This document shows, in pieces, positions 1 to 64,000 of a stretch of 64,000 bases of DNA. Both the position numbers and the translations under genes were made by a program. The stretch spans positions 1-64,000 of the IMG/VR virus record IMGVR_UViG_3300020463_003399; one strand, given 5' to 3'. How positions within the stretch are numbered: the first letter of the stretch is position 1; each line of letters opens with the position of its first letter. Under the pieces are notes generated by a model that did not search any database, was not told the origin of the DNA, and saw only the letters and a list, made by a program, of their open reading frames with translations. The DNA is from a virus.

Positions 1-108
1 AAGAACAAAAAACAAATAAAGATAGCAAATATACTCAATACAAAGCCTTCAGATGCAAAAGTATTACTAGAAATAGAAAACTATATTATTATTAAGGTAC
101 CAGTATAA
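1..108 (+). CDS. C-terminal end of an unidentified protein (partial)
   Basis: An open frame runs in from the left edge and ends at the TAA at 106-108, leaving only 35 codons of a lysine- and isoleucine-rich C-terminus. Its stop overlaps the ATG of the next gene (TAATG), the usual arrangement for translationally coupled phage genes, which supports a real coding end. The fragment is too short to identify. Confidence 0.6.
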   Translation, partial: KNKKQIKIANILNTKPSDAKVLLEIENYIIIKVPV

Positions 109-854
109 TGTGGACAAATCCAGTAGAAAAAGAAGTCTGGATACTAGATGATTTTCTTCCAGAAGATAAAGTTGATGAACTATTAGAAAAGTTAAACGCA
201 ACTAACTATAGAACTATCGGTGAAACAATCAAATCAGAATCACAATTAAAAGACAGTAAAGTAGAACAAGATACACAAACAGTATCAGACTTTTCATATA
301 ACGTACATGGTGACGTAAAGATAAGAGAAGACTTTGTGGTTAGAGATTCTATTGCTGAACAACTGTCAAAAATATTTCCGAAAGAAAGTGTAGCAGACTA
401 CACAGACAGAGATAATGAACTTTTTCCTTTACAACTTTTCATGAAAAGTCACGGAGTGGGAAGACGTTATTCACTTCATTCAGAATCAATTAGTACATAT
501 GGTACTCATGGATTTATGATATTTTTAGATGAAGTAGAGGGTTGTGATTTAGTATTTCCAAGTGAGAAATCTTTACCTGCATTGTGGGAAAAATATCCTC
601 TATGGAAACCCATATGGGAAAAGAATAAAGAGACTATACCAACAAGTAGATACTTAGATGACTTTAGATATTCACCAAAAAGAAATCAATGTATTCTATT
701 TAAAATTGAATCTGCACATTATGTTGATGAACCACAAGGAGAATTCATTGATAAGCCTGGTTCTTGGCGTCACTCAATACAAGGTTGGCCATGGGTTGAA
801 TCTGAATTTCAGAAAAGAATGTTAAACAAAATATCTACATATAGCGATAGATAA
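108..854 (+). CDS. 2OG-Fe(II) oxygenase-like protein
   Basis: This 248-residue protein looks like a double-stranded beta-helix 2-oxoglutarate/Fe(II) oxygenase of the prolyl-4-hydroxylase type. What is seen: a metal-binding-like H124-x-E126 (LHSES), a distal His about 80 residues later (H204, SAHYV), and a following Arg in WRHSIQGW (R221) in the position that binds 2-oxoglutarate. The usual HxD is HxE here. The substrate is unknown; phage members of this class are often linked to protein or nucleic acid hydroxylation, but that is inference. The start overlaps the upstream stop, with AAGGT about 9 bases upstream as a ribosome site. Confidence 0.6.
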   Translation: MWTNPVEKEVWILDDFLPEDKVDELLEKLNATNYRTIGETIKSESQLKDSKVEQDTQTVSDFSYNVHGDVKIREDFVVRDSIAEQLSKIFPKESVADYTDRDNELFPLQLFMKSHGVGRRYSLHSESISTYGTHGFMIFLDEVEGCDLVFPSEKSLPALWEKYPLWKPIWEKNKETIPTSRYLDDFRYSPKRNQCILFKIESAHYVDEPQGEFIDKPGSWRHSIQGWPWVESEFQKRMLNKISTYSDR

Positions 855-881
855 AAAATTAAAAAAAAGTTAAAAAAAGTA

Positions 882-910
882 TTGACACAGGTATTCAAAT
901 TTGTTATTAT
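882..910 (+). promoter_or_regulatory. sigma70-type promoter
   Basis: TTGACA at 882-887 and TATTAT at 905-910 are separated by exactly 17 bases, a near-consensus host sigma70 promoter. It drives a leader of about 118 bases in front of the small gene at 1035. Confidence 0.8.
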
Positions 911-916
911 TAAAGT

Positions 917-1034
917 ATTAAAGATGTCAAGTGTCTCCTCTCAACCTCTCTCATCTAGCTAGGCATCTTTAGTATTCTCATACGAGAGCGAGTATTATCC
1001 CGGCTACGGCCGGGATAATTTTAAAGAGGTTCAA
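917..1034 (+). promoter_or_regulatory. Structured 5' leader with possible RBS sequestration
   Basis: The predicted transcript contains an 8-bp pairing TAAAGATG (919-926) with CATCTTTA (964-971). It also has a perfect 11-bp hairpin (994-1019) closed by a C(UACG)G tetraloop and followed by TTTT. AACCTCT at 943-949 is complementary to the ribosome site AGAGGTT at 1025-1031. Together these would allow alternative folds that expose or hide the ribosome site. This is read from complementarity only; no known riboswitch class was recognised. Confidence 0.5.
994..1022 (+). terminator. Stable hairpin with U tract (attenuator-like)
   Basis: ATTATCCCGGC (994-1004), loop TACG, GCCGGGATAAT (1009-1019), then TTTT at 1019-1022. 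The stem is perfect and UNCG-type loops are unusually stable. It sits directly before the ribosome site of the next gene, so it could stop or slow transcription entering that gene. The U tract is short, so termination may be weak. Confidence 0.5.
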
Positions 1035-1208
1035 ATGGATAAAAACGAAAAGAAAAAACTAGAAAAAGCCGAACTAGAAAAACAGATACAAAAGTATCTT
1101 AAAAAAGGTGGCAAAGTAGATTATTGTCCTGAAGGTGCAATCACAGATGAAGGACAAATGAATTATAAGTTTCGTAGGAATAAAAAATCCCCAAAATCAA
1201 GTGGTTAA
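1035..1208 (+). CDS. Small charged protein of unknown function
   Basis: A 57-residue lysine/glutamate-rich protein starts at the ATG at 1035, 5 bases after AGAGG. Its N-terminal third is a likely amphipathic helix with many Lys and Glu; the middle has a single Cys in VDYCPEG; the C-terminus is basic. It lies behind its own promoter and structured leader, which is a heavy regulatory investment for such a small gene. No family was recognised. Confidence 0.65.
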   Translation: MDKNEKKKLEKAELEKQIQKYLKKGGKVDYCPEGAITDEGQMNYKFRRNKKSPKSSG

Positions 1209-1227
1209 CTTAACAACGTTGTTAAGT
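1208..1227. repeat. 20-bp perfect DNA palindrome
   Basis: ACTTAACAACGTTGTTAAGT is its own reverse complement and begins in the stop codon of the 57-residue gene. As RNA it would form a short hairpin followed by a weak U-rich stretch; as DNA it has the symmetry of a dimer-binding operator. It lies 27 bases before the next start codon. Confidence 0.6.
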
Positions 1228-1253
1228 ATCTTTAAATTTCCATAAATATTAGT

Positions 1254-1481
1254 ATGAAAATACTAATGGTAATAATATTCGTCCTATCAAATGGAAAAGA
1301 AATATATCCAACGCAAGAAGGTTGGAGACCTACAGTTATGGATTCTTTGGAAGCATGTGAAATAAGAAAAGCGGCCGCTAAAGAATATATAGATTGGTCT
1401 TTTGAAACTGGAAACATGCCTAGCTATTATGCAGGATATAAAATTCTTTGTGAAGTTACCGGAGGAGATAAAGATGATTAA
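1254..1481 (+). CDS. Small secreted or membrane-associated protein, unknown
   Basis: This 75-residue protein opens with a short hydrophobic stretch (MKILMVIIFVLS) and then a hydrophilic region with two cysteines (SLEACEIRK and KILCEVTG), which could form a disulfide after export. No family was recognised. The ATG has no Shine-Dalgarno sequence. A late-promoter-like CATAAATA ends 5 bases before it, placing the predicted transcript start on the ATG itself. The stop overlaps the next gene. Confidence 0.6.
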   Translation: MKILMVIIFVLSNGKEIYPTQEGWRPTVMDSLEACEIRKAAAKEYIDWSFETGNMPSYYAGYKILCEVTGGDKDD

Positions 1482-1602
1482 ATGGCATAGAAAACAAACT
1501 GAATACTGGCAAAAGAAATTTAATGTAGACGCATATGGTCTTGCATGGATTGCCTGGGCTAAAGGTCTTGTAATGGGTTTATTGATTGCTTGGTTTATTT
1601 AA
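1474..1602 (+). CDS. Small single-pass membrane protein
   Basis: A 42-residue protein starts at the ATG at 1474, 7 bases after GGAGGAG (1461-1467); this overlaps the end of the preceding gene in another frame. It has a basic N-terminus (KWHRKQTEYWQKK) and one hydrophobic C-terminal segment (GLAWIAWAKGLVMGLLIAWFI region), consistent with a single-pass inner-membrane peptide. Longer starts in the same frame lie inside the preceding gene and lack a ribosome site. The 3' end overlaps the convergent nuclease gene by 8 bases. Function unknown. Confidence 0.65.
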   Translation: MIKWHRKQTEYWQKKFNVDAYGLAWIAWAKGLVMGLLIAWFI

Positions 1603-2125
1603 CACCATCGATACAATGATATTCAAATCTTTCAGTATTGTATAACCAAAATTCTTCTGTACTTAAAACTATCCAAGTACCATATTTCTCAGAATTATAT
1701 TTAACATGAATAGGGCTTCTCCAGCCTTTATTCAATAATACTTCTTGAAATGCTACGTAAGTTCCCTTACGACTAAATTTCATAAAAACGATATTCACAT
1801 CATTTTCTTCTGCGATATCCATAGTCTGATTTATCCAACCTTCTAAAAGCGGAATTTTTTTATTGTGTAGAAAATGGTGAAAAGGAAAATCAGCATAATT
1901 TTTGCATTCGCAATTAAAATACTTCCAATTATCAGGAGGTATAATATCTCCTTTAAAACCTCTTACTTGTCCTTCACTTAAATTAGATGCTCTATGGAAA
2001 TTACTTCCACCTATATATGCACCACTATTAGGTACACGTACAAAGCTACCATTATATTTCTCACTTAGGAACTTAGCTAACTCTCTTTCATAGCTACTAC
2101 CTTTTGCTTTACTTTTACTTGGCAT
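1595..2125 (-). CDS. PD-(D/E)XK nuclease, Holliday-junction-resolvase-like
   Basis: This 176-residue protein has the signature order of small PD-(D/E)XK nucleases: an N-terminal KGSSYERELAKFL helix with the first Glu, a serine/glycine stretch (PNSGAYIGG), then GFKGDI and ECKNY, which supply the metal-binding Asp and the E-x-K. Such proteins cleave branched or double-stranded DNA; a recombination or packaging repair role is inferred. It is transcribed on the minus strand, away from the neighbouring structured-RNA region, and converges on a small membrane-protein gene. Confidence 0.75.
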   Translation of the reverse strand: MPSKSKAKGSSYERELAKFLSEKYNGSFVRVPNSGAYIGGSNFHRASNLSEGQVRGFKGDIIPPDNWKYFNCECKNYADFPFHHFLHNKKIPLLEGWINQTMDIAEENDVNIVFMKFSRKGTYVAFQEVLLNKGWRSPIHVKYNSEKYGTWIVLSTEEFWLYNTERFEYHCIDGVK

Positions 2126-2275
2126 AAATTATATCTTCCATTATTAAAGGTCTAAAGACCTAATCCCTTTTAATTCTCAATCGCTTTGCTCTTTCGAATT
2201 AATTCGGTATTTGTTTTATTAGTATATATCATTAATGGGTATATGTCAATAGTATTAGTCTCTGTCCCGTGAAGA

Positions 2276-2667
2276 AGCCATAATTGCCCTGTTGCCAGGA
2301 CAATTAAAAAATGGCTGTACAGAAAATCTTGTCTTATCTGTCCCTTGCTCATCGCCTCTATGTCTAAGTTAGTCGCTAGTTACGACGGAGTCGGTTGGCG
2401 ATCCCTCCTTAACTTAGTATTGCATCTTTCGATCCAACGGCACTCTTTATAATCCACATAGATAGAAACTATAAAAAGCAGATAGTGTTATAAAAACCTA
2501 TCATCGGTAATATTATTACTAGTCAACCATGTCCTTCAGAGACCATGGCTGTTTTATGATTATGAATACTCTTTTGTGGTTTACGAGAAGAATGTCAGAA
2601 TTCATCCTGACTAGTCCGACGGCAAATCTTAAATTTGCAATCTCAATCCCGTGTCGGCAACCCGACA
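2276..2667 (-). ncRNA. Candidate structured noncoding RNA, class unknown
   Basis: This roughly 390-base gene-poor stretch is packed with hairpins. Main stems: 2276-2316 (AGCCAT/ATGGCT outer, AATTG..CCTG/CAGG..CAATT inner), 2364-2417 (CTAAGTTA/TAACTTAG), 2525-2550, 2594-2611, 2622-2638 and 2652-2667. Three stems have positions that are A-C mismatches on the plus strand but G-U pairs on the minus strand, and the first hairpin closes with a GCAA (GNRA) loop only on the minus strand, so the RNA is most likely minus-strand. CCGAC of the 2652-2667 hairpin can also pair with GTCGG at 2616-2621, giving exclusive folds. It lies between gp26 and the nuclease gene, both minus strand. No known class (tmRNA, RNase P, group I/II intron) was recognised. 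Confidence 0.5.
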
Positions 2668-2754
2668 AACGATTCCACTATGTATGCTGAGATATTAGTC
2701 ATTCCCTATTCCTATTCACCGAGTTATATATTAGATGTATTAGTCGTATTAGTT

Positions 2755-3818
2755 TTACAATATTGGCATTCCTGCCTTTTTACTCATTTCAAAGTTTTTC
2801 TCAATAATTTTATTGAGATGCTTAATATGAGACACTGGCATATCGTGTAGATCCCGAATCGAAACCCCACCTCTCATATACCAACTTAATTCTAACAAAT
2901 TATAGTGTAGTTTGTCAAGTTCTTTTTCAAACTTTTTTTGTTTTTCTACAATTTCTTCACCGCTGGCGGTTGCTAACCAGCTACGGAAAAATTTATAGGG
3001 TTCATTTCTAAGCTAATTGTCTCTTTATGACCGCAATCTTCAACTGGACAAACAAAGTTAAACTTGTTTAATTCTGCTGGTTTTCTTGTAATTTTTTCTA
3101 CTGATTTGTTGATATTAGTTACTAAACTTGCAGGTATATTAGCTAGAAATTCATTAATTTGTACTCTATCTGTTATATCTGCCTCTTTAGTACGTATCAT
3201 AGAAACTGTTTCAGATAATAAATCTACATTTTGTCTAGCAACACGTTCAAAACTTGAATAAAAACGTTTGGCAAGTTCTAACTCATCAGCATCATCTTTA
3301 CTTTGTGTTTTGATGTTATTAACAATTCTTTGTTCTTCTAGCTGAATGAGAGCAACCCGTGTTACACTCTCTAAACTCGGTGGTTTAACATGTATCTCTA
3401 AATCTTCATACATTATAGGTTCTACAACATCTATATCTGGAAATTTGTTCAACAAAAAGTTAATGTCAATGTTAAAATCGCTTTGATTATCACATTTAGT
3501 ACATTTGTGTGTATGTGTGACTTCTTTTCCATATGTAGCATAGCTGATAGCTAAAAATAATGCCTCAGCATCAATGTTGCATAAGTTTCTTGGGTTCGGT
3601 ATTGATGGACAACAACTTTTAAACAAACTAATCATAGCTTCACCGTTTAATAGTGAGTCAGGGTTTCTTAAAGTTATTTCATCAATAGCCGTCATAGGCA
3701 TAACGCCTATTTCATCAATAATAGTTTGGTCTATTTCAGGATTAAATCTTCCTTTAGTAGGCAAACTTACATAAATTGCCGGCTTTCTAAAATACTTAGT
3801 TAGCGGATTCTCGTTCAT
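2755..3818 (-). CDS. gp26 baseplate protein, -1 frameshift fusion product
   Basis: Translation of gp26 can shift -1 at AAATTTT (minus strand, 2994-2988; codons A AAT TTT) and continue for 77 codons to the TAA at 2757-2755, giving a 354-residue product. The extension reads FRSWLATASGEE, a charged coiled stretch, then WYMRGGVSIRD and a C-terminal helix ending MPIL. It has no start codon of its own: a stop (TAG) lies just upstream in that frame, and the first ATG is 38 codons in. The sequence is clearly protein-like and in the frame reached only by slippage. See the separate signal entry for the hairpin. Confidence 0.65.
2962..2994 (-). promoter_or_regulatory. Programmed -1 frameshift signal
   Basis: On the minus strand the heptamer A AAT TTT (2994-2988) fits X XXY YYZ in the gp26 frame. 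Six bases (TCCGTA) separate it from a hairpin GCTGG (2981-2977) with CCAGC (2966-2962), which can extend through CCG/CGG. The gp26 stop TAG (2975-2973) lies inside the hairpin loop. Heptamer, spacer length and hairpin together match known bacterial -1 frameshift sites. Confidence 0.65.
2973..3818 (-). CDS. 26: Baseplate hub subunit gp26-like protein (zero-frame product)
   Basis: This 281-residue protein matches the T4 gp26 baseplate family in overall plan: an N-terminal KYFRKPAIYVSLPTKGRF segment, then MPMTAIDEITLRNPDSLLNG and a cysteine-bearing middle (CTKC near residue 110). A C-terminal C-x4-C pair in FVCPVEDCGHK suggests a zinc site. It contributes to the baseplate hub at the tail tip. 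The start at 3818 follows AAGGAATTA-type purines. A shorter T4 homologue (about 208 residues) is known; this one is longer and is probably also expressed as a frameshift extension. Confidence 0.75.
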   Translation of the reverse strand: MNENPLTKYFRKPAIYVSLPTKGRFNPEIDQTIIDEIGVMPMTAIDEITLRNPDSLLNGEAMISLFKSCCPSIPNPRNLCNIDAEALFLAISYATYGKEVTHTHKCTKCDNQSDFNIDINFLLNKFPDIDVVEPIMYEDLEIHVKPPSLESVTRVALIQLEEQRIVNNIKTQSKDDADELELAKRFYSSFERVARQNVDLLSETVSMIRTKEADITDRVQINEFLANIPASLVTNINKSVEKITRKPAELNKFNFVCPVEDCGHKETISLEMNPINFSVAG

Positions 3819-3835
3819 TATTAATTCCTTGATTT

Positions 3836-3844
3836 GATAAATAC
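3836..3844 (+). promoter_or_regulatory. T4-like late promoter
   Basis: GATAAATAC lies 86 bases before the tape-measure-like gene at 3930. It matches the T4 late promoter TATAAATA in 7 of 8 positions and recurs before most virion genes in the window. Confidence 0.65.
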
Positions 3845-3929
3845 ACTTATATAAATTACTAAGTGGTTATATACGTATATTTAGACATATTATAAACTAC
3901 GAAGTTTAACTTGTCAAGAGAGAAATTTA

Positions 3930-6269
3930 ATGGCTGAAGGCGATGTAACAATAACAGGTTTGAGTCCGAATGTACCACAATGGTCTACGGAACAAACATT
4001 ACTTAAAGTAACGCAGATTTTACAGAAAGAAAATCTACTTACTTCACAGGTTATTAAAAGTATTAATGCCCTGGCGTCAGGTAATGCCGAAACAGTAAAA
4101 GAAGTACGTCAAAATGTACAACAAGCCAGAGAAACCGCTAAAGCAACAAAAGAATTAGAAAAAACCACTGCACAATCAGTACAAGAAGAAAAGAAGTCTT
4201 TTAATATCTTTAGTAATATCTACAAAGGCATAGAAAGACTAGTAAGAGTCGAAGAATTACAAAACACATTACAAGAAAAAAGAACAAAAGCACTTGAAGA
4301 AAAAATATTTCAGGCAACAATGAAATCGGCACCTGATGGCGATGTACAAGCGGCTAGATTAGATGCAAAAATGAAGGCGGCAACACAGGCAACGAAAAAC
4401 TCTGAAACAAATATTCTTAGTGGTGACATTAATCCTAACTTTTTTCAAAAAACTATTAAAGGTATTGCAGGCATGACAGTTGCGGCAGAAGGATTTAATG
4501 CATACTTAGGTCAAAACTTTGAAGATAGATTTAATCTTGCAAACGAAATAAGACAATCTGGTTTATTTGCAGGTTTAGATTCTGCTTCTGCAGGATTAAT
4601 TGGGTTTTCAGAAACAGTTAATGATAGTAACTTTACATTAGGTCAAGCGGCAGAATTTACTGAAAGATTTTCACAAGCAGTTGGTAGAACAGGCGTTGAG
4701 GCGGCAATGAGATTTGTAAACGCCATGGCATATGATAGGCAACTTGAAAATGGAGAAAAAGCATTAGGCTTGATGGAAAGATTTGGTATGGACTTTAGAC
4801 AAGTTAGTATTGTGTCAGGTGAATATCTAGAATCTTTAAGATCCGCAAACGTATTAGGAAAATTGTCACAAGCACAAATGGAAGCAGGCATGGAAGACTT
4901 TATGGATGGGGTTACTGCAACATCTAACGTCTTAAAAATTAGTTTAGAAGATTCTGCAAAGATGATTGCAGATAGATTGAACAGAGATGATATTGCTGGG
5001 TTCATGGCTCTTATGAGTGATGATAAAAAACAACAAACAACGGCGGCATTAGCAGGTGTTGGTCTTGAAGATGGAAGTGTATTAGGTGAGGCAATTATTA
5101 AAAGGATTGCAATGGGTAGTGAAGGATTTTTAGTTTCAGATGACAGAGCCCAACTAATGGAAACAGCCCAAGGTGCAGAAATAGTTAGACTTATTGAACA
5201 AGTAGGTTTAATTGCAGACCAAGGCGGAGACGTAAGTGCGGCGATGAAAACATTTATGTCTGGCGCAGGACAAATGGTTGATGCTAATCAAGGTGATGCT
5301 ACTGCTAAATTACTGATGGCTACTGGACAAGGCAATATAGGAAAAATGTTTACTGAAATTGAAAAATTTTCAGGAACTATTGGTGACATTGACAAAGGAA
5401 TTACACCGTTAGCTGAGGCAGACGTTGCCCAAGTTGCTAAAGACGATATTGCAAGAACGGCCACAGTTGCTATCGAAGGATTGGTAAACACACAAATGCC
5501 AGTCTTTGCAGAAAACTTAAAAGGTATCAATACACAAACTGCTGGTATAATTAACAACTTAGAACAAGTAGGACTTAATCTAGCACCAGCGGCCTCGGTA
5601 GCCGCTAGAACGGCAGGAATAATAACTGAGGCAGGCAGAGGCATTGGAGATGCAATGCTAGACGCCTTAGAATTTATAACATCACCATTAGATAATGCCG
5701 TTACAGGTACTGTAAAAGTAATTGGAGCAGATGATACTAAAACAGGACAAATTATTACTGATACTCAACAAACAGATGAAGAAAAAGATAAAAACATAGC
5801 AACAAAACGACAGACCAAAGATATCACAAAGGGCGAAGAAAGTTTACGTGAAGGTGGTATTGTTAATATGTTGATAGATGGTCAAGCAAAAAATATGTTT
5901 GACGAATTATTTGAAGTTTTATTAAAAGATAAAAATGCTGATATATCAGGAAACGTATCTGAACTATCAGATTTAATGGGATTTGATAGTTTCTTTAAAG
6001 ATGATGCAGAATCTATAAAAGAAAGTCAAGCAGAATTAATGAGAGCAATCGAAGCCATTAAAGAAAAAGACGAATTCAGGGCTGAAGGTGGACAAGAAAA
6101 ACTACAGAAATTATTAGATGCACTAGAAGCCATGCAATCAGAAACATATGAAAAGAGTATGTTCAGAGGTGACGAAGCAACAAAGGCAAGAAACGATGAA
6201 AACGCCACAGAAAAAGACGCTTTAGTTGGAGCAATTAGAGATTTAATAGACTCAATCAAGAGGCAATAA
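3930..6269 (+). CDS. Putative tape measure / large tail structural protein
   Basis: This 779-residue protein is mostly alpha-helical, with a coiled-coil-rich N-terminus (residues about 45-130: long Gln/Glu/Lys/Ala heptads). A small-residue-rich central domain of alternating Ala/Gly helices follows, then a second charged helical C-terminus. Length, helix content and position between gp26 and the portal gene suggest a tail length determinant analogous to T4 gp29 (590 residues), but I see no diagnostic motif. An alternative is another large internal virion protein. The start ATG follows GAGAGAAATTTA. A late promoter lies upstream. Confidence 0.45.
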   Translation: MAEGDVTITGLSPNVPQWSTEQTLLKVTQILQKENLLTSQVIKSINALASGNAETVKEVRQNVQQARETAKATKELEKTTAQSVQEEKKSFNIFSNIYKGIERLVRVEELQNTLQEKRTKALEEKIFQATMKSAPDGDVQAARLDAKMKAATQATKNSETNILSGDINPNFFQKTIKGIAGMTVAAEGFNAYLGQNFEDRFNLANEIRQSGLFAGLDSASAGLIGFSETVNDSNFTLGQAAEFTERFSQAVGRTGVEAAMRFVNAMAYDRQLENGEKALGLMERFGMDFRQVSIVSGEYLESLRSANVLGKLSQAQMEAGMEDFMDGVTATSNVLKISLEDSAKMIADRLNRDDIAGFMALMSDDKKQQTTAALAGVGLEDGSVLGEAIIKRIAMGSEGFLVSDDRAQLMETAQGAEIVRLIEQVGLIADQGGDVSAAMKTFMSGAGQMVDANQGDATAKLLMATGQGNIGKMFTEIEKFSGTIGDIDKGITPLAEADVAQVAKDDIARTATVAIEGLVNTQMPVFAENLKGINTQTAGIINNLEQVGLNLAPAASVAARTAGIITEAGRGIGDAMLDALEFITSPLDNAVTGTVKVIGADDTKTGQIITDTQQTDEEKDKNIATKRQTKDITKGEESLREGGIVNMLIDGQAKNMFDELFEVLLKDKNADISGNVSELSDLMGFDSFFKDDAESIKESQAELMRAIEAIKEKDEFRAEGGQEKLQKLLDALEAMQSETYEKSMFRGDEATKARNDENATEKDALVGAIRDLIDSIKRQ

Positions 6270-6275
6270 ATGGTG

Positions 6276-6304
6276 TTGACACGGTATCTTAAATATGATA
6301 CTAT
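6276..6304 (+). promoter_or_regulatory. sigma70-type promoter before the portal gene
   Basis: TTGACA (6276-6281), 17-base spacer and TACTAT (6299-6304), followed by GGAGATAAGG and the portal ATG at 6323. An early-type promoter directly before a head gene is unusual among the otherwise late-promoted structural genes. Confidence 0.6.
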
Positions 6305-6322
6305 AGGAGATAAGGATTAAAA

Positions 6323-8023
6323 ATGAGTTGGAAAAAATATTTTAAAACGTATGACGGTATGCCCGAAAAAATGCCAGCATCAACAGGTGCAGGTGTACAG
6401 GCAGACGCCGATACAAAAAGATACTCTAGTTGGCTCCCAGAAGTCTATCAAGGACAACCTAATCGTGTTCAAAGATACGGACAGTATGACCAAATGGATT
6501 TAGATAGTGAAGTGAACACTGCATTAGATACTATTGCAGAATTCTCTACACTAAAAAATGAATATACAAAATTACCCTTTCAAGTTGAATACAACGAAGA
6601 GGCAAGCGATACTGAAAATGATATCATTCAGAAGTCTTTAAAACAATGGTGTAACTTAAATGAAATACACAAACGTATTTTTAGAATTTTCAGAAACTCA
6701 GTAAAGTATGGTGACCAAGTTTTTGTACGTGACCCAGAAACATATAAATTATTTTGGGTAGATCCTGCAAAAATTGAAAAAGTTATTGTCAACGAAGGTA
6801 AAGGAAAAAAGATTGAGGCATATTATATTAAAGATATGGATATCAATCTACAAAGTTTAAATGTAACCGCAGACGAAAATAAACTCTTACACTCATCAGC
6901 AGGATATCCTAACAATCCTAATGTCAACGCAAACACAACTCAAGGATATGCCGCTGGTTCTGTAGGAGGAACAAGATACGTTTCGGAACAAACATCAACA
7001 CCAGTTGATGCAAAACACGTAGTACATATTTCATTAAGTGAAGGTATCGATGGCTTCTGGCCATTTGGTAATTCAGTTTTAGAACCTGTATTTAAAGTTT
7101 ACAAACAAAAAGAATTACTAGAAGATGCAATCTTAATCTATCGTGTACAAAGAGCACCAGAACGTAGAGTATTCTACATTGATGTTGGTAATATGCCTAC
7201 ACACAAAGCAAGAGCCCACTTAGAACGTATCAAAAATGATATTCATCAAAGACGTATTCCAAGTAAAACAGGTGGTGGACAAAACATTACAGATAGTGCA
7301 TACAATCCATTATCAATTATGGAAGATTATTTCTTTGCACAAACGGCTGAAGGTCGTGGTTCTAAAGTTGAGACATTACCAGGTGGCGAAAACTTAGGAC
7401 AGATTGATGATTTGAAATATTTCAATGATAAGTTAATGCGTGGTCTAAGAGTACCGCCAAGCTATCTAGGAAGTTTAGATAGTGATGGTAATGGTTACAA
7501 TGATGGACGTGTAGGTACTGCGTTTATTCAAGAATTCAGATTTACAAAATTCTGTGAAAGATTACAAAAAATAGTCGGTGAAGAATTAGATAGAGAATTT
7601 AAAATGTTCTTAAAACACAGAGGTGTTATAATTGAAAGTTCTTTATTTGATTTAGTATTCAATACTCCACAAAACTTTGGTAAGTATCGTCAAGCAGAAG
7701 TAGACCAAGTAATGATGAATGTATTCACTGCTATTGAAGGTGCTGAATACGTAAGTAAACGTTTTGCAATGAAACGTTTCTTAGGTTTAACAGATGAAGA
7801 AATCTTAGAAAACGAAAAACTTTGGTCCGAAGAAAAAGGCACATCAGATCCTGAAGGACAAGACGGTCTGAAATCTGTAGGAGCATCAGTTCCTGGAGGA
7901 GACTTTGAAGGCGGTGCTGAACCTGAGTTTGATGAAACAGATGCCGAAGGCGCAGATACAGAGTCAGGAGATTCACCAATCTCGGGCGCTGAAGGCGATT
8001 TAGTATCAGATGATGAAGAATAA
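6323..8023 (+). CDS. 20: Portal vertex protein gp20
   Basis: This 566-residue protein is the T4-type portal. It forms the dodecameric ring at one capsid vertex through which DNA is packaged and the neck attaches. Recognisable family segments include the RYGQYDQMDLDSEVNTALD region near residue 55, YGDQVFVRD, FWPFGNSVLEP near residue 240, RAPERRVFYIDVGN, and LPGGENLGQIDDLKYF through LRVPPSYLG. The C-terminal 60 residues are acidic and low-complexity. Length is near the T4 protein (524). A ribosome site GGAGATAAGG precedes the ATG. Confidence 0.95.
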   Translation: MSWKKYFKTYDGMPEKMPASTGAGVQADADTKRYSSWLPEVYQGQPNRVQRYGQYDQMDLDSEVNTALDTIAEFSTLKNEYTKLPFQVEYNEEASDTENDIIQKSLKQWCNLNEIHKRIFRIFRNSVKYGDQVFVRDPETYKLFWVDPAKIEKVIVNEGKGKKIEAYYIKDMDINLQSLNVTADENKLLHSSAGYPNNPNVNANTTQGYAAGSVGGTRYVSEQTSTPVDAKHVVHISLSEGIDGFWPFGNSVLEPVFKVYKQKELLEDAILIYRVQRAPERRVFYIDVGNMPTHKARAHLERIKNDIHQRRIPSKTGGGQNITDSAYNPLSIMEDYFFAQTAEGRGSKVETLPGGENLGQIDDLKYFNDKLMRGLRVPPSYLGSLDSDGNGYNDGRVGTAFIQEFRFTKFCERLQKIVGEELDREFKMFLKHRGVIIESSLFDLVFNTPQNFGKYRQAEVDQVMMNVFTAIEGAEYVSKRFAMKRFLGLTDEEILENEKLWSEEKGTSDPEGQDGLKSVGASVPGGDFEGGAEPEFDETDAEGADTESGDSPISGAEGDLVSDDEE

Positions 8024-8024
8024 A

Positions 8025-8033
8025 GATAAATAC
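8025..8033 (+). promoter_or_regulatory. T4-like late promoter
   Basis: GATAAATAC immediately after the portal gene, 27 bases before the ATG at 8061. Confidence 0.6.
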
Positions 8034-8060
8034 ATTTGTTAGAAACATTGGATTTTTATA

Positions 8061-8279
8061 ATGAAGTACTCAGAGATTAAGGAAAATTATTCTCCTGACA
8101 GAGATAAACACAATAGTATAGAGTTAGGCGATACTAGAAAGAAACGTCTAACACTTTCGCACCTTAATGATTTGAGAAAAATGAGAACTTATAGAGAATA
8201 TAAGAATGACGAAAAGAAAGGTCAACTTAAAGCCCAATACGGCGGTTCTGCTAAAGGTTCTGAGCAACCTGAACTATAA
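8061..8279 (+). CDS. Small basic head-region protein
   Basis: A 72-residue, strongly charged protein containing LGDTRKKRLTLSHLNDLRKMRTYR, a segment I recognise as recurring between the portal and protease genes in marine T4-like phages. By position it corresponds to the T4 gp67/gp68 prohead-core genes, and a core or assembly role is inferred from that alone. It has its own late promoter and only a weak ribosome site, and is followed by a terminator at 8362. Confidence 0.7.
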   Translation: MKYSEIKENYSPDRDKHNSIELGDTRKKRLTLSHLNDLRKMRTYREYKNDEKKGQLKAQYGGSAKGSEQPEL

Positions 8280-8361
8280 AACGTCAAATTTCTTACATAC
8301 ATAGTGCAATATGTACGTATTTAAAGAACATAAGTAGTATTCTAAATAACTTATGATCCAT

Positions 8362-8386
8362 AATGGCTTAAAAATTAGCCATTTTT
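8362..8386 (+). terminator. Intrinsic terminator
   Basis: AATGGCT (8362-8368), 8-base loop, AGCCATT (8377-8383), with TTTTT at 8382-8386. It closes the short unit from 8025. Confidence 0.65.
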
Positions 8387-8417
8387 GCACATTTCCGTAA
8401 TAAACCCCAAATACCTC

Positions 8418-8426
8418 TATAAATAC
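8418..8426 (+). promoter_or_regulatory. T4 late promoter, consensus match
   Basis: TATAAATAC is an exact match to the T4 late core TATAAATA. It starts the head operon 8506-12389 and gives a leader of about 75 bases with a GCCACA/TGTGGC hairpin at 8461-8482. Confidence 0.75.
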
Positions 8427-8505
8427 ATGTGAAACAAATTAGAAGTGTTTCTACAACCTTGCCACAGTTCATGTTTTGTGGCTTATATAGATAAGGAGAC
8501 GTATT

Positions 8506-9423
8506 ATGTCAAGAAGTACACTAGAAAACGTACTAGAACTTCTTATCAACGAGGAGCGTGAAGCCGCCGAAGCCATGTTACATGACTTTATAGTGGCCGA
8601 GGCTCGTAGAATCCATGAAGAACTTCTGAACGAAAGTGACGAAGTTGTAGAAGAAGACCTTGAGGATATTGACGAGTCTGAGGACGAAACCGTTGAAGAA
8701 GCATCGATTGAAGCCGATACAGAAGAAAATAATAACGAAATTGAATCTGATAAAGCAGAAATCGAGAACGAAGAATTCTATGACGAAGACGAATCAGAAG
8801 ATGAAGCAGTTGACGACCTAGAAATGGGTGATGCAGAATCTAAAGACGAAGAAATCGAGGATCGTGTAGACGACCTAGAATCGAATCTTGCTGATTTAGA
8901 AGCAGAATTCGAAAAAATTATGTCAGGCGAAAAAGATGACATGGAAGATGAAGCCGATGAAGAAGAGGCTGAAATGGACATGGAAGCTGAGGCAGTTGAA
9001 GAACCATCAATCGAAGAAACATCAGAAGTAGAAGAATCATCAGATGAAGATACAGAAGATAAAGTAGAAGAAGGTTCAGAAGACGAATTAGAACTTGACC
9101 TAGAAGAATCAGATGAAGATTCAGACGATGCGGAAGAAGAAAAGTTGGAAGAATATAAAACTCCAATGACTGCAAAAGCAGGCGATAATGGCGACAACGC
9201 TAAATCACCAGTTAATGCAAATCCAAAACGTCCTGGAGATGATTCAAGTGCGGCACCAGTAAAAACCCAAGATGGAAACACTGCGGGTGGTAAAGGTGAT
9301 GCGCCAAAAGATATGAATACAAAAAATGTAAACGTGTCTGGAAACAGTAAAGCACCAGCAATGAAGTCGGCAACGGCATCAGCAGGTGATAATGGGGCTA
9401 ATACTAAGTCTATTAGTTCCTAA
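8506..9423 (+). CDS. Acidic prohead core protein (PIP / gp67-gp68-like)
   Basis: This 305-residue protein starts with a helical segment (LLINEEREAAEAMLHDFIVAEARRIHEEL) and continues as an extremely acidic low-complexity region of Glu/Asp/Ser (residues about 45-220). It ends in a Gly/Asn/Ala/Lys-rich tail. Position directly upstream of the prohead protease and the acidic composition match the internal core proteins that are degraded by gp21 during capsid maturation. It is much longer than T4 gp67 (80 residues). The ATG at 8506 follows AAGGAGACGTATT. Confidence 0.7.
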   Translation: MSRSTLENVLELLINEEREAAEAMLHDFIVAEARRIHEELLNESDEVVEEDLEDIDESEDETVEEASIEADTEENNNEIESDKAEIENEEFYDEDESEDEAVDDLEMGDAESKDEEIEDRVDDLESNLADLEAEFEKIMSGEKDDMEDEADEEEAEMDMEAEAVEEPSIEETSEVEESSDEDTEDKVEEGSEDELELDLEESDEDSDDAEEEKLEEYKTPMTAKAGDNGDNAKSPVNANPKRPGDDSSAAPVKTQDGNTAGGKGDAPKDMNTKNVNVSGNSKAPAMKSATASAGDNGANTKSISS

Positions 9424-9445
9424 TAAAGACTTTTGGAGATAACCA

Positions 9446-10075
9446 ATGACCGTTCTTATAGAAAGGCTATCACACAATCAAGCGAAAGTTAAGTCAAGAA
9501 TCGTTGAGGGTGATGACGGTGGTAAAAACATGTTTATGGAAGGCATTTTCGTTCAAGGTAACGTTAAAAATGCTAACCAACGTGTGTATCCGGTTAACGA
9601 AATTGCGAAAGCAGTTGAGTCTGTACAAAAGAAAATCGAAGACGGTTTTCCAGTACTAGGCGAATGTGACCACCCACCAGAATTGACCGTTAACGTTGAC
9701 AGAGTTTCGCATATAATTGAATCTATGTGGATGGATGGACCGAACGGGTATGGGAAACTTAAAATTGTTCCGACACCAATGGGTAACATTATCAGAACAT
9801 TAATCGAGTCGGGCGCCACTTTAGGCGTTTCATCTCGTGGTTCAGGTGAAGTTGGCACATCTGGTGAAGTGAAAAATTTTGAGATTGTCACTGTAGACAT
9901 TGTAGCACAACCAAGTGCTCCAGAGGCCTACCCGAAGGCAATCTACGAAGGTTTAATGAACATGCGTGGTGGTTACCAAACTTGGCAACTAGCACAAGAT
10001 GTACAAAAAGACAAGGTCGCTCAAAAGTACTTGTCAGAACAATTAGTTAAGTTCATCAATGAACTTAAACTTTAA
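9446..10075 (+). CDS. 21: Prohead core protease gp21
   Basis: This 209-residue serine protease matures the T4-type prohead by cutting scaffold, core and capsid proteins. The family signature is present: NQRVYP near residue 45, the catalytic His in LGECDHP (H76), the catalytic Ser in GVSSRGSG (S129 or S130) and the downstream VDIVAQPSAP segment (D151). The length is close to T4 gp21 (212). TTTTGGAGATAACCA precedes the start. It is followed 14 bases later by the scaffold gene. Confidence 0.95.
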   Translation: MTVLIERLSHNQAKVKSRIVEGDDGGKNMFMEGIFVQGNVKNANQRVYPVNEIAKAVESVQKKIEDGFPVLGECDHPPELTVNVDRVSHIIESMWMDGPNGYGKLKIVPTPMGNIIRTLIESGATLGVSSRGSGEVGTSGEVKNFEIVTVDIVAQPSAPEAYPKAIYEGLMNMRGGYQTWQLAQDVQKDKVAQKYLSEQLVKFINELKL

Positions 10076-10089
10076 CAGGAGAAGCAACA

Positions 10090-11208
10090 ATGGCAAACGA
10101 AATCCTTGCTAATCTTCTAGAGACTGGTGTATTATCCGAAGAGGCTAGTACACAAATTAAAGAGGCTCTGGACAAAAAACTTATTGAAGCAAGAGAGGAG
10201 ATTACAGCCGAGTTGCGTGAGGAGTTCGCACAAAAATTTGAACACGACAAATCAGTAATTGTTGAAGCTATGGACAACATGCTAAACAATTCAATTAAAA
10301 CTGAAATGGAAGAGTTTAAATCGGACCGTGAACAACTTATCGCAGAACGAGTTGCATATAAGAAATCTATTTCTGAACATGCAAAACTCCTTGAAAAATT
10401 CATTACTTCTCGTTTGGCGACCGAAGTTAAGGAACTTAGAAATGATAGAGCAAAAGTTAACGAAAATCTTGAACAAACTAAGAAATTCGTTGTTAAGCAA
10501 CTATCACGTGAACTATCTGAGTTTCATAATGATAAACGTGAATTAGTAGATACTAAGGTACGTTTAGTAGCAGAAGGCAAAGAACTACTTAACAAGACTA
10601 AGCAGAACTTTGTTAAACGTTCAGCAGAATTAGTAGAGAGTACAATTAAAAACGCTCTACGTTCAGAAATGAAAACGCTAAAAGAAGATATCCAATCAGC
10701 TAAAGAAAACGAATTTGGCCGTAAGGTATTTGAAGCGTTCTCAGGCGAATTTATGACTTCACAATTAAATGAAGGCACAGAAGTAGCTAAAATGAACAAG
10801 AAGTTGAATGAATCAGCTACTAAGGTTAACGAACTTGAAAAAGTGATTGCTCAAAAAGATTCAAGCATTGAAACTGCTGAAAAGGCAAAACGTGTACTAG
10901 AAGACAAGATTAATCGTAAAGAGGTTATGTCAAGTCTAATGGCACCGTTAGGCAAAGAAAAAGCTAAAGTAATGAATGAACTACTTGAGTCAGTAAAAAC
11001 TTCAAATCTAAAAACTGCATTCAAAAAATACCTACCAGCAGTATTAGACGAGAAAAACGTTTCAACGAAAGAAGAAACACAAACATTAACAGAAGGCAAA
11101 ATGACCGAACAAACTGGTGACCGTGAGGTAGTTACGGAAGAATCACAGTCGTCAGGAAGTGATGCCGAAATCATCCAGCTTAAGAAATTAGCTGGGTTGA
11201 AAAATTAA
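10090..11208 (+). CDS. 22: Prohead scaffold protein gp22
   Basis: This 372-residue protein is almost wholly charged coiled coil (residues about 25-270), as expected for the major scaffold around which the prohead assembles and which gp21 then digests. N-terminal helices are followed by a long Lys/Glu heptad region and a C-terminal KKYLPAVL helix, then QLKKLAGL at the end. It sits between protease and capsid genes, as in T4 (269 residues there). AACAGGAGAAGCAACA gives the ribosome site. Confidence 0.9.
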   Translation: MANEILANLLETGVLSEEASTQIKEALDKKLIEAREEITAELREEFAQKFEHDKSVIVEAMDNMLNNSIKTEMEEFKSDREQLIAERVAYKKSISEHAKLLEKFITSRLATEVKELRNDRAKVNENLEQTKKFVVKQLSRELSEFHNDKRELVDTKVRLVAEGKELLNKTKQNFVKRSAELVESTIKNALRSEMKTLKEDIQSAKENEFGRKVFEAFSGEFMTSQLNEGTEVAKMNKKLNESATKVNELEKVIAQKDSSIETAEKAKRVLEDKINRKEVMSSLMAPLGKEKAKVMNELLESVKTSNLKTAFKKYLPAVLDEKNVSTKEETQTLTEGKMTEQTGDREVVTEESQSSGSDAEIIQLKKLAGLKN

Positions 11209-11234
11209 CCAGGATAATATCAGGAGAATAAAAG

Positions 11235-12389
11235 ATGGAAAATCTTTTTGAAGGAAATAACTGGGACAACACAAGAAATGCCTTACTAGAAGGTCTAGAA
11301 GGTACAAAACGTGACACAATGTCCGCAGTTTTAGAAAACACCAAAGTCGCTCTTAATGAGAGTGCAACTGCTGGTGCAACACAGGCTGGTAACATCGCAA
11401 CACTTAACAAAGTGATCCTACCAGTTATCCGTCGTGTAATGCCAACAGTTATCGCAAACGAAATCATCGGCGTACAGCCAATGACAGGCCCAGTGGGTCA
11501 AATCCACACATTACGTGTAAGATACGCAGAAGCAAAAGCTGGCGTATCAGCAGGTGATGAGGCTCTATCACCATTCGAAATTGCAAACGCTTACTCAGGT
11601 GACGCATCAGCGGCACCGGCGGCGACTGCATCACTAGAAGGTGAGCCAGGCTCAAAAATGTCAATCCAAGTTCTAAAGCAAACTGTAGAAGCTAAAACAA
11701 GAAAGCTATCTGCACGTTGGACTTTTGAGGCGGCACAAGATGCTAACTCAATGCACGGTCTAGATATTGAAGCTGAAATCATGGCGGCTCTAGCAATGGA
11801 AATCACTGCTGAAATCGACCAAGAAATCTTAGGCTCACTATCTGCTCTAGCAACAACAGGTGGAACATATGACATGTCAGGTTCTTTCACAGGTACACCA
11901 ACATTTATCGGTGACAGACATGCCGTTCTTGCGACACTAATTAATCAACAAGCAAACCTAATCGCTCAACGTACTCGTAGAGGCGCGGCGAACTGGGCAG
12001 TGCTTTCACCATCAGCTTTAACAGTTCTACAATCTGCTACAACATCAGCATTTGCTAGAACAACTGAAGGTACTTTTGAAGCACCAACAAATACTAAATT
12101 CGTAGGTACTCTAAACGGTACAATGAGAGTATATGTAAACACATATGCATCTAACGATGACGTACTACTTGGTTACAAAGGTGCTGGCGAAATCGATGCG
12201 GCGGCTTTCTATTGTCCGTACGTTCCGCTAATGTCTTCAGGCGTTGTAGTTGATCCGGCTTCTTTTGAGCCAGTAGTATCATTCATGACTCGTTATGGTT
12301 ATGTTGAACTAACAAACACTGCATCATCTCTAGGTAATGCGGCTGACTACGTATCTAAAATCGCAGTTAGCAATCTAGCTTTCGTATAA
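11235..12389 (+). CDS. 23: Major capsid protein gp23
   Basis: This 384-residue protein is the HK97-fold major capsid subunit. Segments shared with T4 gp23 include RRVMPTVIANEIIGVQPM, the EAKTRKLSARWTFEAAQD region, MHGLDIEAEI, YVNTYASNDDVLLGYKG and YCPYVPL near the C-terminus. A gp21-type cleavage site (L-N-E after residue 42) would give a mature chain of about 342 residues. It is well below the T4 length (521), with shorter insertions. The strong GGAG site and the terminator just downstream fit high expression. Confidence 0.95.
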   Translation: MENLFEGNNWDNTRNALLEGLEGTKRDTMSAVLENTKVALNESATAGATQAGNIATLNKVILPVIRRVMPTVIANEIIGVQPMTGPVGQIHTLRVRYAEAKAGVSAGDEALSPFEIANAYSGDASAAPAATASLEGEPGSKMSIQVLKQTVEAKTRKLSARWTFEAAQDANSMHGLDIEAEIMAALAMEITAEIDQEILGSLSALATTGGTYDMSGSFTGTPTFIGDRHAVLATLINQQANLIAQRTRRGAANWAVLSPSALTVLQSATTSAFARTTEGTFEAPTNTKFVGTLNGTMRVYVNTYASNDDVLLGYKGAGEIDAAAFYCPYVPLMSSGVVVDPASFEPVVSFMTRYGYVELTNTASSLGNAADYVSKIAVSNLAFV

Positions 12390-12414
12390 TATTATATTAT
12401 ACTGCTATTAAAGA

Positions 12415-12442
12415 AAACCCGGGAGCAATCCCGGGTTTTTTT
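12415..12442 (+). terminator. Intrinsic terminator after gp23
   Basis: AAACCCGGG (12415-12423), loop AGCAAT, CCCGGGTTT (12430-12438) and a run of seven T to 12442. It ends the head operon. Confidence 0.9.
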
Positions 12443-12465
12443 GTTTCTACTTTCCTAACAAAACT

Positions 12466-12474
12466 GATAAATAC
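12466..12474 (+). promoter_or_regulatory. T4-like late promoter
   Basis: GATAAATAC 34 bases before the fibre-like gene at 12508, directly after the gp23 terminator. Confidence 0.7.
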
Positions 12475-12507
12475 ATTTATAAATCATTCGTTTGAGAGAG
12501 AAAACAC

Positions 12508-14256
12508 ATGGCAGAACAAATTAAATTTGGTGACAGATTATTTTTAAAGGGTGCAAAAGTCTTTTTAGATAGTGGTCCAACAGACAATGCTATACTAGAA
12601 ACTAGAAGTGGAACAGTAGAGATTGCAGGTAATCTTGTAGTTCAAGGTTCTACTACTACAGTAAATTCAGAAACAGTTTCAGTTGCAGACCCATTTATGT
12701 TATTAAATGGCGACCACACTGGTGCGGCATCAGAAGATGTCGGTATCGAAATTAATAGAGGTTCAGATGCCAATGTTAAATTTGGTTGGAATGAAACAAC
12801 AGGCACATTCTCAACTTTCGCTGAAAGTTTAGAAACAGGTGCAATATCGGCTACAAATATTGTAGCATCAGCAGGTATTGTTGCTGATATCAATTCAGAA
12901 AATGCAATAAAAATCATTGATATAACAGGTGATGGTACAGTTGATATAAATGCAGGTAATATAGATGGTACTGTAATAGGTGCGACTACACCAGCACAAG
13001 CAACTTTCACTCAACTTACTTGGAACACAACAACTAATACTACAGATGATTTACCAGAAGGTACAAATCAGTATTTTACAGACCAAAGAGCAAGGGCGGC
13101 AATCAGTGTTGAAGCCGCAAGTGAACTTTCTTATGATCCTGCAACAGGTGAAATATCTTTCTCAGGAAATTATTATTCTGATACAGATGCAAGACAGGCA
13201 ATTTCTGTAGCAGGTAATGAAATAGGTTATGACAATACAACGGGTATTATCAGTTATGATGCACCAACAGATTTTGGTTCACTTATAGATCCAAATGTTA
13301 TATCAGGATCAACAGGCGGAACAACAGGTTCAAGTTTACCAACAGATGTAAGTTCATTTACAAATGATGCTGGTTACTTAACACAAATAGTTACAGACAC
13401 TACACCTAAGTTAGGTGGTCATTTAGATACAGACAACTTTCAGATATTCTCAAATAAGAGTGTAGATAGTCTTGTTTTCTTAGACTATGATTTAGCATCA
13501 GATAGTTCAAAAGGTCTTGCTATAGGTGGCGGTTCTTCTATAAACTTATTCTTAGATAAAAATAATATTCACGGCACAAATGCTTATTTCAGTATACATT
13601 CAAATAGAGATCCTTTAGTAGATACAGTTAATAAAGCAAACTCTATATTCTCTGTAGCTGAGAATGGTAATGTTACTATAACAGGTGATATCACACAAGC
13701 TACTACAGATAATTTAGGCGAAGGAACTACTAATCTTTATCATACACCTGCAAAAGTACAAAACGTATTAACAAATATGACAACTGGGTTATTCCCATCA
13801 CAGGATAATACATACGATATTGGTTCTACAAACTTTCAATGGAGAAAAATATTTGGTCATACAGTAGAGGCAACATATGCTGACTTGGCAGAAAGATATG
13901 AGGCAGATGCTGAATATGATCCTGGAACAGTAGTCGTGTTTGATGGTGAAAAAGAAATAACAACAACTGATATAGAAGCAGATTACAAAGTAGCAGGAGT
14001 TATTTCTACAGATCCAGGATTGAAAATGAATTCAAACGCAGGTGAAGATAGTACTCATCCTTACGTTGCGTTAAAAGGAAGAGTCCCTTGTAAGATTGTT
14101 GGACCAGTCAAAAAAGGCGACTTGATTGTGACATCTAGTACACCAGGATATGGTAAATCAGTAGGCGGTGCAGACATGGGTCGTTCAGTTTTTGCTAAAT
14201 CTTTAACAAATAATGACGATTCTGGTGAAAAAATCATCGAAGTTGCAATTATATAG
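12508..14256 (+). CDS. Fibre-like virion protein with C-terminal chaperone-type domain
   Basis: This 582-residue protein is beta-rich and repetitive. An N-terminal part with GNLVVQGSTTTVNSETV is followed by NQYFTDQRARAAIS-type repeats typical of marine myovirus tail fibres. A distinct C-terminal domain (residues 457-582) starts YADLAERYEAD, and a closely related copy ends the protein at 16497. That domain resembles Peptidase_G2-type intramolecular chaperones that trim themselves from trimeric fibres; the similarity is judged by eye. It probably contributes to receptor binding. Confidence 0.65.
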   Translation: MAEQIKFGDRLFLKGAKVFLDSGPTDNAILETRSGTVEIAGNLVVQGSTTTVNSETVSVADPFMLLNGDHTGAASEDVGIEINRGSDANVKFGWNETTGTFSTFAESLETGAISATNIVASAGIVADINSENAIKIIDITGDGTVDINAGNIDGTVIGATTPAQATFTQLTWNTTTNTTDDLPEGTNQYFTDQRARAAISVEAASELSYDPATGEISFSGNYYSDTDARQAISVAGNEIGYDNTTGIISYDAPTDFGSLIDPNVISGSTGGTTGSSLPTDVSSFTNDAGYLTQIVTDTTPKLGGHLDTDNFQIFSNKSVDSLVFLDYDLASDSSKGLAIGGGSSINLFLDKNNIHGTNAYFSIHSNRDPLVDTVNKANSIFSVAENGNVTITGDITQATTDNLGEGTTNLYHTPAKVQNVLTNMTTGLFPSQDNTYDIGSTNFQWRKIFGHTVEATYADLAERYEADAEYDPGTVVVFDGEKEITTTDIEADYKVAGVISTDPGLKMNSNAGEDSTHPYVALKGRVPCKIVGPVKKGDLIVTSSTPGYGKSVGGADMGRSVFAKSLTNNDDSGEKIIEVAII

Positions 14257-14291
14257 AAATAAATCATAAACACTCAAAATCACAAATTCTA

Positions 14292-14300
14292 GATAAATAA
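14292..14300 (+). promoter_or_regulatory. T4-like late promoter
   Basis: GATAAATAA 73 bases before the gene at 14373. The leader carries an ACAGAG/CTCTGT hairpin (14312-14328). Confidence 0.6.
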
Positions 14301-14372
14301 TGATAGATTATACAGAGCCGGACTCTGTGTTGTCTAATATGAAATCGATTTTTTATAGACGGGAGAAATAAT

Positions 14373-16397
14373 ATGGCGGCATATGCAATTCAGTTCCGTC
14401 GTGGTACAACGACTCAACATTCATCATTCACAGGCTTGTTAGGTGAAGTGACAGTCGATACAGACAAGAAAACACTTGTCGTTCACGATGGTTCTACAAC
14501 AGGCGGCTACCCATTAATGCGTGAAGGTGCGGCATCAACCTCGACAACAGGTTCATTCTCATCAAACGTAACGGTAGGCGGCACATTAGCAGTAACTAAC
14601 ACGGCAACATTAAGTGGCGGTGTAGATGTTACAGGTAACTTGGACATGACAGGTCACATTTTACCATCTGCTAACATTACATATGACTTGGGCTCAACTT
14701 CACTAATGTGGCGTGATATTTACGTAGGTCCTGGATCTTTATACGTTAACGGTAAAAAAGTTATCGAAGATGATTCTGGAACTATCTCAATTTCAACGGA
14801 CGTAGACCAAGCATTAAAAGTAGCAACATCAGGTACAGGTACATTACAGATTGAATCTGCAAACGGTATTCAGTTCACAGGTGAATTGAAAACATCATCA
14901 GGTGATATTCAAATCGGTGACCACATCGATATGAATTCTAACTTGATTAAAGCAGTTTCAAGTCCAGTATCAGGTACAGATGCGGCAAACAAAACTTATG
15001 TTGATAGTGCGATTACTACAGGTATTGGTGCAGGTACGGCGGCAGTTTCAGGTACAACTGGTGCTTTCTCAAGCAACGTAACAGTAGGCGGCGACTTAAC
15101 AGTTAACGGTACAACAACTACAATTAACACATCAGAAATTAATTTAGCTGATAATATCTTACTCTTAAACTCAGACGCAACAGGAAATGCTACGGCATCT
15201 GGTGGTATTGAGATTGAAAGAGGTGATGACCTAAACGTTCAACTATTATGGGACGAAACAAATGACAGATGGTCAGTAGGTGCAGAAGACATCTATTCAT
15301 CAGGTTCATTTATTGGTAATCTAACAGGTAATGTTGTAGGTGATGTTGTCGGTGACGTAACAGGAACAGTTTCAGACGTATCAAATCATACAACGAATGA
15401 TATTGCTGAAGGCGGTTCAAACTTATACTTTACAGATTCACGTGTTAGAAACGCAATCTCAGTATCAGGCGACTTATCTTATAACTCAACAACAGGTGTA
15501 ATTTCTACACAAGGTCTTGCATCATCAGATACAGATGACCTAGCAGAAGGTTCAACTAACCTATATTACACAACTGCACGTTGGGACGCTAAGATGGCTA
15601 CAGCCGATACAGATGATTTATCTGAAGGCTCAACAAACCTTTACTACACAACTGCACGTTGGGATACAAAAATGGCGGCGGCAACTTCTGACGATATGTC
15701 AGAAGGCTCAGCTAATTTATATCACACAACTGCACGTGCAAGAGCGGCAATTTCTGCAAACAGTGATTTAAGCTACGATAGTGCAACTGGTATCATGTCA
15801 TACACGACACCAACAACTATCGCTAGTATCGCCAATCATACATCAGATGATTTAGCAGAAGGTTCTACAAATCTATATCACACATCAGAGCGTGTTGATG
15901 ATAGAGTATCGGCGTTAATGACTGCAGGTACAGGTATCTCATTATCTTATGATGATGCGGCTGGTACTTTAACAGTAACAAACACTCAAACAGAACTTAA
16001 TGACTACGTAGATAGTGCATCATTCTCAGGTGGTACATTAACTCTATCAGTCAGTTCGCAACCAGATGTTTCTGTTTCACTAGACGGACGTTATGTCAAA
16101 CTAGCTGATTCAACTAAGAAACATTCAGATGCTTACGAAGTAACTGCTCAAGACGAAACAGACAATAGTTCAGCTACATTAACTAAAACATGGGCTCAAC
16201 TAACTGCAGGTAAGATTGACATCGGTGGTATTGATTTTGCATCAGAAATCAACGATTCACCTTACGCAGTAGTATACATCAACAGAATGGTCGCAAGACC
16301 AAACGAAGTAACAGTTTCTTCAACTGGCTTAACATTCGCTATAGGCGTTGTAGCAGAAGACGATGAAATTGAAGTTGTATACTTTGACGAAGCATAA
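14373..16397 (+). CDS. Tail-fibre protein with repeat region
   Basis: This 674-residue protein begins with IQFRRGTTTQHSSFTGLLGEVTVDTDK, a segment common at the N-terminus of phage fibre/receptor-binding proteins. Two GGxLxVxxT-type beta modules follow, then a tandem 26-residue repeat around NLYYTTARW (residues about 385-465). The C-terminal part ends in a small all-beta domain with VVYINRM. It lacks the YADLAERYEAD domain found in both flanking fibre-like genes, so those genes may provide separate subunits. An adhesin role is inferred. Confidence 0.7.
   Translation: MAAYAIQFRRGTTTQHSSFTGLLGEVTVDTDKKTLVVHDGSTTGGYPLMREGAASTSTTGSFSSNVTVGGTLAVTNTATLSGGVDVTGNLDMTGHILPSANITYDLGSTSLMWRDIYVGPGSLYVNGKKVIEDDSGTISISTDVDQALKVATSGTGTLQIESANGIQFTGELKTSSGDIQIGDHIDMNSNLIKAVSSPVSGTDAANKTYVDSAITTGIGAGTAAVSGTTGAFSSNVTVGGDLTVNGTTTTINTSEINLADNILLLNSDATGNATASGGIEIERGDDLNVQLLWDETNDRWSVGAEDIYSSGSFIGNLTGNVVGDVVGDVTGTVSDVSNHTTNDIAEGGSNLYFTDSRVRNAISVSGDLSYNSTTGVISTQGLASSDTDDLAEGSTNLYYTTARWDAKMATADTDDLSEGSTNLYYTTARWDTKMAAATSDDMSEGSANLYHTTARARAAISANSDLSYDSATGIMSYTTPTTIASIANHTSDDLAEGSTNLYHTSERVDDRVSALMTAGTGISLSYDDAAGTLTVTNTQTELNDYVDSASFSGGTLTLSVSSQPDVSVSLDGRYVKLADSTKKHSDAYEVTAQDETDNSSATLTKTWAQLTAGKIDIGGIDFASEINDSPYAVVYINRMVARPNEVTVSSTGLTFAIGVVAEDDEIEVVYFDEA
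15528..15761 (+). repeat. Three tandem 78-bp (26-residue) fibre repeats
   Basis: Copies begin at 15528, 15606 and 15684 and encode D-T-D-D-L-x-E-G-S-x-N-L-Y-x-T-T-A-R-W units. The first two are nearly identical in protein and diverged at third codon positions. Looser copies occur at about 15396 and 15840. Confidence 0.8.
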
Positions 16398-16424
16398 AGT
16401 TTAACTTAACAAGATAGTGGAGGG

Positions 16425-16477
16425 AATAATCCCCTCCACTAGTTCAGTTATGAACATGAGGTCAACTAAAAGACCTC
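16425..16477 (+). other. Cluster of hairpins between fibre genes
   Basis: Three hairpins follow each other: TAGTGGAGGG/CCCTCCACTA (16425-16451), GTTCA/TGAAC (16442-16455, overlapping the first) and GAGGTC/GACCTC (16458-16477). None has a U run, so RNA processing or stability elements are more likely than termination. Confidence 0.5.
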
Positions 16478-16496
16478 CCGATTTAAGGAGACACTA

Positions 16497-17480
16497 ATGG
16501 GAAGAAAACTTAGACATAATGGTGCTACGACAACATCTATTGCTCGTGGTACAACATTTAAATACGACACATCTGGTAACTTAGAACAAGTTACTGGTAC
16601 AGTAGATACAACAACTGACGATATTCTATTTACTGGTACAAAATCAAACTTAAGACGTATTGCTGACTTAGAACGTAACGTATCTATTCTTGCATCACAA
16701 GATAGAGGTGACGGTGGTTCAACTGTTGGTAAAAACTTTCGTGGTAAAGTTAAAATGCATAATGCTCTTGAAGTTGATGGTACGACAGACCTTGATGGTA
16801 CAACAAACATCAATGGTGCATTAACACTATCAACATCAGCACAAGGAACAATCAATGCATTGATTTCAACAGGTACACAAGCAGTTATCGACGGCGCCCC
16901 AGGTGCTTTAGATACACTTAACGAGTTAGCGGCCGCTTTAGGTGATGACTCAAATTTCGCAGGTACAATGACAACTAACCTAGCAGGCAAAGTTGCTAAA
17001 GCAGGTGACACTATGTCAGGTGACCTAAACATGGGCGGAAATGACATTACTAATGCAGGTACATTTAACGGTGTTGCAACATCGGCACAATACGCCGACC
17101 TTGCAGAGCGTTATGAAGCAGACGGTGAATACGATGAAGGAACAGTAATGATGTTCGGTGGCGATAAAGAAGTTACAGCCGCTGAAGGTTATGGCGCAGG
17201 CAAAATGGCAGGCGTTGTTTCAATGAAACCAGCATATCTAATGAACGATGGTGCAGGTTCAGATGCAACACATCCAGCAATCGCATTACAAGGTCGTGTT
17301 CCAGTAAAAGCTATGGGTAAAGTAGAAAAAGGTGACATCATGGTTGCCTCAGACCACAAAGGCATGGCTCAAGCATGGAAAGAAGATTCAGATCCAAGAT
17401 GTACGGCATATATCGGTATCGCAATCAAAGATAAAATCGAAGAAGGCGAAGGTATGGTCGAAGTTAAGGTTGGTAAGTAA
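16497..17480 (+). CDS. Short fibre-like virion protein
   Basis: This 327-residue protein has an N-terminal basic segment (GRKLRHNG), a coiled short helix around NLRRIADLERNVS and beta repeats (DGTTDLDGTTNINGAL). An ALGDDSNF...TLAGKVAKAGDTMSGDLNMGG-type fibre motif follows, then the YADLAERYEAD C-terminal domain (residues 199-327), shared with the protein at 12508. It probably forms a short or distal fibre. GGAGACACTA precedes the ATG and a terminator follows. Confidence 0.65.
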   Translation: MGRKLRHNGATTTSIARGTTFKYDTSGNLEQVTGTVDTTTDDILFTGTKSNLRRIADLERNVSILASQDRGDGGSTVGKNFRGKVKMHNALEVDGTTDLDGTTNINGALTLSTSAQGTINALISTGTQAVIDGAPGALDTLNELAAALGDDSNFAGTMTTNLAGKVAKAGDTMSGDLNMGGNDITNAGTFNGVATSAQYADLAERYEADGEYDEGTVMMFGGDKEVTAAEGYGAGKMAGVVSMKPAYLMNDGAGSDATHPAIALQGRVPVKAMGKVEKGDIMVASDHKGMAQAWKEDSDPRCTAYIGIAIKDKIEEGEGMVEVKVGK

Positions 17481-17506
17481 TATCTTATCTATATATTCTA
17501 AGAAGG

Positions 17507-17533
17507 AGGGCGTCTTTATGGCGCCCTTTTTTT
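17507..17533 (+). terminator. Intrinsic terminator
   Basis: AGGGCG (17507-17512) pairs with CGCCCT (17522-17527) and is followed by seven T. It overlaps the last codon of the convergent minus-strand gene by 2 bases. Confidence 0.75.
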
Positions 17534-18221
17534 ATGAGAAAAAGTTTTTAAGAGTTTTGATTAAAGATCCACTTTCTTCTTTAATGTAATTTTCATCAAC
17601 CCATTCAGGGAATTTAGCAAACAATCTTTTCCATTGTTTCATTTCTGTATACATATCTAGTATCTTTTTATGATACTCACTTCTATTAGAAAATCCAAGT
17701 TCTTTTCTTAATCCGTTTATTCTATTTTTACATTCATTTAAATCTTCTAAATCTCTATCTACTGCAAATAATATTTCTTCAAAAGATTTTTTATCAGAAA
17801 ACTTTTCTATTAGAAATTTGTGGTGTTTGTTTTTTGGTTTTCCATTGTAGAGAAACATAATCTCTTGTAAATCATAGTATAATGCTTTAACAGGATTTAT
17901 AGTCTCTCTATATCTTTCAACTACTTCTGGTATATGAAACTTAGTACTATCAGTAGCCATGCTTTCTAAAGTACTTAATGCTACAATGTTTATCTTTTGT
18001 CTGTTTGCAGTTATTTCTTTTTGAGAACGTTGTTTTACTTTGTTTATAGTAGCATCTATAACTTTTTTAGTATCTTCACTTTCTCCTTTTTTAAGATAAT
18101 CAATGTAACTAGGCGAGGCGGTGGCAATGACTTCTTTAAGTTCTAAAGTCGCTTTGTTTGACTTTAAAAACTCAATAGAATCTCTTATAAATTTCTGTTT
18201 TTTGAAATCTATTATATCCAC
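17532..18221 (-). CDS. Uncharacterised helical protein
   Basis: A 229-residue, Lys/Glu-rich, predominantly helical protein with a likely coiled coil around residues 75-100 and 150-200. No motif was recognised. It is the last gene of the minus-strand late unit 21074-17532, behind the Nudix gene. A virion or assembly role is possible from the company it keeps, but nothing in the sequence shows it. An upstream GGAGATAGCAGTGG-type ribosome site supports the start. Confidence 0.7.
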   Translation of the reverse strand: MDIIDFKKQKFIRDSIEFLKSNKATLELKEVIATASPSYIDYLKKGESEDTKKVIDATINKVKQRSQKEITANRQKINIVALSTLESMATDSTKFHIPEVVERYRETINPVKALYYDLQEIMFLYNGKPKNKHHKFLIEKFSDKKSFEEILFAVDRDLEDLNECKNRINGLRKELGFSNRSEYHKKILDMYTEMKQWKRLFAKFPEWVDENYIKEESGSLIKTLKNFFS

Positions 18222-18261
18222 TGCTATCTCCTCTATTGTATTTAATAGAATTTTGGAAGAT

Positions 18262-18687
18262 TTATAGTGACGATATAATGTCTCTAATCACTTTAAGTTT
18301 ATTCTTCTTAAATAGTGTTCTTCTAGTACCTGGATGTAATGGCTTTGGAAAATACTCATGTTCTACCCAAGCATAACCTCCACTCTCATGATTTAGTCTT
18401 GGAATAAATTCTTTCTTAACAATTATCACAAATGAGTAGTAACTAAAGTCTTTATTTCTTGAATGATATTGATCCAATGGATATATTTTGGATACATCTT
18501 TCTTGATATTCACCCTTAATTCTTCACAAACTTCTCTCAATAATGCTTGTGAAATATTCTCGTCTTCTTCCACTTTACCACCCCAAAATCCCCAATTTCT
18601 AGGATGAGAACTATGTTTGTCTCTTTGTTGTAGTATTATTCTTTTAGTGTCTTTTGCTATTATACATGCACCTGCGGCTTTAATCAT
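18262..18687 (-). CDS. Nudix hydrolase
   Basis: This 141-residue protein carries a complete Nudix box: G37, E43, then R51-E52-V53 and E55-E56 (pattern G-x5-E-x7-R-E-V-x-E-E), which binds the metal for hydrolysis of nucleoside diphosphate-linked substrates. Flanking strands (GACIIAKDTKRIILQQRD, NWGFWGG) are typical of MutT/NudE-like enzymes. The substrate cannot be told from sequence; oxidised dNTPs, ADP-ribose or capped RNA are possibilities. It lies 14 bases after gp15 and is presumably expressed late. Confidence 0.9.
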   Translation of the reverse strand: MIKAAGACIIAKDTKRIILQQRDKHSSHPRNWGFWGGKVEEDENISQALLREVCEELRVNIKKDVSKIYPLDQYHSRNKDFSYYSFVIIVKKEFIPRLNHESGGYAWVEHEYFPKPLHPGTRRTLFKKNKLKVIRDIISSL

Positions 18688-18700
18688 TTATGTAACTTTC

Positions 18701-20077
18701 TTATTGTAATAGTTCAAGTCTCCAGAAGCCTGCATCATATATTCCTTGGAATGTATCCGACCATTCACTGTTTTCAAATTTAAATTGTTGTCCTGTGAAA
18801 GTATTTGTTACATATGCACGTAATGTATAAGCACTAGCATCAAATGATTTAATCCATGCTGAACCGTTATATTCTATAATATCGTTCATACCTATATCTA
18901 TACCCCATACACTGCTAGAATTAGCAGAAGTTAAAGAAAGATATCTTTGTCCTACTGCTGGTTGAGGAATACTGTTAAATCCTGGTCTGGCTGTTTCTGC
19001 ATCTATTATTCTGTCTACTGCATTTATAGTATTAGTAGGTAAAGTATCTTTATCTACGTCAAATGATAGAAACTCTGGATCATTGGTGTTACTTAGTGTT
19101 CCAATAACGTCTGCATCTAAGTTTTCTAATTCGCCATGATATTTAAGTCTAAGTCTTGAAATGCCATCGTCAAGATTACCATAATATTTTAGAACATCTT
19201 CCCATTTTACACCATCATCATAGTTACCATTTCTCAATACTTGTGCTAGATAATTTCCGTTATTTTCTGTCATCTTTAATGAGAAATTCTCAGGTGTAAC
19301 AATAACAGTAGATTGCTTTTTCAAATCGCTAAAGAATTCAAAAGCATCTGGATCATAATCTAGTGTATCTATGTCAGTATAGTTATATATGTTGTGTATA
19401 ATATTTCTAATTACGTTTTGTCTTGTAACTTGTGCTGGAGGATTAATCCAAATTGGTATTTGAAAAAACATCGTTGCAATATCTATTTGGTCTTCAATAC
19501 CTGCAGGAATACCTCTACTACTCCATTGAATATCACTTAATTCTACAGTAGTAATTGTTGTCCAATCTACAGGATTATCATTGTGTTGTATTTCTAGTGC
19601 TGGATTAAACAGTACTAATATCTGTTCCATTAGTTGTAACTTTTGGTCAGTATTACTTGTCCAAACATCTACTTGCATATTCAAAAGATAAGGAACTGGC
19701 ATAAGTCTTCTTACGTTAAATCTATTACCAGTTTCATTTACATACTTTTGTGTAGTGTCATCAAATTTTCTTTCTGTTACTGATACTGCATCGTTAAAAA
19801 ATGGCTCTTGTACTCTAGACCTGTCTGGTTGTAAACTTTGTATCCAACAACCAATAAATGGTGTAGAGTTTACTATGTTTTCAGAATTGCCTTTCATGAT
19901 AGTAGCGGCCATACGAGAAATATCACCGTAACGTGCTGGCACACGAATGAAGTAATCAGTTGTATCGTCATTCATTTTCTTTCCTGTTTTTACACTGAAC
20001 CCACTAAACAATCTTATAAATTGTAAAATGTATCTTCTTATTTGTTCATCGTAAAAATGAGTTTGTTTTATTGCCAT
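18701..20077 (-). CDS. 15: Tail sheath stabiliser / completion protein gp15
   Basis: This 458-residue protein matches T4 gp15 in several conserved stretches: FYDEQIRRYILQFIRLFS at the start, DYFIRVPARYGD, MPVPYLLNMQVDVWT, QLMEQILVLFNPALE and IPIWINPPA. gp15 forms the hexameric ring that caps the tail tube and sheath and joins the tail to the neck. T4 gp15 is 272 residues; the extra C-terminal 190 residues here include a beta-rich segment ending FWRLELLQ. It follows gp14 by one base on the minus strand. Confidence 0.85.
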   Translation of the reverse strand: MAIKQTHFYDEQIRRYILQFIRLFSGFSVKTGKKMNDDTTDYFIRVPARYGDISRMAATIMKGNSENIVNSTPFIGCWIQSLQPDRSRVQEPFFNDAVSVTERKFDDTTQKYVNETGNRFNVRRLMPVPYLLNMQVDVWTSNTDQKLQLMEQILVLFNPALEIQHNDNPVDWTTITTVELSDIQWSSRGIPAGIEDQIDIATMFFQIPIWINPPAQVTRQNVIRNIIHNIYNYTDIDTLDYDPDAFEFFSDLKKQSTVIVTPENFSLKMTENNGNYLAQVLRNGNYDDGVKWEDVLKYYGNLDDGISRLRLKYHGELENLDADVIGTLSNTNDPEFLSFDVDKDTLPTNTINAVDRIIDAETARPGFNSIPQPAVGQRYLSLTSANSSSVWGIDIGMNDIIEYNGSAWIKSFDASAYTLRAYVTNTFTGQQFKFENSEWSDTFQGIYDAGFWRLELLQ

Positions 20078-20078
20078 A

Positions 20079-21074
20079 TTAATCTACCTTTGGTTTAACT
20101 GCTTTCGATAAATTAACTTTACCTGCAATTATGGTACCATCTTCTAATTTAACGACACCGTCATTATTAATAAATTGATGATGCAAGTGATGTCCAACTT
20201 CCCAACCACCGTCACTGTCTTCAACTTTGTACCACTTATCATCTCTATACTGAAATAGTCTAGCAGGTGAATAATCTGTACGTAAGAAGTATGTGTTCTC
20301 TGGTGGTTCATTAGGAAACTGTGTGCCACTAGCAACTGTCGCCATGTCTATATCTTTAGGATGTTGTCCTTCTTCTGCATATTGTAAATTATTTGTTCTA
20401 TAATCCCAATATCTTCCTGGAACATTTTCTTGAGCCTCATCAACGATTGCATCATTGATTTGAAGTTCTTTATTGTAAGTAGACAAGATGTTTTTTAAAT
20501 CATCAGCCTCTTCACCAGTTCCAAGAATATCTGCATACTCTTGTGAATCTTGTAATTGTTTACAACGTATACGCCAAATATGTGGCCACCAACCAGGGTC
20601 AAACCCTTCTGCGGCCTTCGATGCATCTTGCACAACCCAATATTGATTTACTGCCGGAGATTCCTCATCAAGTAACATATCTTCTCTCATATGAGGTAAT
20701 TCAATAACGTCACCTGTCATTAACTTTCTTCCTATCTTTTCTACCATATCATTTAGATGTAGTGTAAAGATTATTTGGTCGTTTCCTAGAAACATTCCAA
20801 ACTGAGATAAGTCCATGTCTTGGTCTGTTACTGTATAAACACCACGCAAATCATAAATGTTATCGTCATATTTTCTATCACGATTTTCCATGAATAGCAA
20901 ATCTTGTATCGCAGGTTTTGTAGGATCATAATTAGGATCAGTTGTGTCTTGAGATCCTAGATACTTATGGACAAGTAGTGAAGTTCCACCATGTTCAAAG
21001 TGGGCTTTCACTGTTTTATCTATAAACTTATAATCATTTCCCTTACGTGGGTTCCATAAACTTAATCTTGGCAT
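20079..21074 (-). CDS. 14: Neck protein gp14-like
   Basis: This 331-residue protein begins MPRLSLWNPRKGNDYKFIDKTVKAHFEHGG and contains IQDLLFMENRDRKYD and LSQFGMFLGNDQIIF, which line up with the IRDLLFQE and FGMQVND elements of T4 gp14. MTGDVIELPHMRED and YWVVQDA are also present. T4 gp14 is 256 residues and forms the neck ring with gp13. Its place directly before gp15 supports the call. The late promoter at 21098 is 24 bases before its start. Confidence 0.65.
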   Translation of the reverse strand: MPRLSLWNPRKGNDYKFIDKTVKAHFEHGGTSLLVHKYLGSQDTTDPNYDPTKPAIQDLLFMENRDRKYDDNIYDLRGVYTVTDQDMDLSQFGMFLGNDQIIFTLHLNDMVEKIGRKLMTGDVIELPHMREDMLLDEESPAVNQYWVVQDASKAAEGFDPGWWPHIWRIRCKQLQDSQEYADILGTGEEADDLKNILSTYNKELQINDAIVDEAQENVPGRYWDYRTNNLQYAEEGQHPKDIDMATVASGTQFPNEPPENTYFLRTDYSPARLFQYRDDKWYKVEDSDGGWEVGHHLHHQFINNDGVVKLEDGTIIAGKVNLSKAVKPKVD

Positions 21075-21097
21075 ATTTTTTTCCTTGACTTCTATAC

Positions 21098-21106
21098 GTA
21101 TTTATC
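21098..21106 (-). promoter_or_regulatory. T4-like late promoter (minus strand)
   Basis: GTATTTATC on the plus strand reads GATAAATAC on the minus strand, 24 bases before gp14. It is the likely start of the four-gene unit down to 17532. Confidence 0.7.
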
Positions 21107-21140
21107 TTATTATAACTAAATAGATTTAAAGGGAAAGAGC

Positions 21141-21836
21141 ATGAACTACGATAATCAACTAGGATATATTGTTGTCAGAGACTATTTACCAAGTTTTGCA
21201 ATACAACAATTCAAATTATGGGCATTAAATCCTGAAAGAATTCACAGAGGCAATGCATGTGACGGAAAATACTACGATTCTCATGAATTAGGTAGAGAAT
21301 ATGATGTTTGGTGGACTACTAAACCGCCTTCTGAATTTTGGAAACCTGTAGTTTGGGGATTAGTAAGTCATATTGATGCAATATTTCAAAAAGGAGCATG
21401 GGGAATTCATGCAGTTGATTGTATTACAACAAGAGGTGGATCCTCAAAAGTTTATGCACATATAGATACCCCTTATAGATTTAAAGAATTTAATCAATCT
21501 GATAGAGTACTAGGAGTACAGATAATTATACCACTAGATCCTTTCACATTAGAGAATGGTGGTACTGCATTTTTACCTGGTTCTCATTTAGAAAAGATTG
21601 ATTTTGAAGATTTGGAAGAGAATCGAGAAGCCTACAATGAAAGGCTTTTACTTGATGGACAACAATTCTTAGCTAAACCAGGCGATGTTTTAATGTATGA
21701 CGGAAGAACATTACATAGTACTATGCCTAATCATTCCAATCAATTTAGAAGTGCCTTACTGATAAATGCTTTACAAAGAGATGTTATAGAAGATGTAAAA
21801 TATCTTGATAATAACACGGATAAAGTTAAAACTTGA
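21141..21836 (+). CDS. Phytanoyl-CoA dioxygenase-like 2OG-Fe(II) oxygenase
   Basis: This 231-residue protein has the PhyH-type active site: H107-x-D109 (AHIDTP), the distal His H192 in GRTLHST and Arg R203 in QFRSAL. The typical ENGGTAFLPGSH and KPGDVLMYDG segments are also present. Such enzymes hydroxylate a small molecule or modified residue using Fe(II) and 2-oxoglutarate. Related genes are common in marine T4-like phages, and their substrate is unknown. It stands between divergent late units and has its own GGGAAAGAGC ribosome site. Confidence 0.85.
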   Translation: MNYDNQLGYIVVRDYLPSFAIQQFKLWALNPERIHRGNACDGKYYDSHELGREYDVWWTTKPPSEFWKPVVWGLVSHIDAIFQKGAWGIHAVDCITTRGGSSKVYAHIDTPYRFKEFNQSDRVLGVQIIIPLDPFTLENGGTAFLPGSHLEKIDFEDLEENREAYNERLLLDGQQFLAKPGDVLMYDGRTLHSTMPNHSNQFRSALLINALQRDVIEDVKYLDNNTDKVKT

Positions 21837-21861
21837 CAAAAATCGACTATTGTAGTTAAAT
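21833..21861 (+). promoter_or_regulatory. sigma70-type promoter
   Basis: TTGACA (21833-21838), 17 bases, TTAAAT (21856-21861), before the gene at 21909. Confidence 0.6.
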
Positions 21862-21908
21862 AGAAACTATAATAAAACGATTCGACAATAATTATTAGGG
21901 AGTCATTA

Positions 21909-23186
21909 ATGGCACTGGCAAAACGAAAGAAAAATATCAAGAGAGCCTCGCCTAGGCGCGGAGCGAAACTTGAATCACCTAAATGGGACGGTTGGGAAGA
22001 ATGGTCTGGTGAATTGTTTCATCGTAAACACTCAGCGGCCAGAGAGTTTTATTATCAAAATTATAAGCCAGCAGATTTATATCCTTTTGCTATTCAGTGG
22101 ATGCAAAAGAATGATTACACTAAAGAAGATATTCGTTGTGTAAAAGCCGCACCAGATTACGAATTAAGTATTACTGCGGCCATATCCTGTAAACTACTAT
22201 TAGATGGTATGCCAGAGTTCAATCAGAAAGAAGATGATTACTGGCAAACACTTGCTGGTACAACAGGTCATATACAACCTGCATCTATCTTTATCAAAAA
22301 AAGAATAGCACAAGCTATAGAAAAAGGTAAGTCAATTAAAGAAGAAAAAGAAGAAAAAGAAAAAGAAGAATCAAAGAAAAATAATCTTTATCGACCTTCT
22401 ATTCAAGAACTATTACGTGCTAAAGCATTCTCTATGACAAATGAAATTGATGACTTTATCAATGATTTTGAAATGACAAGTGGTGCTTTGAAAAACTTTA
22501 AGCCATTAAGTCTATTAAGAAAAGTTCAAGCAAAAGCAAATCATGCCAAGATTATCAAAGAATTATATAATGGTTGCTATCTAGAATATGATGAACTTAT
22601 TAATCCACCGTCTACAAAAGGTATGACAGAAAAAGAACTTGATTGGCATAATCAGTTAATCGAAGGATATACATATCTAGAAAAATCCGAAATTAAAGCA
22701 ATGTATGAAATGTATAAAAGCATTGTACAAGCATGTGACATGATTATTGCTAATGCAAAATTTGACCGAAAGCCTCGTAAGAAGAAACCAGTGAGTGCAG
22801 AGAAAGTAGTATCTAGACTCAAGTTTTGCAAAGAGCATACAGATACTGGTTCAGTAAGTATCAATCCAGTTGAACTTGTAGGTGCCAATATTGCAGTTAT
22901 CTATAATGTCAAAACACGTAAGATAGGAATATATCATGCAAGTAATGTTGATCCTATGGGTCTTGGCAGAGATGGTTCTGGATTAAGTGTCAAAGGTACT
23001 ACAATGATACGTTTCAGAGAAGATGAAAGTCTTCAAAAGACATTACGTAAGCCACAAGAACAACTCCCTATCTTCAAAAAGATAACAAAACGTTCATTAA
23101 ACAAAGAGTTTTCTGCTATCAAGTCTGTAGAGACTAAGATGAATGGTCGAATTAACGAACATACACTGCTTCTCAAGGTTTTTTGA
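21909..23186 (+). CDS. Conserved-looking hypothetical protein with C-terminal beta domain
   Basis: A 425-residue protein with a basic N-terminus (KRKKNIKRASPRRG), then a globular helical region and a very charged EKEEKEKEESKK linker near residue 150. A C-terminal part around VELVGANIAVIYNVKTRKIGIYHA looks like a compact beta domain. Large proteins of this style occur in T4-like marine phages near neck genes, but I do not recognise a function. It has an early-type promoter rather than a late one. GGGAGTCATTA precedes the ATG. Confidence 0.75.
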   Translation: MALAKRKKNIKRASPRRGAKLESPKWDGWEEWSGELFHRKHSAAREFYYQNYKPADLYPFAIQWMQKNDYTKEDIRCVKAAPDYELSITAAISCKLLLDGMPEFNQKEDDYWQTLAGTTGHIQPASIFIKKRIAQAIEKGKSIKEEKEEKEKEESKKNNLYRPSIQELLRAKAFSMTNEIDDFINDFEMTSGALKNFKPLSLLRKVQAKANHAKIIKELYNGCYLEYDELINPPSTKGMTEKELDWHNQLIEGYTYLEKSEIKAMYEMYKSIVQACDMIIANAKFDRKPRKKKPVSAEKVVSRLKFCKEHTDTGSVSINPVELVGANIAVIYNVKTRKIGIYHASNVDPMGLGRDGSGLSVKGTTMIRFREDESLQKTLRKPQEQLPIFKKITKRSLNKEFSAIKSVETKMNGRINEHTLLLKVF

Positions 23187-23193
23187 TAAATAT
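23185..23193 (+). promoter_or_regulatory. T4-like late promoter
   Basis: GATAAATAT overlaps the stop of the preceding gene and lies 66 bases before the ATG at 23259. Confidence 0.55.
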
Positions 23194-23258
23194 ACTTGTA
23201 GGAGATACTGACGAGTATCACTATCATTGATAATAATTTTATCCCGGGAGAAGATACA

Positions 23259-23738
23259 ATGACAGATAAGAAAAGGTATTACTTTGCAGAAGTAAACATT
23301 CCAGAAGCCATCAAAACGGCTAATTCTGACATGGATCCGGCAGAAATCTTAAAGATTAAACTAGAAGAATATGTAGATGCAACAAATGGTTCAAAAAATT
23401 CCAGAGCATTGAAAGATATGATTTACGAAGATATTAAGATTTATGGTTGGCACCCAACAGATACAACTAAAACTGCATATTGTTTAACATTTATCAACGC
23501 AAGACATTGGGACGCATTTAAGGTATATACACCTGATTTCAGAACTTGGTTAAATGATACACACAACATAACGTATACACATGAGGCGCATTCAGATTTG
23601 CCTTTCGAAATCGCAGATAAAGATAATCTAAATGGTGCGGCTGTTTCACATGAAGGTCATAATATGAATTATGAAGTTGCGAAACACAAAGCCTTTTTAG
23701 AAGATTTACCATCATCACGTGGTTTTGAATTTAATTAA
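23259..23738 (+). CDS. Unknown late protein
   Basis: A 159-residue acidic protein with no recognised domain. Several His residues are grouped near the C-terminus (SHEGHNMNYEVAKHK). It is bracketed by a late promoter at 23185 and a terminator at 23764, so it is a single-gene late unit and may be a virion component. GGGAGAAGATACA is the ribosome site. Confidence 0.75.
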   Translation: MTDKKRYYFAEVNIPEAIKTANSDMDPAEILKIKLEEYVDATNGSKNSRALKDMIYEDIKIYGWHPTDTTKTAYCLTFINARHWDAFKVYTPDFRTWLNDTHNITYTHEAHSDLPFEIADKDNLNGAAVSHEGHNMNYEVAKHKAFLEDLPSSRGFEFN

Positions 23739-23763
23739 TCTAAAATAATCACACATTTAAAGA

Positions 23764-23787
23764 CCCACTCTTAGGAGTGGGTTTTTT
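23764..23787 (+). terminator. Intrinsic terminator
   Basis: CCCACTC (23764-23770), loop TTAG, GAGTGGG (23775-23781), six T to 23787. Confidence 0.9.
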
Positions 23788-23803
23788 ATTATCTCCCTAA
23801 AAT

Positions 23804-23812
23804 GATAAATAC
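23804..23812 (+). promoter_or_regulatory. T4-like late promoter
   Basis: GATAAATAC 21 bases before gp13. Confidence 0.7.
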
Positions 23813-23832
23813 ATTATATTGGAGAATAATCA

Positions 23833-24582
23833 ATGCCAAAGAATAGCAAAGTTAGAAACAATTTAATCAAAGAAGTAAGACTACTGCTTGGTGACGGAAT
23901 GATTGATATAGAATTAGATCCGGATCACTATGATTTAGCAGTAGAAGTTGCTATATCTAAAATTCAGCAAAGATCCGAAAATGCAGTTGAAGAAGATTTC
24001 TATGCAATGGAATTAAAAAAGGATCAAGATGAGTATACCCTTCCTGGTGAAATTATGGAAGTAAAACAAATTCATCATCGTTCATTTGGACATGGTATAT
24101 CAGGCGGTGTTGACATGGATCCATTTGAGTTAGCATATGCTAATTCATATTTCTTTTTAAATAATCATATTGGCGGTATAGCTACATATGATGCATTTTC
24201 ACAATATCGTGAATCATTAAATAGAATTGCGGCAACAGACATTCAATTTATTTGGAATCCAACCACAAAAAAATTAAAGCTATTACGTAGAATGAGGGCA
24301 GATGAAATGGTATTATTACATGTTCATCTTGAAAGACCAGAAGAACAACTGATAGAAGACCCTTATTTGAAATCATGGATGAGAGACTACACTCTTGCAT
24401 ATTGCAAGAAAATGTTAGGCGAGGCAAGAAGTAAGTTTGGTTCATTACCAGGCGCACAAGGAGGTGTTTCTTTAAACGGAGACGCCATGAAACAGGAAGC
24501 AGATGTACTGCTAGACAAATTAGAAACTGACTTGCAAACCTACTCAGACGGGTCTGCACCATTGAGTTTCGTAATAGGCTAA
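23833..24582 (+). CDS. 13: Neck protein gp13
   Basis: This 249-residue protein resembles gp13 of T4-like phages. The N-terminal NNLIKEVRLLLGDGMIDIELDPDHYDLAVEVAI segment is followed by QDEYTLPGEIMEVKQIHHR, FFLNNHIGG, and ending helices with YLKSWMRDYTLAYCKKMLGEARSKFGS. gp13 forms a ring on the portal that receives gp14 and the tail. T4 gp13 is 309 residues. It lies alone with a late promoter on the plus strand, away from gp14 and gp15, which are on the minus strand. Confidence 0.85.
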   Translation: MPKNSKVRNNLIKEVRLLLGDGMIDIELDPDHYDLAVEVAISKIQQRSENAVEEDFYAMELKKDQDEYTLPGEIMEVKQIHHRSFGHGISGGVDMDPFELAYANSYFFLNNHIGGIATYDAFSQYRESLNRIAATDIQFIWNPTTKKLKLLRRMRADEMVLLHVHLERPEEQLIEDPYLKSWMRDYTLAYCKKMLGEARSKFGSLPGAQGGVSLNGDAMKQEADVLLDKLETDLQTYSDGSAPLSFVIG

Positions 24583-24583
24583 A

Positions 24584-24907
24584 ATGGAATTCATACTTAA
24601 GGTTTTAATATCAGGGTTACTAGTGGCATCGGTTAGCATGATGGCACAAAGAAACGCAACAATGGCGGCTCTTTTAATGGGCATACCTTTCACTGCTTTT
24701 CTTTCTATGATTTTTATGTGGTGGTCAGGAATTGACCCACAGACATTTCAACAATTCTCTTTTGAGACTATATATTTCGTATTGACAAGTCTAGTATTTT
24801 TTGTTATAGTAGGGATACTAGTAACAAAAGTAGGCTTCTGGTTAAGTGTAATGATAGGAACATTTGTAACAGTAATACTATATAATATTCTCTTGAGGTT
24901 TTTATGA
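24584..24907 (+). CDS. Four-helix membrane protein
   Basis: A 107-residue, very hydrophobic protein with about four transmembrane helices (residues about 3-20, 28-46, 60-80 and 84-105) and very short loops, resembling the small DUF3147-like membrane families. It begins one base after gp13 and overlaps the kinase gene by 4 bases (ATGA), so it is translated from the same mRNA. Function unknown; a holin-like role is possible only by topology and is not supported by anything else. Confidence 0.7.
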   Translation: MEFILKVLISGLLVASVSMMAQRNATMAALLMGIPFTAFLSMIFMWWSGIDPQTFQQFSFETIYFVLTSLVFFVIVGILVTKVGFWLSVMIGTFVTVILYNILLRFL

Positions 24908-25530
24908 AAAAAATTGTCGGTATCTGTGGACTAATAGGACATGGAAAAGACACAGTTGCAGGTCATCTAATAGAGCAAGGCTATCAAAGAATTAGTTTTG
25001 CAGGTGTTTTAAAAGATGCATGTGCAAATATATTTGGTTGGGATAGAATCTTGCTTGAAGGTAACACTTCTGAAAGCAGAGCATTCAGAGAACAAGTAGA
25101 TGAATGGTGGGCTAAGAGATTAGATATAAAAAACTTCACTCCAAGATGGGCTTTACAACACGTAGGCACAGACGTATTCAGAACACATTTTCATCCTGAT
25201 ATATGGGTAGCGGCTTGTGAAAGACAAGTAGAAATGGCAGATAAAAATGTTGTTATTTCTGATTGTAGATTTTACAATGAGTTAGATGTTATCAAAAGAT
25301 TAGGTGGAAAAACTACAGTAGTATGGAGACATGATAAGCCAGAGTGGTGGAATACTGCATGTATACAAAATCAATCTACATCAGACAGAATGATGAATGG
25401 CATGAAAAGATATCCAAATGTTCATAGAAGTGAATATAGTTGGGCAGGATGGGACTTTGATATAGAATTTGATAACTCTGGTGACCTAAAAAATCTTTAT
25501 AGTCAAGTTTCAGGTGCATTGTCTACGTAG
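24904..25530 (+). CDS. 1: Deoxynucleoside monophosphate kinase gp1-like
   Basis: This 208-residue P-loop kinase converts dNMPs to dNDPs for phage DNA synthesis. The Walker A loop GLIGHGKDT (residues 9-17) is followed by the FAGVLKDA helix, PRWALQHVGTDVFR near residue 80, which is characteristic of the T4 gene 1 family, and VVISDCRFYNEL. The length is close to the family norm (about 240). It overlaps the membrane-protein gene, and the operon mixes neck assembly and nucleotide metabolism. Confidence 0.85.
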   Translation: MKKIVGICGLIGHGKDTVAGHLIEQGYQRISFAGVLKDACANIFGWDRILLEGNTSESRAFREQVDEWWAKRLDIKNFTPRWALQHVGTDVFRTHFHPDIWVAACERQVEMADKNVVISDCRFYNELDVIKRLGGKTTVVWRHDKPEWWNTACIQNQSTSDRMMNGMKRYPNVHRSEYSWAGWDFDIEFDNSGDLKNLYSQVSGALST

Positions 25531-25564
25531 TTAACTCAAAAAAGACACTTTTTTCTCCATTTCC

Positions 25565-25573
25565 GATAAATAG
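25565..25573 (+). promoter_or_regulatory. T4-like late promoter
   Basis: GATAAATAG 62 bases before gp18. The leader holds an ATTACA/TGTAAT hairpin. Confidence 0.65.
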
Positions 25574-25634
25574 TAGTAGCAATTACATTAATTGTAATAT
25601 AGTAATTAAGTAATTAAGAAAAAGGAGAAACAGA

Positions 25635-28316
25635 ATGCCTACATTAGTATCACCGGGCGTGTCAGTTACAGTAGTCGATGAATCGCAATATGCGGCGGCT
25701 ACTCAAGGTACACTTCCACTAATAGTTGTTGCAACGGCAACAAACAAAACAGACGCATCTGGTTCAGCTATCGCTTCTGGAACATTGGCCGCAAATGCCG
25801 GTGTTGCATATCTTGTTTCTTCACAACGAGAATTAGTTGAGACTTTCGGAGAACCTAAGTTCTACGAAGTTGGCGGATCGGTTGTGCAAGGAGCAGAAAC
25901 GAGTGAATATGGTTTATTATCCGCTTATCAATATCTAGGTGTATCAAACAACGCCTATGTTATGAGAGCAAATGTAGACTTAGCACAGTTAGAAGCAACT
26001 ACAACTGAACCTGCAGGAGCAATCGCGGCTGGAACATATTGGCACGACACATCTAAATCTTCTTTTGGAATCTTTAGGCACGACGGTACAGACTGGGTTG
26101 CTTATACTCCAAAAGTTTTGACAGATGCACCTGGAACAGGTGATGTCGAAGCCATCAACGCAGACGGATTTGCTTCACCAACAAACACATATGGAGCGGC
26201 AGGCGAGATTGCAATCGTAGCCTCAACCGCAAAAATCACTTACTGGGAAAAAGTTGGTGTAAACTGGGTCGTATTAGGCGACACCGGTTCAGCCGATTTC
26301 CAATTTTCAAGATTTGCACCTACAACACAGTCAGACGGATCAACACCATTATCAACTGGTAATGTTTATGTACGTTTAACAAAACAAGGTGGAGGTATTG
26401 ACTTTGGAGTTTCAGTATATGATGCAACATCAGGATTATTTACGGCGGTTCAAGCACCAATGTATTCTACAGATGACTTAGCAAGTGCAGATTTAATCGA
26501 CACAGGCGATGTATATGCTAGATACAATGCTACACAAGGTTTTGTAGAACTACGTAGACACACTGGTAAAGCACAAACACAAATTACATCAGGTGTTATT
26601 CCAAGCACTACATCTATCACTGCTGACTTTACAGTAGAAGGTGTACAGTTTCAACCAAATGCATCTACACTTGATGCACTAATCATTTCAATGCAATCAA
26701 ATTCATCTTTGAATGCGGCAAATGTAAATGTTGAAAAAGTTGGATCTAACAAAATCAGAATGACTAAATCAGATGGTAAAGAACTTAATGTTAACTTTAC
26801 ATCAGGCTTTGGTGCATTAGGATTTGCACAATCTGATAATGTAGATAGTGTTTGGGGTGACTTATCATATGAAGCCAAATCTACACAACCAACAGGTGTT
26901 GTAAGTGACGGTACTCTATGGTACAATCCAGACTTAAAAATTGAGATTTTGAAAAATACATTTGACGGTACAAACATGGTATGGAATAGATACACATGGT
27001 CAGAAGACGCAGATGGTTTACTAGGTACAGAACTACAGTTACGTACAGGTATGCCAACAGCCCGTAAAGATGGAACAAGTCCATTACAAGCGGGTGATAT
27101 ATGGGTCGATGGCGATGAGTTACCATATCCAGCAATCTATCTATATGATGGTACAAAGTTTGTTAAACTAGATAATGCTGACCAATCATCACTTAACGGT
27201 GTTGTATTTGGACATTATCATGATGAGGCACCGTACGATGCAAACGGTAATTTCGTATCACGTACACCTCACTCATTAACACCAAACGCAGAATTACACC
27301 CAGAAGGCATGTTACTAGTTAACATGGATTACTCTACATACAATGTTAAAAAATATGTAAGTAACAAATGGGAATGGGCATCAGGTCTAAACTTAGATGG
27401 CTCAGGTAAATTCGGCGCACATGCACAACGTCACATGGTTGTAGAAGCTATGCAGGCGGCAGTTTCAAGCAATGATGGTATACGTTCAGAAGCCGTATAC
27501 TTTAACTTGATTGCGGCACCAGGCTACTACGAACTAATGGATGAAATGATTGCACTAAACAAAGATAAGAAAGAAATCGCATTTGTAATCGGTGACACAC
27601 CGTTACATCTAAAATCAGATTCTTCTTCTCTTAAGAATTGGGCAACAGATAACGTTCCTGCAGAAACATATGCAGGTGTTTATTACCCACATGGTCTATC
27701 TACAGACTTATCAGGTAATGATGTTGTTATCCCTTCATCAGCGGTAGCATTACGTACTATTGCATTTTCAGACCAAGTATCATTCCCATGGTTCGCACCA
27801 GCAGGCTTGACACGTGGTGTTGTAACTAACGCAAGTAGAGTTGGTTATGTAAACGATGAAAATGAGTTTACACAAGTTAAACTAAGCAATGGTCAAAGAG
27901 ATGTTCTTTACACAAGTCGTGTGAATCCAATCGCAGACCTTCCAAATCAAGGTCTAGTAGTTTATGGTCAAAAGACAACACAGGCATTTGCATCAGCACT
28001 TGACCGTATCAATGTTGCAAGACTTACAAACTACATGCGTTTCAACTTGGATCAATTATCTCGTGGTTTCTTATTTGAAATGAATGATAAAATCACACGT
28101 GATAATATGCGTGATGCAGTAGAACGTTTCTGTGGTGAGTTAGTCACACAAAGAGGTCTATTTGACTTCTTAGTAGTTTGTGACGAATCAAACAACACAC
28201 CAGCACGTATCGATAGAAATGAATTATATGTTGATGTAGCTATTCAACCAGCTAAAGCAGTAGAATTCATCTATATCCCGCTACGTATCAGAAATACTGG
28301 CGAATCTCTAGCATAA
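25635..28316 (+). CDS. 18: Tail sheath protein gp18
   Basis: This 893-residue protein forms the contractile sheath. The N-terminus LVSPGVSVTVVDES and the C-terminal domain (NVARLTNYMRFNLDQLSRGFLFEMND followed by FIYIPLRIRNTGE) match T4-type sheath proteins. The central 500 residues are a large beta-rich insertion with repeats of the type WHDTSK..FGIFRHDGT, VYVRLTKQG and LWYNPDLKIEI, making it longer than T4 gp18 (659). The extra domains would face outward on the sheath. A strong GGAG site and a terminator fit high expression. Confidence 0.95.
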   Translation: MPTLVSPGVSVTVVDESQYAAATQGTLPLIVVATATNKTDASGSAIASGTLAANAGVAYLVSSQRELVETFGEPKFYEVGGSVVQGAETSEYGLLSAYQYLGVSNNAYVMRANVDLAQLEATTTEPAGAIAAGTYWHDTSKSSFGIFRHDGTDWVAYTPKVLTDAPGTGDVEAINADGFASPTNTYGAAGEIAIVASTAKITYWEKVGVNWVVLGDTGSADFQFSRFAPTTQSDGSTPLSTGNVYVRLTKQGGGIDFGVSVYDATSGLFTAVQAPMYSTDDLASADLIDTGDVYARYNATQGFVELRRHTGKAQTQITSGVIPSTTSITADFTVEGVQFQPNASTLDALIISMQSNSSLNAANVNVEKVGSNKIRMTKSDGKELNVNFTSGFGALGFAQSDNVDSVWGDLSYEAKSTQPTGVVSDGTLWYNPDLKIEILKNTFDGTNMVWNRYTWSEDADGLLGTELQLRTGMPTARKDGTSPLQAGDIWVDGDELPYPAIYLYDGTKFVKLDNADQSSLNGVVFGHYHDEAPYDANGNFVSRTPHSLTPNAELHPEGMLLVNMDYSTYNVKKYVSNKWEWASGLNLDGSGKFGAHAQRHMVVEAMQAAVSSNDGIRSEAVYFNLIAAPGYYELMDEMIALNKDKKEIAFVIGDTPLHLKSDSSSLKNWATDNVPAETYAGVYYPHGLSTDLSGNDVVIPSSAVALRTIAFSDQVSFPWFAPAGLTRGVVTNASRVGYVNDENEFTQVKLSNGQRDVLYTSRVNPIADLPNQGLVVYGQKTTQAFASALDRINVARLTNYMRFNLDQLSRGFLFEMNDKITRDNMRDAVERFCGELVTQRGLFDFLVVCDESNNTPARIDRNELYVDVAIQPAKAVEFIYIPLRIRNTGESLA

Positions 28317-28342
28317 TAATAGAGAAAATAACAAATTTATTA

Positions 28343-28370
28343 AAGCCCCTTAGAAATAAGGGGCTTTTTT
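28343..28370 (+). terminator. Intrinsic terminator after gp18
   Basis: AAGCCCCTTA (28343-28352), GAAA tetraloop, TAAGGGGCTT (28357-28366) and six T to 28370. A perfect 10-bp stem. Confidence 0.92.
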
Positions 28371-28401
28371 ATTAACTACAACTTTAATTCCAAACATATT
28401 T

Positions 28402-28410
28402 GATAAATAC
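28402..28410 (+). promoter_or_regulatory. T4-like late promoter
   Basis: GATAAATAC 45 bases before gp19. Confidence 0.7.
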
Positions 28411-28454
28411 TCTTATAAACAAAGAAGTTTCGAAACTTTTTAGGAGACAAAAAA

Positions 28455-29054
28455 ATGGCAAGAACATTAAATACTTTCGGTGTACCTACAGATTCCGGTG
28501 ATGGAGTTACTGGCTCAGGTATTCTACAGCCAAAACTGAATTATCGTTTCCGTGTACAAGTTGCAGGTTTCGGTGGTGTATCAACAAATACTACTGAATT
28601 CACAAGACAAGTTATGAACGTAACTAGACCTAAAATCACACACGAATCAATTCCAGTAGATTCATACAATTCACGTATGTACATGATGGGTAAACATACT
28701 TGGGAACCTATCACAATTACTTTACGTGATGATATAGCTAACAACTTAACAAAACTAGTTGGTAGACAAGTACAGTCTCAGTTGAACCACAGAAATCAAG
28801 CTGGTCCGGCGGCAGGTACTAACTATAAGTTTTCTACACTAATTGAAATTTTAGATGGTAACTCAGGTAACCCTAACGAACAATGGCAACTAGAAGGTTG
28901 TTTTGTTCAGAATGCAGATTATTCTCAATCAGACTACTCAGTTTCAGATCCTGTGACAATCGCACTAACACTACAGTACGATAACGCAGTATTCACTGAC
29001 ACTGAAATTATGCCTGATATTGCTTTTACAAATAATTCAAGCATTCTTGGTTAA
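28455..29054 (+). CDS. 19: Tail tube protein gp19
   Basis: This 199-residue protein is the tail tube subunit. LNYRFRVQVAGFGG, TEFTRQVMNVTRPKITHESIPVDSYNSRMYMMGKHTWEPITITLRDD and the C-terminal ALTLQYDNAVF follow the T4 gp19 plan (163 residues in T4). It polymerises inside the sheath and carries DNA to the cell. The ATG at 28455 follows AGGAGACAAAAAA. It is followed within 18 bases by a gene whose product seems to share the tube fold. Confidence 0.95.
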   Translation: MARTLNTFGVPTDSGDGVTGSGILQPKLNYRFRVQVAGFGGVSTNTTEFTRQVMNVTRPKITHESIPVDSYNSRMYMMGKHTWEPITITLRDDIANNLTKLVGRQVQSQLNHRNQAGPAAGTNYKFSTLIEILDGNSGNPNEQWQLEGCFVQNADYSQSDYSVSDPVTIALTLQYDNAVFTDTEIMPDIAFTNNSSILG

Positions 29055-29072
29055 TCTTTGAGGTAGTCAACT

Positions 29073-30695
29073 ATGGCTAAATCTAAGCAAGGCGGTCAGA
29101 ACAAGCAAGGCAATATTGTTTTTCAGGACAATAAAAATGCCGTAACAAGATTTGGGTTCGGCGGTGTCGGACCCATCACTCTTGCACCTAAAACAGGTGA
29201 GATGTTTTACATTGAGTTTCATGACTCAGCCGGCACCAATAAAAAACTTCCATACACTAGATTTGCAAAAGGGGTAGGTGGTATTTCAGTTGTCACTCAA
29301 TCTCAACCAGTCGATAGATATGGTAAACGTGTGTATGTTCCTACACGTGTAGATTTCCCTGAAGTTCAATTATCAATGTATGATGTTGTTGATGGACAGA
29401 TGTTTGATTTCGCAAATCAGTTATATGAACAGTTCTTTAGAAATTCATCAATGCAAACTGATTCAGCTAACATTGAAAATGCAATCGATTCAAATCCAGA
29501 TACAAACATGGGTAGAAAGTTTTCTGAAAAAGGAAAACTCTTTCATCAAAGTTTAGAAAAGATAGTAGTATTTCATTTCTTTGGTAATCTTGATGGTTCA
29601 ACTGGTGAAAGTCAATTTTCTCAAAATGAGAGAACAGTACCAAGAAGTGGTAGTTTACAAAAAATAGAAATAATAAATCCATTAGTAACTAATATCACAT
29701 TCCCACCAAGTGACTATTCAGATGGTACTCTTAGAACTATAGAGATATCAGTACAACCAGAAAACGTTAAATTTGAAACAGTTAAGGATAGAGTAACATT
29801 CCCTGATTGGTTAATGAACGGTTTACCAGTTGAAATAGAAACTGCAATAAGTGATTTAGAAAGTGGACAATATTCTACATTCAAGACAAAGTTTTTAACA
29901 GATAAACTAAATCAGTTAATCAGTAAAAACGCATTTGATGGCGATGAGACTTTTGTACCAAATACAAATGAGGCATATCAAAGTGCGTTGAACAGTAGAC
30001 AAAAATTTAATGCTCAAAATACCCTTATAAATCAACAAAAACACGATGAGTTAGCGAAACTTTACAATGCTACACAACAAAATAATCTATCTACATTAGG
30101 TAGACAAGATGGCATCGATCCAAATCAACAATTTACACCAGAACAATTAGCAGGATTCTCTAGTGTATTAGATGCACAGAATGAAATAGCAGAAGCAGAG
30201 TTTGAGGAAGCAAAATCAAGACAAGGTTTCTTAGAAGTTCTTCCTACAGAACCTAGATTTAGTGATCCTTTTGTACCAGAAACCAAATATCCTCAAGTGG
30301 CAGATTTTGCAAACTTAGGAAATACATATGATGGTGGTACAGGAAGATACGGTGGAAGTAACTTTGGTGGAGCAATAAAAAATGAATTAGTAAATGCTTT
30401 CTTCAATGGAAGAAGTATAAATTGGGGTAACATAAGAGATTCAGCGGCACAAGGTATTCTAGGAAATACTAATATAGGATCATTACAAAATTTAAGTAAA
30501 ACATCTCAGAGTAAATTCGGTATCGCAGGAGATATTGTTAGAGATGGAATTCTTAGATCCTCAACTGCTAGTGGAGGACAGATACAAACCACAACTGTTC
30601 CTTCAAACATAAATGCTAATTCTTCCAGCACTGTTTTAAACAATGCACAATCAAGTATTGCTAATTTAAAAAACTTAACAAATGGGATTAGATAA
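29073..30695 (+). CDS. Tail-tube-fold structural protein, baseplate tube initiator-like
   Basis: This 540-residue protein has an N-terminal half reminiscent of gp19/gp48/gp54 tube-fold proteins: EMFYIEFHDS, GISVVTQSQPVDRYGKRVYVPTRVDFPEVQLSMYD and the strand-rich LQKIEIINPLVTNITFPP. The second half (from about residue 260) is low-complexity, helical and Gln/Asn-rich. It likely joins tube to baseplate or terminator; the exact T4 equivalent cannot be fixed by eye. TTTGAGGTAGTCAACT precedes the ATG, and its stop overlaps the next start. Confidence 0.55.
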   Translation: MAKSKQGGQNKQGNIVFQDNKNAVTRFGFGGVGPITLAPKTGEMFYIEFHDSAGTNKKLPYTRFAKGVGGISVVTQSQPVDRYGKRVYVPTRVDFPEVQLSMYDVVDGQMFDFANQLYEQFFRNSSMQTDSANIENAIDSNPDTNMGRKFSEKGKLFHQSLEKIVVFHFFGNLDGSTGESQFSQNERTVPRSGSLQKIEIINPLVTNITFPPSDYSDGTLRTIEISVQPENVKFETVKDRVTFPDWLMNGLPVEIETAISDLESGQYSTFKTKFLTDKLNQLISKNAFDGDETFVPNTNEAYQSALNSRQKFNAQNTLINQQKHDELAKLYNATQQNNLSTLGRQDGIDPNQQFTPEQLAGFSSVLDAQNEIAEAEFEEAKSRQGFLEVLPTEPRFSDPFVPETKYPQVADFANLGNTYDGGTGRYGGSNFGGAIKNELVNAFFNGRSINWGNIRDSAAQGILGNTNIGSLQNLSKTSQSKFGIAGDIVRDGILRSSTASGGQIQTTTVPSNINANSSSTVLNNAQSSIANLKNLTNGIR

Positions 30696-30964
30696 TGGCG
30701 TTTGACATTGATGTACTAAAAGCTAAACTAACAAAGAAAGGCTTCACAGATGAGAAGGCTAATATATTTGCTAGAGAGTTAGTCAATGTAGCAAGGTCCT
30801 ATGGTTTAAGTCCATACAATTTAGTTGATGAAATCAGTTCAGATTTCAAACTCAATGACTTGGGTTCATTCATAATTAATAGCACTTTGCGATTTGGTTA
30901 TCAAACAGGTAAAATAAAACCTCAAAAGCCAAATAAATATGTCGCAAGGGCTATAATTGAATGA
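30695..30964 (+). CDS. Small protein between tube-fold protein and gp4
   Basis: An 89-residue protein with a helical N-terminus (DIDVLKAKLTKKGFTDEKANIFARELVNVAR) and a short C-terminal region rich in Lys and Pro. It overlaps the stop of the preceding gene (TAATG) and overlaps gp4 by 4 bases, so it is translated in a coupled operon. No family was recognised; it is probably a virion or assembly factor by context. Confidence 0.75.
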   Translation: MAFDIDVLKAKLTKKGFTDEKANIFARELVNVARSYGLSPYNLVDEISSDFKLNDLGSFIINSTLRFGYQTGKIKPQKPNKYVARAIIE

Positions 30965-31422
30965 GACAAAAATATCATCAAGGAAAATACACTATAAAAA
31001 ACCCACAGAAGTATTCTGGGAAGGGCGAACCTACCTTTAGAAGTAGTTGGGAATATACTTTTATGAATTTCTGTGACGATAACCCAAGTGTAGTAGCTTG
31101 GGCAAGTGAACCTTGCAAAATAACTTATCAAAATCCTTTAAATGGGAAAGTAACTGCATATGTTCCTGATTTTGTAATAGTATATATGGACAAAAAAGGA
31201 AATAAGAATGCAGAGTTAGTAGAAATTAAGCCATCATCACAATCTAATCCAGAACTTGCACGAAGACGTACTGATAAAATGGCAGTTGTACAGAATTATG
31301 CTAAATGGGATGCGGCAACTCATTGGGCAAGAAAAAGAGGTATGCGTTTTCGTGTACTTAACGAAGGTGATATCTATCAAAACACTAGAAAACCGAAGCC
31401 TGTTAGAAGAAAGAAAAAGTAA
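30961..31422 (+). CDS. 4: Head completion protein gp4
   Basis: This 153-residue protein matches T4 gp4 (gp50/65 complex): YTIKNPQKYSGKGEPTFRSSWEYTFMNFCDDNPSVVAWASEPCKITYQNPLNGKVTAYVPDF is followed by the LVEIKP element. The PDF...E-x-K pattern gives a PD-(D/E)XK-like fold. The protein acts after packaging to complete the filled head so that it can join the tail. A basic C-terminal tail (KPKPVRRKKK) could contact DNA. T4 gp4 is 150 residues. Confidence 0.92.
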   Translation: MRQKYHQGKYTIKNPQKYSGKGEPTFRSSWEYTFMNFCDDNPSVVAWASEPCKITYQNPLNGKVTAYVPDFVIVYMDKKGNKNAELVEIKPSSQSNPELARRRTDKMAVVQNYAKWDAATHWARKRGMRFRVLNEGDIYQNTRKPKPVRRKKK

Positions 31423-31432
31423 AGTTAGAAGT

Positions 31433-31441
31433 TAATAAATA
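31433..31441 (+). promoter_or_regulatory. Possible late promoter (weak)
   Basis: TAATAAATA 22 bases before the ATG at 31463; ATAAATA is intact but the first bases differ from the usual GATAAATAC. Confidence 0.35.
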
Positions 31442-31462
31442 GAGTAATGAAAGGCATTACAT

Positions 31463-31981
31463 ATGACCAAAAAACTAGAAGAAACATTTAATATATCTGA
31501 CGGAGAGGAAGAAGATAAGAATACTCCTACTATTGAAGAATCTCAAGAAATAACAGAATTATTAAATACTGAAATCGAGAATACTGAAAAAATCGATGCC
31601 GCATTACCTATGGTGACTGACTTAAACGAGCATGATAGAGAAATGGATGATATTCATGCTAAAGCATTAAAGACATTTGAAGATTTACTACAATTAGGTA
31701 TGAATGTCGAAGTACATGCAGGTGCAAAGATACTAGAAACTGCTAATCAACTGTTAAAAACTGCAAAAGAGGCAAAAGACAGTAAAGTGGACAGAAAATT
31801 ACGCATGATTAATCTACAACTACAAAAAGCTAAGTTGGATCATCAAAAAGATAGGGATACTAGCAAATCAGACGATGAATTAGCTACTGAAGGCTCTTTA
31901 AATATCGATAGAAACGAATTATTGCGTAGAATTGCTTCTGCACAAGAACTATCAGATAAGGTAAAAGAACAAAATAAGTAA
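31463..31981 (+). CDS. 16: Terminase small subunit gp16-like
   Basis: This 172-residue protein is acidic at the N-terminus, then has a long central helix pair (HDREMDDIHAKALKTFEDLLQLGMN and the HAGAKILETANQLLKTAKEAKDSK segment) and a charged C-terminal part, the architecture of T4 gp16, whose central helices form the ring. gp16 recognises DNA and stimulates gp17. It lies about 2.4 kb before gp17 with three genes in between; in T4 the two genes overlap, so the separation is unusual. Confidence 0.6.
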   Translation: MTKKLEETFNISDGEEEDKNTPTIEESQEITELLNTEIENTEKIDAALPMVTDLNEHDREMDDIHAKALKTFEDLLQLGMNVEVHAGAKILETANQLLKTAKEAKDSKVDRKLRMINLQLQKAKLDHQKDRDTSKSDDELATEGSLNIDRNELLRRIASAQELSDKVKEQNK

Positions 31982-31995
31982 AATATGAATAAAAT

Positions 31996-32004
31996 GATAA
32001 ATAA
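31996..32004 (+). promoter_or_regulatory. T4-like late promoter
   Basis: GATAAATAA 21 bases before the ATG at 32026. Confidence 0.6.
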
Positions 32005-32025
32005 GAGTATACGTTGGAGTACAAC

Positions 32026-32592
32026 ATGAAAAGTTTTAAAGAATTTTTAACAGAATCAGAAAAAGAGCATAAAATGACTCTACGTTTTTGTTGTAATATA
32101 GATGAAAACGCAGAAGATAGAATCGAACAGTTTTTAGGCAAATATGATTTAAGAAATATGTCAAAAACTTCAAAGACACCTATCTCTAAAAATCCTATGT
32201 TCTTTAAAGATGTAGAAAATTCAGAAGTGTCTAAGATTGATGTAGTTACAGGTTACCCTGTATCGGCAGATATATTACGTCAACAATTAGCAGACCAATT
32301 AGGAATGCATATCAAACATGTAACAGTACATCCTGAGGGATGGGAACCAAAAGAGGAAGAAGAAAAAGAAGATAAAGAGCCTTTACTTACTTCCGAAGAA
32401 AAATCAGAATCAGATGACGGAAAAACATACGGCAGAACGTTCATTGATGATTTCTTAAAAACTTTAACACCAAAAGAAACAGAAACACATGAAAATGAAT
32501 TAAGCCCAAAAGAAAAAAGAGACCCGGCACCTGAGCAAATGGATAAAGAAGAAAAATCAAGTCCTTCTGTTATCTCAGGAGATGAAAAATGA
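32026..32592 (+). CDS. Hypothetical protein, MKSFKEFLTE family style
   Basis: The start at 32026 (ATG, with GGAG 5 bases upstream) is preferred over the TTG at 32014. The 188-residue product begins MKSFKEFLTES, a leader repeatedly seen on T4-like marine phage virion proteins. It has a small folded N-terminal region (TLRFCCNIDENAEDRIEQFLGKYDL) and a long, acidic Glu/Lys/Pro/Ser-rich tail that looks disordered. It overlaps the next gene by 4 bases (ATGA). Function unknown; it is likely virion-associated or an assembly factor. Confidence 0.75.
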   Translation: MKSFKEFLTESEKEHKMTLRFCCNIDENAEDRIEQFLGKYDLRNMSKTSKTPISKNPMFFKDVENSEVSKIDVVTGYPVSADILRQQLADQLGMHIKHVTVHPEGWEPKEEEEKEDKEPLLTSEEKSESDDGKTYGRTFIDDFLKTLTPKETETHENELSPKEKRDPAPEQMDKEEKSSPSVISGDEK

Positions 32593-33866
32593 GTAAGCAT
32601 TACAATTTAACTGTTACTGATGATAACGGCAAATCAGTTACTACTTCAAATACAAGCACAGAACATCCAGAAGAAGTTCTACGTATGATGCAACTTGCAG
32701 GTATGCAATCAGAACCACAATGTGGTATGGAAAGTGTTGAAGAAAATGAATATCAGCCTACACCAGCTAACGATAAATTAGATTTAGAAGATTACTCTAA
32801 AAAGTCAGGCGAAAGCATTCCAAAGCAAAAGAAAAGTTTAGATAAAGCACCTTCAAGAGGTGATAACCCTCTAGAGTATTCTCTAGATGAAAATGAAATC
32901 TTTGAATCACTAATGAACGAATTTAAAGTCGATGTGGAAGAAGGTAAACTTAATCCAGGTCTTCAAGCATACTTAGATAAGAAAAAAGGCAAGAAAGACG
33001 ATAAAGACGATAAAGAAAAAACTGATGAAAAAGCAAAACCAGATTTTGCTGACATTGATGGCGACGGTGATAAAAAAGAAACAATGAAAAAAGCCGCTAA
33101 AGACAAGTCTAAAAAAAAGGCTAACGAAGGCGTAGAAGAAATTTCCGAAAAAGTAATAAAGGAAGCGACTTGTGGTTGCAACCCTGAAGGTGATTGTTGT
33201 AAAGATAATCATTCTAAAGAAGAAATTGGTCAAGTTTGTGAGTGTTGCGGAAATGATATCGTAGCAGTTGCTAACGAAGAACAAATCAATGAAGAAAAAT
33301 GTCGTTACTGCGGTGGCGATTGTCCAGATGATCCAAATCATGCATGTGATGGGTTCATAGGTGATATCGATAATTTATACGGATCATATGACAAAGACGA
33401 TGAAGATGATATGGACGAAAATGCAGATTTAAACAGACTAAGAAAATTAGCAAATCTTCCAGAAAAAACTGACGAAGTACAAGAAGGCTCAGAAGTAGAT
33501 GAAGTTAAAGCAATTCTAATGAGTTATCCAGAAGATGTTGAGAAAATGAAACAGATGGGTGATATAGATACTGGTTCACAACTTTACATGGATCTATTTG
33601 GATTCTATCAAGATGAAATGCCATACGGAACTCAAAAAGCTAGAGACGGTGACCCAGTAGAATGGATCATGAATAGACTAGATGATTTGGGTATGACGGA
33701 AGATAAACAAGTTGATGAAGTAGGACCATTAGCAGTGTTGGCACCAGTAGCGAAAGCAGTCGGTGGTGCATTGTTAAAGAAAGGCATCAAAGGAACGGCG
33801 GCACGTGCTGGAGCAAGTGCAGTTGCTAGTAAGATGATGTCTAAACCATCTTCAAACGTACAATAA
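32589..33866 (+). CDS. Large acidic protein with Cys-rich zinc-like clusters
   Basis: This 425-residue protein is acidic and modular. An N-terminal TVTDDNGKSVTTSN beta segment precedes repeats of the MMQLAG type. The phrase ADIDGDGDKKETMKKAAKDK (about residue 155) is a segment I recall from marine T4-like phages. A Cys block follows (CGCNPEGDCC, CECCGND, CRYCGGDCPDD) that resembles rubredoxin/zinc-knuckle spacing. The C-terminus has a Gly/Ala-rich helix (KAVGGALLKKGIKGTAARAG). It may be an internal head protein, but that is inference. Confidence 0.75.
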   Translation: MSKHYNLTVTDDNGKSVTTSNTSTEHPEEVLRMMQLAGMQSEPQCGMESVEENEYQPTPANDKLDLEDYSKKSGESIPKQKKSLDKAPSRGDNPLEYSLDENEIFESLMNEFKVDVEEGKLNPGLQAYLDKKKGKKDDKDDKEKTDEKAKPDFADIDGDGDKKETMKKAAKDKSKKKANEGVEEISEKVIKEATCGCNPEGDCCKDNHSKEEIGQVCECCGNDIVAVANEEQINEEKCRYCGGDCPDDPNHACDGFIGDIDNLYGSYDKDDEDDMDENADLNRLRKLANLPEKTDEVQEGSEVDEVKAILMSYPEDVEKMKQMGDIDTGSQLYMDLFGFYQDEMPYGTQKARDGDPVEWIMNRLDDLGMTEDKQVDEVGPLAVLAPVAKAVGGALLKKGIKGTAARAGASAVASKMMSKPSSNVQ

Positions 33867-33878
33867 TCCTTATAATCC

Positions 33879-33887
33879 AATAAATAC
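33879..33887 (+). promoter_or_regulatory. Possible late promoter
   Basis: AATAAATAC, the usual motif with the first base changed, 50 bases before the ATG at 33937. Confidence 0.5.
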
Positions 33888-33936
33888 TAGTGCAATAATG
33901 CACAACAAAACCACCTTAGGTAAAGAGGAGACAATC

Positions 33937-34353
33937 ATGTACGATAAAGAAATGATGATACAAATGATGGAAGACCTTCAGCATCAAGCATCAGAAATGG
34001 AAAAGAACGTTAAAGATATGCTAGAAGCAGAAGGAAGAGCATGTGGTGTTGAACTTGATAAAAGAAAAAATGCACGTGACCTTATGGAAGAACTAGTAGA
34101 ACACCAGGACAGTCAAGATGATGCACCAGCAATGACATGGGCATATGTACCAGAAGAACAGGTTAACTATGATACTCATGCAACAGATTGGACTACAGAC
34201 ATGCATACACAAGCACTATACGAAACAGGTGCAGATATGACACATCACGAAGATGATTGGGAGAACGATGATATGGAACCTGCAGAAGATATTCATGATA
34301 CATTGCCTAGTGATGTAGAACCAATGGACGATGAAACTGAACATAAAGAATAA
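33937..34353 (+). CDS. Acidic protein, unknown
   Basis: The ATG at 33937 (AAAGAGGAGACAATC in front) is preferred to an earlier ATG at 33898 with no ribosome site. The 138-residue product has an N-terminal methionine-rich helix (MMIQMMEDLQHQASEMEK) and a very acidic second half with many Asp, Glu, His and Trp residues and no obvious fold. It is flanked by a late-promoter-like motif and a terminator. No family was recognised. Confidence 0.7.
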   Translation: MYDKEMMIQMMEDLQHQASEMEKNVKDMLEAEGRACGVELDKRKNARDLMEELVEHQDSQDDAPAMTWAYVPEEQVNYDTHATDWTTDMHTQALYETGADMTHHEDDWENDDMEPAEDIHDTLPSDVEPMDDETEHKE

Positions 34354-34375
34354 ATTCATCAAAAACTTAAATAAG

Positions 34376-34403
34376 AGCAGGCATTTTCTTGTCTGCTTTT
34401 TTT
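34376..34403 (+). terminator. Intrinsic terminator
   Basis: AGCAGGCA (34376-34383), loop TTTTCT, TGTCTGCT (34390-34397; one G-U pair) and seven T to 34403. Confidence 0.8.
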
Positions 34404-34435
34404 ATGCATAAATATAATTAAATGAGTATTTAATT

Positions 34436-35995
34436 ATGGCAGATTTAACTAAAAAAGCATATCAAAAAACACAGTTTAGCAATCAGCAATTACTAGATTT
34501 TAGTAAGTGTGCAAATAACCCTTTCTATTTTCTGAATAATTACTTTAAGATTCAGCATCCTACAAAAGGTAGTATGACATACGATGCATATGAATTTCAA
34601 AAAGGACTGTTACACTCTTATCACGATTACAGATTTTCTATTTCTATGTTAGGTAGACAGATGGGAAAATCTACCTCTGCGGCTGGATATCTTTTATGGT
34701 TTGCAATGTTTAATCCTGACCAAACTATTTTAATTGCGGCTCACAAATATTCAGGTGCCCAAGAAATCATGCACAGAATTAGACATGCTTATGAATTATG
34801 CCCTGACCATATTAGAGCAGGTGTTACAAGTTATAATAAAGGTAGTTTAGAGTTTGACAATGGTTCACGTATCATAGCACAAGCAACTACAGAAAATACA
34901 GGTCGTGGTCTTTCAATTTCTTTACTATATTGTGACGAGTTTGCATTCGTTAGACCTAATATTGCAAAAGAGTTCTGGACTTCAATATCTCCTACTCTAG
35001 CAACAGGTGGTAAAGCAATTATTACTTCAACACCAAACTTAGATGATGACCAATTTGCTCTCATATGGAGTGGTGCTAATAAAAATATAGATGAACATGG
35101 TAATGAAAAAGAAACAGGTATTAATGGCTTTAAACCATTCAAAGCTATATGGGACGAACACCCTGATAGAGATAATGAATGGGCAAAAGAAGAAAGAACA
35201 CGTGTAGGTGAAGAAAGATTTTTACGTGAACACGAATGTCAGTTCATTGCTTTTGATGAAACTTTAGTAGATAGTATTAAACTATCTCATTTATCAGGCA
35301 AAGAACCTCTTATGAAAACAGGACAGGTCAGATGGTATGAAAAAATTAATAAAAATTCTACTTACATTGTTGGTCTTGATCCTGCTATGGGTACTGGAGG
35401 AGATTATTCAGCAATCGAAGTTTGGAGTTTACCAGAACTAGTACAAGTTGCAGAATGGCAAAGTAATCGTACAGATGTTAGAGGTCAAGTAAAAACAATG
35501 CATGACATACTAACTATTCTGAAAGAAGAAATGGCTGAACTTGGAAATAATAGTCCAGAAATATATTGGTCAGTTGAAAATAACTCATTAGGCGAAGCCT
35601 CTCTTATAGTAATTGAAGAAATGGACGAAGATAAATTCCCTGGTGAATTCTTACATGAACCAAAGAAAAAAGGAATACAGAAAGCAATAAGAAAAGGCTT
35701 TACTACTTCATATAAAACAAAAATTACTGCATGTATGAAAATGAAGTCTTGGATAGAAAGCGATAAAATGGTTCCTCTGAGTAGAAATTTAATCAGAGAA
35801 TTAAAAACATTTATAGCAAAGGGTAAAAGTTTTGAGGCAAAATTGGGGGAAACAGACGATTTAGTATCTGCAACACTTTTATGTATACGACAAATACAAG
35901 TAATATCACGATTCGATGAAGAATTTATGGAGACATTAGGGGAATCATTGGATAGTGATGATAATTACAATGACCCTCTTCCTGTGATAATTTGA
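34436..35995 (+). CDS. 17: Terminase large subunit gp17
   Basis: This 519-residue packaging motor combines an ATPase and a nuclease. Walker A-like GRQMGKST lies at residues 73-80, Walker B LLYCDEFAF with D167-E168, and coupling motif ITSTP near residue 197. The RNase-H-type nuclease has GLDPAMGTGGDYSAIEVW (D315), SVENNSLGEA and the late DDLVSA acidic pair. It docks on gp20 and cuts the concatemer when the head is full. It is shorter than T4 gp17 (610), mostly by loss of N-terminal residues. ATAAATA-like sequence precedes it. Confidence 0.95.
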   Translation: MADLTKKAYQKTQFSNQQLLDFSKCANNPFYFLNNYFKIQHPTKGSMTYDAYEFQKGLLHSYHDYRFSISMLGRQMGKSTSAAGYLLWFAMFNPDQTILIAAHKYSGAQEIMHRIRHAYELCPDHIRAGVTSYNKGSLEFDNGSRIIAQATTENTGRGLSISLLYCDEFAFVRPNIAKEFWTSISPTLATGGKAIITSTPNLDDDQFALIWSGANKNIDEHGNEKETGINGFKPFKAIWDEHPDRDNEWAKEERTRVGEERFLREHECQFIAFDETLVDSIKLSHLSGKEPLMKTGQVRWYEKINKNSTYIVGLDPAMGTGGDYSAIEVWSLPELVQVAEWQSNRTDVRGQVKTMHDILTILKEEMAELGNNSPEIYWSVENNSLGEASLIVIEEMDEDKFPGEFLHEPKKKGIQKAIRKGFTTSYKTKITACMKMKSWIESDKMVPLSRNLIRELKTFIAKGKSFEAKLGETDDLVSATLLCIRQIQVISRFDEEFMETLGESLDSDDNYNDPLPVII

Positions 35996-36002
35996 TAAAT
36001 AC
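35994..36002 (+). promoter_or_regulatory. T4-like late promoter
   Basis: GATAAATAC overlaps the gp17 stop and lies 22 bases before the ATG at 36024. Confidence 0.7.
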
Positions 36003-36023
36003 ATCTATAAAGGAATTTATAAA

Positions 36024-37469
36024 ATGGCTGTTAATTATTCAACAATCGCAGAAAAAATTATGCGTTTTATTCAAGGAAATGGTCTTTCTTTGAAAATGTT
36101 TGATTCGTCAAATGGTAAAAGTGTGTCTACTCCAGATGATGCACGATTTTTCTATATCGATGAACCAAATATGATGGTAACAATAGACGAATCTTCAAAA
36201 GAGATAAAGTTACATTTAGGAGAAGGCGTTGATATTGATAAACCAAAAGCAGAAAAAATAATGAACAGTCTTAAAAAACTTTCAAGTGAGTATATGTTAG
36301 ATTTTGATGTTAGGTCTTTTGGCAAACACATCGAACCAAAAAACTATGCTTACAAATTAGACAAAAATAAGGAGCAGACTATGAGTGATGTATTCAATGA
36401 AGGTATGTCCAAATTAGAAGGATCTTCACGTACTAGTCGCCAGACACTGGAAAATGTAAGACTAATCGTCAAACACCGTGCGCCAGTAAACGAGGAGCAA
36501 CGTGGAGCACGTTCTCGTAACATTTCATCAATCTTTGTTGAAAATGCAGACGGTGAACGTTTCAAGTATCCGTTTAAACATTTAAATGGTGCTAGAGCAA
36601 TGGCGAGACACGTATCACATGGTGGTGTACCTAGCGACATGGTGGGCGAAGCAATTATAGAACTATCAACTAACTTATCAAAGTTAAAAGAATTTATGAA
36701 TGTTGTTAATAAGCAATCTCTTATTAATGAAAACAATCGTTCAGTTGTACTAAATGTAAAACGTAGAATGGAATCGATTAAAGAATCTATCAAACGTGTA
36801 CAAGGTGCAAAAGGGTATCAAGCATTTGTTGAAAAACTAGCTATCAAAGAGCAAGAAGAAAACAAAGCTGAGATTACAGAAGATACAGTAGATAACTACG
36901 TTAAAAAATTTACTAAAACAACTTTTGAAGAATCATTAAGAGAAGTTTTACCATTAATTCATCGTATCAATGAAGAAGAAATGGAAGATAATCGCATGAA
37001 TCAAATTCAAACAGTAATGAGCATAATTACTGCAAAGGATAAAAAGACAGGCGACAAAATGAATCGTATCTACTTCCCAGGTCGTACTGATGGTTTTGAT
37101 TTTGATAAAATTAAAAAACAATACGCAGAACCTCGTTCTAAGGATGAAGCAGAAGAACAGAAGAAAATGAAACTTGCTTTACAGATTGATGATTTAGCAC
37201 ACCGTGTAGACGTTGATGCTAGAGATGACAAGAAACGTAAAAACAAAGGTCATGATAGAGCGGCTGAATTATCAAACTTCTTAGGTGATGTTGCAGATGA
37301 TATTCGTGCAGGAACAAACTTAACACAAGACAAATTAAAACTTGCAGGTTATCTTATGAAGTTATCTAAATCTGCTACAGAAAACGAAGAAGTTCAAGCA
37401 CAGAACATCGAAGAAAAATTCGATACAATGCTATCAGAAGCATTTTCGAAGTTTGAGATACCGGCGTAA
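36024..37469 (+). CDS. Virion-associated protein of unknown role
   Basis: A 481-residue basic/helical protein. Its N-terminal about 110 residues are a small mixed fold (MRFIQGNGLSLKMFDSSNGK, FFYIDEPNMMVTIDESS). The middle contains SRTSRQTLENVRLIVKHRAPVNEEQRGARSRNISSIFVENADGERFKYPFKHLNGARAMARH, a segment I recall from marine T4-like structural proteins. A helical C-terminus follows. It has a late promoter, lies directly after gp17, and is probably a virion component. No enzyme motif was seen. Confidence 0.7.
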   Translation: MAVNYSTIAEKIMRFIQGNGLSLKMFDSSNGKSVSTPDDARFFYIDEPNMMVTIDESSKEIKLHLGEGVDIDKPKAEKIMNSLKKLSSEYMLDFDVRSFGKHIEPKNYAYKLDKNKEQTMSDVFNEGMSKLEGSSRTSRQTLENVRLIVKHRAPVNEEQRGARSRNISSIFVENADGERFKYPFKHLNGARAMARHVSHGGVPSDMVGEAIIELSTNLSKLKEFMNVVNKQSLINENNRSVVLNVKRRMESIKESIKRVQGAKGYQAFVEKLAIKEQEENKAEITEDTVDNYVKKFTKTTFEESLREVLPLIHRINEEEMEDNRMNQIQTVMSIITAKDKKTGDKMNRIYFPGRTDGFDFDKIKKQYAEPRSKDEAEEQKKMKLALQIDDLAHRVDVDARDDKKRKNKGHDRAAELSNFLGDVADDIRAGTNLTQDKLKLAGYLMKLSKSATENEEVQAQNIEEKFDTMLSEAFSKFEIPA

Positions 37470-37474
37470 TAGAT

Positions 37475-37780
37475 ATGATTATAACAATTATTGGTGAGCA
37501 AGAGTTTGTTAAAACTACAGAAACTACAGTAAGTGATGCTAAAAGAGTTTATATATCTTGGGCAAAAGAATCTGTAACTACTGAAGGTAAGTATATCGAA
37601 CATAAAGAACTTACTGACAAAACTCAGCCATATGACGAATCTACAAATCCATATGTATCAATTGGTAAAGTATACATGACTAAAGAGCAACCTATTGTTA
37701 TAAGAAAGTATCCAACAGACGTTCTTATATCAAACGTAGGATCAAATGTCATATCAGCGACACCGATTTTCGATAGATAA
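37475..37780 (+). CDS. Small beta-rich protein, unknown
   Basis: A 101-residue protein starting 6 bases after the preceding gene, with mixed beta strands (MIITIIGEQEFVKTTETT, IVIRKYPTDVLISNVGS) and no recognised motif. It is the last gene before the terminator that ends the morphogenesis block. A late structural or assembly role is possible by context only. Confidence 0.65.
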   Translation: MIITIIGEQEFVKTTETTVSDAKRVYISWAKESVTTEGKYIEHKELTDKTQPYDESTNPYVSIGKVYMTKEQPIVIRKYPTDVLISNVGSNVISATPIFDR

Positions 37781-37802
37781 TATTCAAAAAATTCAATAAA
37801 AT

Positions 37803-37828
37803 AGGGGCGTTTTGGCGCCCCTTTTTTT
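37803..37828 (+). terminator. Intrinsic terminator
   Basis: AGGGGCG (37803-37809), CGCCCCT (37816-37822) and seven T to 37828. It separates the structural block from the replication block. Confidence 0.9.
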
Positions 37829-37865
37829 ACCCACAAAAAAATTTCAAAAAATTCGTATTTAATGC

Positions 37866-37894
37866 TTGACTTTGCATAAAAAGATAAGTATACT
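37866..37894 (+). promoter_or_regulatory. sigma70-type promoter for gp32
   Basis: TTGACT (37866-37871), 17 bases, TATACT (37889-37894), about 80 bases before gp32. Confidence 0.8.
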
Positions 37895-37930
37895 TAGTAC
37901 ATGTTTGAATATATTTTTGTAATATGTACT

Positions 37931-37963
37931 CAGGCTAATATAAAACTAATACAGGCTAATATA
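37931..37963 (+). repeat. Direct repeats in gp32 leader, possible translational operator
   Basis: CAGGCTAATATA occurs at 37931-37942 and 37952-37963 (period 21), with a third CTAAT between them, directly before the ribosome site GGAGAAA and ATG of gp32. T4 gp32 represses its own translation by binding an unstructured AU-rich leader; the repeats are well placed for the same role. Confidence 0.55.
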
Positions 37964-37974
37964 GGAGAAATATA

Positions 37975-39000
37975 ATGGCAACTTTAGCAGAAATACGTGC
38001 AAAACTTCTTGCACAAGACTCTAAATCGGCAGACAATGCCAACGCAAATCGTGGGGTAGACGCAATCTATCCTTTCTGGAATATGGATACTGATTCAACA
38101 TCAGTTATTCGTTTTCTCCCAGATGCGGACAACTCAAATACATTTTTCTGGCGTGAACGTCAAATCATTAAGATGCAATTCCCTGGTGTAAAAGGTGGGG
38201 ATACGTCTAAGCCAGTTACTGTACAAGTTCCGTGTGTGGAAATGTGGGGTGACACGTGTCCAGTTCATGCTGAGATACGTCCTTGGTTCAAAGATCCAGC
38301 AATGGAAGACATTGGAAGAAAGTATTGGAAAAAACGTTCATACATCTTTCAAGGTTTTGTTGTAACGGATCCTATGAATGAGGAAACTCCTGAAAATCCA
38401 ATACGTAGATTTGTAATTGGACCTCAAATTTTTAAACTTCTTAAATCTGCTCTTATGGATCCAGATATGGAAAATCTTCCAACTGACTATGATGCAGGTA
38501 CAGATTTTCGTTTAACGAAAACTCAAAAAGGTCAATATGCTGACTACTCAACTTCAAATTGGGCACGTAAAGAACGTTCTCTAAATGAAGAAGAACGTAA
38601 AGCTATTGAAACTCATGGGTTATACGACTTAAACGAGTTCATGCCAAAACGTCCTAGTGATGAAGACTTACGTATCATCATGGAGATGTTTGAATCATCA
38701 GTTGATGGTAACTTGTATGATCCAGAGAAGTTTGGTTCTTATTATAAACCATATGGTTTGGATTTGGGTAATACAAAATCAACTCCAAAAGCAGAGGCAA
38801 CAACGAAAGTTGCTGAAACTACTACTGCTCCAGTTCAAGAAACTGCTCCAGTTCAAGAAACTCCTGCTCCAAAGGCAGAAGTTAAGGCTGAACCAGCAAT
38901 GGCTGAGGCAACAACTGCACCAGCAACTGCTAGTGTAAGTAATGGTAGTACAGACGCCGCTGATATCCTGGCGATGATTAGAAATCGTAAATCTGATTAA
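37975..39000 (+). CDS. 32: Single-stranded DNA-binding protein gp32
   Basis: This 341-residue protein coats ssDNA in replication, repair and recombination. It has a short basic N-terminus, then an OB-type core with YPFWNMDTDSTSVIRFLPDAD and a zinc-like C87-x7-C95-x2-H98 element (T4 uses Cys/His ligands at the same place). The C-terminal 75 residues are rich in Ala, Thr, Pro and Glu, ending IRNRKSD. The C-terminal tail in T4 recruits partner proteins. It is followed by a GAAA-capped hairpin and uvsX. Confidence 0.93.
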   Translation: MATLAEIRAKLLAQDSKSADNANANRGVDAIYPFWNMDTDSTSVIRFLPDADNSNTFFWRERQIIKMQFPGVKGGDTSKPVTVQVPCVEMWGDTCPVHAEIRPWFKDPAMEDIGRKYWKKRSYIFQGFVVTDPMNEETPENPIRRFVIGPQIFKLLKSALMDPDMENLPTDYDAGTDFRLTKTQKGQYADYSTSNWARKERSLNEEERKAIETHGLYDLNEFMPKRPSDEDLRIIMEMFESSVDGNLYDPEKFGSYYKPYGLDLGNTKSTPKAEATTKVAETTTAPVQETAPVQETPAPKAEVKAEPAMAEATTAPATASVSNGSTDAADILAMIRNRKSD

Positions 39001-39016
39001 ATCATCAATTAACTTA

Positions 39017-39038
39017 AGAGGGAGGGAAACCTCCCTCT
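39017..39038 (+). other. GAAA-capped hairpin between gp32 and uvsX
   Basis: AGAGGGAGG (39017-39025), GAAA, CCTCCCTCT (39030-39038): a perfect 9-bp stem with a GNRA loop and no U run. It is probably an mRNA processing or stability element rather than a terminator. Confidence 0.6.
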
Positions 39039-39057
39039 ACTATAAAAGGAGTAAAAG

Positions 39058-40149
39058 ATGCCAAGAGCATTTGATGTAAGTAAATTTAGAAAGAGCATAA
39101 CAAAATCGGTACCCGGTGTTAGTGCAGGATTTCGTGATCCAGATACATGGGTATCAACAGGCAATTATTGTCTAAACAGATTAATTAGTGGAGACTTTCA
39201 TAAAGGTGTTCCATTAGGAAAAGTAACAGTACTAGCAGGCGAAAGTGGTGCAGGTAAATCATTTATTGCCGCAGGTAATGTTGTTAGAAATGCACAACAA
39301 AAAGGTATATACGTAATTCTTATCGATAGTGAGAATGCGTTAGATGAAAAATGGCTACATGCGTTAGATGTAGATACAAGTGAAGATAAGTTATTGAAAT
39401 TAAATGTAGCAATGATTGATGAAGTTGCTAAGATTATTAGTGATTTCATGAAAGGTTACAAAGACGATTACGCAGATGCAGATGATGAAGATAGACCAAA
39501 AGTACTCTTTGTACTTGATTCGCTTGGAATGATGTTAACACCAACAGATGTTGACCAATTCAATAAAGGTGATATGAAAGGTGATATGGGTCGTAAACCT
39601 AAGGCACTGGCGGCACTTGTAAGAAATTGTGTTAATATGTTTGGTGATTATAATGTAGGTATGGTTGCAACAAATCATACATATGCATCACAAGATATGT
39701 TTGACCCTGATGATAAAATTTCAGGTGGTCAAGGATTTATCTATGCGAGTTCGATTGTTGTTGCAATGAAAAAACTAAAATTAAAAGAAGACGAGGCAGG
39801 TAATAAAATTTCAGAAGTACGTGGTATTAGAGCCGCTTGTAAAGTTATGAAAACTCGTTATTCAAAACCTTTTGAAGGTGTGCAAGTAAAAATTCCATAC
39901 GAAACAGGAATGGATCCGTATAGCGGTCTAGTTGATTTCTTTGAATCAAAAGGTGTTCTTGTAAAGTCTGGTAATAAACTTGCTTATACAACTTCATCAG
40001 GTGAGATAATGTCAGAGTTCAGAAAAAACTGGACAGGTGATAAACTTGATGTTATCATGAAAGAATGGGGAACAAAAGATTTCTACGATGAATCAGAAGA
40101 ACTAGAGACTCTAGTAGAAGAAAAATTAGAAGTAAAAGAGGAAGCATAA
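39058..40149 (+). CDS. uvsX: UvsX recombinase (RecA-like)
   Basis: This 363-residue strand-exchange protein has Walker A GESGAGKS (residues 61-68) and Walker B VLFVLDSLGMM around D154, plus the DNA-binding-loop region GGQGFIYASSIVVAMK and a basic central part. T4 UvsX is 391 residues. It drives homologous recombination-dependent replication with UvsY and gp32. The C-terminus is acidic (EELETLVEEKLEVKEE). It is translationally coupled to the QueD-like gene (ATAATG). Confidence 0.95.
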   Translation: MPRAFDVSKFRKSITKSVPGVSAGFRDPDTWVSTGNYCLNRLISGDFHKGVPLGKVTVLAGESGAGKSFIAAGNVVRNAQQKGIYVILIDSENALDEKWLHALDVDTSEDKLLKLNVAMIDEVAKIISDFMKGYKDDYADADDEDRPKVLFVLDSLGMMLTPTDVDQFNKGDMKGDMGRKPKALAALVRNCVNMFGDYNVGMVATNHTYASQDMFDPDDKISGGQGFIYASSIVVAMKKLKLKEDEAGNKISEVRGIRAACKVMKTRYSKPFEGVQVKIPYETGMDPYSGLVDFFESKGVLVKSGNKLAYTTSSGEIMSEFRKNWTGDKLDVIMKEWGTKDFYDESEELETLVEEKLEVKEEA

Positions 40150-40595
40150 TGAGTAAATATTTTTCGACTAAGTGTTATGGGCATAACATCGGACTAAGTG
40201 CGGTGTTTAGACAGCCATTAGCACACTCACATTGTAAACTATTACATGGATATAGTTTATCATTTAAATTCACATTTGGTTGTGATGAACTTGATGAACG
40301 TAATTGGGTAGTAGATTTTGGTGGACTTAAGCCTCTTAAAGCATGGCTTGAAGATACTTTTGACCACAAGGTTGTAATTGATGTAAATGATCCTAAAAAA
40401 AATGATTTACTATTACTAGAGACTCAAGGTCTTGCAAGTATTGTACAACTTGATGGTGTGGGGGTCGAAAAGTTTTCTGAACATGCTTGGCGAAAGGCAG
40501 ACGAGTTAGTAAGGAAAATGACAGATAATCGATGTAGATGTATTCGGGTTGAATGTGCAGAACATGGCGCAAACTCGGCAATTTATGAGGTGTAA
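40149..40595 (+). CDS. QueD / 6-pyruvoyl-tetrahydropterin synthase-like protein
   Basis: This 148-residue protein keeps the T-fold landmarks of 6-carboxytetrahydropterin synthase: HSHCKLLHGYS (catalytic-type Cys C29), WVVDFGGLK and FDHKVV. Against E. coli QueD, two of the three zinc histidines are not conserved: F20 is where FSAAH has His and Y35 is where HGH has the second His; only H33 aligns. Phage QueD enzymes are otherwise linked to 7-deazaguanine DNA or tRNA modification. Whether this protein is active is open. H26 and H28 lie nearby and might substitute. Confidence 0.75.
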   Translation: MSKYFSTKCYGHNIGLSAVFRQPLAHSHCKLLHGYSLSFKFTFGCDELDERNWVVDFGGLKPLKAWLEDTFDHKVVIDVNDPKKNDLLLLETQGLASIVQLDGVGVEKFSEHAWRKADELVRKMTDNRCRCIRVECAEHGANSAIYEV

Positions 40596-40820
40596 ATGTC
40601 TTCTATTGATATTGAAACAGTATTTGAATTATGGGAAAGAATAAAACCATGTGTACCAGCAAAAGACAAATTAGAAGTTGCAGAAATTTTTATTAAGGTA
40701 ACAGACGAGGCTGGTGTACCAAAAGAAGATATAGAAGATTTAGTATCGCAAGATAAAATATTAGAAGAGGCATTTGACCGATACTATGAAGATGATTATG
40801 AAGAAGAAGAGGAATGGTAG
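40596..40820 (+). CDS. Small acidic protein
   Basis: A 74-residue protein starting right after the QueD-like stop, mostly helical, ending in a run of Asp/Glu (YYEDDYEEEEEW). It is co-transcribed with uvsX and uvsY. No family was recognised; an acidic DNA-mimic or protein partner is possible but not shown. Confidence 0.65.
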   Translation: MSSIDIETVFELWERIKPCVPAKDKLEVAEIFIKVTDEAGVPKEDIEDLVSQDKILEEAFDRYYEDDYEEEEEW

Positions 40821-40823
40821 TTT

Positions 40824-41291
40824 ATGAATTGGTATAGCGAAGTTGTAAAAAATTGGGGTAAGATTCCTGATATGGTTGATTTCTATGCTAATGAGTTATT
40901 AGAGGCTAGAAAAGAAGTCAAAATATATGGCAATGTGGAAAAGAACTCCACACAACTTCCTGCATATGTTGAACTACGATTTTCTCAATTACAAGAACTA
41001 GAGGCAGTACTAGAGCATCTTAATATTCAGTTACGAAAGAAAAGAAGTGAATACTTGAGAAAGTATCTAGAGAACTATAATAAGGCTCTCAGTTCACGTG
41101 ATGCAGAGAAGTATGCAGATGGTGAGCAAGAAGTCGTAGCGATAAGTGAATTGATTAATCAAGTTGCTTATACAAGAAACCAATTCTTAGGTATAACTAA
41201 GGGATTTGAGATTAAACATTTTCAGTTAACCAACATAATTAAACTACGGGTTGCAGGAATGGAAGATGCTGAAATAAACAATAGACATTAA
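40824..41291 (+). CDS. uvsY: Recombination mediator UvsY-like
   Basis: This 155-residue helical protein resembles T4 UvsY (137 residues): a long Arg/Lys/Glu helix (QLRKKRSEYLRKYLENYNKALSSRDAEKYADGEQEV) is followed by a C-terminal segment with FLGITKGFEIKHFQLTNI, matching GFAIKHIQDMR of T4. UvsY loads UvsX on gp32-coated ssDNA. The order gp32, uvsX, uvsY in one operon supports the call. Confidence 0.8.
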   Translation: MNWYSEVVKNWGKIPDMVDFYANELLEARKEVKIYGNVEKNSTQLPAYVELRFSQLQELEAVLEHLNIQLRKKRSEYLRKYLENYNKALSSRDAEKYADGEQEVVAISELINQVAYTRNQFLGITKGFEIKHFQLTNIIKLRVAGMEDAEINNRH

Positions 41292-41294
41292 GAA

Positions 41295-41319
41295 TCTTGT
41301 ATCTTGGTTAAATACAAGA
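41295..41319 (+). other. Hairpin in nrdA leader
   Basis: TCTTGTAT (41295-41302) pairs with ATACAAGA (41312-41319), 29 bases before the nrdA ATG. No U run; it may affect translation or RNA processing. Confidence 0.45.
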
Positions 41320-41348
41320 CCATGATAGAAAGAGGATAGGGAGATAGA

Positions 41349-43652
41349 ATGACACAAATTCAAGTAGAAAAAAGGGACGGTAAAAGAGAACCGTTAGACT
41401 TGGAAAAAATGCACAAAGTGGTTATGTTTGCATGTGAAGACATTACTGGTGTTAGTGCAAGTGAAGTAGAATTAAAGTCTCATATACAATTTTATGATGG
41501 TATTAAAAGCGAAGAAGTACAAGAGACACTAATCAAAGCGGCATCCGATTTGATTTCAGAAGAAACACCCAACTATCAATGGGTCGCAGGAAATCTAGTT
41601 AATTATCATATTAGAAAAATGGTATATGGTGATTTTGAGCCTTGGCATATTCTAAAGGTTGTAGAAGCAAACGTCAAGGAAGGCTTTTATGATTCAGCAT
41701 TACTAGAAGATTATTCTAAAGAAGAATGGGAAAAGATTAACGGATTTATTAAACATGAAAGAGATTTTGAAATTGCTTACGTAGGTATGGAGCAGTTTCG
41801 TGGTAAATATCTAGTACAAAATAGAGTTACTGGAAGATTATATGAAACTCCCCAAGTAACATATATTCTTATTGCGGCTACATTGTTTTGTTCTTATCCA
41901 AGAGAAATCAGATTGAAATATGTTAAAGATTACTATGATGCGATTAGTACCTTTGATATTTCTTTACCAACTCCTGTTATGGCAGGCGTCAGAACCCCTC
42001 AAAGACAATTTTCGTCTTGTGTTTTAATTGAGACAGATGACTCACTTGATTCTATAAATGCTACCGCAAGTTCAGTTGTTAAATATGTTTCACAAAAAGC
42101 AGGTATCGGTATTGGTGCAGGTAGTATTCGTGCTATCAATTCGCCAATTCGAAATGGTGATGCCAGTCATACAGGAGTTATTCCTTTTTATAAACTATTT
42201 CAAGCAAGTGTAAAATCTTGCTCACAAGGTGGAGTACGTGGTGGTGCCGCTACTTTATATTATCCAATTTGGCATTTGGAAGCAGAAGATTTACTTGTTC
42301 TAAAGAACAACAAAGGCACAGAAGATAATCGTGTACGTCATATGGATTATGGTGTACAGTTCAATAAACTTATGTACGAAAGATTGATTGCTGGTGAAGA
42401 CATTACATTGTTTTCTCCAAGTGATGTTCCAGGTCTTTACACTGCTTTTTTTGAAGACCAAGATAAGTTTAGAGAATTATATGAAAAAGCAGAACGTAAT
42501 AAAAAGTTAAGAAAGAAAGTTATACCTGCTATTGAATTGTTTTCAATCTTTATGAATGAAAGAAAGAATACAGGAAGAATTTATTTGATGAATGTAGACC
42601 ATGCAAATGACCATGGTTCATTCTTACCAGAAGTTGCACCAATTAGACAATCAAATCTTTGTTGTGAAATTAATCTACCAACAAAACCATTAACACATAT
42701 AGGTTGTGATGAAGGCGAGATTTCATTGTGTACATTGAGTGCTATTAATTGGGGTAATATCAAAGATCCAGGTGATTTTAAAAAGCCATGTGATTTAGCA
42801 GTACGAGGACTTGATGCATTATTAGATTATCAAAAGTATCCTGTACTTGCGGCTGAGTTATCTACTAATAACAGAAGACCTCTTGGTATTGGTATTATTA
42901 ATTTTGCCTATTGGTTAGCTAAAAATGATACAAACTATTCAGATCCAGATTTACAATTAGTAGATGAATGGGCTGAGGCTTGGTCTTATTATCTGATTAA
43001 AGCATCTAATGAACTAGCAAGAGAAAAAGGTGCATGTCCTAAGACAAAAGAAACAAGATATGGACAAGGCATCGTTCCTATGGATACACGTAAAGTTGAA
43101 GTAGATGAACTAGTAAAACACAAAGAAAGAAGAAAATGGAAAGAGTTACGCAAAAGTCTAGCAGACTATGGTATACGTAATTCAACTCTGATGGCTCTTA
43201 TGCCTGCTGAAACATCAGCACAGATTTCAAATTCAACCAACGGTATAGAACCGCCAAGAAGCTATGTCAGTGTGAAGCAGTCAAAACACGGCGTTTTAAA
43301 GCAAGTTGTACCAGGGATTCACAAGTTAAAGAATAAATACGAGTTACTATGGGATCAAAAGTCTCCTGAAGGATACTTAAAGATTATGGCTGTTTTACAG
43401 AAATACATAGACCAAGGTATTAGTGTAAATACAAGTTATAACCCAATCTTTTATGAAGACGAAAAGATTCCAATGAGTGTAATGTTACAACACCTTGTTA
43501 TGTTTTACAAATACGGTGGTAAACAGTTATACTATTTTAATACTTTCGACGGACAAGGTGAAATTGATGTCAGTAAAGAAGGTATGAAAACAAGAGAAGA
43601 ATTCGATACACAGGAGCAATATGATGATTATTGTGAAAGTTGTACGATTTAA
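41349..43652 (+). CDS. nrdA: Ribonucleotide reductase alpha subunit, class I
   Basis: This 767-residue enzyme reduces ribonucleotides to deoxyribonucleotides. An N-terminal ATP-cone (KRDGKREPLDLEKMHKVV) is followed by the FSSCVLIETDDS active-site strand, NLCCEINLPT with the catalytic Cys, LMPAETSAQISNSTNGIEPP, and a C-terminal YCESCTI pair of Cys that would regenerate the active site. T4 NrdA is 754 residues. It overlaps the following small gene by one base (TAATG). Confidence 0.97.
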   Translation: MTQIQVEKRDGKREPLDLEKMHKVVMFACEDITGVSASEVELKSHIQFYDGIKSEEVQETLIKAASDLISEETPNYQWVAGNLVNYHIRKMVYGDFEPWHILKVVEANVKEGFYDSALLEDYSKEEWEKINGFIKHERDFEIAYVGMEQFRGKYLVQNRVTGRLYETPQVTYILIAATLFCSYPREIRLKYVKDYYDAISTFDISLPTPVMAGVRTPQRQFSSCVLIETDDSLDSINATASSVVKYVSQKAGIGIGAGSIRAINSPIRNGDASHTGVIPFYKLFQASVKSCSQGGVRGGAATLYYPIWHLEAEDLLVLKNNKGTEDNRVRHMDYGVQFNKLMYERLIAGEDITLFSPSDVPGLYTAFFEDQDKFRELYEKAERNKKLRKKVIPAIELFSIFMNERKNTGRIYLMNVDHANDHGSFLPEVAPIRQSNLCCEINLPTKPLTHIGCDEGEISLCTLSAINWGNIKDPGDFKKPCDLAVRGLDALLDYQKYPVLAAELSTNNRRPLGIGIINFAYWLAKNDTNYSDPDLQLVDEWAEAWSYYLIKASNELAREKGACPKTKETRYGQGIVPMDTRKVEVDELVKHKERRKWKELRKSLADYGIRNSTLMALMPAETSAQISNSTNGIEPPRSYVSVKQSKHGVLKQVVPGIHKLKNKYELLWDQKSPEGYLKIMAVLQKYIDQGISVNTSYNPIFYEDEKIPMSVMLQHLVMFYKYGGKQLYYFNTFDGQGEIDVSKEGMKTREEFDTQEQYDDYCESCTI

Positions 43653-44251
43653 TGAACGAAGAATGGAGAAAAGAAAGTAGACTTTGTTATAGACCTGTCT
43701 GGCACAATAGCAATCATCCATGGGCAAAACGTCCAGATTTAAGTCATAGATTAGGATGGTTTAAGACTTGTGAACATACAAATGAAGAAGAACATTTAGG
43801 AGACACGTTTTATAATAACTTAGATAAAGTTTTTAATTTTGTAGATTTAAAAGTATCTAATAAAGTAAAATTTGAAAACTATGAAAAGTTTTTAAAAACA
43901 TGGGTCAAAAGAGCAAATATAAGAGTATGCATGTTGCATATTTCAAATAATAACTTAGACGAAGATTTACTTGATTGTACATACTGGAAAGAGATTGTAG
44001 AATACTTAACCAAAAATGTACGAAATAAATGGATGCTAGAAATAGCAAACAAAAGAACAGAATTAAGCTACAAGCCAGTGGATCCTGGTTTGTTGAAAAT
44101 GTATAGAGATTGTGGAAACCTGATTTTCATGTCAGTTAGACAAGAAGTATATGATTTAAAAAGAGCGGTTGATAAGACTCCTTTCCAAATAACGGAATCA
44201 ATAATCAACTTTAAAGATAGAGTACCCAAGGAGTTTTGGGGTAATTTTTGA
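43652..44251 (+). CDS. Hypothetical protein between nrdA and nrdB
   Basis: A 199-residue protein starting at the ATG that overlaps the nrdA stop (TAATG). The N-terminus has several Trp, Cys and His residues (CYRPVWHNSNHPWAKRPDLSHRLGWFKTC); the rest is helical and charged. No domain was recognised. Its placement inside the nrd operon suggests a link to nucleotide metabolism or to RNR regulation, but there is no motif to support either. Confidence 0.75.
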   Translation: MNEEWRKESRLCYRPVWHNSNHPWAKRPDLSHRLGWFKTCEHTNEEEHLGDTFYNNLDKVFNFVDLKVSNKVKFENYEKFLKTWVKRANIRVCMLHISNNNLDEDLLDCTYWKEIVEYLTKNVRNKWMLEIANKRTELSYKPVDPGLLKMYRDCGNLIFMSVRQEVYDLKRAVDKTPFQITESIINFKDRVPKEFWGNF

Positions 44252-44279
44252 GAAAGAAGTAAAATAGGAAATAAAAAAA

Positions 44280-45410
44280 ATGTCAGTATTCAATTCAGAA
44301 AATAAAGCGGATCACACAAAGGCGTTAGCATTTTTGGATCCATCAGGTGGCGTAACTATTCAAAGATATGATATGCTAAAATATAAACAGTTCGATAAGC
44401 TAACTGATAAGCAGTTAGGTTTCTTTTGGAGACCAGAAGAAGTAGATGTTTTAAAAGATGCAAACGATTTTAAAAATCTAACAGAACATGAAAAACATAT
44501 CTTTACTTCAAATCTAAAAAGACAAATTCTTTTAGATTCAGTACAAGGTAGAGCACCTGTTGAGGCATTTTCACCTATTGTTTCTATTCCAGAATTAGAG
44601 GCATGGATTCAAACTTGGACATTTAGTGAAACAATTCATTCACGTTCATACACACATATTATTCGAAATGTATATGCTGACCCATCAAAAATCTTTGACG
44701 AAATGATGGACATTAACGAAATTATGGATTGTGCGGATGATATTTCTAAAAACTACGATGAATTGATTGAAATGACTAGTTACTTCAATTTATTAGGTGA
44801 AGGTACTCATACTGTAAATGGTAAAAAGGTAAAAATATCAAAATACGAAATTAAAAAATCTCTTTATAAAACTCTTATGAGTGTTAATATTCTTGAAGGT
44901 GTTCGTTTTTATGTTTCATTTGCTTGTAGTTGGGCGTTTGCTGAACTTAAGAAAATGGAAGGTAATGCAAAGATTATTAAACTTATTGCACGTGACGAAA
45001 ACTTACACTTAGCAAGTACTCAAACACTCTTAAAACTACTTCCAAAAGATGATCCAGATTACATCAAAATTGCAAAAGAAACAGAAGAAGAATGTATTAA
45101 AATGTTTGTAGATGCAGTAGAACAAGAAAAAGCATGGGCTGAATATCTATTTAAAGATGGCTCAATGATTGGTCTAAATACGGCACTTTTAAATGAATAT
45201 ATTGAATGGATTTGTTGTAAACGTATGACGGCAATTGGTCTAAAATGTCCATATAAAGTCACACAAGCTAACCCATTACCTTGGACACAAAAGTGGATTG
45301 CAGGTGCAGAAGTACAAGTTGCTCCTCAAGAGACAGAAATTTCAAGTTATGTTATTGGTGGTGTAAAACAAGATGTTGATAAAAAGACATTTGGCGGTCT
45401 TTCTCTCTAA
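44280..45410 (+). CDS. nrdB: Ribonucleotide reductase beta subunit, class Ia
   Basis: This 376-residue protein carries the di-iron tyrosyl radical site. D86, E117, H120 and the radical-bearing Y124 (SRSYTHII) align with E. coli D84, E115, H118 and Y122, and the later GEGTHTVNGK, RFYVSFACS and LIARDENLHL segments supply the remaining ligands. The C-terminus FGGLSL would bind NrdA. E. coli-type length is 376. The start follows AGGAAATAAAAAA. Its last 4 bases overlap a minus-strand ORF. Confidence 0.97.
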   Translation: MSVFNSENKADHTKALAFLDPSGGVTIQRYDMLKYKQFDKLTDKQLGFFWRPEEVDVLKDANDFKNLTEHEKHIFTSNLKRQILLDSVQGRAPVEAFSPIVSIPELEAWIQTWTFSETIHSRSYTHIIRNVYADPSKIFDEMMDINEIMDCADDISKNYDELIEMTSYFNLLGEGTHTVNGKKVKISKYEIKKSLYKTLMSVNILEGVRFYVSFACSWAFAELKKMEGNAKIIKLIARDENLHLASTQTLLKLLPKDDPDYIKIAKETEEECIKMFVDAVEQEKAWAEYLFKDGSMIGLNTALLNEYIEWICCKRMTAIGLKCPYKVTQANPLPWTQKWIAGAEVQVAPQETEISSYVIGGVKQDVDKKTFGGLSL

Positions 45411-45526
45411 CGAGTCATCTTAATACACAACATTACAAATAAGATTAAACTTATTATTACAAGTATTCCCATAGCCATTCCTATGACTAGGGAAAACTGG
45501 TCTAAGTGGTTAACAAGATTCGCCAT
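45407..45526 (-). CDS. 39-residue single-pass membrane protein (late, minus strand)
   Basis: This small ORF reads MANLVNHLDQ then a hydrophobic stretch of about 20 residues and a short basic end (KMTR). GGAG lies about 10 bases before the ATG. A consensus late promoter TATAAATAG sits 20 bases upstream on the minus strand (45555-45547). It converges on nrdB with a 4-base overlap. Promoter, ribosome site and transmembrane segment together support a real gene; the function is unknown. Confidence 0.6.
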   Translation of the reverse strand: MANLVNHLDQFSLVIGMAMGILVIISLILFVMLCIKMTR

Positions 45527-45546
45527 ATCCAAGATTCTCCATATCC

Positions 45547-45555
45547 CTATTTATA
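45547..45555 (-). promoter_or_regulatory. T4 late promoter, consensus match (minus strand)
   Basis: CTATTTATA on the plus strand is TATAAATAG on the minus strand, an exact T4 late core, directed at the 39-residue membrane protein. Confidence 0.65.
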
Positions 45556-45585
45556 AAAGCTAGGGATTCCAACGAAAATTAAAAC

Positions 45586-45614
45586 TTGACAGATCCTTTG
45601 ATTTATGATATTCT
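45586..45614 (+). promoter_or_regulatory. sigma70-type promoter
   Basis: TTGACA (45586-45591), 17 bases, TATTCT (45609-45614). The TSS near 45621 places the first upstream ATG (45605) outside the transcript and supports the start at 45638. Confidence 0.75.
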
Positions 45615-45637
45615 ATACCATAAGAAAAGGAGGTACT

Positions 45638-45958
45638 ATGTTTAATTGGTTAAACTTGAGTACAAAAAAATCTTTTTCACAAGAAAAAGGAGAAACGATG
45701 AATACATCAAAACTAACAAAACAAGATAAACTTGTTAATGCTCTTAAAGATGGAGAGGCTTTAACGGAATCAGCAATGAAACACAGATTTTCTATTGCTA
45801 ACCCTAGAGCGACAGTATCCGCATTGAGAATGAAAGGATACGCCGTATATGCTAACAAAAGCAAAAACGGTAAGACTATCTATAGATTAGGAGCTCCTTT
45901 AAGAAGAGTCGTAGCCGCAGGTTACAGGGCTCTTGCTGACGAAAAGGTGTTTGGGTAA
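45638..45958 (+). CDS. Winged-helix DNA-binding protein
   Basis: Start at 45638 (AAAAGGAGGTACT ATG); an internal ATG at 45698 also has GGAG and would give a shorter form. The 106-residue product has a compact winged-helix-like domain in its second half (TKQDKLVNALKDGEALTESAMKHRFSIANPRATVSALRMKGYAVYANK..GKTIYRLG), with a recognition helix in ANPRATVSALR and a wing after YAVYA. It probably regulates transcription. Two possible starts could give two isoforms. Confidence 0.7.
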   Translation: MFNWLNLSTKKSFSQEKGETMNTSKLTKQDKLVNALKDGEALTESAMKHRFSIANPRATVSALRMKGYAVYANKSKNGKTIYRLGAPLRRVVAAGYRALADEKVFG

Positions 45959-45972
45959 TAAACATTAACTAA

Positions 45973-46272
45973 ATGAGTCCCTGGCCCGGAGACGATATGC
46001 CGGATTGGCCTGATTGTCCAATATGCGGTATATCAATCGATGAATGCGAATGTCTCTGGGCCGGAGACAATTATATGACTAGAAAAATTAAAGTAAAAAT
46101 TACAGACGATAAAGAGTTCACAGAAGAAAAAGAAGGTTTAGGATTAAAGAAAATATTCAAATCTGTATCAGGTTCTGCACCTAAGGGAACAACACACTTA
46201 AGAGTAGAATATACTAATAGAAAAGGTACTCCAATTAATCGTTTAGTAAAAATTCCAAAAAATAAAGACTAA
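45973..46272 (+). CDS. Small Cys-rich/basic protein
   Basis: A 99-residue protein with an N-terminal Cys cluster (WPDCPICGISIDECEC) that may bind a metal, then a basic beta-rich part (TRKIKVKITDDKEF, THLRVEYTNRKG). It follows the winged-helix gene by 14 bases. The ATG at 45973 has no good Shine-Dalgarno sequence; an internal ATG at 46075 would drop the Cys part. Unknown function. Confidence 0.55.
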   Translation: MSPWPGDDMPDWPDCPICGISIDECECLWAGDNYMTRKIKVKITDDKEFTEEKEGLGLKKIFKSVSGSAPKGTTHLRVEYTNRKGTPINRLVKIPKNKD

Positions 46273-46288
46273 AAAATAGGCGAAAAAC

Positions 46289-46319
46289 TTGACAGAATCA
46301 AGAATCGTGCTATTATAAT
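46289..46319 (+). promoter_or_regulatory. sigma70-type promoter
   Basis: TTGACA (46289-46294) with TATAAT at 46314-46319 (19-base spacer) or TATTAT at 46311-46316 (16). Confidence 0.65.
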
Positions 46320-46346
46320 TAAGTAATCAAGAGAGAGGTACTTAAT

Positions 46347-46766
46347 ATGGCTTATATTTCAACTAACGAAGTTAAAGAAGTTCGTAAATCACTTAAAGAA
46401 AAGTTCGGTAAAAATCTAAAATTTTCAGTAACACGTGACCATCATTCAAGTGTCAGTGTTTCTCTCATGGAAGGTGTCATTGATTTCTTTGACGGATCAA
46501 TGGACATGACCGACAAATATTCAGGGCGAGTTCAAAAGTTTGATGGACATGCTCAAATCAATCATTATCATACACATTTCTATGGTAAGCATGAACAGTT
46601 ATTTAATGACATTAAAGATATTTGTCATACTGCTCCTGCTAAAGCAGAAGGTGGACGAGCATATTATAATAACTCAGATGCAATGATTGATTATTTTGAT
46701 ACTGCATTTTACGTGCATATCAATGTTGGTAAATGGAACAAGCCTTACGTTCTTAAGGCGGCTTAA
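46347..46766 (+). CDS. LPD29-like domain protein
   Basis: A 139-residue protein beginning MAYISTNEVKEVRKSLKEKFGKNLKFSVTRDHHSSVSVSLMEGVIDF, which resembles the LPD29 (large polyvalent protein-associated) domain found in phage and conjugative proteins. It also has INHYHTHFYG. Such domains occur as accessory parts of large proteins with proposed anti-host roles; the free-standing form here has no known function. It has its own TTGACA promoter and GAGAGGTAC ribosome site. Confidence 0.6.
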   Translation: MAYISTNEVKEVRKSLKEKFGKNLKFSVTRDHHSSVSVSLMEGVIDFFDGSMDMTDKYSGRVQKFDGHAQINHYHTHFYGKHEQLFNDIKDICHTAPAKAEGGRAYYNNSDAMIDYFDTAFYVHINVGKWNKPYVLKAA

Positions 46767-46792
46767 TCTTAAATCAATAAGGGGATTCAAAA

Positions 46793-47053
46793 ATGAATCT
46801 AGCAGTAACTAATACCTTGGAAGGTGCCTTAAAACTCCGGCACCCTGTTTTCGTAACCTACCGTGAAGATAATAAAGAAATCGTTGATTGGTATGCATTT
46901 GGTGAAGGTCTTGCAAAAGGCTCTGCCGATATGCGTAATGCCAAAGAAGGACCTGACAGTTATAACTTTACTAGTTGGGAAAAATATGTTATCATACGGG
47001 ATAATTATAACAAACATATAATGCAATTAGAAGAAATTGAAAGACGTTTATAA
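46793..47053 (+). CDS. Small hypothetical protein
   Basis: An 86-residue protein with a short beta-rich N-terminus (HPVFVTYREDNKEIVDWYAFGEG) and a helical C-terminus rich in Asn and Glu. It is the second gene of the 46289 unit and its stop overlaps the HNH gene start (TAATG). No family was recognised. Confidence 0.65.
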   Translation: MNLAVTNTLEGALKLRHPVFVTYREDNKEIVDWYAFGEGLAKGSADMRNAKEGPDSYNFTSWEKYVIIRDNYNKHIMQLEEIERRL

Positions 47054-47661
47054 TGCCAACTTATAGAGGTGATACATACTCTAAACCCAGACCTGTTTGT
47101 CTGACAAAGGGGTGTACAAATTTAGCACATAATACTGCAAGTGCAGAAAATCCAAGATGGAGAAAATACTGCGGTACGTGTCATAATGTAAGAAGAAAGA
47201 ATTTTCAAAGATTATCAGCAAATATAAAAAAGAGTAGTTATCCAACTTGTTGTATAAAAAATTGTAGAAAGAAAGTAACTCTAATAGGAACAGACCATAA
47301 CGGTAATTTGAAGTTTTCTCAATATTGTCAAAAACATGGAGGTACTCCTTATCATCTACAATGGAGAAAAACTTATTGTGAGAATATAGATGGAAGACTT
47401 GGATTCGTATGCACAACAACTATTCCTTATGATCCGCCACTTCCTGAGAATATCAAATGGGTAGTAGATTATAGTTATCCACAACCCATGCTAGAAGTAG
47501 ACCATATAGACGGGAACCCATTTAATGAACCTGTAGATGGCTCTAATTTCCAGACTTTATGCTCATGTTGTCATAAGTATAAAACTTGGAAATCTGGTGA
47601 TGGATTGACCGCAGGTAGAAAAAACATTAAACCAGCAAGTGTAATCGAGAAATTAAATTAG
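47053..47661 (+). CDS. HNH endonuclease
   Basis: This 202-residue protein has the HNH nuclease signature LEVDHIDGNP (D150-H151), N165 in GSNFQTLC and CSCCHKYKT with H174 and zinc-like Cys. Upstream Cys pairs (VCLTKGC, YCGTC, TCCIKNC and YCQKH) probably form zinc ribbons. Free-standing HNH genes in T4-like phages are often homing endonucleases that cut related phage DNA; this is the likeliest role, though its target is unknown. It overlaps the previous gene's stop. Confidence 0.85.
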   Translation: MPTYRGDTYSKPRPVCLTKGCTNLAHNTASAENPRWRKYCGTCHNVRRKNFQRLSANIKKSSYPTCCIKNCRKKVTLIGTDHNGNLKFSQYCQKHGGTPYHLQWRKTYCENIDGRLGFVCTTTIPYDPPLPENIKWVVDYSYPQPMLEVDHIDGNPFNEPVDGSNFQTLCSCCHKYKTWKSGDGLTAGRKNIKPASVIEKLN

Positions 47662-47670
47662 GTGAAAAAC

Positions 47671-47698
47671 TTGACAGATTACAGAATCATGATATAGT
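47671..47698 (+). promoter_or_regulatory. sigma70-type promoter
   Basis: TTGACA (47671-47676), 16 bases, TATAGT (47693-47698), 33 bases before the ATG at 47732. Confidence 0.7.
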
Positions 47699-47731
47699 GT
47701 AAACATAATGATTAAAACGAAAGGTGAGAAT

Positions 47732-48739
47732 ATGAGTGAGAATCAGTTCGTAGCACAAATCAACAAAGGTTTGTATAGAAATCAAAAAGTAAAAGGTGCG
47801 TTTCCAGTTATTTCAGAAATGAAACAAGCTAAGGACGGTAGTTGGTTTATTACTGTCAATGCACAGGAAAGCAAATTCAAAAAAGATAAAATTAGGGTTA
47901 AAGTAGATCCTGAAAATGTTACAGTTTCAGAAGGTACTGTCGAATCAGTAAATGAAACAGATGAACAGGCAATGAATAGGATTGCTGAAAGATTTAAAAT
48001 CTTAGATGAAATGACCGAGGCAACAATCGATGGTCTTGTTAGAGGCATGGTAGTTTCAGGCCCTCCAGGTGTTGGTAAAACATTTGGTGTTGAACAAGTT
48101 CTTGAAAAAGATTCGTTGTTTGATATGATGGCTGATAAGCCACTAAGGCATACATTCGTAAAAGGTACAATGTCTGCTATCGGTCTTTATTCAACTCTTT
48201 ACAAATACTCTGATCCAAAGAGTATTGTGGTACTAGACGATTGTGATAGTATCTTGTTTAATGAGGATGCTCTTAATATTCTTAAGGCGGCACTTGATAG
48301 TGGTAAGAAGAGGAAGATTTCTTGGAACTCTGACTCACACTTCTTGAGAAGGGAAGGTGTCCCTGATACTTTTGAGTTCAAAGGTTCAGTTATCTTCATT
48401 ACAAACTTAAAGTTTGACTATATGAGAGCAACTAAAATCAAGGATCACTTAGAGGCGATTCTTTCAAGGTGTCACTATCTTGATTTGACAATGGATACTG
48501 CTAGAGATAAGATTTTGAGAATCAAGCAGATTGCTAGAGACGGTGGTCTATTTGATACTAAAGGTCTTACTAAGGATCAAGAAGTTGAAATTATCAACTT
48601 TATGGTTGACAATCAAAAGAGACTTAGAGAAGTTTCTTTGAGAATGGCTCAGAAAATTGCAGACCTTAGAAACATGTCTAAGATGGGTGACAGATGGAAG
48701 TCACTTGCAGAGTCAACTTGTATGAAAAGAACTGCATAA
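47732..48739 (+). CDS. AAA-family ATPase
   Basis: Starting at 47732 (AAAGGTGAGAAT ATG) gives 335 residues; the ATG at 47708 lacks a leader. An N-terminal beta domain (about 1-70) is followed by an AAA core with Walker A GPPGVGKT (residues 110-117), Walker B VVLDDCDSILF (D169-D170) and a sensor-like IFITNLKFD, ending with an Arg-rich helical lid. Such ATPases are common in marine T4-like phages and may act in DNA replication or recombination; the exact partner is unknown. It is followed by a double-hairpin terminator. Confidence 0.85.
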   Translation: MSENQFVAQINKGLYRNQKVKGAFPVISEMKQAKDGSWFITVNAQESKFKKDKIRVKVDPENVTVSEGTVESVNETDEQAMNRIAERFKILDEMTEATIDGLVRGMVVSGPPGVGKTFGVEQVLEKDSLFDMMADKPLRHTFVKGTMSAIGLYSTLYKYSDPKSIVVLDDCDSILFNEDALNILKAALDSGKKRKISWNSDSHFLRREGVPDTFEFKGSVIFITNLKFDYMRATKIKDHLEAILSRCHYLDLTMDTARDKILRIKQIARDGGLFDTKGLTKDQEVEIINFMVDNQKRLREVSLRMAQKIADLRNMSKMGDRWKSLAESTCMKRTA

Positions 48740-48757
48740 TAAGGTTAATAAGGTTAG

Positions 48758-48775
48758 GTAGGCCAAACGGCCTAC
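48758..48775 (+). other. Hairpin before the terminator
   Basis: GTAGGCC (48758-48764), AAAC, GGCCTAC (48769-48775), 18 bases after the ATPase stop. No U run; it probably acts with the following terminator. Confidence 0.6.
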
Positions 48776-48782
48776 TTACATA

Positions 48783-48826
48783 AGACGGATTGGGTTTCTC
48801 TCACTCACCTAATCCGTCTTTTTTTT
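48783..48826 (+). terminator. Intrinsic terminator
   Basis: AGACGGATT (48783-48791) with AATCCGTCT (48811-48819) plus inner GGT/ACC pairing, then seven T to 48826. Confidence 0.85.
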
Positions 48827-48836
48827 ATTTGTAGTG

Positions 48837-48865
48837 TTGCAATCCCATTTAAATTATGTTATAAT
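48837..48865 (+). promoter_or_regulatory. sigma70-type promoter, leaderless geometry
   Basis: TTGCAA (48837-48842), 17 bases, TATAAT (48860-48865). The ATG at 48875 lies 10 bases after the -10 element, so the transcript would have a leader of at most a few bases. Confidence 0.75.
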
Positions 48866-48874
48866 CTATATATT

Positions 48875-49216
48875 ATGAGTATTGAAGAAACAAAAGAAAA
48901 GATTATACAGAACCTTAAAGGCGTTCAAGACCCTGAAATGGGGTGTGACGTTTACAACTTAGGATTGATTTACGATATCAATGTAGGAGAAATGTCAGAT
49001 GGCAAAAAGTATAGTAATATTACTATGTCTCTAACAAGTGCATTTTGTCCTGCGGCTGATATGATTGTAAATGACGTTAAAGGTGCGGCTCTAACTGTAG
49101 AGGATGTTATTGATTGTCAAGTCGAAGTAACATTTAACCCTCCTTGGGATCCCTCTAGATTAACAGAAGAAGGTCATGCTTATTTAAATTACATGTATTC
49201 GGATCATATGGACTAA
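48875..49216 (+). CDS. MIP18-type (DUF59) Fe-S assembly-like protein
   Basis: This 113-residue protein has the MIP18/SufT pattern: VQDPEMGCDVYNLGLIYDINV near the start, a TMSLTSAFCPAADMI segment with the conserved Cys, and VTFNPPWDPSRLTEEG. These proteins help assemble Fe-S clusters in target proteins; in a phage it could support host or phage Fe-S enzymes such as the radical SAM protein at 56101. The ATG has no Shine-Dalgarno sequence. The stop overlaps uvsW (TAATGA). Confidence 0.85.
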   Translation: MSIEETKEKIIQNLKGVQDPEMGCDVYNLGLIYDINVGEMSDGKKYSNITMSLTSAFCPAADMIVNDVKGAALTVEDVIDCQVEVTFNPPWDPSRLTEEGHAYLNYMYSDHMD

Positions 49217-50661
49217 TGAAAGATTGTATTATTAATATAAAAGATGAAGTCAATATCAAACTAGAAGGATTAGATCCTGCTACACGTAGAAAGTGTTCTA
49301 ATAAACTTAAGTATTTTCTTCCACATGCATATCACATGCCAGCTTATAAACTTGGTCGTTGGGATGGAACGGTTAGGTTCTGTGATGTTGGAGGTAGAAC
49401 GTTCTTAAATTTACTAGATGATATTCTTCCAATAATCATGCAGGAAGGGTATGATATAAAAATTAATGATGCAAGAGAAAAACATGATTTAGTATTTGAT
49501 AAGGTACAGGAAGATTATTGGGGTGATGCAGTATGGCCAGCAGGTCATGTATCAGAAGGCCAAAAGATACGTTTAAGAGACTATCAGGTAGATATAGTGA
49601 ATAAGTTCATAGAACACCCTCAATGCTTACAAGAGGTCGCCACTGGCGCAGGAAAGACTATAATAACTGCTACGTTATCTAGCTTAGTAGAAAAATATGG
49701 TAGAACTATTGTTATCGTACCAAACAAAGATTTAGTTAGGCAGACATTTGAGGATTACGAAAACTGTGGTCTAGATGTTGGTGTATATTTTGGTGACAAA
49801 AAAGATATTGGAAAGATGCATACAATATGTACTTGGCAGAGTTTAAATTCTTTATTGAAGAAAACTAAAAAAGGCGAAGATGATATTGATGCTTTTATCG
49901 AAGATGTAATTTGTGTTATGGTAGATGAAGTACATCAAGCCAAAGCAGAAGTATTAAAAGATTTACTTACAGGTGTGTTTTCTTATATACCTATTCGATG
50001 GGGTCTAACAGGAACAATACCAAAGACAGATTGGGAGTCTGCATCTTTAAGAAGTTCATTAGGAGAAGTTATCAATAGATTGGCGGCAAAAGAATTACAA
50101 GACCAAGGAGTATTAGCAAAGTGTCATGTTAATGTTGTCCAAACTTGTGAAACTGCGGACTATCCAAACTATCAAAGTGAATTAAAATTTTTATTAGAAG
50201 ATAAGTCACGTATGAAGTATGTGGCAAATATGATTGAAGAAGTATCTAAGACAGGTAATACTTTGGTACTTACAGGGAGAATTAGTAATGGTAATTTATT
50301 ACAAGAGTTATTACCCGGTTCTGAGTTTGTTCAAGGCTCAATGAAAGTTGTAGATAGAAAAGAAACATACAACGATATTAATCATGCGACTAATTCTATA
50401 ACTATTGCCACATATGGTGTGGCGGCAGTAGGGATTAACATTCCAAGAATATTTAATCTGGTACTACTTGAACCAGGTAAGAGTTTTGTCCGTGTTATAC
50501 AATCAATAGGCAGAGGTGTTCGTATAGCTAAAGATAAAGATTTCGTACAAATATGGGACGTAACAAGTAGATGTAAATTCAGTAGGCGTCATTTAACAGA
50601 AAGAAAAAAGTATTATAAGGAAGCTGAATATCCTTTTACTATAGATAAGGTCAATTATTAA
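49216..50661 (+). CDS. uvsW: UvsW helicase
   Basis: This 481-residue SF2 helicase has Walker A ATGAGKT (residues 142-148), a DEVH box (237-240), LTGTIP, and motif V/VI elements GVAAVGINIPR and QSIGRGVR. The N-terminal domain (about 1-115) carries the YKLGRWDGTVRFCD segment typical of UvsW. It anneals and unwinds branched DNA and converts origin-dependent to recombination-dependent replication in T4. T4 UvsW is 503 residues. The start overlaps the MIP18-like stop. Confidence 0.93.
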   Translation: MKDCIINIKDEVNIKLEGLDPATRRKCSNKLKYFLPHAYHMPAYKLGRWDGTVRFCDVGGRTFLNLLDDILPIIMQEGYDIKINDAREKHDLVFDKVQEDYWGDAVWPAGHVSEGQKIRLRDYQVDIVNKFIEHPQCLQEVATGAGKTIITATLSSLVEKYGRTIVIVPNKDLVRQTFEDYENCGLDVGVYFGDKKDIGKMHTICTWQSLNSLLKKTKKGEDDIDAFIEDVICVMVDEVHQAKAEVLKDLLTGVFSYIPIRWGLTGTIPKTDWESASLRSSLGEVINRLAAKELQDQGVLAKCHVNVVQTCETADYPNYQSELKFLLEDKSRMKYVANMIEEVSKTGNTLVLTGRISNGNLLQELLPGSEFVQGSMKVVDRKETYNDINHATNSITIATYGVAAVGINIPRIFNLVLLEPGKSFVRVIQSIGRGVRIAKDKDFVQIWDVTSRCKFSRRHLTERKKYYKEAEYPFTIDKVNY

Positions 50662-50663
50662 AA

Positions 50664-51167
50664 ATGAAAATATTAACTCCAGAAAATCACTGTTATGAAA
50701 TGAACAGTTTACCAGAGAATGAAATAGAAGACATAAGATATTGTGTAATGGATGTAACAGATAAAGCAGAACCAGATTTCTTTTTTATTCCATTAGTATT
50801 CATCGAAACATTTAATGCACCAAGTATAAGTCTTAATATTGGAAAACATCAAATAGAAATGCCAATAGATTGGAATATATTAATAGGAGATAGAGATATA
50901 GGTGAACTAGAATTTGTGCCTCTTACAAGCATAAATGAAAGAACTTTTCAAACTATCTTGACAAATCCTCTAGGAGGATTTACAATGACATGGGAAGACA
51001 TAAAAGTAAACAATGTATTTGCAGATGTAAAATGGTTTTTTCCAAAGTTAAAGTATGGACATATTTTAACAGTTCCTTTAGAACATGGACCAAAACCAAA
51101 GTGTGCATATTTCGTTAAAGACTTGAATAGAATTCCAGACGTATTACATAGTTATGACTTTTTTTAA
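50664..51167 (+). CDS. Conserved-style hypothetical protein
   Basis: A 167-residue protein of mixed strands and helices, with FFFIPLVFIETF, WNILIGDRDIGE and the LTNPLGGFTMTWEDIKVNNVF segment. It lies 3 bases after uvsW and 10 bases before the clamp-loader gene in the same operon. It could be a replication accessory by position, but no domain was recognised. Confidence 0.7.
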   Translation: MKILTPENHCYEMNSLPENEIEDIRYCVMDVTDKAEPDFFFIPLVFIETFNAPSISLNIGKHQIEMPIDWNILIGDRDIGELEFVPLTSINERTFQTILTNPLGGFTMTWEDIKVNNVFADVKWFFPKLKYGHILTVPLEHGPKPKCAYFVKDLNRIPDVLHSYDFF

Positions 51168-51176
51168 GGAACTAGA

Positions 51177-51659
51177 ATGGCTGAAAAGATACCACTAAAA
51201 GAAATCTTAGGTGCGATGGATCGCAAAGATTTTGATTGGTTTTCTAGATTAAGTGACGAAAAGAAAAAGCAATGGAGCAGTTGGTTGTTTCTTAGATATG
51301 CCAGTAGTGCAAAAGGAAAAGATAAAGAAGAATTATTATTAAACACAAATGAATTTGTAAACAAGTATTATAAAGACTTGTTCAAATATCCTGAGTTGAT
51401 GTGGAAGTTGTTTTGTTTAACTAGTACAGGAAGAAGTCAATTTCATGAGTATATAAAGCCACCTAACTCAAGAGTTAAAACTGATACAGTTTCGCAGTTT
51501 ATTTTACGCATGTTTCCGCATATGAAAAGCGATGAAATAGATTTGTTTAGAAACCTGAACAGTATTGACGATATAAAACAGATGGCTGTAGATTTAGGTC
51601 TAACTGATAAAGAACTTGACGAAATTTTTGGTAAAACTAAAAAGAGGAAAAAGAAATGA
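51177..51659 (+). CDS. 62: Clamp loader small subunit gp62-like
   Basis: This 160-residue helical protein matches the gp62 family of marine T4-like phages: LGAMDRKDFDWFSRLSDEKKKQW, FLRYASSAKGKDKEELLLNTNEFVNKYY, and a later FPHMKSDEIDLFRNLNSIDDIKQMA. gp62 joins gp44 to load the sliding clamp. The gp44 gene is not in this window. It ends in a basic tail (KTKKRKKK) and overlaps the next gene by ATGATG. Confidence 0.75.
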   Translation: MAEKIPLKEILGAMDRKDFDWFSRLSDEKKKQWSSWLFLRYASSAKGKDKEELLLNTNEFVNKYYKDLFKYPELMWKLFCLTSTGRSQFHEYIKPPNSRVKTDTVSQFILRMFPHMKSDEIDLFRNLNSIDDIKQMAVDLGLTDKELDEIFGKTKKRKKK

Positions 51660-51904
51660 TGGAACCATATCACAATAAAGGCTTTGGCTGGGCATTTTTT
51701 TGGATTGTAACTTTGGGATTTGTTTTCCCGGCAGTTATAATGTTATCAATAGATGATGGCTGGGCAAAATATAAAGCCATGAGAGGATTTAGTGGTGATT
51801 GTTGGGAGAATAGTAAACATGAAAGAGTATGTAAAGACGACAACACCTGTCTCATAGGAAGAAACTTTTGCATACCAGAAAAATACAGATGGAGGTCTGA
51901 ATGA
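51656..51904 (+). CDS. Small membrane-anchored Cys-rich protein
   Basis: An 82-residue protein with one hydrophobic segment near the N-terminus (FGWAFFWIVTLGFVFPAVIMLSI) and a hydrophilic part with four Cys (DCWENSK, RVCKDD, TCLIGRNFC) that would lie outside the cytoplasm and could form disulfides. It overlaps gp62 and the following gene (ATGA). Unknown function. Confidence 0.7.
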   Translation: MMEPYHNKGFGWAFFWIVTLGFVFPAVIMLSIDDGWAKYKAMRGFSGDCWENSKHERVCKDDNTCLIGRNFCIPEKYRWRSE

Positions 51905-52113
51905 CAAATGACGAACTTATAACACATATTAGAGTACTTGAAACTGAAATCAAAGTACAGAAATCAAGAATTGAACCGCATGATACTGGTCATATTCACA
52001 CTACTATAGGTGTTCTAGAAGATAGAGTAGAAGAACTTTTAGTAGAAGTCAAGAATGGTCCAGTGCCAGGCACAGTAAGAGCAGGCACATGGGTACCAGA
52101 CATGCCAATGTAG
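51901..52113 (+). CDS. Small coiled-coil protein
   Basis: A 70-residue protein with a likely coiled coil in its first 55 residues (ELITHIRVLETEIKVQ, HTTIGVLEDRVEELLVEVK) and a short Gly/Pro/Val tail. GGAGG lies before the ATG, which overlaps the preceding stop. It ends 11 bases before the tRNA gene. Unknown function. Confidence 0.7.
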   Translation: MTNDELITHIRVLETEIKVQKSRIEPHDTGHIHTTIGVLEDRVEELLVEVKNGPVPGTVRAGTWVPDMPM

Positions 52114-52124
52114 TTCAACCGAAC

Positions 52125-52201
52125 GGACCCGTAACTCAGCTGGATAGAGTGCTTGTCTACGAAACAAGATGTCGGGAGTTCGAATCTCTCCGGGTCCGCC
52201 A
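52125..52201 (+). tRNA. tRNA-Arg (anticodon ACG)
   Basis: A full cloverleaf is visible: acceptor GGACCCG/CGGGTCC, D-arm ACTC/GAGT, anticodon stem CTTGT/ACAAG with loop CTACGAA (anticodon ACG), variable ATGTC, T-arm GGGAG-TTCGAAT-CTCTC and an encoded GCCA end. ACG, read as ICG after deamination, would decode CGU/CGC/CGA. CGT codons are frequent in this genome, so the tRNA may supply arginine for CGU-rich late genes. Confidence 0.95.
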
Positions 52202-52214
52202 ATGAGTTTAATAT

Positions 52215-52886
52215 ATGTTTGATTGTAAATTTTGTGGGAAAACTTTTCAAAGAGAAAAGACTCTTTCTGCCCATATGTGCGAACAAAAACGCAGATGGGT
52301 TAATAAAGATTCTAAGTATGTTAGATTAGGTTTTCTCGCATATAATCGTTTCTATGAATTGACTACACAAGGTAGTAAAAAAAGAACATATGAAGATTTT
52401 GCAAGAAGTAAATATTACACAGGCTTTACAAAGTTTGGTAAATATATGCTAGATGTAAATGCAATCGACCCAGAAAAATTCGTTGACTTTGTTATAACAA
52501 CAAGTGTAAAACTTGATAAATGGACAAGCGATGCAGTTTATGAAACATATATTAGAGAACTTAATAAAAAAGAAACTGCCGAACGTGCAGTTGAAAGAGG
52601 CATCTTATTGATGCAACAATGGGCGAGGGAAAATGATAAACCGTATAATGTATTCTTTAGGGAGATTAGTAGGCCACGTGCTATACATTGGATCAAATCC
52701 GGACGCATTAGCCCTTGGATTATTTTTAATTCTGTATCTGGTAATGAACTTCTAAACAGTTTCAATGACCATGAATTAAATTTAATCAATGAATATCTTG
52801 AACCAACTTTTTGGACAAGAAAATTTGAAGTAAGAAAAGATGATGTATTATTTGTTAAAGATATATTACAAAAGGCAGGTATTTAA
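52215..52886 (+). CDS. Zinc-finger protein, C2HC type
   Basis: A 223-residue protein with an N-terminal zinc finger (C4, C7, H20, C22 in MFDCKFCGKTFQREKTLSAHMCE), then a helical region with VDFVITTSVKLDKWTSDAVYETYIRELNKKETAERAVERG and WFIRES-type helices. The gene begins 13 bases after the tRNA. Similar zinc-finger proteins occur in T4-like marine phages; the finger suggests nucleic acid binding, but the target is unknown. Confidence 0.75.
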   Translation: MFDCKFCGKTFQREKTLSAHMCEQKRRWVNKDSKYVRLGFLAYNRFYELTTQGSKKRTYEDFARSKYYTGFTKFGKYMLDVNAIDPEKFVDFVITTSVKLDKWTSDAVYETYIRELNKKETAERAVERGILLMQQWARENDKPYNVFFREISRPRAIHWIKSGRISPWIIFNSVSGNELLNSFNDHELNLINEYLEPTFWTRKFEVRKDDVLFVKDILQKAGI

Positions 52887-52888
52887 AA

Positions 52889-53080
52889 ATGAAATTAACA
52901 AATCAAAGTGACAAAGCAATTCTTGATAAACTTGAAGAAGTCGAAGAAAAAATCGATATAGCATTAAAAAGAATAGACACTTTAAATGAAAAGCTAAGTA
53001 AACATATAGATTTTATAGGTAAGACATACGATGGATTAAGAAGTCCTATCGATGCGGCTAAAAGATTTTTAGGAAGATAA
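52889..53080 (+). CDS. Small coiled-coil protein
   Basis: A 63-residue protein, nearly all coiled coil (ILDKLEEVEEKIDIALKRIDTLNEKLSKHI), ending in a basic segment (RSPIDAAKRFLGR). It is 3 bases after the zinc-finger gene and 2 bases before the AbrB-like gene. Unknown partner. Confidence 0.7.
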   Translation: MKLTNQSDKAILDKLEEVEEKIDIALKRIDTLNEKLSKHIDFIGKTYDGLRSPIDAAKRFLGR

Positions 53081-53081
53081 T

Positions 53082-53297
53082 ATGGGAACTAAAAAAGTAT
53101 CAAGAGAAACAAGTAAAATGGTTCTAGTCAAGGAACATCCAGACACTAAAGAACTATATTTTGAATTGCCTCCTGGTATTTTAAGAAGTCTCGGTTGGAC
53201 AGAAGACGATGAGTTAGAGTGGTATAAAACTCAAGACGATAATTGGGCTTTGAGAAAAGTCAAACTTTCGGAAGAACCTAAAATAAAAAAGGAATAA
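53082..53297 (+). CDS. SpoVT-AbrB-like DNA-binding protein
   Basis: A 71-residue protein with one swapped-hairpin domain of the SpoVT/AbrB type: an LYFELPPGILRSLGWTEDDELEWY segment, which pairs the beta-strand with the Leu-Gly-Trp helix, and NWALRKV. Such proteins are usually dimeric DNA-binding regulators or antitoxins. No toxin partner is evident next to it. Its start is 2 bases after the preceding gene. Confidence 0.75.
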   Translation: MGTKKVSRETSKMVLVKEHPDTKELYFELPPGILRSLGWTEDDELEWYKTQDDNWALRKVKLSEEPKIKKE

Positions 53298-53301
53298 TAA
53301 T

Positions 53302-53847
53302 ATGGGCTCAGATATGGATGATATTGATAATATGATTAAAAAGTATATTTACGAAAGTCCTGATGGCGGGAAAACAGTGTATCAAAGACCCTTTGGTGCA
53401 CCTCATGAAGAAAGAGAACTTGTTCCAAGTCAAGAAGAAAGAGACAAAATGGACGACAAGGAACTTATGAGATTAGCACATGAGTATAAAGAGTTATGCG
53501 ATGATGACGATGACATGACATTTGAATTAGATACATCAAATTCTCTATATGGTTTAGATACAACAAATACTATAACAATGTCAAGTATGCCTTCAATGGG
53601 TATGACACATTCTTTTTCATCATCAGCGGCACATACTTTGACGATTGGTGATGGTTATATGGATCCAGGCGATGATCCAATTGAAGAAATGGAAAAGAGA
53701 TTAACTGCTATAGAAGATAGATTAAAGATACTAAAACCAGACCCTAACAAGCTAAAAGAATATAAGATACTAGAAGGTCTATATGAACAGTATAAGGCGG
53801 CTGAGGCGCTTCTAAACGCACCAGGACCGGGCGATAAGAATGAATAA
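53302..53847 (+). CDS. Hypothetical low-complexity protein
   Basis: A 181-residue protein whose middle part is rich in Asp, Ser, Thr and Met (DDDDDMTFELD, TITMSSMPSMGMTHSFSSS) and whose C-terminus is a coiled coil (PIEEMEKRLTAIEDRLKIL). No family was recognised. It overlaps the phosphoribosyltransferase gene by 8 bases. Confidence 0.65.
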   Translation: MGSDMDDIDNMIKKYIYESPDGGKTVYQRPFGAPHEERELVPSQEERDKMDDKELMRLAHEYKELCDDDDDMTFELDTSNSLYGLDTTNTITMSSMPSMGMTHSFSSSAAHTLTIGDGYMDPGDDPIEEMEKRLTAIEDRLKILKPDPNKLKEYKILEGLYEQYKAAEALLNAPGPGDKNE

Positions 53848-54304
53848 GACTATTACTTACAGTTGGCAAAATGTAGACAAAGCAATACAAACTATTGCTA
53901 TGCAAATGTATGAAAGTCAATGGAGACCTGATTACATAGTAGGTATTACACGTGGAGGATTAGTTCCAGCAGTAATGTTGTCTCATATGACTAATATACC
54001 AATGCATACTCTTTGTGTTCAGTTAGGTGCAGAAGGTCTTGAAGAAAATATTGAAAGCAATATTAAAATGGCAGGCGATGCCATTAATGGTAAAAACATT
54101 TTAATCATTGACGATATCAATAGAGGCGGTGATGCATTAGAATGGATTATAAATGATTGGGCTTTATCTGAGGAATCCTTACATGGAAATGTTAAATTTG
54201 CTTCACTAATTATAGATCCAAATTCTAAAGTTGATACAGATTTTTTCTATGAAGAATTAGATAATGAAAATGAAATGTGGGTCAACTTTCCTTGGGAACA
54301 ATGA
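53840..54304 (+). CDS. Phosphoribosyltransferase
   Basis: This 154-residue type-I PRTase-like protein has the PRPP loop ILIIDDINRGGDAL (residues 87-100) and an upstream YIVGITRGGLVPAVML segment that binds the phosphate. The acceptor nucleobase cannot be assigned. A PRPP synthase is encoded about 9 kb downstream, so the phage may make and use its own PRPP. The 3' end overlaps the next gene (ATGA). Confidence 0.85.
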   Translation: MNKTITYSWQNVDKAIQTIAMQMYESQWRPDYIVGITRGGLVPAVMLSHMTNIPMHTLCVQLGAEGLEENIESNIKMAGDAINGKNILIIDDINRGGDALEWIINDWALSEESLHGNVKFASLIIDPNSKVDTDFFYEELDNENEMWVNFPWEQ

Positions 54305-55089
54305 AACATATTATACCTGAACAACTTGAACAAGAAACACATCTATTAGAATATTTTGCAGGTACATATGGTGATTATGTATGTGGTATTATATCATATT
54401 CTATAGATGGTTACTATGATGATTATGTTGATTTAGAAGATGAAAGAAGATACTGGAAAGTAGAACATTCTCTAGTAAAGAGAAATAGATATTCATTAGG
54501 TCTCAGAGGCAACGGTTATGAGCATGTAGAAAACTATACAGATTTTATGTTGGCTCATAAAATATGGTTAGAATTTCAACCTCACTTTGATACAGTATCT
54601 CCAACAAAAGTATTATTCAATACACACCCAAGATTATACAATTCAAATTATAATGATCCTTTAATATATAGAACGATTACAAATAAATTTAAGAATACAA
54701 AAACAAAAATTATATCAATACCTTTAGAATTTGATGCTATATTTAAAGTTGCATGTAATGAATATTATACTAGTAGAATGCATAAGCTAGATGCTCCATC
54801 AGATTTAAAAGCATTTTATGGTATATTTAAATCACACGTAGATAAACAAAAAGGCATACTAAATCATATTCCAGAAGAACAACGTTTTGCTATAAATGAT
54901 ATAGATAAGCTATCACCAAAAGATATTGTATCATATGGCGATGTAGATAGAGAAAAGTTTGAACACTATCAGAAATTATACAACGATAAAAAGATGGATG
55001 TTTTAAACTGGCATACAAAAAGACTGTATGAAAAAACTAAAAAAAGTAGACCTGGATATATTCTTGATTTAGAAAATTATCTAAAGTGA
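54301..55089 (+). CDS. Hypothetical protein
   Basis: Starting at the ATG at 54301, which overlaps the PRTase stop, gives 262 residues; an earlier in-frame start at 54277 lies inside the PRTase gene. It is rich in Tyr, Asp and Lys with no recognised motif. It converges on the minus-strand gene ending at 55081 with a 9-base overlap. Unknown function. Confidence 0.65.
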   Translation: MKHIIPEQLEQETHLLEYFAGTYGDYVCGIISYSIDGYYDDYVDLEDERRYWKVEHSLVKRNRYSLGLRGNGYEHVENYTDFMLAHKIWLEFQPHFDTVSPTKVLFNTHPRLYNSNYNDPLIYRTITNKFKNTKTKIISIPLEFDAIFKVACNEYYTSRMHKLDAPSDLKAFYGIFKSHVDKQKGILNHIPEEQRFAINDIDKLSPKDIVSYGDVDREKFEHYQKLYNDKKMDVLNWHTKRLYEKTKKSRPGYILDLENYLK

Positions 55090-56100
55090 TTCAATAAACT
55101 CTTTTAATATCTTTCTATCAACATAAGGTCTTATGTTGTGAGTTTGACTTTCTGATATCTTATAATCTATTTCTTTTATAGATAGATTTTCACATTCAAA
55201 CTGTTTTATATAATGTAGAAAACTTACATAGTCAGTATCATATTTTCCATACAAATAGTCTACTTTGATATTTGGATAATCAGATAAAAATCTAAAAGGA
55301 TCTATAATTTCATTATTAAGATTTAGCTTTTTAAATTTCCAACATCTTACTATATGCAATATTGCAGGATATATCATTGCTAACTGTTGGTCTTTTAAAT
55401 GCTCTGGTCTATTATGCCATTTCATATATTGTTTAACCCAAGGAGAATGATTCCAAGAAAATGTAGCTTGACCTCCTGTGAGAAATACATTTGTAACTAT
55501 ATCTTTTAAGTGATATGCAAGACTTAATGAACAAGCTACATGTTTTGAATCAGCATAGATGACTACGTTTTTATATTCTTTTTTAATATACTCTCGTATT
55601 TGATTACAAGTTTTTTCTTGTGTATTGTTTTGTTCACTTACGCCTAACATCATTACACTAGGATATAATGATTCTGGATATCTAAATGGGTCTTCATTTA
55701 CAATCAGTAAATCAGTATCTAAATTTATTATCTTATCACTTACATTTGTCAGTGGACTAGTTAATCTTCCTTCATGTCCTGCGTAACTAGTGAGTAATAT
55801 AATTAGCTTATCATGTTCTTTGTTTGTCTTTTTCCAGCACATAGTAAAGTCTTTACTTACATTTTCAAAACGTTCTTCATCGTAAGTATGCACAATATCT
55901 TTATATGCGTCCCAACTTCCTGTATTGGCTCTACGCAGATAAGTGTCTGTTACATCTTTTTTGTATATTTTAGTATAGATATCTGTACTTGTTAAAGACT
56001 CAAGTTGTTTTATTTTGTCGTATATTAATGTTTCGTTCAAAAAGAAAAGGTCTACTTCACTATCGAGGTCAACGTCTATACCACGTATATGTATTTTCAT
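55081..56100 (-). CDS. Possible alpha/beta-hydrolase-like protein
   Basis: This 339-residue protein has a KLIILLTSYAG strand-loop near residue 100 and YADSKHVACSLSLAYHL around residue 184. It also has VFLTGGQATFS, YLYGKYDTDYV (a possible acid residue) and a late THNIRP His. The order of elements is like an alpha/beta hydrolase but the nucleophile motif D-S-K-H is not canonical, so the fold is a guess. It directly follows the radical SAM gene on the minus strand (no gap), so the two probably act together and are expressed late. Confidence 0.4.
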   Translation of the reverse strand: MKIHIRGIDVDLDSEVDLFFLNETLIYDKIKQLESLTSTDIYTKIYKKDVTDTYLRRANTGSWDAYKDIVHTYDEERFENVSKDFTMCWKKTNKEHDKLIILLTSYAGHEGRLTSPLTNVSDKIINLDTDLLIVNEDPFRYPESLYPSVMMLGVSEQNNTQEKTCNQIREYIKKEYKNVVIYADSKHVACSLSLAYHLKDIVTNVFLTGGQATFSWNHSPWVKQYMKWHNRPEHLKDQQLAMIYPAILHIVRCWKFKKLNLNNEIIDPFRFLSDYPNIKVDYLYGKYDTDYVSFLHYIKQFECENLSIKEIDYKISESQTHNIRPYVDRKILKEFIESL

Positions 56101-57039
56101 TTAGTATATACCTTCGTTTTCTTTTGCATGTTCGTAGAATGGTGCAAGTTTGAAGTTTTCTGTTATTCTGCCTCTACGTTTACTTCCTGGATCTGGGATA
56201 CCACCTTCGTTATCTGTGTCCCAATTAGTTATTTTTACCCATCTTCCTCTATTCAACATTTTGTTACCTTCTCTTAATGGAAATAGAATACTGTTCTGTT
56301 CATTAAACTTATTGTAGTAAGGCACCCCATGAAAACTCCATATATAGTCCTCTGATATGTTAAACTGGTCTGCACATAGTTTTACTAGTCCATTCAATTT
56401 AATGTTACCATCTTTGTCTTTTTGATATCTACCAAGTTGACCAACGTTTTTAATTCTCATCATTATGTTTCTGATGTTTTCTTTTTCTACGAGTTCTTTT
56501 AATTTCGCAGGAGCCTCATAGTTTATTTCAGGAATAATAATTGTACCTGTATTTAAATTCATCTTTCTATCTACAATGTTACGAAGTGCTTTTAGTTTCT
56601 TTTTAGCACAACGCATTTCATCAATTTGTTCATACCAGTCATCATTATCAACACCATTCAAACTTAAAGTCACACTACGTAATCCTGCTTGAATTAGTGA
56701 ATCTAAATATTTTGCATGTGATAATCTTAGACCATTTGATACTAATGTACAACTGTGTTTTCTTCCATCGGTTCTGCCATGCTGATAAACTGCACGAATA
56801 AACTCTGCACAGTCCTTAGCCATAGTAGGCTCAGCACCGATAATACGAATAAATGCTCTACCACCTAATCTATCCATAAAGTCTTTGAATTTATCTAAAT
56901 CCATATCAGGTGGTTCTCTGTTTGGTATGTAACAATTCTTACAAGTCATGTTACATTTATGCGTTATATCAGCACAAATATCCACAAAGGTATTATTCTC
57001 TGGTTCTGTAATTTCATAATTAAAGAGTTTTATGCTCAT
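56101..57039 (-). CDS. Radical SAM protein
   Basis: This 312-residue protein has the radical SAM cluster C29-x3-C33-x2-C36 (CNMTCKNC), a GG-like FIRIIGAEPTM segment near residue 85 and the TLVSNGL and SVTLSLNGVD strands that bind SAM. It generates a 5'-deoxyadenosyl radical from SAM using a [4Fe-4S] cluster. The C-x3-C-x2-C spacing makes QueE unlikely. It is the first gene of a minus-strand late unit (late promoter at 57069). The substrate is unknown. Confidence 0.85.
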   Translation of the reverse strand: MSIKLFNYEITEPENNTFVDICADITHKCNMTCKNCYIPNREPPDMDLDKFKDFMDRLGGRAFIRIIGAEPTMAKDCAEFIRAVYQHGRTDGRKHSCTLVSNGLRLSHAKYLDSLIQAGLRSVTLSLNGVDNDDWYEQIDEMRCAKKKLKALRNIVDRKMNLNTGTIIIPEINYEAPAKLKELVEKENIRNIMMRIKNVGQLGRYQKDKDGNIKLNGLVKLCADQFNISEDYIWSFHGVPYYNKFNEQNSILFPLREGNKMLNRGRWVKITNWDTDNEGGIPDPGSKRRGRITENFKLAPFYEHAKENEGIY

Positions 57040-57050
57040 TCATTCGCCTT

Positions 57051-57059
57051 AATAAATAG
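57051..57059 (+). promoter_or_regulatory. Possible late promoter (plus strand)
   Basis: AATAAATAG 36 bases before the ATG at 57096, opposite the minus-strand late promoter at 57069-57077. Confidence 0.4.
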
Positions 57060-57068
57060 TGTATAGAC

Positions 57069-57077
57069 GTATTTATC
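57069..57077 (-). promoter_or_regulatory. T4-like late promoter (minus strand)
   Basis: GTATTTATC is GATAAATAC on the minus strand, 30 bases before the radical SAM gene. Confidence 0.7.
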
Positions 57078-57095
57078 GTCCTAGGAGAAGCTAAA

Positions 57096-57701
57096 ATGTT
57101 AGAGCATTTATACAAATTTAACTATGATATTGATAGAGAGCAACTTGTAAAAGAGAACGAATCAATGAGTGCAAGTGGCGATACTTCTTTACTTACAGTG
57201 AATACAGAACTAATAGAAAAAGTAAATGCAGGCAGAGAAACAGGAGAAGACATATTTCCGACATATCATGATTTGAAAGATAAAGAGCAATGGGATAATA
57301 TGGATACTCTAAAAATAAGAATGTTCGATGAATATAAATTTCAAAATGATTGTCCTGAGATGAAAAGATTAACAATAGATTTTGGTAATATAATAGGAAG
57401 CAAAGATATAACTCCTTTCTTTGTACATCAAGAAAAAGATTCAGACTTTCCATTTCATATAGATATGGGGTTTCAATGTGCTATAAATGTTATAGTAAAA
57501 GGTGGGGATACACCAATACTTTTTAGAGATAATGACGAAATACATGAGTATCATTACGAGAATGCTCTGCTAAATATATGTAATATTTTTCATAGTGTGC
57601 CTGTACAACAAGACACAAATCGCATGTTATTAAAATTTAGAATTAAAGATGTATCATATGAAGATGCATCAAAAAGAATGATGGAGCATTTTGGTGAGTA
57701 A
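57096..57701 (+). CDS. 2OG-Fe(II)-like protein, first of a tandem pair
   Basis: This 201-residue protein has an oxygenase-like site: H121-x-D123 (FPFHIDMG), H166 (NIFHSVP) and a following NRMLLKFRI with R176/R182. Strands between them (DTPILFRD, YHYENALLNICN) fit the double-stranded beta-helix. A second copy follows immediately. Asp/Asn hydroxylase-like or other 2OG reactions are possible; the substrate is unknown. AGGAGAAGCTAAA precedes the ATG. Confidence 0.65.
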   Translation: MLEHLYKFNYDIDREQLVKENESMSASGDTSLLTVNTELIEKVNAGRETGEDIFPTYHDLKDKEQWDNMDTLKIRMFDEYKFQNDCPEMKRLTIDFGNIIGSKDITPFFVHQEKDSDFPFHIDMGFQCAINVIVKGGDTPILFRDNDEIHEYHYENALLNICNIFHSVPVQQDTNRMLLKFRIKDVSYEDASKRMMEHFGE

Positions 57702-58260
57702 TTCGATACAAGATATAGACTTTACAATAAACAAAGAAATGCTAATCGAAGAAAGTAAAGTTTGTGATTACGTACCTATCAATCGTGTAACTCTGAGGCG
57801 TGTAAAGATGGGAAGTTATGCAGAAACAAAAGGTAAGAAGTTTTCTGATTTTCTAAATGAAGAAGACAAAGATTGGTGGTTAAAGCAAAATACATGGCAA
57901 TCTAGTATGAATGCAGATGCAGAAATGTTATTTAAAATGCCAGAAACTACAAGAATACTTGCACACTTTAAAGAGAAATTACAAACAGAAAATATTGAGG
58001 CAAACTTCTTTACTCAAAAACAAGGCACAAGTGTAAAGATGCACGTAGATGTTGGAACACCATGTGCTATTAATTTTATTATAAAAGGCGAAGAAACGCC
58101 TATCGTATTTGAAGATGAAGGTACTTTCTTTTATAAAAATGCTTTGCTTAATGTAAGTAAAAAACATATGGTACCAGAACAAGAAACAACTGATAGAATG
58201 CTTTTCAAGTTAAGAATATTAGACTTAACTTTTGACGAAGCAAAGGAAAGGCTATGCTAA
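57694..58260 (+). CDS. 2OG-Fe(II)-like protein, second of a tandem pair
   Basis: The likely start is GTG at 57694 (7 bases after GGAG), overlapping the previous stop; the 188-residue product repeats the layout of the preceding protein: KMHVDVGTPCAINFIIKGEETPIVF (H-x-D), YKNALLNVSKKHMVPE (distal His) and TDRMLFKLRI. The pair share the NALLN and RML.K.RI elements and probably arose by duplication. The 3' end overlaps the desaturase start by 7 bases. Confidence 0.65.
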   Translation: MSNSIQDIDFTINKEMLIEESKVCDYVPINRVTLRRVKMGSYAETKGKKFSDFLNEEDKDWWLKQNTWQSSMNADAEMLFKMPETTRILAHFKEKLQTENIEANFFTQKQGTSVKMHVDVGTPCAINFIIKGEETPIVFEDEGTFFYKNALLNVSKKHMVPEQETTDRMLFKLRILDLTFDEAKERLC

Positions 58261-58931
58261 ACAAAAGTCAGATATTCATATTACTACATCACATATCTTT
58301 AGCTATTGGACTTGCTATGTATGGCTTTCAGTGGCAATGGGCTATTGTAGTATTTCTATTCAGTATGTTTTGGGCATGGATAGTAGGCAATAATATAAAT
58401 CACTATTACTTTGCACATGCAACATACAAAGATAGCTTAAAAAGTTATTTCTATACTTTTCTTTGTTTAACATCTGGACTAGGTTCACCTTTATCTTTTA
58501 GTGCATCACATAGACAACATCACAAATATACAGATACAGAAAAAGATCCACACTCACCTCATCATATAGGCTGGAAACGTGTTTACTTTTTAGATTGGGC
58601 ACCACAGAATATCAGTCGTGGAATAATTAGAGATTTTGTTAGAAGTAAGTTTCAAATATGGGTTCACAAACACTGGTATCAATTACACATTGGTATCGTA
58701 ATTATCATTGCTCTTATAGATTTAAGACTATTGTTTTTTGGTCTTTCTCCAGGAGTTCTTTATAGTTTTCATAGTGGAAGTCTAACAAACACACTTTCTC
58801 ATATAGGTGGAGAACATAGAAACGTTTGGTATCTAAGACCTTTTATTTGGTGGGGTTGGGCACATGGTGACCATCATAGTGGTAAGTTTGACAGATATAA
58901 AAGCAGTAGAGTCTATTCAGATAACTATTGA
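58254..58931 (+). CDS. Membrane fatty acid desaturase
   Basis: This 225-residue protein has the three histidine boxes of the acyl-CoA/acyl-lipid delta-9 desaturase family: H50-x4-H55 (NHYYFAH), HRQHH at 86-90 and HGDHH at 204-208, with SLTNTLSHIGG between. Hydrophobic segments at about 5-25, 28-45, 62-80 and 145-165 place the di-iron site at the membrane. It would introduce a double bond into fatty acids, perhaps to tune host membrane fluidity. It overlaps the oxygenase-like gene upstream. Confidence 0.9.
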   Translation: MLNKSQIFILLHHISLAIGLAMYGFQWQWAIVVFLFSMFWAWIVGNNINHYYFAHATYKDSLKSYFYTFLCLTSGLGSPLSFSASHRQHHKYTDTEKDPHSPHHIGWKRVYFLDWAPQNISRGIIRDFVRSKFQIWVHKHWYQLHIGIVIIIALIDLRLLFFGLSPGVLYSFHSGSLTNTLSHIGGEHRNVWYLRPFIWWGWAHGDHHSGKFDRYKSSRVYSDNY

Positions 58932-58956
58932 CAATCAATATTAAAAAATGTATAAT
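58928..58956 (+). promoter_or_regulatory. sigma70-type promoter
   Basis: TTGACA (58928-58933), exactly 17 bases, TATAAT (58951-58956): a consensus promoter that begins at the desaturase stop. Confidence 0.9.
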
Positions 58957-58981
58957 ACATATATAATACGGAGTTGAAGCC

Positions 58982-59290
58982 ATGGCTGAAATGTTGAAAC
59001 ATTCAAATGTCAAAGAAAGATTAAAAAGACTTAGAGAAATAAGCGGTAAGGTAGAACATCTTAGAAGATTTCACAGTGACTTTGAAAACAAAGAATTTTT
59101 AAAATGGACACCAATAACTCATGAGGATATCAATTATGATAGACTTATTTTGTTTCAAAAAGCAGGATATGTTACTCAGTTAGTCGATTGGTGCAATACA
59201 CATTGTCAAGACTATTATGTTGCGTATCAAGGAAAATTCTACTTTAAGAATGAAAATGATGCCGCATACTTTACAATGTACTGGAAATAG
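58982..59290 (+). CDS. Small hypothetical protein
   Basis: A 102-residue protein with a charged N-terminal helix (HSNVKERLKRLREISGKVEHLRRFHSDFENKEF) and a C-terminal mixed part (YYVAYQGKFYFKNENDAAYFTMYWK). GGAG lies 9 bases before the ATG and a consensus promoter drives it. No family was recognised. Confidence 0.75.
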   Translation: MAEMLKHSNVKERLKRLREISGKVEHLRRFHSDFENKEFLKWTPITHEDINYDRLILFQKAGYVTQLVDWCNTHCQDYYVAYQGKFYFKNENDAAYFTMYWK

Positions 59291-59298
59291 TATATAAT
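59270..59298 (+). promoter_or_regulatory. sigma70-type promoter, leaderless geometry
   Basis: TTTACA (59270-59275), 17 bases, TATAAT (59293-59298). The ATG at 59305 sits 7 bases after the -10 element, at the predicted transcription start. Confidence 0.7.
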
Positions 59299-59304
59299 AA
59301 AGAT

Positions 59305-59892
59305 ATGAAAGTACAAACAGATATTGATATTGATGTTGTCGATAGAGATAGTGTGCTAACACATTTTCGACACATAAATGCAAGTATTAAAAAAGGAAAA
59401 GAATATACAAAACATAACAGTGGTGTATATCTTCAACCTATTCCTTTTGATCCTATTTCTGAATTAGCAACTATAGAATACAAAGAGGCAGAAGAAAGAG
59501 GATATTTTAAATTAGATTTTCTCAATAATACTTTGTATGAAGGTATCAAAGATGAAAAGCATTTAGATGAATTAATTGCAAGAGAACCTATCTGGGATTT
59601 ATTGCAACACGAAGATGTGATTAAAAATCTAGTGCATGTACACAATCACTTAAATGTCTTACAAGTAATGAAACCTAAAAGTGTTGAAGAATTAGCAGAA
59701 GTTCTAGCAGTGATTAGACCTGCTAAAAGACATTTACTTAATGAAAGTAAAGAAAAGATTAGTAGTGAAGTGTGGGTAAAACCCGATGATGGATCTTACT
59801 ATTTCAAAAAAGCACATGCTATTGCATATGCATTAAGTATTGTAGTTCAGCTTAATCTATTTTGCGAACAAGTTGAACAGAACGCCTCTTAA
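59305..59892 (+). CDS. Mini protein with C-family DNA polymerase (PolIII alpha) motifs
   Basis: This 195-residue protein contains, in the right order, short blocks of DnaE/PolC-type polymerases: DIDID at 6-10 (DnaE P-D-x-D-x-D-F, catalytic D401/D403), GYFKLDFL at 66-73 (DnaE KFDFLGL, catalytic D555 equals D71), KPKSVEELAEVLAVIRP at 123-139 (DnaE KPxSxxDLAxxxALxRP) and FKKAHAIAYA at 167-176 (DnaE FNKSHAxAYA). It is far smaller than a polymerase (over 1000 residues), so it is a remnant or a small factor derived from one. It has no Shine-Dalgarno sequence. Confidence 0.65.
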   Translation: MKVQTDIDIDVVDRDSVLTHFRHINASIKKGKEYTKHNSGVYLQPIPFDPISELATIEYKEAEERGYFKLDFLNNTLYEGIKDEKHLDELIAREPIWDLLQHEDVIKNLVHVHNHLNVLQVMKPKSVEELAEVLAVIRPAKRHLLNESKEKISSEVWVKPDDGSYYFKKAHAIAYALSIVVQLNLFCEQVEQNAS

Positions 59893-60256
59893 TACGTTTC
59901 TTAATAATATTAGATAGACTTGTTTCAGGACCCCATAGTACTTGGGTGTCTTTTGAATTCATATTAAGTATCCAATTTCTATATAAACTTATCTGACTGC
60001 CTAAGAATAAATTGATAGGCATAAGTCTATTTGATTCCCACCACCATTGTTCACCTAACTCAATGAACTTTTTTCTTAACTTAGGTGATGGTATTTCTTC
60101 AAAGTTATACATTGAAGTTATCACTTGGTCAGAATTTATTATTATACCTAGATACTCTTTATACTCTTTCTTATTACCGTACCTGACATACGAAAAGAAA
60201 GGATAATTTTCTTGCATCCATTTGACTTTATCTTGCTCCATCGTTATATTTAGCAT
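59852..60256 (-). CDS. Hypothetical protein on the opposite strand
   Basis: A 134-residue protein (start 60256, or 60241 at the second Met) rich in Trp, Tyr, Lys and Asn, with MQENYPFFSYVRYGNKKEYKEYLGIIINSDQVITSMYNFEEI and a QWWWESNRLMPINLFLGSQI segment of the style found in marine T4-like phages. It overlaps the 3' end of the polymerase-like gene by 41 bases on the other strand. No ribosome site is obvious for either start. The sequence is coding-like; function unknown. Confidence 0.65.
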   Translation of the reverse strand: MLNITMEQDKVKWMQENYPFFSYVRYGNKKEYKEYLGIIINSDQVITSMYNFEEIPSPKLRKKFIELGEQWWWESNRLMPINLFLGSQISLYRNWILNMNSKDTQVLWGPETSLSNIIKKRIKRRSVQLVRKID

Positions 60257-60279
60257 GGTTAGGAAAGTGGTCTCTGGGA

Positions 60280-60288
60280 GATAAATAC
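60280..60288 (+). promoter_or_regulatory. T4-like late promoter, leaderless geometry
   Basis: GATAAATAC; counting from the T4 late geometry (motif -13 to -6) the +1 base is 60293, the A of the ATG. Confidence 0.6.
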
Positions 60289-60292
60289 ATAT

Positions 60293-61093
60293 ATGATAAA
60301 CGTCAATATGTATCAGTATGAAAGAGATATTGAAATTGCTTGTTTAGATGGTGACAATACAAGCACTATGACAAACTACCTGGGGAATATGCCAATGTAC
60401 GATGTAACACACAAACTTCATAAGGGTATTGATAATACTCTTAGATTTAAATTAAAAGATACAGATAGAAAACCTATCGATTTAACTAACAAAACTATTA
60501 TATGGAAAATGTATGATAGGGAATCAAGAGAAAATGTACTATTCAAATACCTTACTGTCACCAACGGAACCAAAGGTATGGCATCTTTAGTAGTTCCAAC
60601 AACTGATACAATCATGCTTTCTCAGGGCTTTTATCAATTTGCAATGTATACAGTAGAAAATGGTGTAGAACAAATCATCTATACAGACACAAATGACAAC
60701 GCAAAGGGATCGATTGAATTAATTGACGATGTTTATCCAGAATTCGAACCATCACAAGAGTCAACTTCATTCTTTGATGATGGTAATTACTTTATATCTA
60801 CTGCTTTTGATGGCTCAGGCAAGACATCAAAATCAAAATCAATACATACTTTAGCATTATACTTTGATGGTTTTACAGGTACAGTAGAAATACAAGGTGA
60901 TTTAAGTGAACAACCAAGTAGTACTCATGACGATTGGTTCTTGATATCACCAAAACTATTTTCAAATCCATCGATTACTATCAATAACGAAACAGGCGTA
61001 CAAGCATTTGTACTTGAAGCAAACGTAAATTGGATAAGAGTTCGATATACTGCGACAGCCGGAACAATTAAAAAAGTACTTTTAAGAAACTAA
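60293..61093 (+). CDS. Virion-like beta-domain protein
   Basis: This 266-residue protein resembles modular phage structural proteins: a beta domain with KTIIWKMYDRESRENVLFKYLTVTNGTKG, which matches BppU-like N-terminal domains of tail/baseplate proteins, and GFYQFAMYTVENG. It then has a Thr/Ser-rich linker and a C-terminal beta-sandwich (ALYFDGFTGTVEIQGDL...YTATAGTIKKVLLRN). A late promoter lies directly before it. It is probably a virion component such as a baseplate or neck decoration; the role is inferred. Confidence 0.6.
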   Translation: MINVNMYQYERDIEIACLDGDNTSTMTNYLGNMPMYDVTHKLHKGIDNTLRFKLKDTDRKPIDLTNKTIIWKMYDRESRENVLFKYLTVTNGTKGMASLVVPTTDTIMLSQGFYQFAMYTVENGVEQIIYTDTNDNAKGSIELIDDVYPEFEPSQESTSFFDDGNYFISTAFDGSGKTSKSKSIHTLALYFDGFTGTVEIQGDLSEQPSSTHDDWFLISPKLFSNPSITINNETGVQAFVLEANVNWIRVRYTATAGTIKKVLLRN

Positions 61094-61098
61094 TTCGC

Positions 61099-61127
61099 TT
61101 GACTTCCTGGTCCTAGTTTGCTATTAT
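61099..61127 (+). promoter_or_regulatory. sigma70-type promoter, leaderless geometry
   Basis: TTGACT (61099-61104), 17 bases, TATTAT (61122-61127). The primase ATG at 61134 is at the predicted transcription start. Confidence 0.7.
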
Positions 61128-61133
61128 ACTAGT

Positions 61134-62135
61134 ATGGACCTTCAGCAAAAAATATATCAGCATATACCTGGTAAGAATAGACAATCAAGTGGTGGTTGGC
61201 TTAGTTTCAACTGCCCTTGTTGTGTCGAGGAAGGCGAATCTCGACTAGATAATAGAATGCGTGGGGGTGTTCGAAGTGACGGTGACTCCATATCATACCA
61301 CTGTTTTAACTGTGGATTCACTGCAAGTCATCGAAATGGCAGAATACTTAACAAGAAGTTTATAAAACTCATGCGTAATCTTAACATTTCTGAAAGTGAT
61401 ATAAAACGTTTACAGTTGGAAGCTATCCGTCAGAAAGAGTTATCTGAAGGTCCATACCTTTTTGCAAACAAAGTAAAGCAAATAAGAATACCAAAGTTTC
61501 AAGAAACTGAGTTGCCAGAAAACTCAGAAAAATTAGAAGTTCTTTTAGCACAAGACAATCCTTCAGAAGGTGCCATCTTTGCAGTTAAGTATTTGATTGA
61601 TAGAGGTGTCTATGACCACATAGATAATGTCTATTGGTCTTCACATATGAATTTCAAAAACAGAGTTATATTTCCGTTTATTCAAGGAGATGATATAGTT
61701 GGTTACACTGCACGTGATATAACTGGCAAGTCTTCTTCAAAATATATTACAAAATCTCCTAAAGCATTTTTGCACAACACAGACAAAATAAAAAGCAAGA
61801 CTAAATATCTTATAGTATGTGAAGGCATTATAGATGCGTTAGCATTAGATTGTGTGGCTATCACAAGTAACGAAGCCTCACAAGACCAAATTGATTATAT
61901 CAATCAGTTTAGAGGCGAAGTGATTGTTTGTCCTGATAGGGATAAAGCAGGAGAGAAACTAATCAAACAAGCCCAGGAAAATGGCTGGAGTGTATCTTTT
62001 CCTATGTGGGAAGATGATATCAAAGATGCCGCTGATGCAATACAACGATATGGAAAGTTGTATACTTTAAAGAGTATCATAGATGCACGTATTAGCAACA
62101 ACACTAAAATAAGTGTGAAAATGAGAATAGGATAA
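61134..62135 (+). CDS. 61: DNA primase gp61-like
   Basis: This 333-residue primase has an N-terminal zinc finger (C27-C30 region NCPCC and C57/C60 in YHCFNCG), then a TOPRIM core with E230 in VCEGIIDALAL and D268/D270 in VCPDRDKAG. It makes RNA primers for lagging-strand synthesis with the gp41 helicase, which is not in the window. Length matches T4 gp61 (342). No Shine-Dalgarno sequence precedes the ATG, and the gene is followed 3 bases later by the ClpP-like gene. Confidence 0.9.
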   Translation: MDLQQKIYQHIPGKNRQSSGGWLSFNCPCCVEEGESRLDNRMRGGVRSDGDSISYHCFNCGFTASHRNGRILNKKFIKLMRNLNISESDIKRLQLEAIRQKELSEGPYLFANKVKQIRIPKFQETELPENSEKLEVLLAQDNPSEGAIFAVKYLIDRGVYDHIDNVYWSSHMNFKNRVIFPFIQGDDIVGYTARDITGKSSSKYITKSPKAFLHNTDKIKSKTKYLIVCEGIIDALALDCVAITSNEASQDQIDYINQFRGEVIVCPDRDKAGEKLIKQAQENGWSVSFPMWEDDIKDAADAIQRYGKLYTLKSIIDARISNNTKISVKMRIG

Positions 62136-62138
62136 AAA

Positions 62139-62777
62139 ATGAAAAAGAAAATGACGATTATTCCAGAGCCAAAAGAACAACCAAAACCAACTCCACCACC
62201 TCCAATGCCTCAACCGCCTGCTCCTCCAAAACTACCGGGAGAATACAGTAAAGACAATGGTGTTCTGTTTATGGACAAAGAGTTTAATCAAGAAAACTGC
62301 ATGCCTTTGGTAAAAATGATTATTGAATATAATCTTATGCCAAAAGATAAAGCACCAAATACAATTCATCTGTATATTAATTCTCCAGGAGGGTTAGTAG
62401 ATAGTTGTATGCATTTAATCGATACAATCAAGCAATCAAGAATTCCAGTTCATACATATGGTATGGGATCAATCGCTAGTTGTGGCGTCATGCTTATGAT
62501 GTCTGGTGTAAAAGGTCATAGATATCTTACACACAATACTGCGGTCATGTCACACGAATTCAGTGGTGGGCAAAAAGGTCAGTATCATGATATGCTAGAT
62601 AGTAAAAAGCATATGGATTGGACTAACGAAAAGCTATTAGAACATTATATCAAATGTACAGGTAAAACAAAAACTTACATTCGTAAGCATTTACTAGCAC
62701 CAAAGACGGATCATTGGTTAACACCAGAAGAAGCGGTCAAACATGGTATCGCTGATAAAGTAATTAAGACTTATTAG
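62139..62777 (+). CDS. ClpP-like serine protease
   Basis: This 212-residue protein has the ClpP triad: S114 in GSIASCGVML, H139 in VMSHEFSG and D191 in KTDHWLTPEEAVKHGIAD, with the LYINSPGG strand before the nucleophile. An N-terminal proline-rich stretch (residues about 10-33) is unusual for the family and could be an interaction region. Phage ClpP-like proteases may process virion proteins or host proteins; no chaperone partner gene is visible. It follows the primase by 3 bases. Confidence 0.9.
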   Translation: MKKKMTIIPEPKEQPKPTPPPPMPQPPAPPKLPGEYSKDNGVLFMDKEFNQENCMPLVKMIIEYNLMPKDKAPNTIHLYINSPGGLVDSCMHLIDTIKQSRIPVHTYGMGSIASCGVMLMMSGVKGHRYLTHNTAVMSHEFSGGQKGQYHDMLDSKKHMDWTNEKLLEHYIKCTGKTKTYIRKHLLAPKTDHWLTPEEAVKHGIADKVIKTY

Positions 62778-62797
62778 ACCTTTTTTCAAATTTATCA

Positions 62798-62826
62798 TTG
62801 ACAATCGACAATAAATTTGCTATTCT
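62798..62826 (+). promoter_or_regulatory. sigma70-type promoter
   Basis: TTGACA (62798-62803), 17 bases, TATTCT (62821-62826), before the PRPP synthase gene. Confidence 0.8.
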
Positions 62827-62860
62827 AGTAGTATTAAACTAGTTCAGAGGTGTAAAGTGT

Positions 62861-63829
62861 ATGAAAATTATATCTGGTAACAGTAATAGAGAATTGGCTC
62901 AATCTATTGCTGAACATTGTTTCAGTGATTTAGTGCCGGCTAACATTACTACATTCGCAGATGGCGAGTGTAACATAGAATTTCAAGAAAACATTAGAGG
63001 TGAAGATGTTTTTATAATTCAAAGTACAAGTAGTCCAGTAAATGATAATCTAATGGAACTTATGATTATGATTGATGCGGCAAAACGTAGTTCAGCAAAA
63101 AGAATTACGGCAGTTATTCCTTACTTTGGATATGCAAGACAAGACAGAAAGAGTGCATCACGTACTCCTATCTCTGCAAAACTTGTCGCTAACTTAATTA
63201 CTAAAGCAGGTGCTGATAGAATTTTAACTATGGACTTACATGCTGGTCAAATTCAGGGCTTCTTTGATATTCCCGTAGATGATTTAACGAGCAGGTTGGT
63301 CTTTGTCAAAGATATCAAAAAGACTATTGGTGTCATTGACGATCCAGCAGTAAATCAAGTAGAAACAGTATTCGTTTCACCAGATGCTGGTGGTACAGTA
63401 AGAGCAAGAAAATTTGCTGATATGTTTCATGCCAATTATGCTATCGTTGACAAACGTAGACCTGAGGCAGGAAAAAGCGAAGTAATGAATCTTATAGGTG
63501 ATGTTAAAGGAAAACATGCAATTCTTGTAGATGATATAATTGATAGTGGTGGAACTTTATGTAATGCCGCCAAAGCAATTATGGATCAAGGTGCAATGAG
63601 TGTTAGAGCATATATTACACATGGTGTTTTAACAAATGGTGCTTGTAAGAAAATTGAAAAGAGTGTGTTGGATGAATGCATTATCACAGACAGTATAAAA
63701 TTTAATTGTCCTGATGGTTGCAAAAAGACACGTGTAGTTAGTGTATGTAGTTTATTTGGCGAAGCTATACGTAGAGTAAGTAATGAGGAAAGTGTAAGTA
63801 GTTTGTTTACACATAAAGTTCCTAATTAA
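62861..63829 (+). CDS. prs: Ribose-phosphate pyrophosphokinase (PRPP synthase)
   Basis: This 322-residue enzyme makes PRPP from ribose-5-phosphate and ATP. Present are the ADGECNIEF and EDVFIIQS strands, YARQDRKS with the catalytic loop, SPDAGG and KRRPEAG, and the PRPP-binding loop [14 protein letters not shown] near residue 225. The full length matches bacterial Prs (315). It may supply PRPP for nucleotide or NAD synthesis in the infected cell together with the PRTase at 53840. AGAGGTGTAAAGTGT is the ribosome region. Confidence 0.95.
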
Positions 63830-63843
63830 TAGTAAGGGGTAAA

Positions 63844-64000
63844 ATGATTAGAGAGACAGATTGGTCTAAGAAATTACATTGGACAACAACAGTAAGTGAA
63901 AAATTATTATTAGGTGTCGTAGGTACACTAACGATGGTTGCGGCTGGGTTAGACATTTACGATATGATAATAGTAAAATTCAAAATTGAACTAGCAGATT
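63844..64000 (+). CDS. Membrane-like protein, truncated at the window edge
   Basis: An ORF begins at the ATG at 63844 (TAAGGGGTAAA in front) and runs off the right edge after 52 codons. Residues about 19-40 (KLLLGVVGTLTMVAAGLDIYDMIIV) look like a transmembrane segment. It is too short to identify. Confidence 0.6.
   Translation, partial: MIRETDWSKKLHWTTTVSEKLLLGVVGTLTMVAAGLDIYDMIIVKFKIELAD

Follow-up and report, generated by a model that had tools for sequence, protein, structure and literature searches.

Between the gene for the baseplate hub protein gp26 and a nuclease gene, the viral record IMGVR_UViG_3300020463_003399 carries roughly 390 bases that hold no convincing gene, and we asked what this stretch is, and how it might act. 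An earlier note on positions 1 to 64,000 of the record (64,000 nucleotides, hereafter the window) had proposed a structured RNA, read leftward, at 2276-2667, and had suggested that it may be a phage-specific RNA, an intron or a riboregulator. To our knowledge, large ornate phage RNAs are few and their functions unknown, and another RNA family so well backed by comparative structure would offer cryo-EM new targets.

A structured RNA read from the minus strand

When folded as the minus strand, positions 2276-2690 reached -116.9 kcal/mol, compared with -96.0 +/- 5.6 kcal/mol for shuffled sequences (z -3.7; 0 of 100 shuffles). Across 2130-2760, the folding z-score was -3.8 for the minus strand and -1.1 for the plus strand. 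Each sense frame of the RNA is interrupted by at least three stops in every relative, so that no reading frame is conserved; together with the shuffle test, this supports the proposal of a structured RNA without a convincing gene. The leftward reading is likewise supported, by two wobble pairs, namely a G-U pair in helix P3 (invariant in 47/47 sequences) and a U-G pair in P13 (48/48), each of which would be a C-A mismatch if the other strand were read. The GNRA loop of P10 likewise supports this reading, as it exists on the minus strand only, in agreement with the earlier note; it is nearly always GAAA or GCAA across relatives, with a few cases of GTAA or a rare variant.

These observations also bear on whether the stretch works as a DNA-level element, such as a replication origin or a packaging site, with the structure at work in single-stranded DNA or in a transcript of the origin. 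Its single copy, its fixed place and an array of CTAATA motifs that adjoins it in relatives with enough flank would suit such an element; however, the family-wide invariant G-U pairs favour RNA over DNA pairing, and the fold z-score is strand-specific, making this explanation very improbable.

Relatives were sought in IMG/VR. A search with gp26 led to 19 loci, in which the RNA follows gp26 wherever the contig is long enough, and DNA patterns made from conserved blocks matched 72, 83, 75 and 104 contig stretches, in mostly overlapping sets. Single-pattern matches that came without the remaining RNA (e.g., L023, L093, L094, L101, L104 and L111) were set aside as chance. The 3' core was found in about 120 IMG/VR loci, which yielded 57 distinct full-length sequences from several clades, about 410-480 nt in size. 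Searched with two models of the family (R1 and R2), each of nine records, including two of 342 kb, held exactly one copy and no extra ones. A pattern scan of bacterial and archaeal genomes (one per species) gave 48 matches, all chance as judged by flanking sequence, and none of the 21 that were rescored with R1 had an E-value below 0.1. Searches of isolate phage DNA with the window region and one relative returned nothing or chance matches only, and the RNA was absent from five isolate phages searched with a model over the whole genome. The suggestion of a phage-specific RNA thus holds, the RNA having been found in viral loci and the bacterial scan having given chance matches only. Its carriers appear to form a group of large phages, relatives of the RaK2/121Q/PA5oct jumbo myophages.

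A fold maintained by compensatory changes

The structure comprises 18 helix segments, one of them a pseudoknot, between 2277 and 2678. The hairpins proposed earlier (at least six in about 390 bases) are therefore present, but they are more numerous and the element is slightly longer, with helices reaching 2678 and a CTAATA-rich leader extending to about 2752. In an alignment of the 3' domain (48 distinct sequences; 50 pairs including the pseudoknot), 94.8% of cells were paired, 27 pairs had changed on both sides, and the covariation score was 0.342 versus 0.153 for shuffled sequences (0/500) and about 0.10 or less for slid partners. In that of the 5' domain (47 sequences; 26 pairs), 94.4% of cells were paired, 12 pairs had changed on both sides, and the score was 0.302 versus 0.119 when shuffled.

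As kinship among sequences inflates covariation counts, we used a tree-based null, in which the substitutions of each branch were kept and dealt to other columns (300 simulations). Over the 18 segments and 57 sequences, 93.5% of cells were paired, compared with 62.1% under the null (maximum 67.0%). Compensatory branch events numbered 62 versus 2.9 (maximum 7 of 300) and pair-breaking events 41 versus 203 (minimum 170 of 300), a result that concerns the proposed structure as a whole, which was itself derived from the same sequences. When all columns were compared against all under this null, an APC-corrected G-test gave one significant pair and Watson-Crick covariance none, these blind comparisons having little power since long branches make chance co-changes common. 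For the structure as a whole, compensatory changes, and not a lack of covariation, were what the alignment of relatives revealed, and the existence of a conserved structured RNA is near certain.

The core of the RNA, from P1 to P14, spans 2277-2689 on the minus strand, as do all parts given here, and was aligned in the 57 full-length sequences. Its 5' domain (2576-2678) is a junction closed by P1 (2678-2675/2579-2576). It contains P2 (2667-2662/2657-2652; 12 compensatory branch events), P3 with its invariant G-U pair (2651-2647/2588-2584), and P4 (2638-2633/2627-2622) and P5 (2611-2607/2598-2594), with four events each, the distal pairs of P4 being weak in the tree-based test. The P6 hairpin follows (2524-2551; nine events, 91% paired), with a conserved loop of the CUCURAAGG type, and then the P8 hairpin (2481-2502), which with its inner helix P8b (2497-2495/2489-2487) totals 11 events. 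The loop of the P9 hairpin (2443-2478; 80% paired versus 42% under the null) holds the 5' strand of the pseudoknot (2357-2462 overall), UCUAUGU at 2462-2456, which pairs with ACAUAGA at 2363-2357, the strand after P11. The pseudoknot was 99% paired in the 3'-domain alignment, where 5 of its 7 pairs showed both-sided changes, and 95% paired in the full alignment, with five branch events; its variants (CUAUGU/ACAUAG, CUGUGU/ACACAG, CUGUUU/AAACAG and AAUGUGU/ACACAUU) all keep the pairing.

Between the two strands of the pseudoknot lie the P10 hairpin (2420-2437; 100% paired), whose halves are separated by a purine-purine mismatch and which has eight compensatory events in P10b, and P11 (2417-2410/2371-2364), which encloses P12 (2408-2405/2390-2387 and 2401-2399/2393-2391) and P13 (2386-2382/2376-2372). 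This region (2364-2417) is 92-100% paired, shows compensatory changes in all three helices and carries the invariant motif AUCGYCAACCGA. Two stems had been thought to compete for the sequence CCGAC; however, other clades have GAUUGG/CCAAUC as P2 and an unaltered CCGAC in P12, so the competing stems are not a conserved switch. The final hairpin, P14 (2277-2315), has an upper stem (2303-2298/2289-2284) that is 100% paired (null 72%) with zero compensatory events, and a clade-variable lower stem (2315-2311/2281-2277) that is only 61% paired.

Two smaller features were observed along the RNA. A short direct repeat, GGGACAGA, lies on either side of P14 (2250-2345, minus strand); it differs between genomes and agrees within a genome, examples being GGGACAGA, GGCAAGT, GGAACAAGT and TGACAAG. 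The mean shared word was 7.1, compared with 5.4 for shuffled partners (maximum 5.9 of 200), though the agreement within genomes may be partly due to relatedness. After P2, a 19-codon ORF ending in GATTGA seemed conserved on visual inspection of several clades, and was rejected, having no start codon in locus L003.

A fixed locus with replaceable neighbours

Read in the RNA's orientation, every locus with enough flank begins with a portal gene and a putative tape measure gene (so labelled for its position and size), both on the opposite strand; gp26, a small ORF that overlaps it, the RNA and a nuclease gene then follow, all on the RNA's own strand. In the window, gp26 lies at 2973-3818 on the minus strand (PF12322, 5.4e-14; PHROG 150). 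The overlapping ORF (2755-2994, minus strand) is in the -1 frame of gp26 and would be entered at a conserved slippery heptamer, A_AAU_UUU (2988-2994); 52 of 53 loci have this heptamer in frame, at a distance of 10-46 nt from the gp26 stop that follows it. The frame that overlaps the end of gp26 mostly has no early start codon. Judging by these sequence features, programmed frameshifting here probably produces gp26 fused to the extension, in the way known from phage tail chaperones.

On the other side of the RNA, the downstream gene of the window (1595-2125, minus strand) encodes a PDDEXK_15/RusA-like Holliday junction resolvase (Pfam PF24608, 3.8e-26; PHROG 244, 5e-19), preceded by a GGTCTTTAGACC hairpin (2149-2160, minus strand) that was seen in all clades inspected. 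Depending on the clade, however, the nuclease is of the PDDEXK or the non-homologous GIY-YIG type (the latter identified from a GFVY...KYIGKK motif rather than a profile search), and the RNA is kept when the nuclease switches. In two loci, a radical-SAM-like ORF is inserted between them. Since the nuclease is replaced while the RNA is unchanged, the RNA is not tied to any single downstream gene, and this speaks against a role as leader or intron.

For the intron this matters in more than one way. A self-splicing intron, whether still active or decayed, or another mobile ribozyme, would fit the large compact fold, the pseudoknot, the GNRA loop and the adjoining nuclease gene. However, Rfam gave no match to a group I or group II intron or to any ribozyme, no gene is interrupted, the adjoining nuclease differs between clades, and there is no second copy. 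Moreover, a search for empty sites among the loci with flanks found none: all are occupied, at an identical position between intact neighbouring genes. The earlier suggestion of an intron is thus disfavoured, and we consider it hardly credible.

We also weighed whether the RNA acts in cis as a leader or 3' element (an attenuator, a riboswitch or an element for processing or stability) and in this way controls the gp26 operon or the nuclease gene. It always lies between gp26 with its small ORF and a same-strand nuclease gene, and in the clades inspected the start of that gene has the GGTCTTTAGACC hairpin before it. A leader or riboswitch would be expected before one downstream gene family, yet what follows is PDDEXK or GIY-YIG by clade, in two loci with the radical-SAM-like ORF in between, and the RNA itself is unchanged, which also disfavours the suggested riboregulator of the next gene. 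In addition, a sigma-70-like promoter (TTGACA-17-TATACT; 2221-2249, minus strand) follows the RNA and precedes the nuclease gene, so that in the window's clade the downstream gene has its own promoter. Leaders are usually smaller, with fewer domains, than this RNA. A cis-acting element is therefore unlikely.

As for the RNA's own expression, the largest GIY-YIG clade carries, in most of its members, TTGACA-17-TAGTAT 110-147 nt before P1. No convincing promoter was found directly upstream of the RNA in the window's clade and several others, so there the RNA could be cut from the gp26 transcript. The 5' leader (2693-2752, minus strand) contains four copies of CTAATA; relatives with enough flank usually have 3-7 copies per 260 nt upstream of the RNA, and the window has 67 in total on both strands. 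In promoter-bearing members, the array follows the -10 box, and would thus lie in the transcribed leader. CTAATA was also considered as a general late promoter, which was not supported: the motif enriched upstream of ORFs is TAAATA, found at most 80 nt upstream of 18 of the 50 long ORFs (at least 120 aa) on the plus strand of the window, compared with 2.5 expected, and TAAATA is likely, from this enrichment, to be a late-promoter motif.

Taken together, the covarying fold, the lack of a reading frame, the one fixed locus, the replaceable neighbours and, in many members, the promoter of its own point to a trans-acting RNA gene, and we put the probability that this is a new family of large structured, independently transcribed, trans-acting phage noncoding RNA at roughly 0.7. 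The trans-acting part of this reading is likely, with the caveat that the fixed link to gp26 and the nuclease leaves room for a role in cis. We propose that the RNA would be transcribed on its own, in many members from the sigma-70-type promoter just upstream, in which case it would probably be early. It would then act in trans through its folded shape, and not as a gene leader, intron or mRNA; its partner would be a protein or ribonucleoprotein, of the phage or of the host, or the RNA itself, in the manner of GOLLD and ROOL.

A second RNA in cultured phages, and comparison with known RNAs

In phages 121Q, BF, GAP32, CBB, XaC1 and Munch, about 0.7-0.8 kb at the corresponding spot beside gp26 has no convincing genes, and this gap contains a different unannotated structured RNA of about 540 nt, on the strand opposite to that used by the window-type RNA. 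In the 121Q locus (L187), it lies at 4240-4800 on the minus strand, and it is also present in loci L188-L193. In most of these phages it starts with a -10 box of the TATAAT type. It recurs in 41 phage records, and in its central part 14 of 29 pairs had changed on both sides (10 sequences). Its carriers are enterobacterial and Xanthomonas jumbo phages, with a diverged form in RaK2. A model of it (R3) found five copies each in BF, Munch, GAP32, XaC1, Kaldavass and CBB, four in 121Q and three in RaK2, all on one strand per genome and spread around the genome (in KM507819.1 at about 90, 193, 247 and 327 kb). It had no significant match in Rfam, and the searched passages of the CBB genome paper make no mention of it. 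Being carried by cultured phages that grow on laboratory E. coli, this second RNA would give easy genetic systems for RNA function.

The 121Q-type RNA resembles that of the window in its spot between gp26 and a resolvase gene and in being large, covariation-supported and unannotated; it differs in its strand and in its three to five copies per genome versus one. R1 and R2 had no match in isolates of the 121Q family, and R3 did not match the RNA in window-family loci (best match E 0.026, elsewhere in the locus); as the models do not cross-match, we claim no homology between the two RNAs. Further structured or gene-poor gaps follow gp26 in PA5oct, Phosso and Atu_ph07, and neither model matches them. 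In PA5oct (L185, about 4960-5920, minus strand), a perfect sigma-70 consensus promoter (TTGACA-17-TATAAT) reads into a gene-poor stretch of about 0.9 kb antisense to gp26, whose minus-strand fold has a z-score of -3.0.

The genes past these gaps raise the possibility that the window-type RNA takes part in Holliday junction resolution or packaging, or regulates it: the adjacent resolvase-type nuclease, of whichever fold, would bind the branched RNA, which would thereby time the cuts of branched phage DNA. The isolate jumbo phages inspected usually have such a nuclease there: EndoVII in 121Q, RaK2, BF, GAP32, CBB, XaC1 and Kaldavass, and a RusA-like or Holliday junction resolvase in PA5oct and Phosso. 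However, the argument is drawn solely from adjacency, no homology was detected among the gap RNAs of different lineages, and RaK2 has the nuclease yet no large RNA at that spot, which leaves the idea decidedly improbable. More broadly, and still speculatively, giant T4-like phages could keep the space from gp26 to the resolvase gene as a standing address for large structured RNAs. Those of different lineages would be unrelated or have diverged beyond recognition, and would share a job, beside Holliday junction resolvases, in processing the phage genome or taking over the host.

Regarding catalogued families, Rfam 15 gave no match over the window at the gathering score and only one chance match at E <= 5 within 2100-2900, and strict and lenient Rfam scans of relatives gave nothing significant. 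Covariance models of RNase P RNA, 6S RNA and HEARO did not match, neither ARAGORN nor Rfam found a tmRNA in the window, and our literature search found no description of the gp26-adjacent RNA. The earlier view that none of the known classes (tmRNA, RNase P RNA, introns, 6S) is present thus holds, and the RNA would, on sequence grounds, form a new family outside those catalogued.

With large phage noncoding RNAs it shares an extensive covarying fold, the lack of a conserved ORF and its encoding by a phage. Long RNAs have been detected by RNA-seq in ICP1 (an abundant lncRNA of ~800 nt; PMC7567579) and phage K (unannotated lncRNAs; PMC9241854). Like the present RNA, these are long RNA genes that large virulent phages carry without annotation and that fall outside GOLLD and ROOL or resemble them only loosely; the present RNA, in contrast, is known from covariation only. 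GOLLD and ROOL are large phage RNAs of unknown function, GOLLD often exceeding 800 nt and commonly lying near tRNA genes (PMC12286853). The present RNA resembles GOLLD as a large multi-helix, phage-associated RNA that codes for no protein, and it resembles ROOL, which occurs in phages and prophages, in being large, ornate and pseudoknotted. It differs from both in that their covariance models had no match in the window and in not being near tRNA genes, the sole tRNA of the window lying at 52125, about 50 kb away. GOLLD and ROOL assemble into RNA-only cages. By covariance model, the gp26-adjacent RNA is not a member of either family; by analogy, it may nonetheless work like them.

Follow-up and report, generated by a model that had tools for sequence, protein, structure and literature searches.

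The locus and its product

The window analysed here, a stretch of 64,000 nucleotides from an uncultured virus (IMG/VR virus record IMGVR_UViG_3300020463_003399), carries near its end an ORF that begins with ATG and encodes a protein of 195 residues (Table 1). The initial annotation, made from the letters and ORF translations, had picked out four motifs reminiscent of bacterial DnaE, and all four are indeed found in this ORF in the order described: DIDID (residues 6-10), KLDFL (69-73), KPKSVEELAEVLAVIRP (123-139) and FKKAHAIAYA (167-176). A permissive pattern of the ordered DnaE motifs matches the protein, while none of 200,000 shuffled versions did, and in a set of 8,267 ORFs from the loci examined the same pattern picked out 95, each of them either a true DnaE or a homologue of the window protein. 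Residues 2-189 match phrog_11778, which carries the PHROG label "DNA polymerase". A Pfam search of the 195-residue protein gave no significant match and plain phmmer against the PDB returned nothing, so that the likeness to DnaE is visible only to profile and HMM-HMM methods. Public labels of the homologues conflict with each other, e.g. 'putative membrane protein', 'hypothetical protein' and 'DNA polymerase' (among them CBB gp287, L083:5851-6501, and the GAP32 homologue).

Table 1. Coordinates of the gene, its motifs and its conserved neighbours in the window, with E. coli equivalents referring to DnaE.
Feature	Position	Strand	Evidence or remarks
Putative C-terminal half of a split minimal PolIII alpha (PHROG 11778), 195 aa	59305..59892	+	ORF; phrog_11778, E=3e-71; HMM-HMM match to DnaE; invariant catalytic residues
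Catalytic strand DIDID, residues 6-10	59320..59334	+	D6 = D401, D8 = D403, D10 = D405 (hhalign); invariant in 79 distinct proteins
KHNSGVYL, residues 36-43	59410..59433	+	Equivalent of KHAGGVVI, 510-517 (hhalign); H37 and G40 invariant
KLDFL, residues 69-73	59509..59523	+	K69 = K553, D71 = D555, third catalytic Asp (hhalign); K69 and D71 invariant in 79 proteins
Fingers segment KPKSVEELAEVLAVIRPAK, residues 123-141	59671..59727	+	R138-P139 = R639-P640 (hhalign)
FKKAHAIAYA, residues 167-176	59803..59832	+	Equivalent of FNKSHSAAYA, 756-765 (hhalign); F167, K168 and H171 invariant
134-aa gene, convergent with the C-half and overlapping its 3' end, phrog_11637, unknown function	59852..60256	-	E=1e-28; closest conserved neighbour
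Conserved 266-aa neighbour, phrog_14467, virion structural protein	60293..61093	+	A gene of ~270 aa in 76/76 loci
DNA primase, phrog_47, conserved neighbour	61134..62135	+	E=7e-43; 70/72 loci

Relationship to PolIII alpha

HMM-HMM alignment (hhalign) of the profile of this family, henceforth the C-half, with eight DnaE proteins gave three separate blocks that are collinear with DnaE: residues 4-34 align with the E. coli protein from residue 399 (E 1e-3), 34-140 with 508-641 (E 1e-5) and 150-179 with 738-768 (E 3e-4). This collinearity establishes the equivalences D6 = D401, D8 = D403, K69 = K553, D71 = D555, R138 = R639, F167 = F756 and H171 = H760; in this register the DxD of 'TDIDID' is D6 plus D8, and D10 aligns with D405. 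The three catalytic aspartates are thus all represented, as had been claimed, and among 79 distinct C-halves D6, D8, D10, H37, G40, K69, D71, R138, P139, K141, F167, K168 and H171 are invariant, so that both the DxD and the KLDFL residues are conserved in the homologues. Searching the PDB with the C-half profile returned PolIII alpha as the only matches, weak but collinear (E 0.08). The AlphaFold model of the C-half (mean pLDDT 88.8) resembles the DnaE fold rather than an unrelated one, its best 15 PDB matches in Foldseek being all PolIII alpha, with a modest best E of 1.8e-3. The blocks shared between the split halves and DnaE are short and very divergent; judged by HMM-HMM collinearity, fold search and invariant catalytic residues, descent of the window protein from the palm and fingers core of PolIII alpha, as initially proposed, is near certain.

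Much of the parent enzyme has been lost. By hhalign, the C-half has no counterpart of about E. coli 434-508, which we take from the domain limits of the E. coli structure to be the thumb, and the thumb that precedes KHAGGVVI in DnaE is missing before KHNSGVYL. Nor does it have a counterpart of about 641-738, a stretch of the fingers that includes LRRAMGKK (708-715), whose arginines contact the dNTP triphosphate. Nothing in the ORF matches E. coli before 399 or after about 768, and the protein is without a clamp-binding motif, PHP, OB and tau-binding region. K141, on the other hand, is an invariant lysine absent from E. coli DnaE. The GRGS of the Gly-Ser palm segment is also absent from the ORF, which begins one residue before the DxD strand. 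The window protein thus represents half a catalytic centre, and the earlier reading of it as a stripped, minimal form was right only in part: it has indeed lost PHP, thumb and clamp-binding regions as well as part of the fingers, but the protein does not stand alone, being the C-terminal half of a two-gene split.

The partner gene

Phage CBB encodes, along with gp287, the homologue of the window gene, a second small DnaE-like protein, gp328 (172 aa), which the describers of that phage called a truncated PolIII alpha. Its sequence has WGLGRGSSVSS inside and EFLKW at the end, and it aligns to E. coli DnaE up to residue 393, just before PDFDVDF. CBB gp328 belongs to PHROG 11127 and matches PF07733 at 20-95. 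For this family, the N-half, hhalign found correspondence to about E. coli 292-393 (probability 97.5%, E 9e-12), and its profile matched E. coli DnaE in the PDB at 209-393 (E 3e-5), again stopping just before D401. G-x-GRGS is common to ten N-halves from named phages, and G-x-G-R-G-S is invariant across 93 distinct N-halves. The best 14 PDB matches of an AlphaFold model of an N-half (pLDDT 87.7) were all PolIII alpha or PolC (modest best Foldseek E, 3.7e-2). Given that the N-half ends before the DxD and the C-half begins there, the palm is cut between the Gly-Ser segment and the DxD strand, with each piece in its own gene. The 102-aa gene just upstream of the C-half was also considered as a source of the missing segment, and was rejected, as it matched no family and adjoins the C-half in only 33 of 85 loci. 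In Vibrio phage 2.275.O (L092:3745-4516) the N-half is annotated as two non-matching ORFs; one 171-aa frame (4001-4513) covers it.

The two halves travel together in large T4-like phages. GenBank phage records with the N-half number 88 and those with the C-half 90, with nearly equal counts per host genus. In the IMG/VR contigs of at least 200 kb that were tested, the N-half was present in four of four found via the C-half and the C-half in seven of seven found via the N-half, i.e. both occur in 11 of 11; none of the shorter contigs tested in the same searches held both, as expected for unlinked genes. Phage RAS14 has both halves as well. In relatives the N-half gene lies 15-220 kb from the C-half gene, the positions of the two genes being 243 and 209 kb in CBB, 188 and 144 kb in PA5oct, 97 and 321 kb in Phosso, 241 and 58 kb in Atu_ph07, 275 and 158 kb in SCTP-2, and 137 and 122 kb in XacN1. 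A fused ORF of both halves was sought in 204 loci and none was found; the BFVD match A0A249Y020 (374 aa) was considered as a possible fused form. The 11 long contigs gave no match to another PolIII alpha, and ten of them carry a B-family polymerase, in agreement with the initial statement that these phages possess one.

On the whole 89,560-base record from which the window derives, neither a GRGS motif scan nor the N-half profile detected an N-half, and no B-family polymerase was found on this partial record. Only 30 kb of the record follow the gene, and in a 342-kb relative whose C-half is 83% identical the distance from the C-half downstream to the N-half is 84 kb; the record is thus a fragment that ends short of the partner's expected place. 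The pair is therefore demonstrated in relatives and not in the source genome itself.

Distribution and gene neighbourhood

With the C-half, tblastn retrieved 90 phage records, every one below 60% identity, from jumbo phages of Pseudomonas, Escherichia, Klebsiella, Erwinia, Salmonella, Xanthomonas, Agrobacterium, Vibrio, Salicola and Sinorhizobium; matching stretches of viral contigs number at least 597. Purifying selection acts on the window gene, with dN/dS values of 0.08 and 0.13 in comparisons with its two nearest relatives. A search of 84,980 bacterial and archaeal genomes gave only eight matches, all in metagenome-assembled genomes and probably phage contigs, so that a cellular source family was not found.

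The surroundings of both halves are rich in replication genes. In addition to the primase (Table 1), a DnaB-like helicase sits with the C-half in named phages, after the primase, and the N-half lies a few genes before a gp44-type clamp loader. A small convergent gene, overlapping or abutting, adjoins the C-half in 83 of the 84 loci with room for it, across very distant jumbo phages, and the phrog_11637 gene may possibly be a functional partner of the C-half. Other genes of the window look like cargo. Upstream of the C-half (54277-58931) there are a radical SAM protein (56101-57039, minus strand), two similar-looking proteins of ~190-200 aa in tandem (57096-58260) and a fatty-acid-desaturase-like protein (58254-58931) with a Pfam score under the cut-off; on the other side (62139-63829, plus strand) a ribose-phosphate pyrophosphokinase (phrog_619) adjoins a gene resembling ClpP or a head maturation protease, which suggests cargo of nucleotide or NAD metabolism.

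A proposed two-gene polymerase and its alternatives

The reading that we favour, with a probability of roughly 0.65, is that the two unlinked genes encode halves that would form a minimal C-family polymerase of low processivity, working beside the B-family replicase. The N-half (~170 aa, GxGRGSS) would supply the Gly-Ser segment of the pol-beta-like palm and hold the triphosphate, while the C-half would hold the metals and the template, contributing one strand that bears the pair of metal-binding aspartates, another that bears the third aspartate, and shortened fingers. Both proteins would fold together into one nucleotidyltransferase centre, presumably as a heterodimer, and the assembled pair would be a short-range DNA polymerase or nucleotidyltransferase of low processivity that assists the B-family enzyme. 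Lacking the thumb and the clamp-binding motif, such an enzyme should be distributive, which would suit RNA-primer extension before hand-over, gap filling or repair, its likeliest uses. In B. subtilis, DnaE extends primers and then hands over to PolC. With LRRAMGKK lost, an active pair would need other contacts to the triphosphate, and one may speculate that K141 and K168, invariant lysines at positions where E. coli DnaE has none, stand in for the lost arginines. The full proposal, a working C-family polymerase of under 380 aa in total, without thumb, PHP or clamp binding, with a primer-extending or repair role and possibly with K141 and K168 replacing the arginines, is put forward more tentatively, at somewhat less than an even chance.

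The initial annotation had held that, because a B-family polymerase is already present, the job of the protein must be a different one, such as that of a decoy or an inhibitor. This is not supported, since the partner N-half carries the missing GRGS and every catalytic residue is conserved in both halves, a pattern that points to catalysis having been kept and away from a decoy. It is true that phages often shut off host replication and that the fragment derives from a host-type polymerase, and halves that bind and disrupt subunits of the host PolIII holoenzyme could be imagined. Such a holoenzyme decoy would nevertheless need the clamp- and tau-binding regions, which are absent, and would not need invariant catalytic residues; the conserved placement among replication genes and the occurrence of this protein in phages whose hosts differ widely also speak against it, and we consider it improbable.

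Better placed, although still unlikely, is the idea that the assembled halves bind a nucleotide or a DNA end and are not a polymerase, serving as a regulatory or structural subunit of the replisome or as a nucleotidyltransferase with another substrate. The loss of the thumb, of a large part of the fingers and of all processivity elements would fit such a case, as would the phages' own B-family replicase and the primase and clamp-loader genes nearby. However, the catalytic aspartates and the equivalents of K553, R639 and H760 do not vary among 79 distinct C-halves, nor does GRGS among 93 distinct N-halves, and the template-side motifs of the fingers have been kept, suggesting a DNA-templated reaction. 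Strong size reduction and the split into two genes might even be taken as signs of a functionless, degenerate remnant of a phage DnaE, but the low dN/dS (0.08-0.13), the invariant active-site residues, conservation from Pseudomonas phages to those of Agrobacterium, Vibrio and halophiles, and the strict co-occurrence of the halves already contradict this, leaving it a negligible chance.

If the two-gene polymerase is real and active, it would be, to our knowledge, the smallest C-family polymerase, made up of two separately encoded chains in phages with a B-family replicase of their own. It would provide a direct test of the requirements of a C-family active site, the thumb included, as well as of the published idea that minimal forms resemble ancestral PolIII. 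With the pair so widely distributed, in at least 88-90 GenBank phage records and in hundreds of viral contigs, the answer would cover a large phage group.

Comparison with known systems

A split minimal PolIII in group 2.2 jumbo phages has already been described by computation (Iyer et al. 2021, PMC7824862), with a C-terminal unit that binds Mg2+ and template and with halves likely to reconstitute the complete enzyme; the window protein, which clearly falls in the C-half family, therefore belongs to a kind already described. We infer that the proteins in that work are PHROG 11127 and PHROG 11778, judging from the description and the phage group and not from accession numbers. The agreement extends, in relatives of the present phage, to the same two proteins, unlinked genes, a B-family polymerase in the same genome and no other PolIII domains, and there is no essential difference, other than that the present member comes from an uncultured phage contig. 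What is added here is a residue-level map of the parts kept and lost, and the co-occurrence counts. A literature search, including papers after 2021, found no experimental work on either half.

Single-chain DnaE of phages (PHROG 405 and others) is likewise a phage-encoded C-family palm with fingers but, unlike the split pair, consists of one chain with a thumb, and it is absent from the 11 long contigs with the split genes. On one 12,758-base contig (L060) a single-chain DnaE-like ORF (9839-10573, plus strand) lies 4 kb from a C-half; it has the GRGS-like TRGSAGSS, PDVDMDF, KVDIL and an insert of thumb length, and apparently no PHP domain. Rhodococcus phage Weasels2 (L210:1402-5155) has two adjacent genes annotated as PolIII alpha, of 305 and 947 aa, possibly the PHP and polymerase parts on separate chains. 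Compared with bacterial DnaE (E. coli PolIII alpha) and PolC, the split pair has neither PHP nor thumb, is without about 100 residues of the fingers (LRRAMGKK among them) and without the clamp-binding and OB/tau-binding regions, and is cut just before the DxD strand, yet it retains GRGS, PDxDxDF, KxDFL, RP and FNKSH in the same order, distributed over two proteins.
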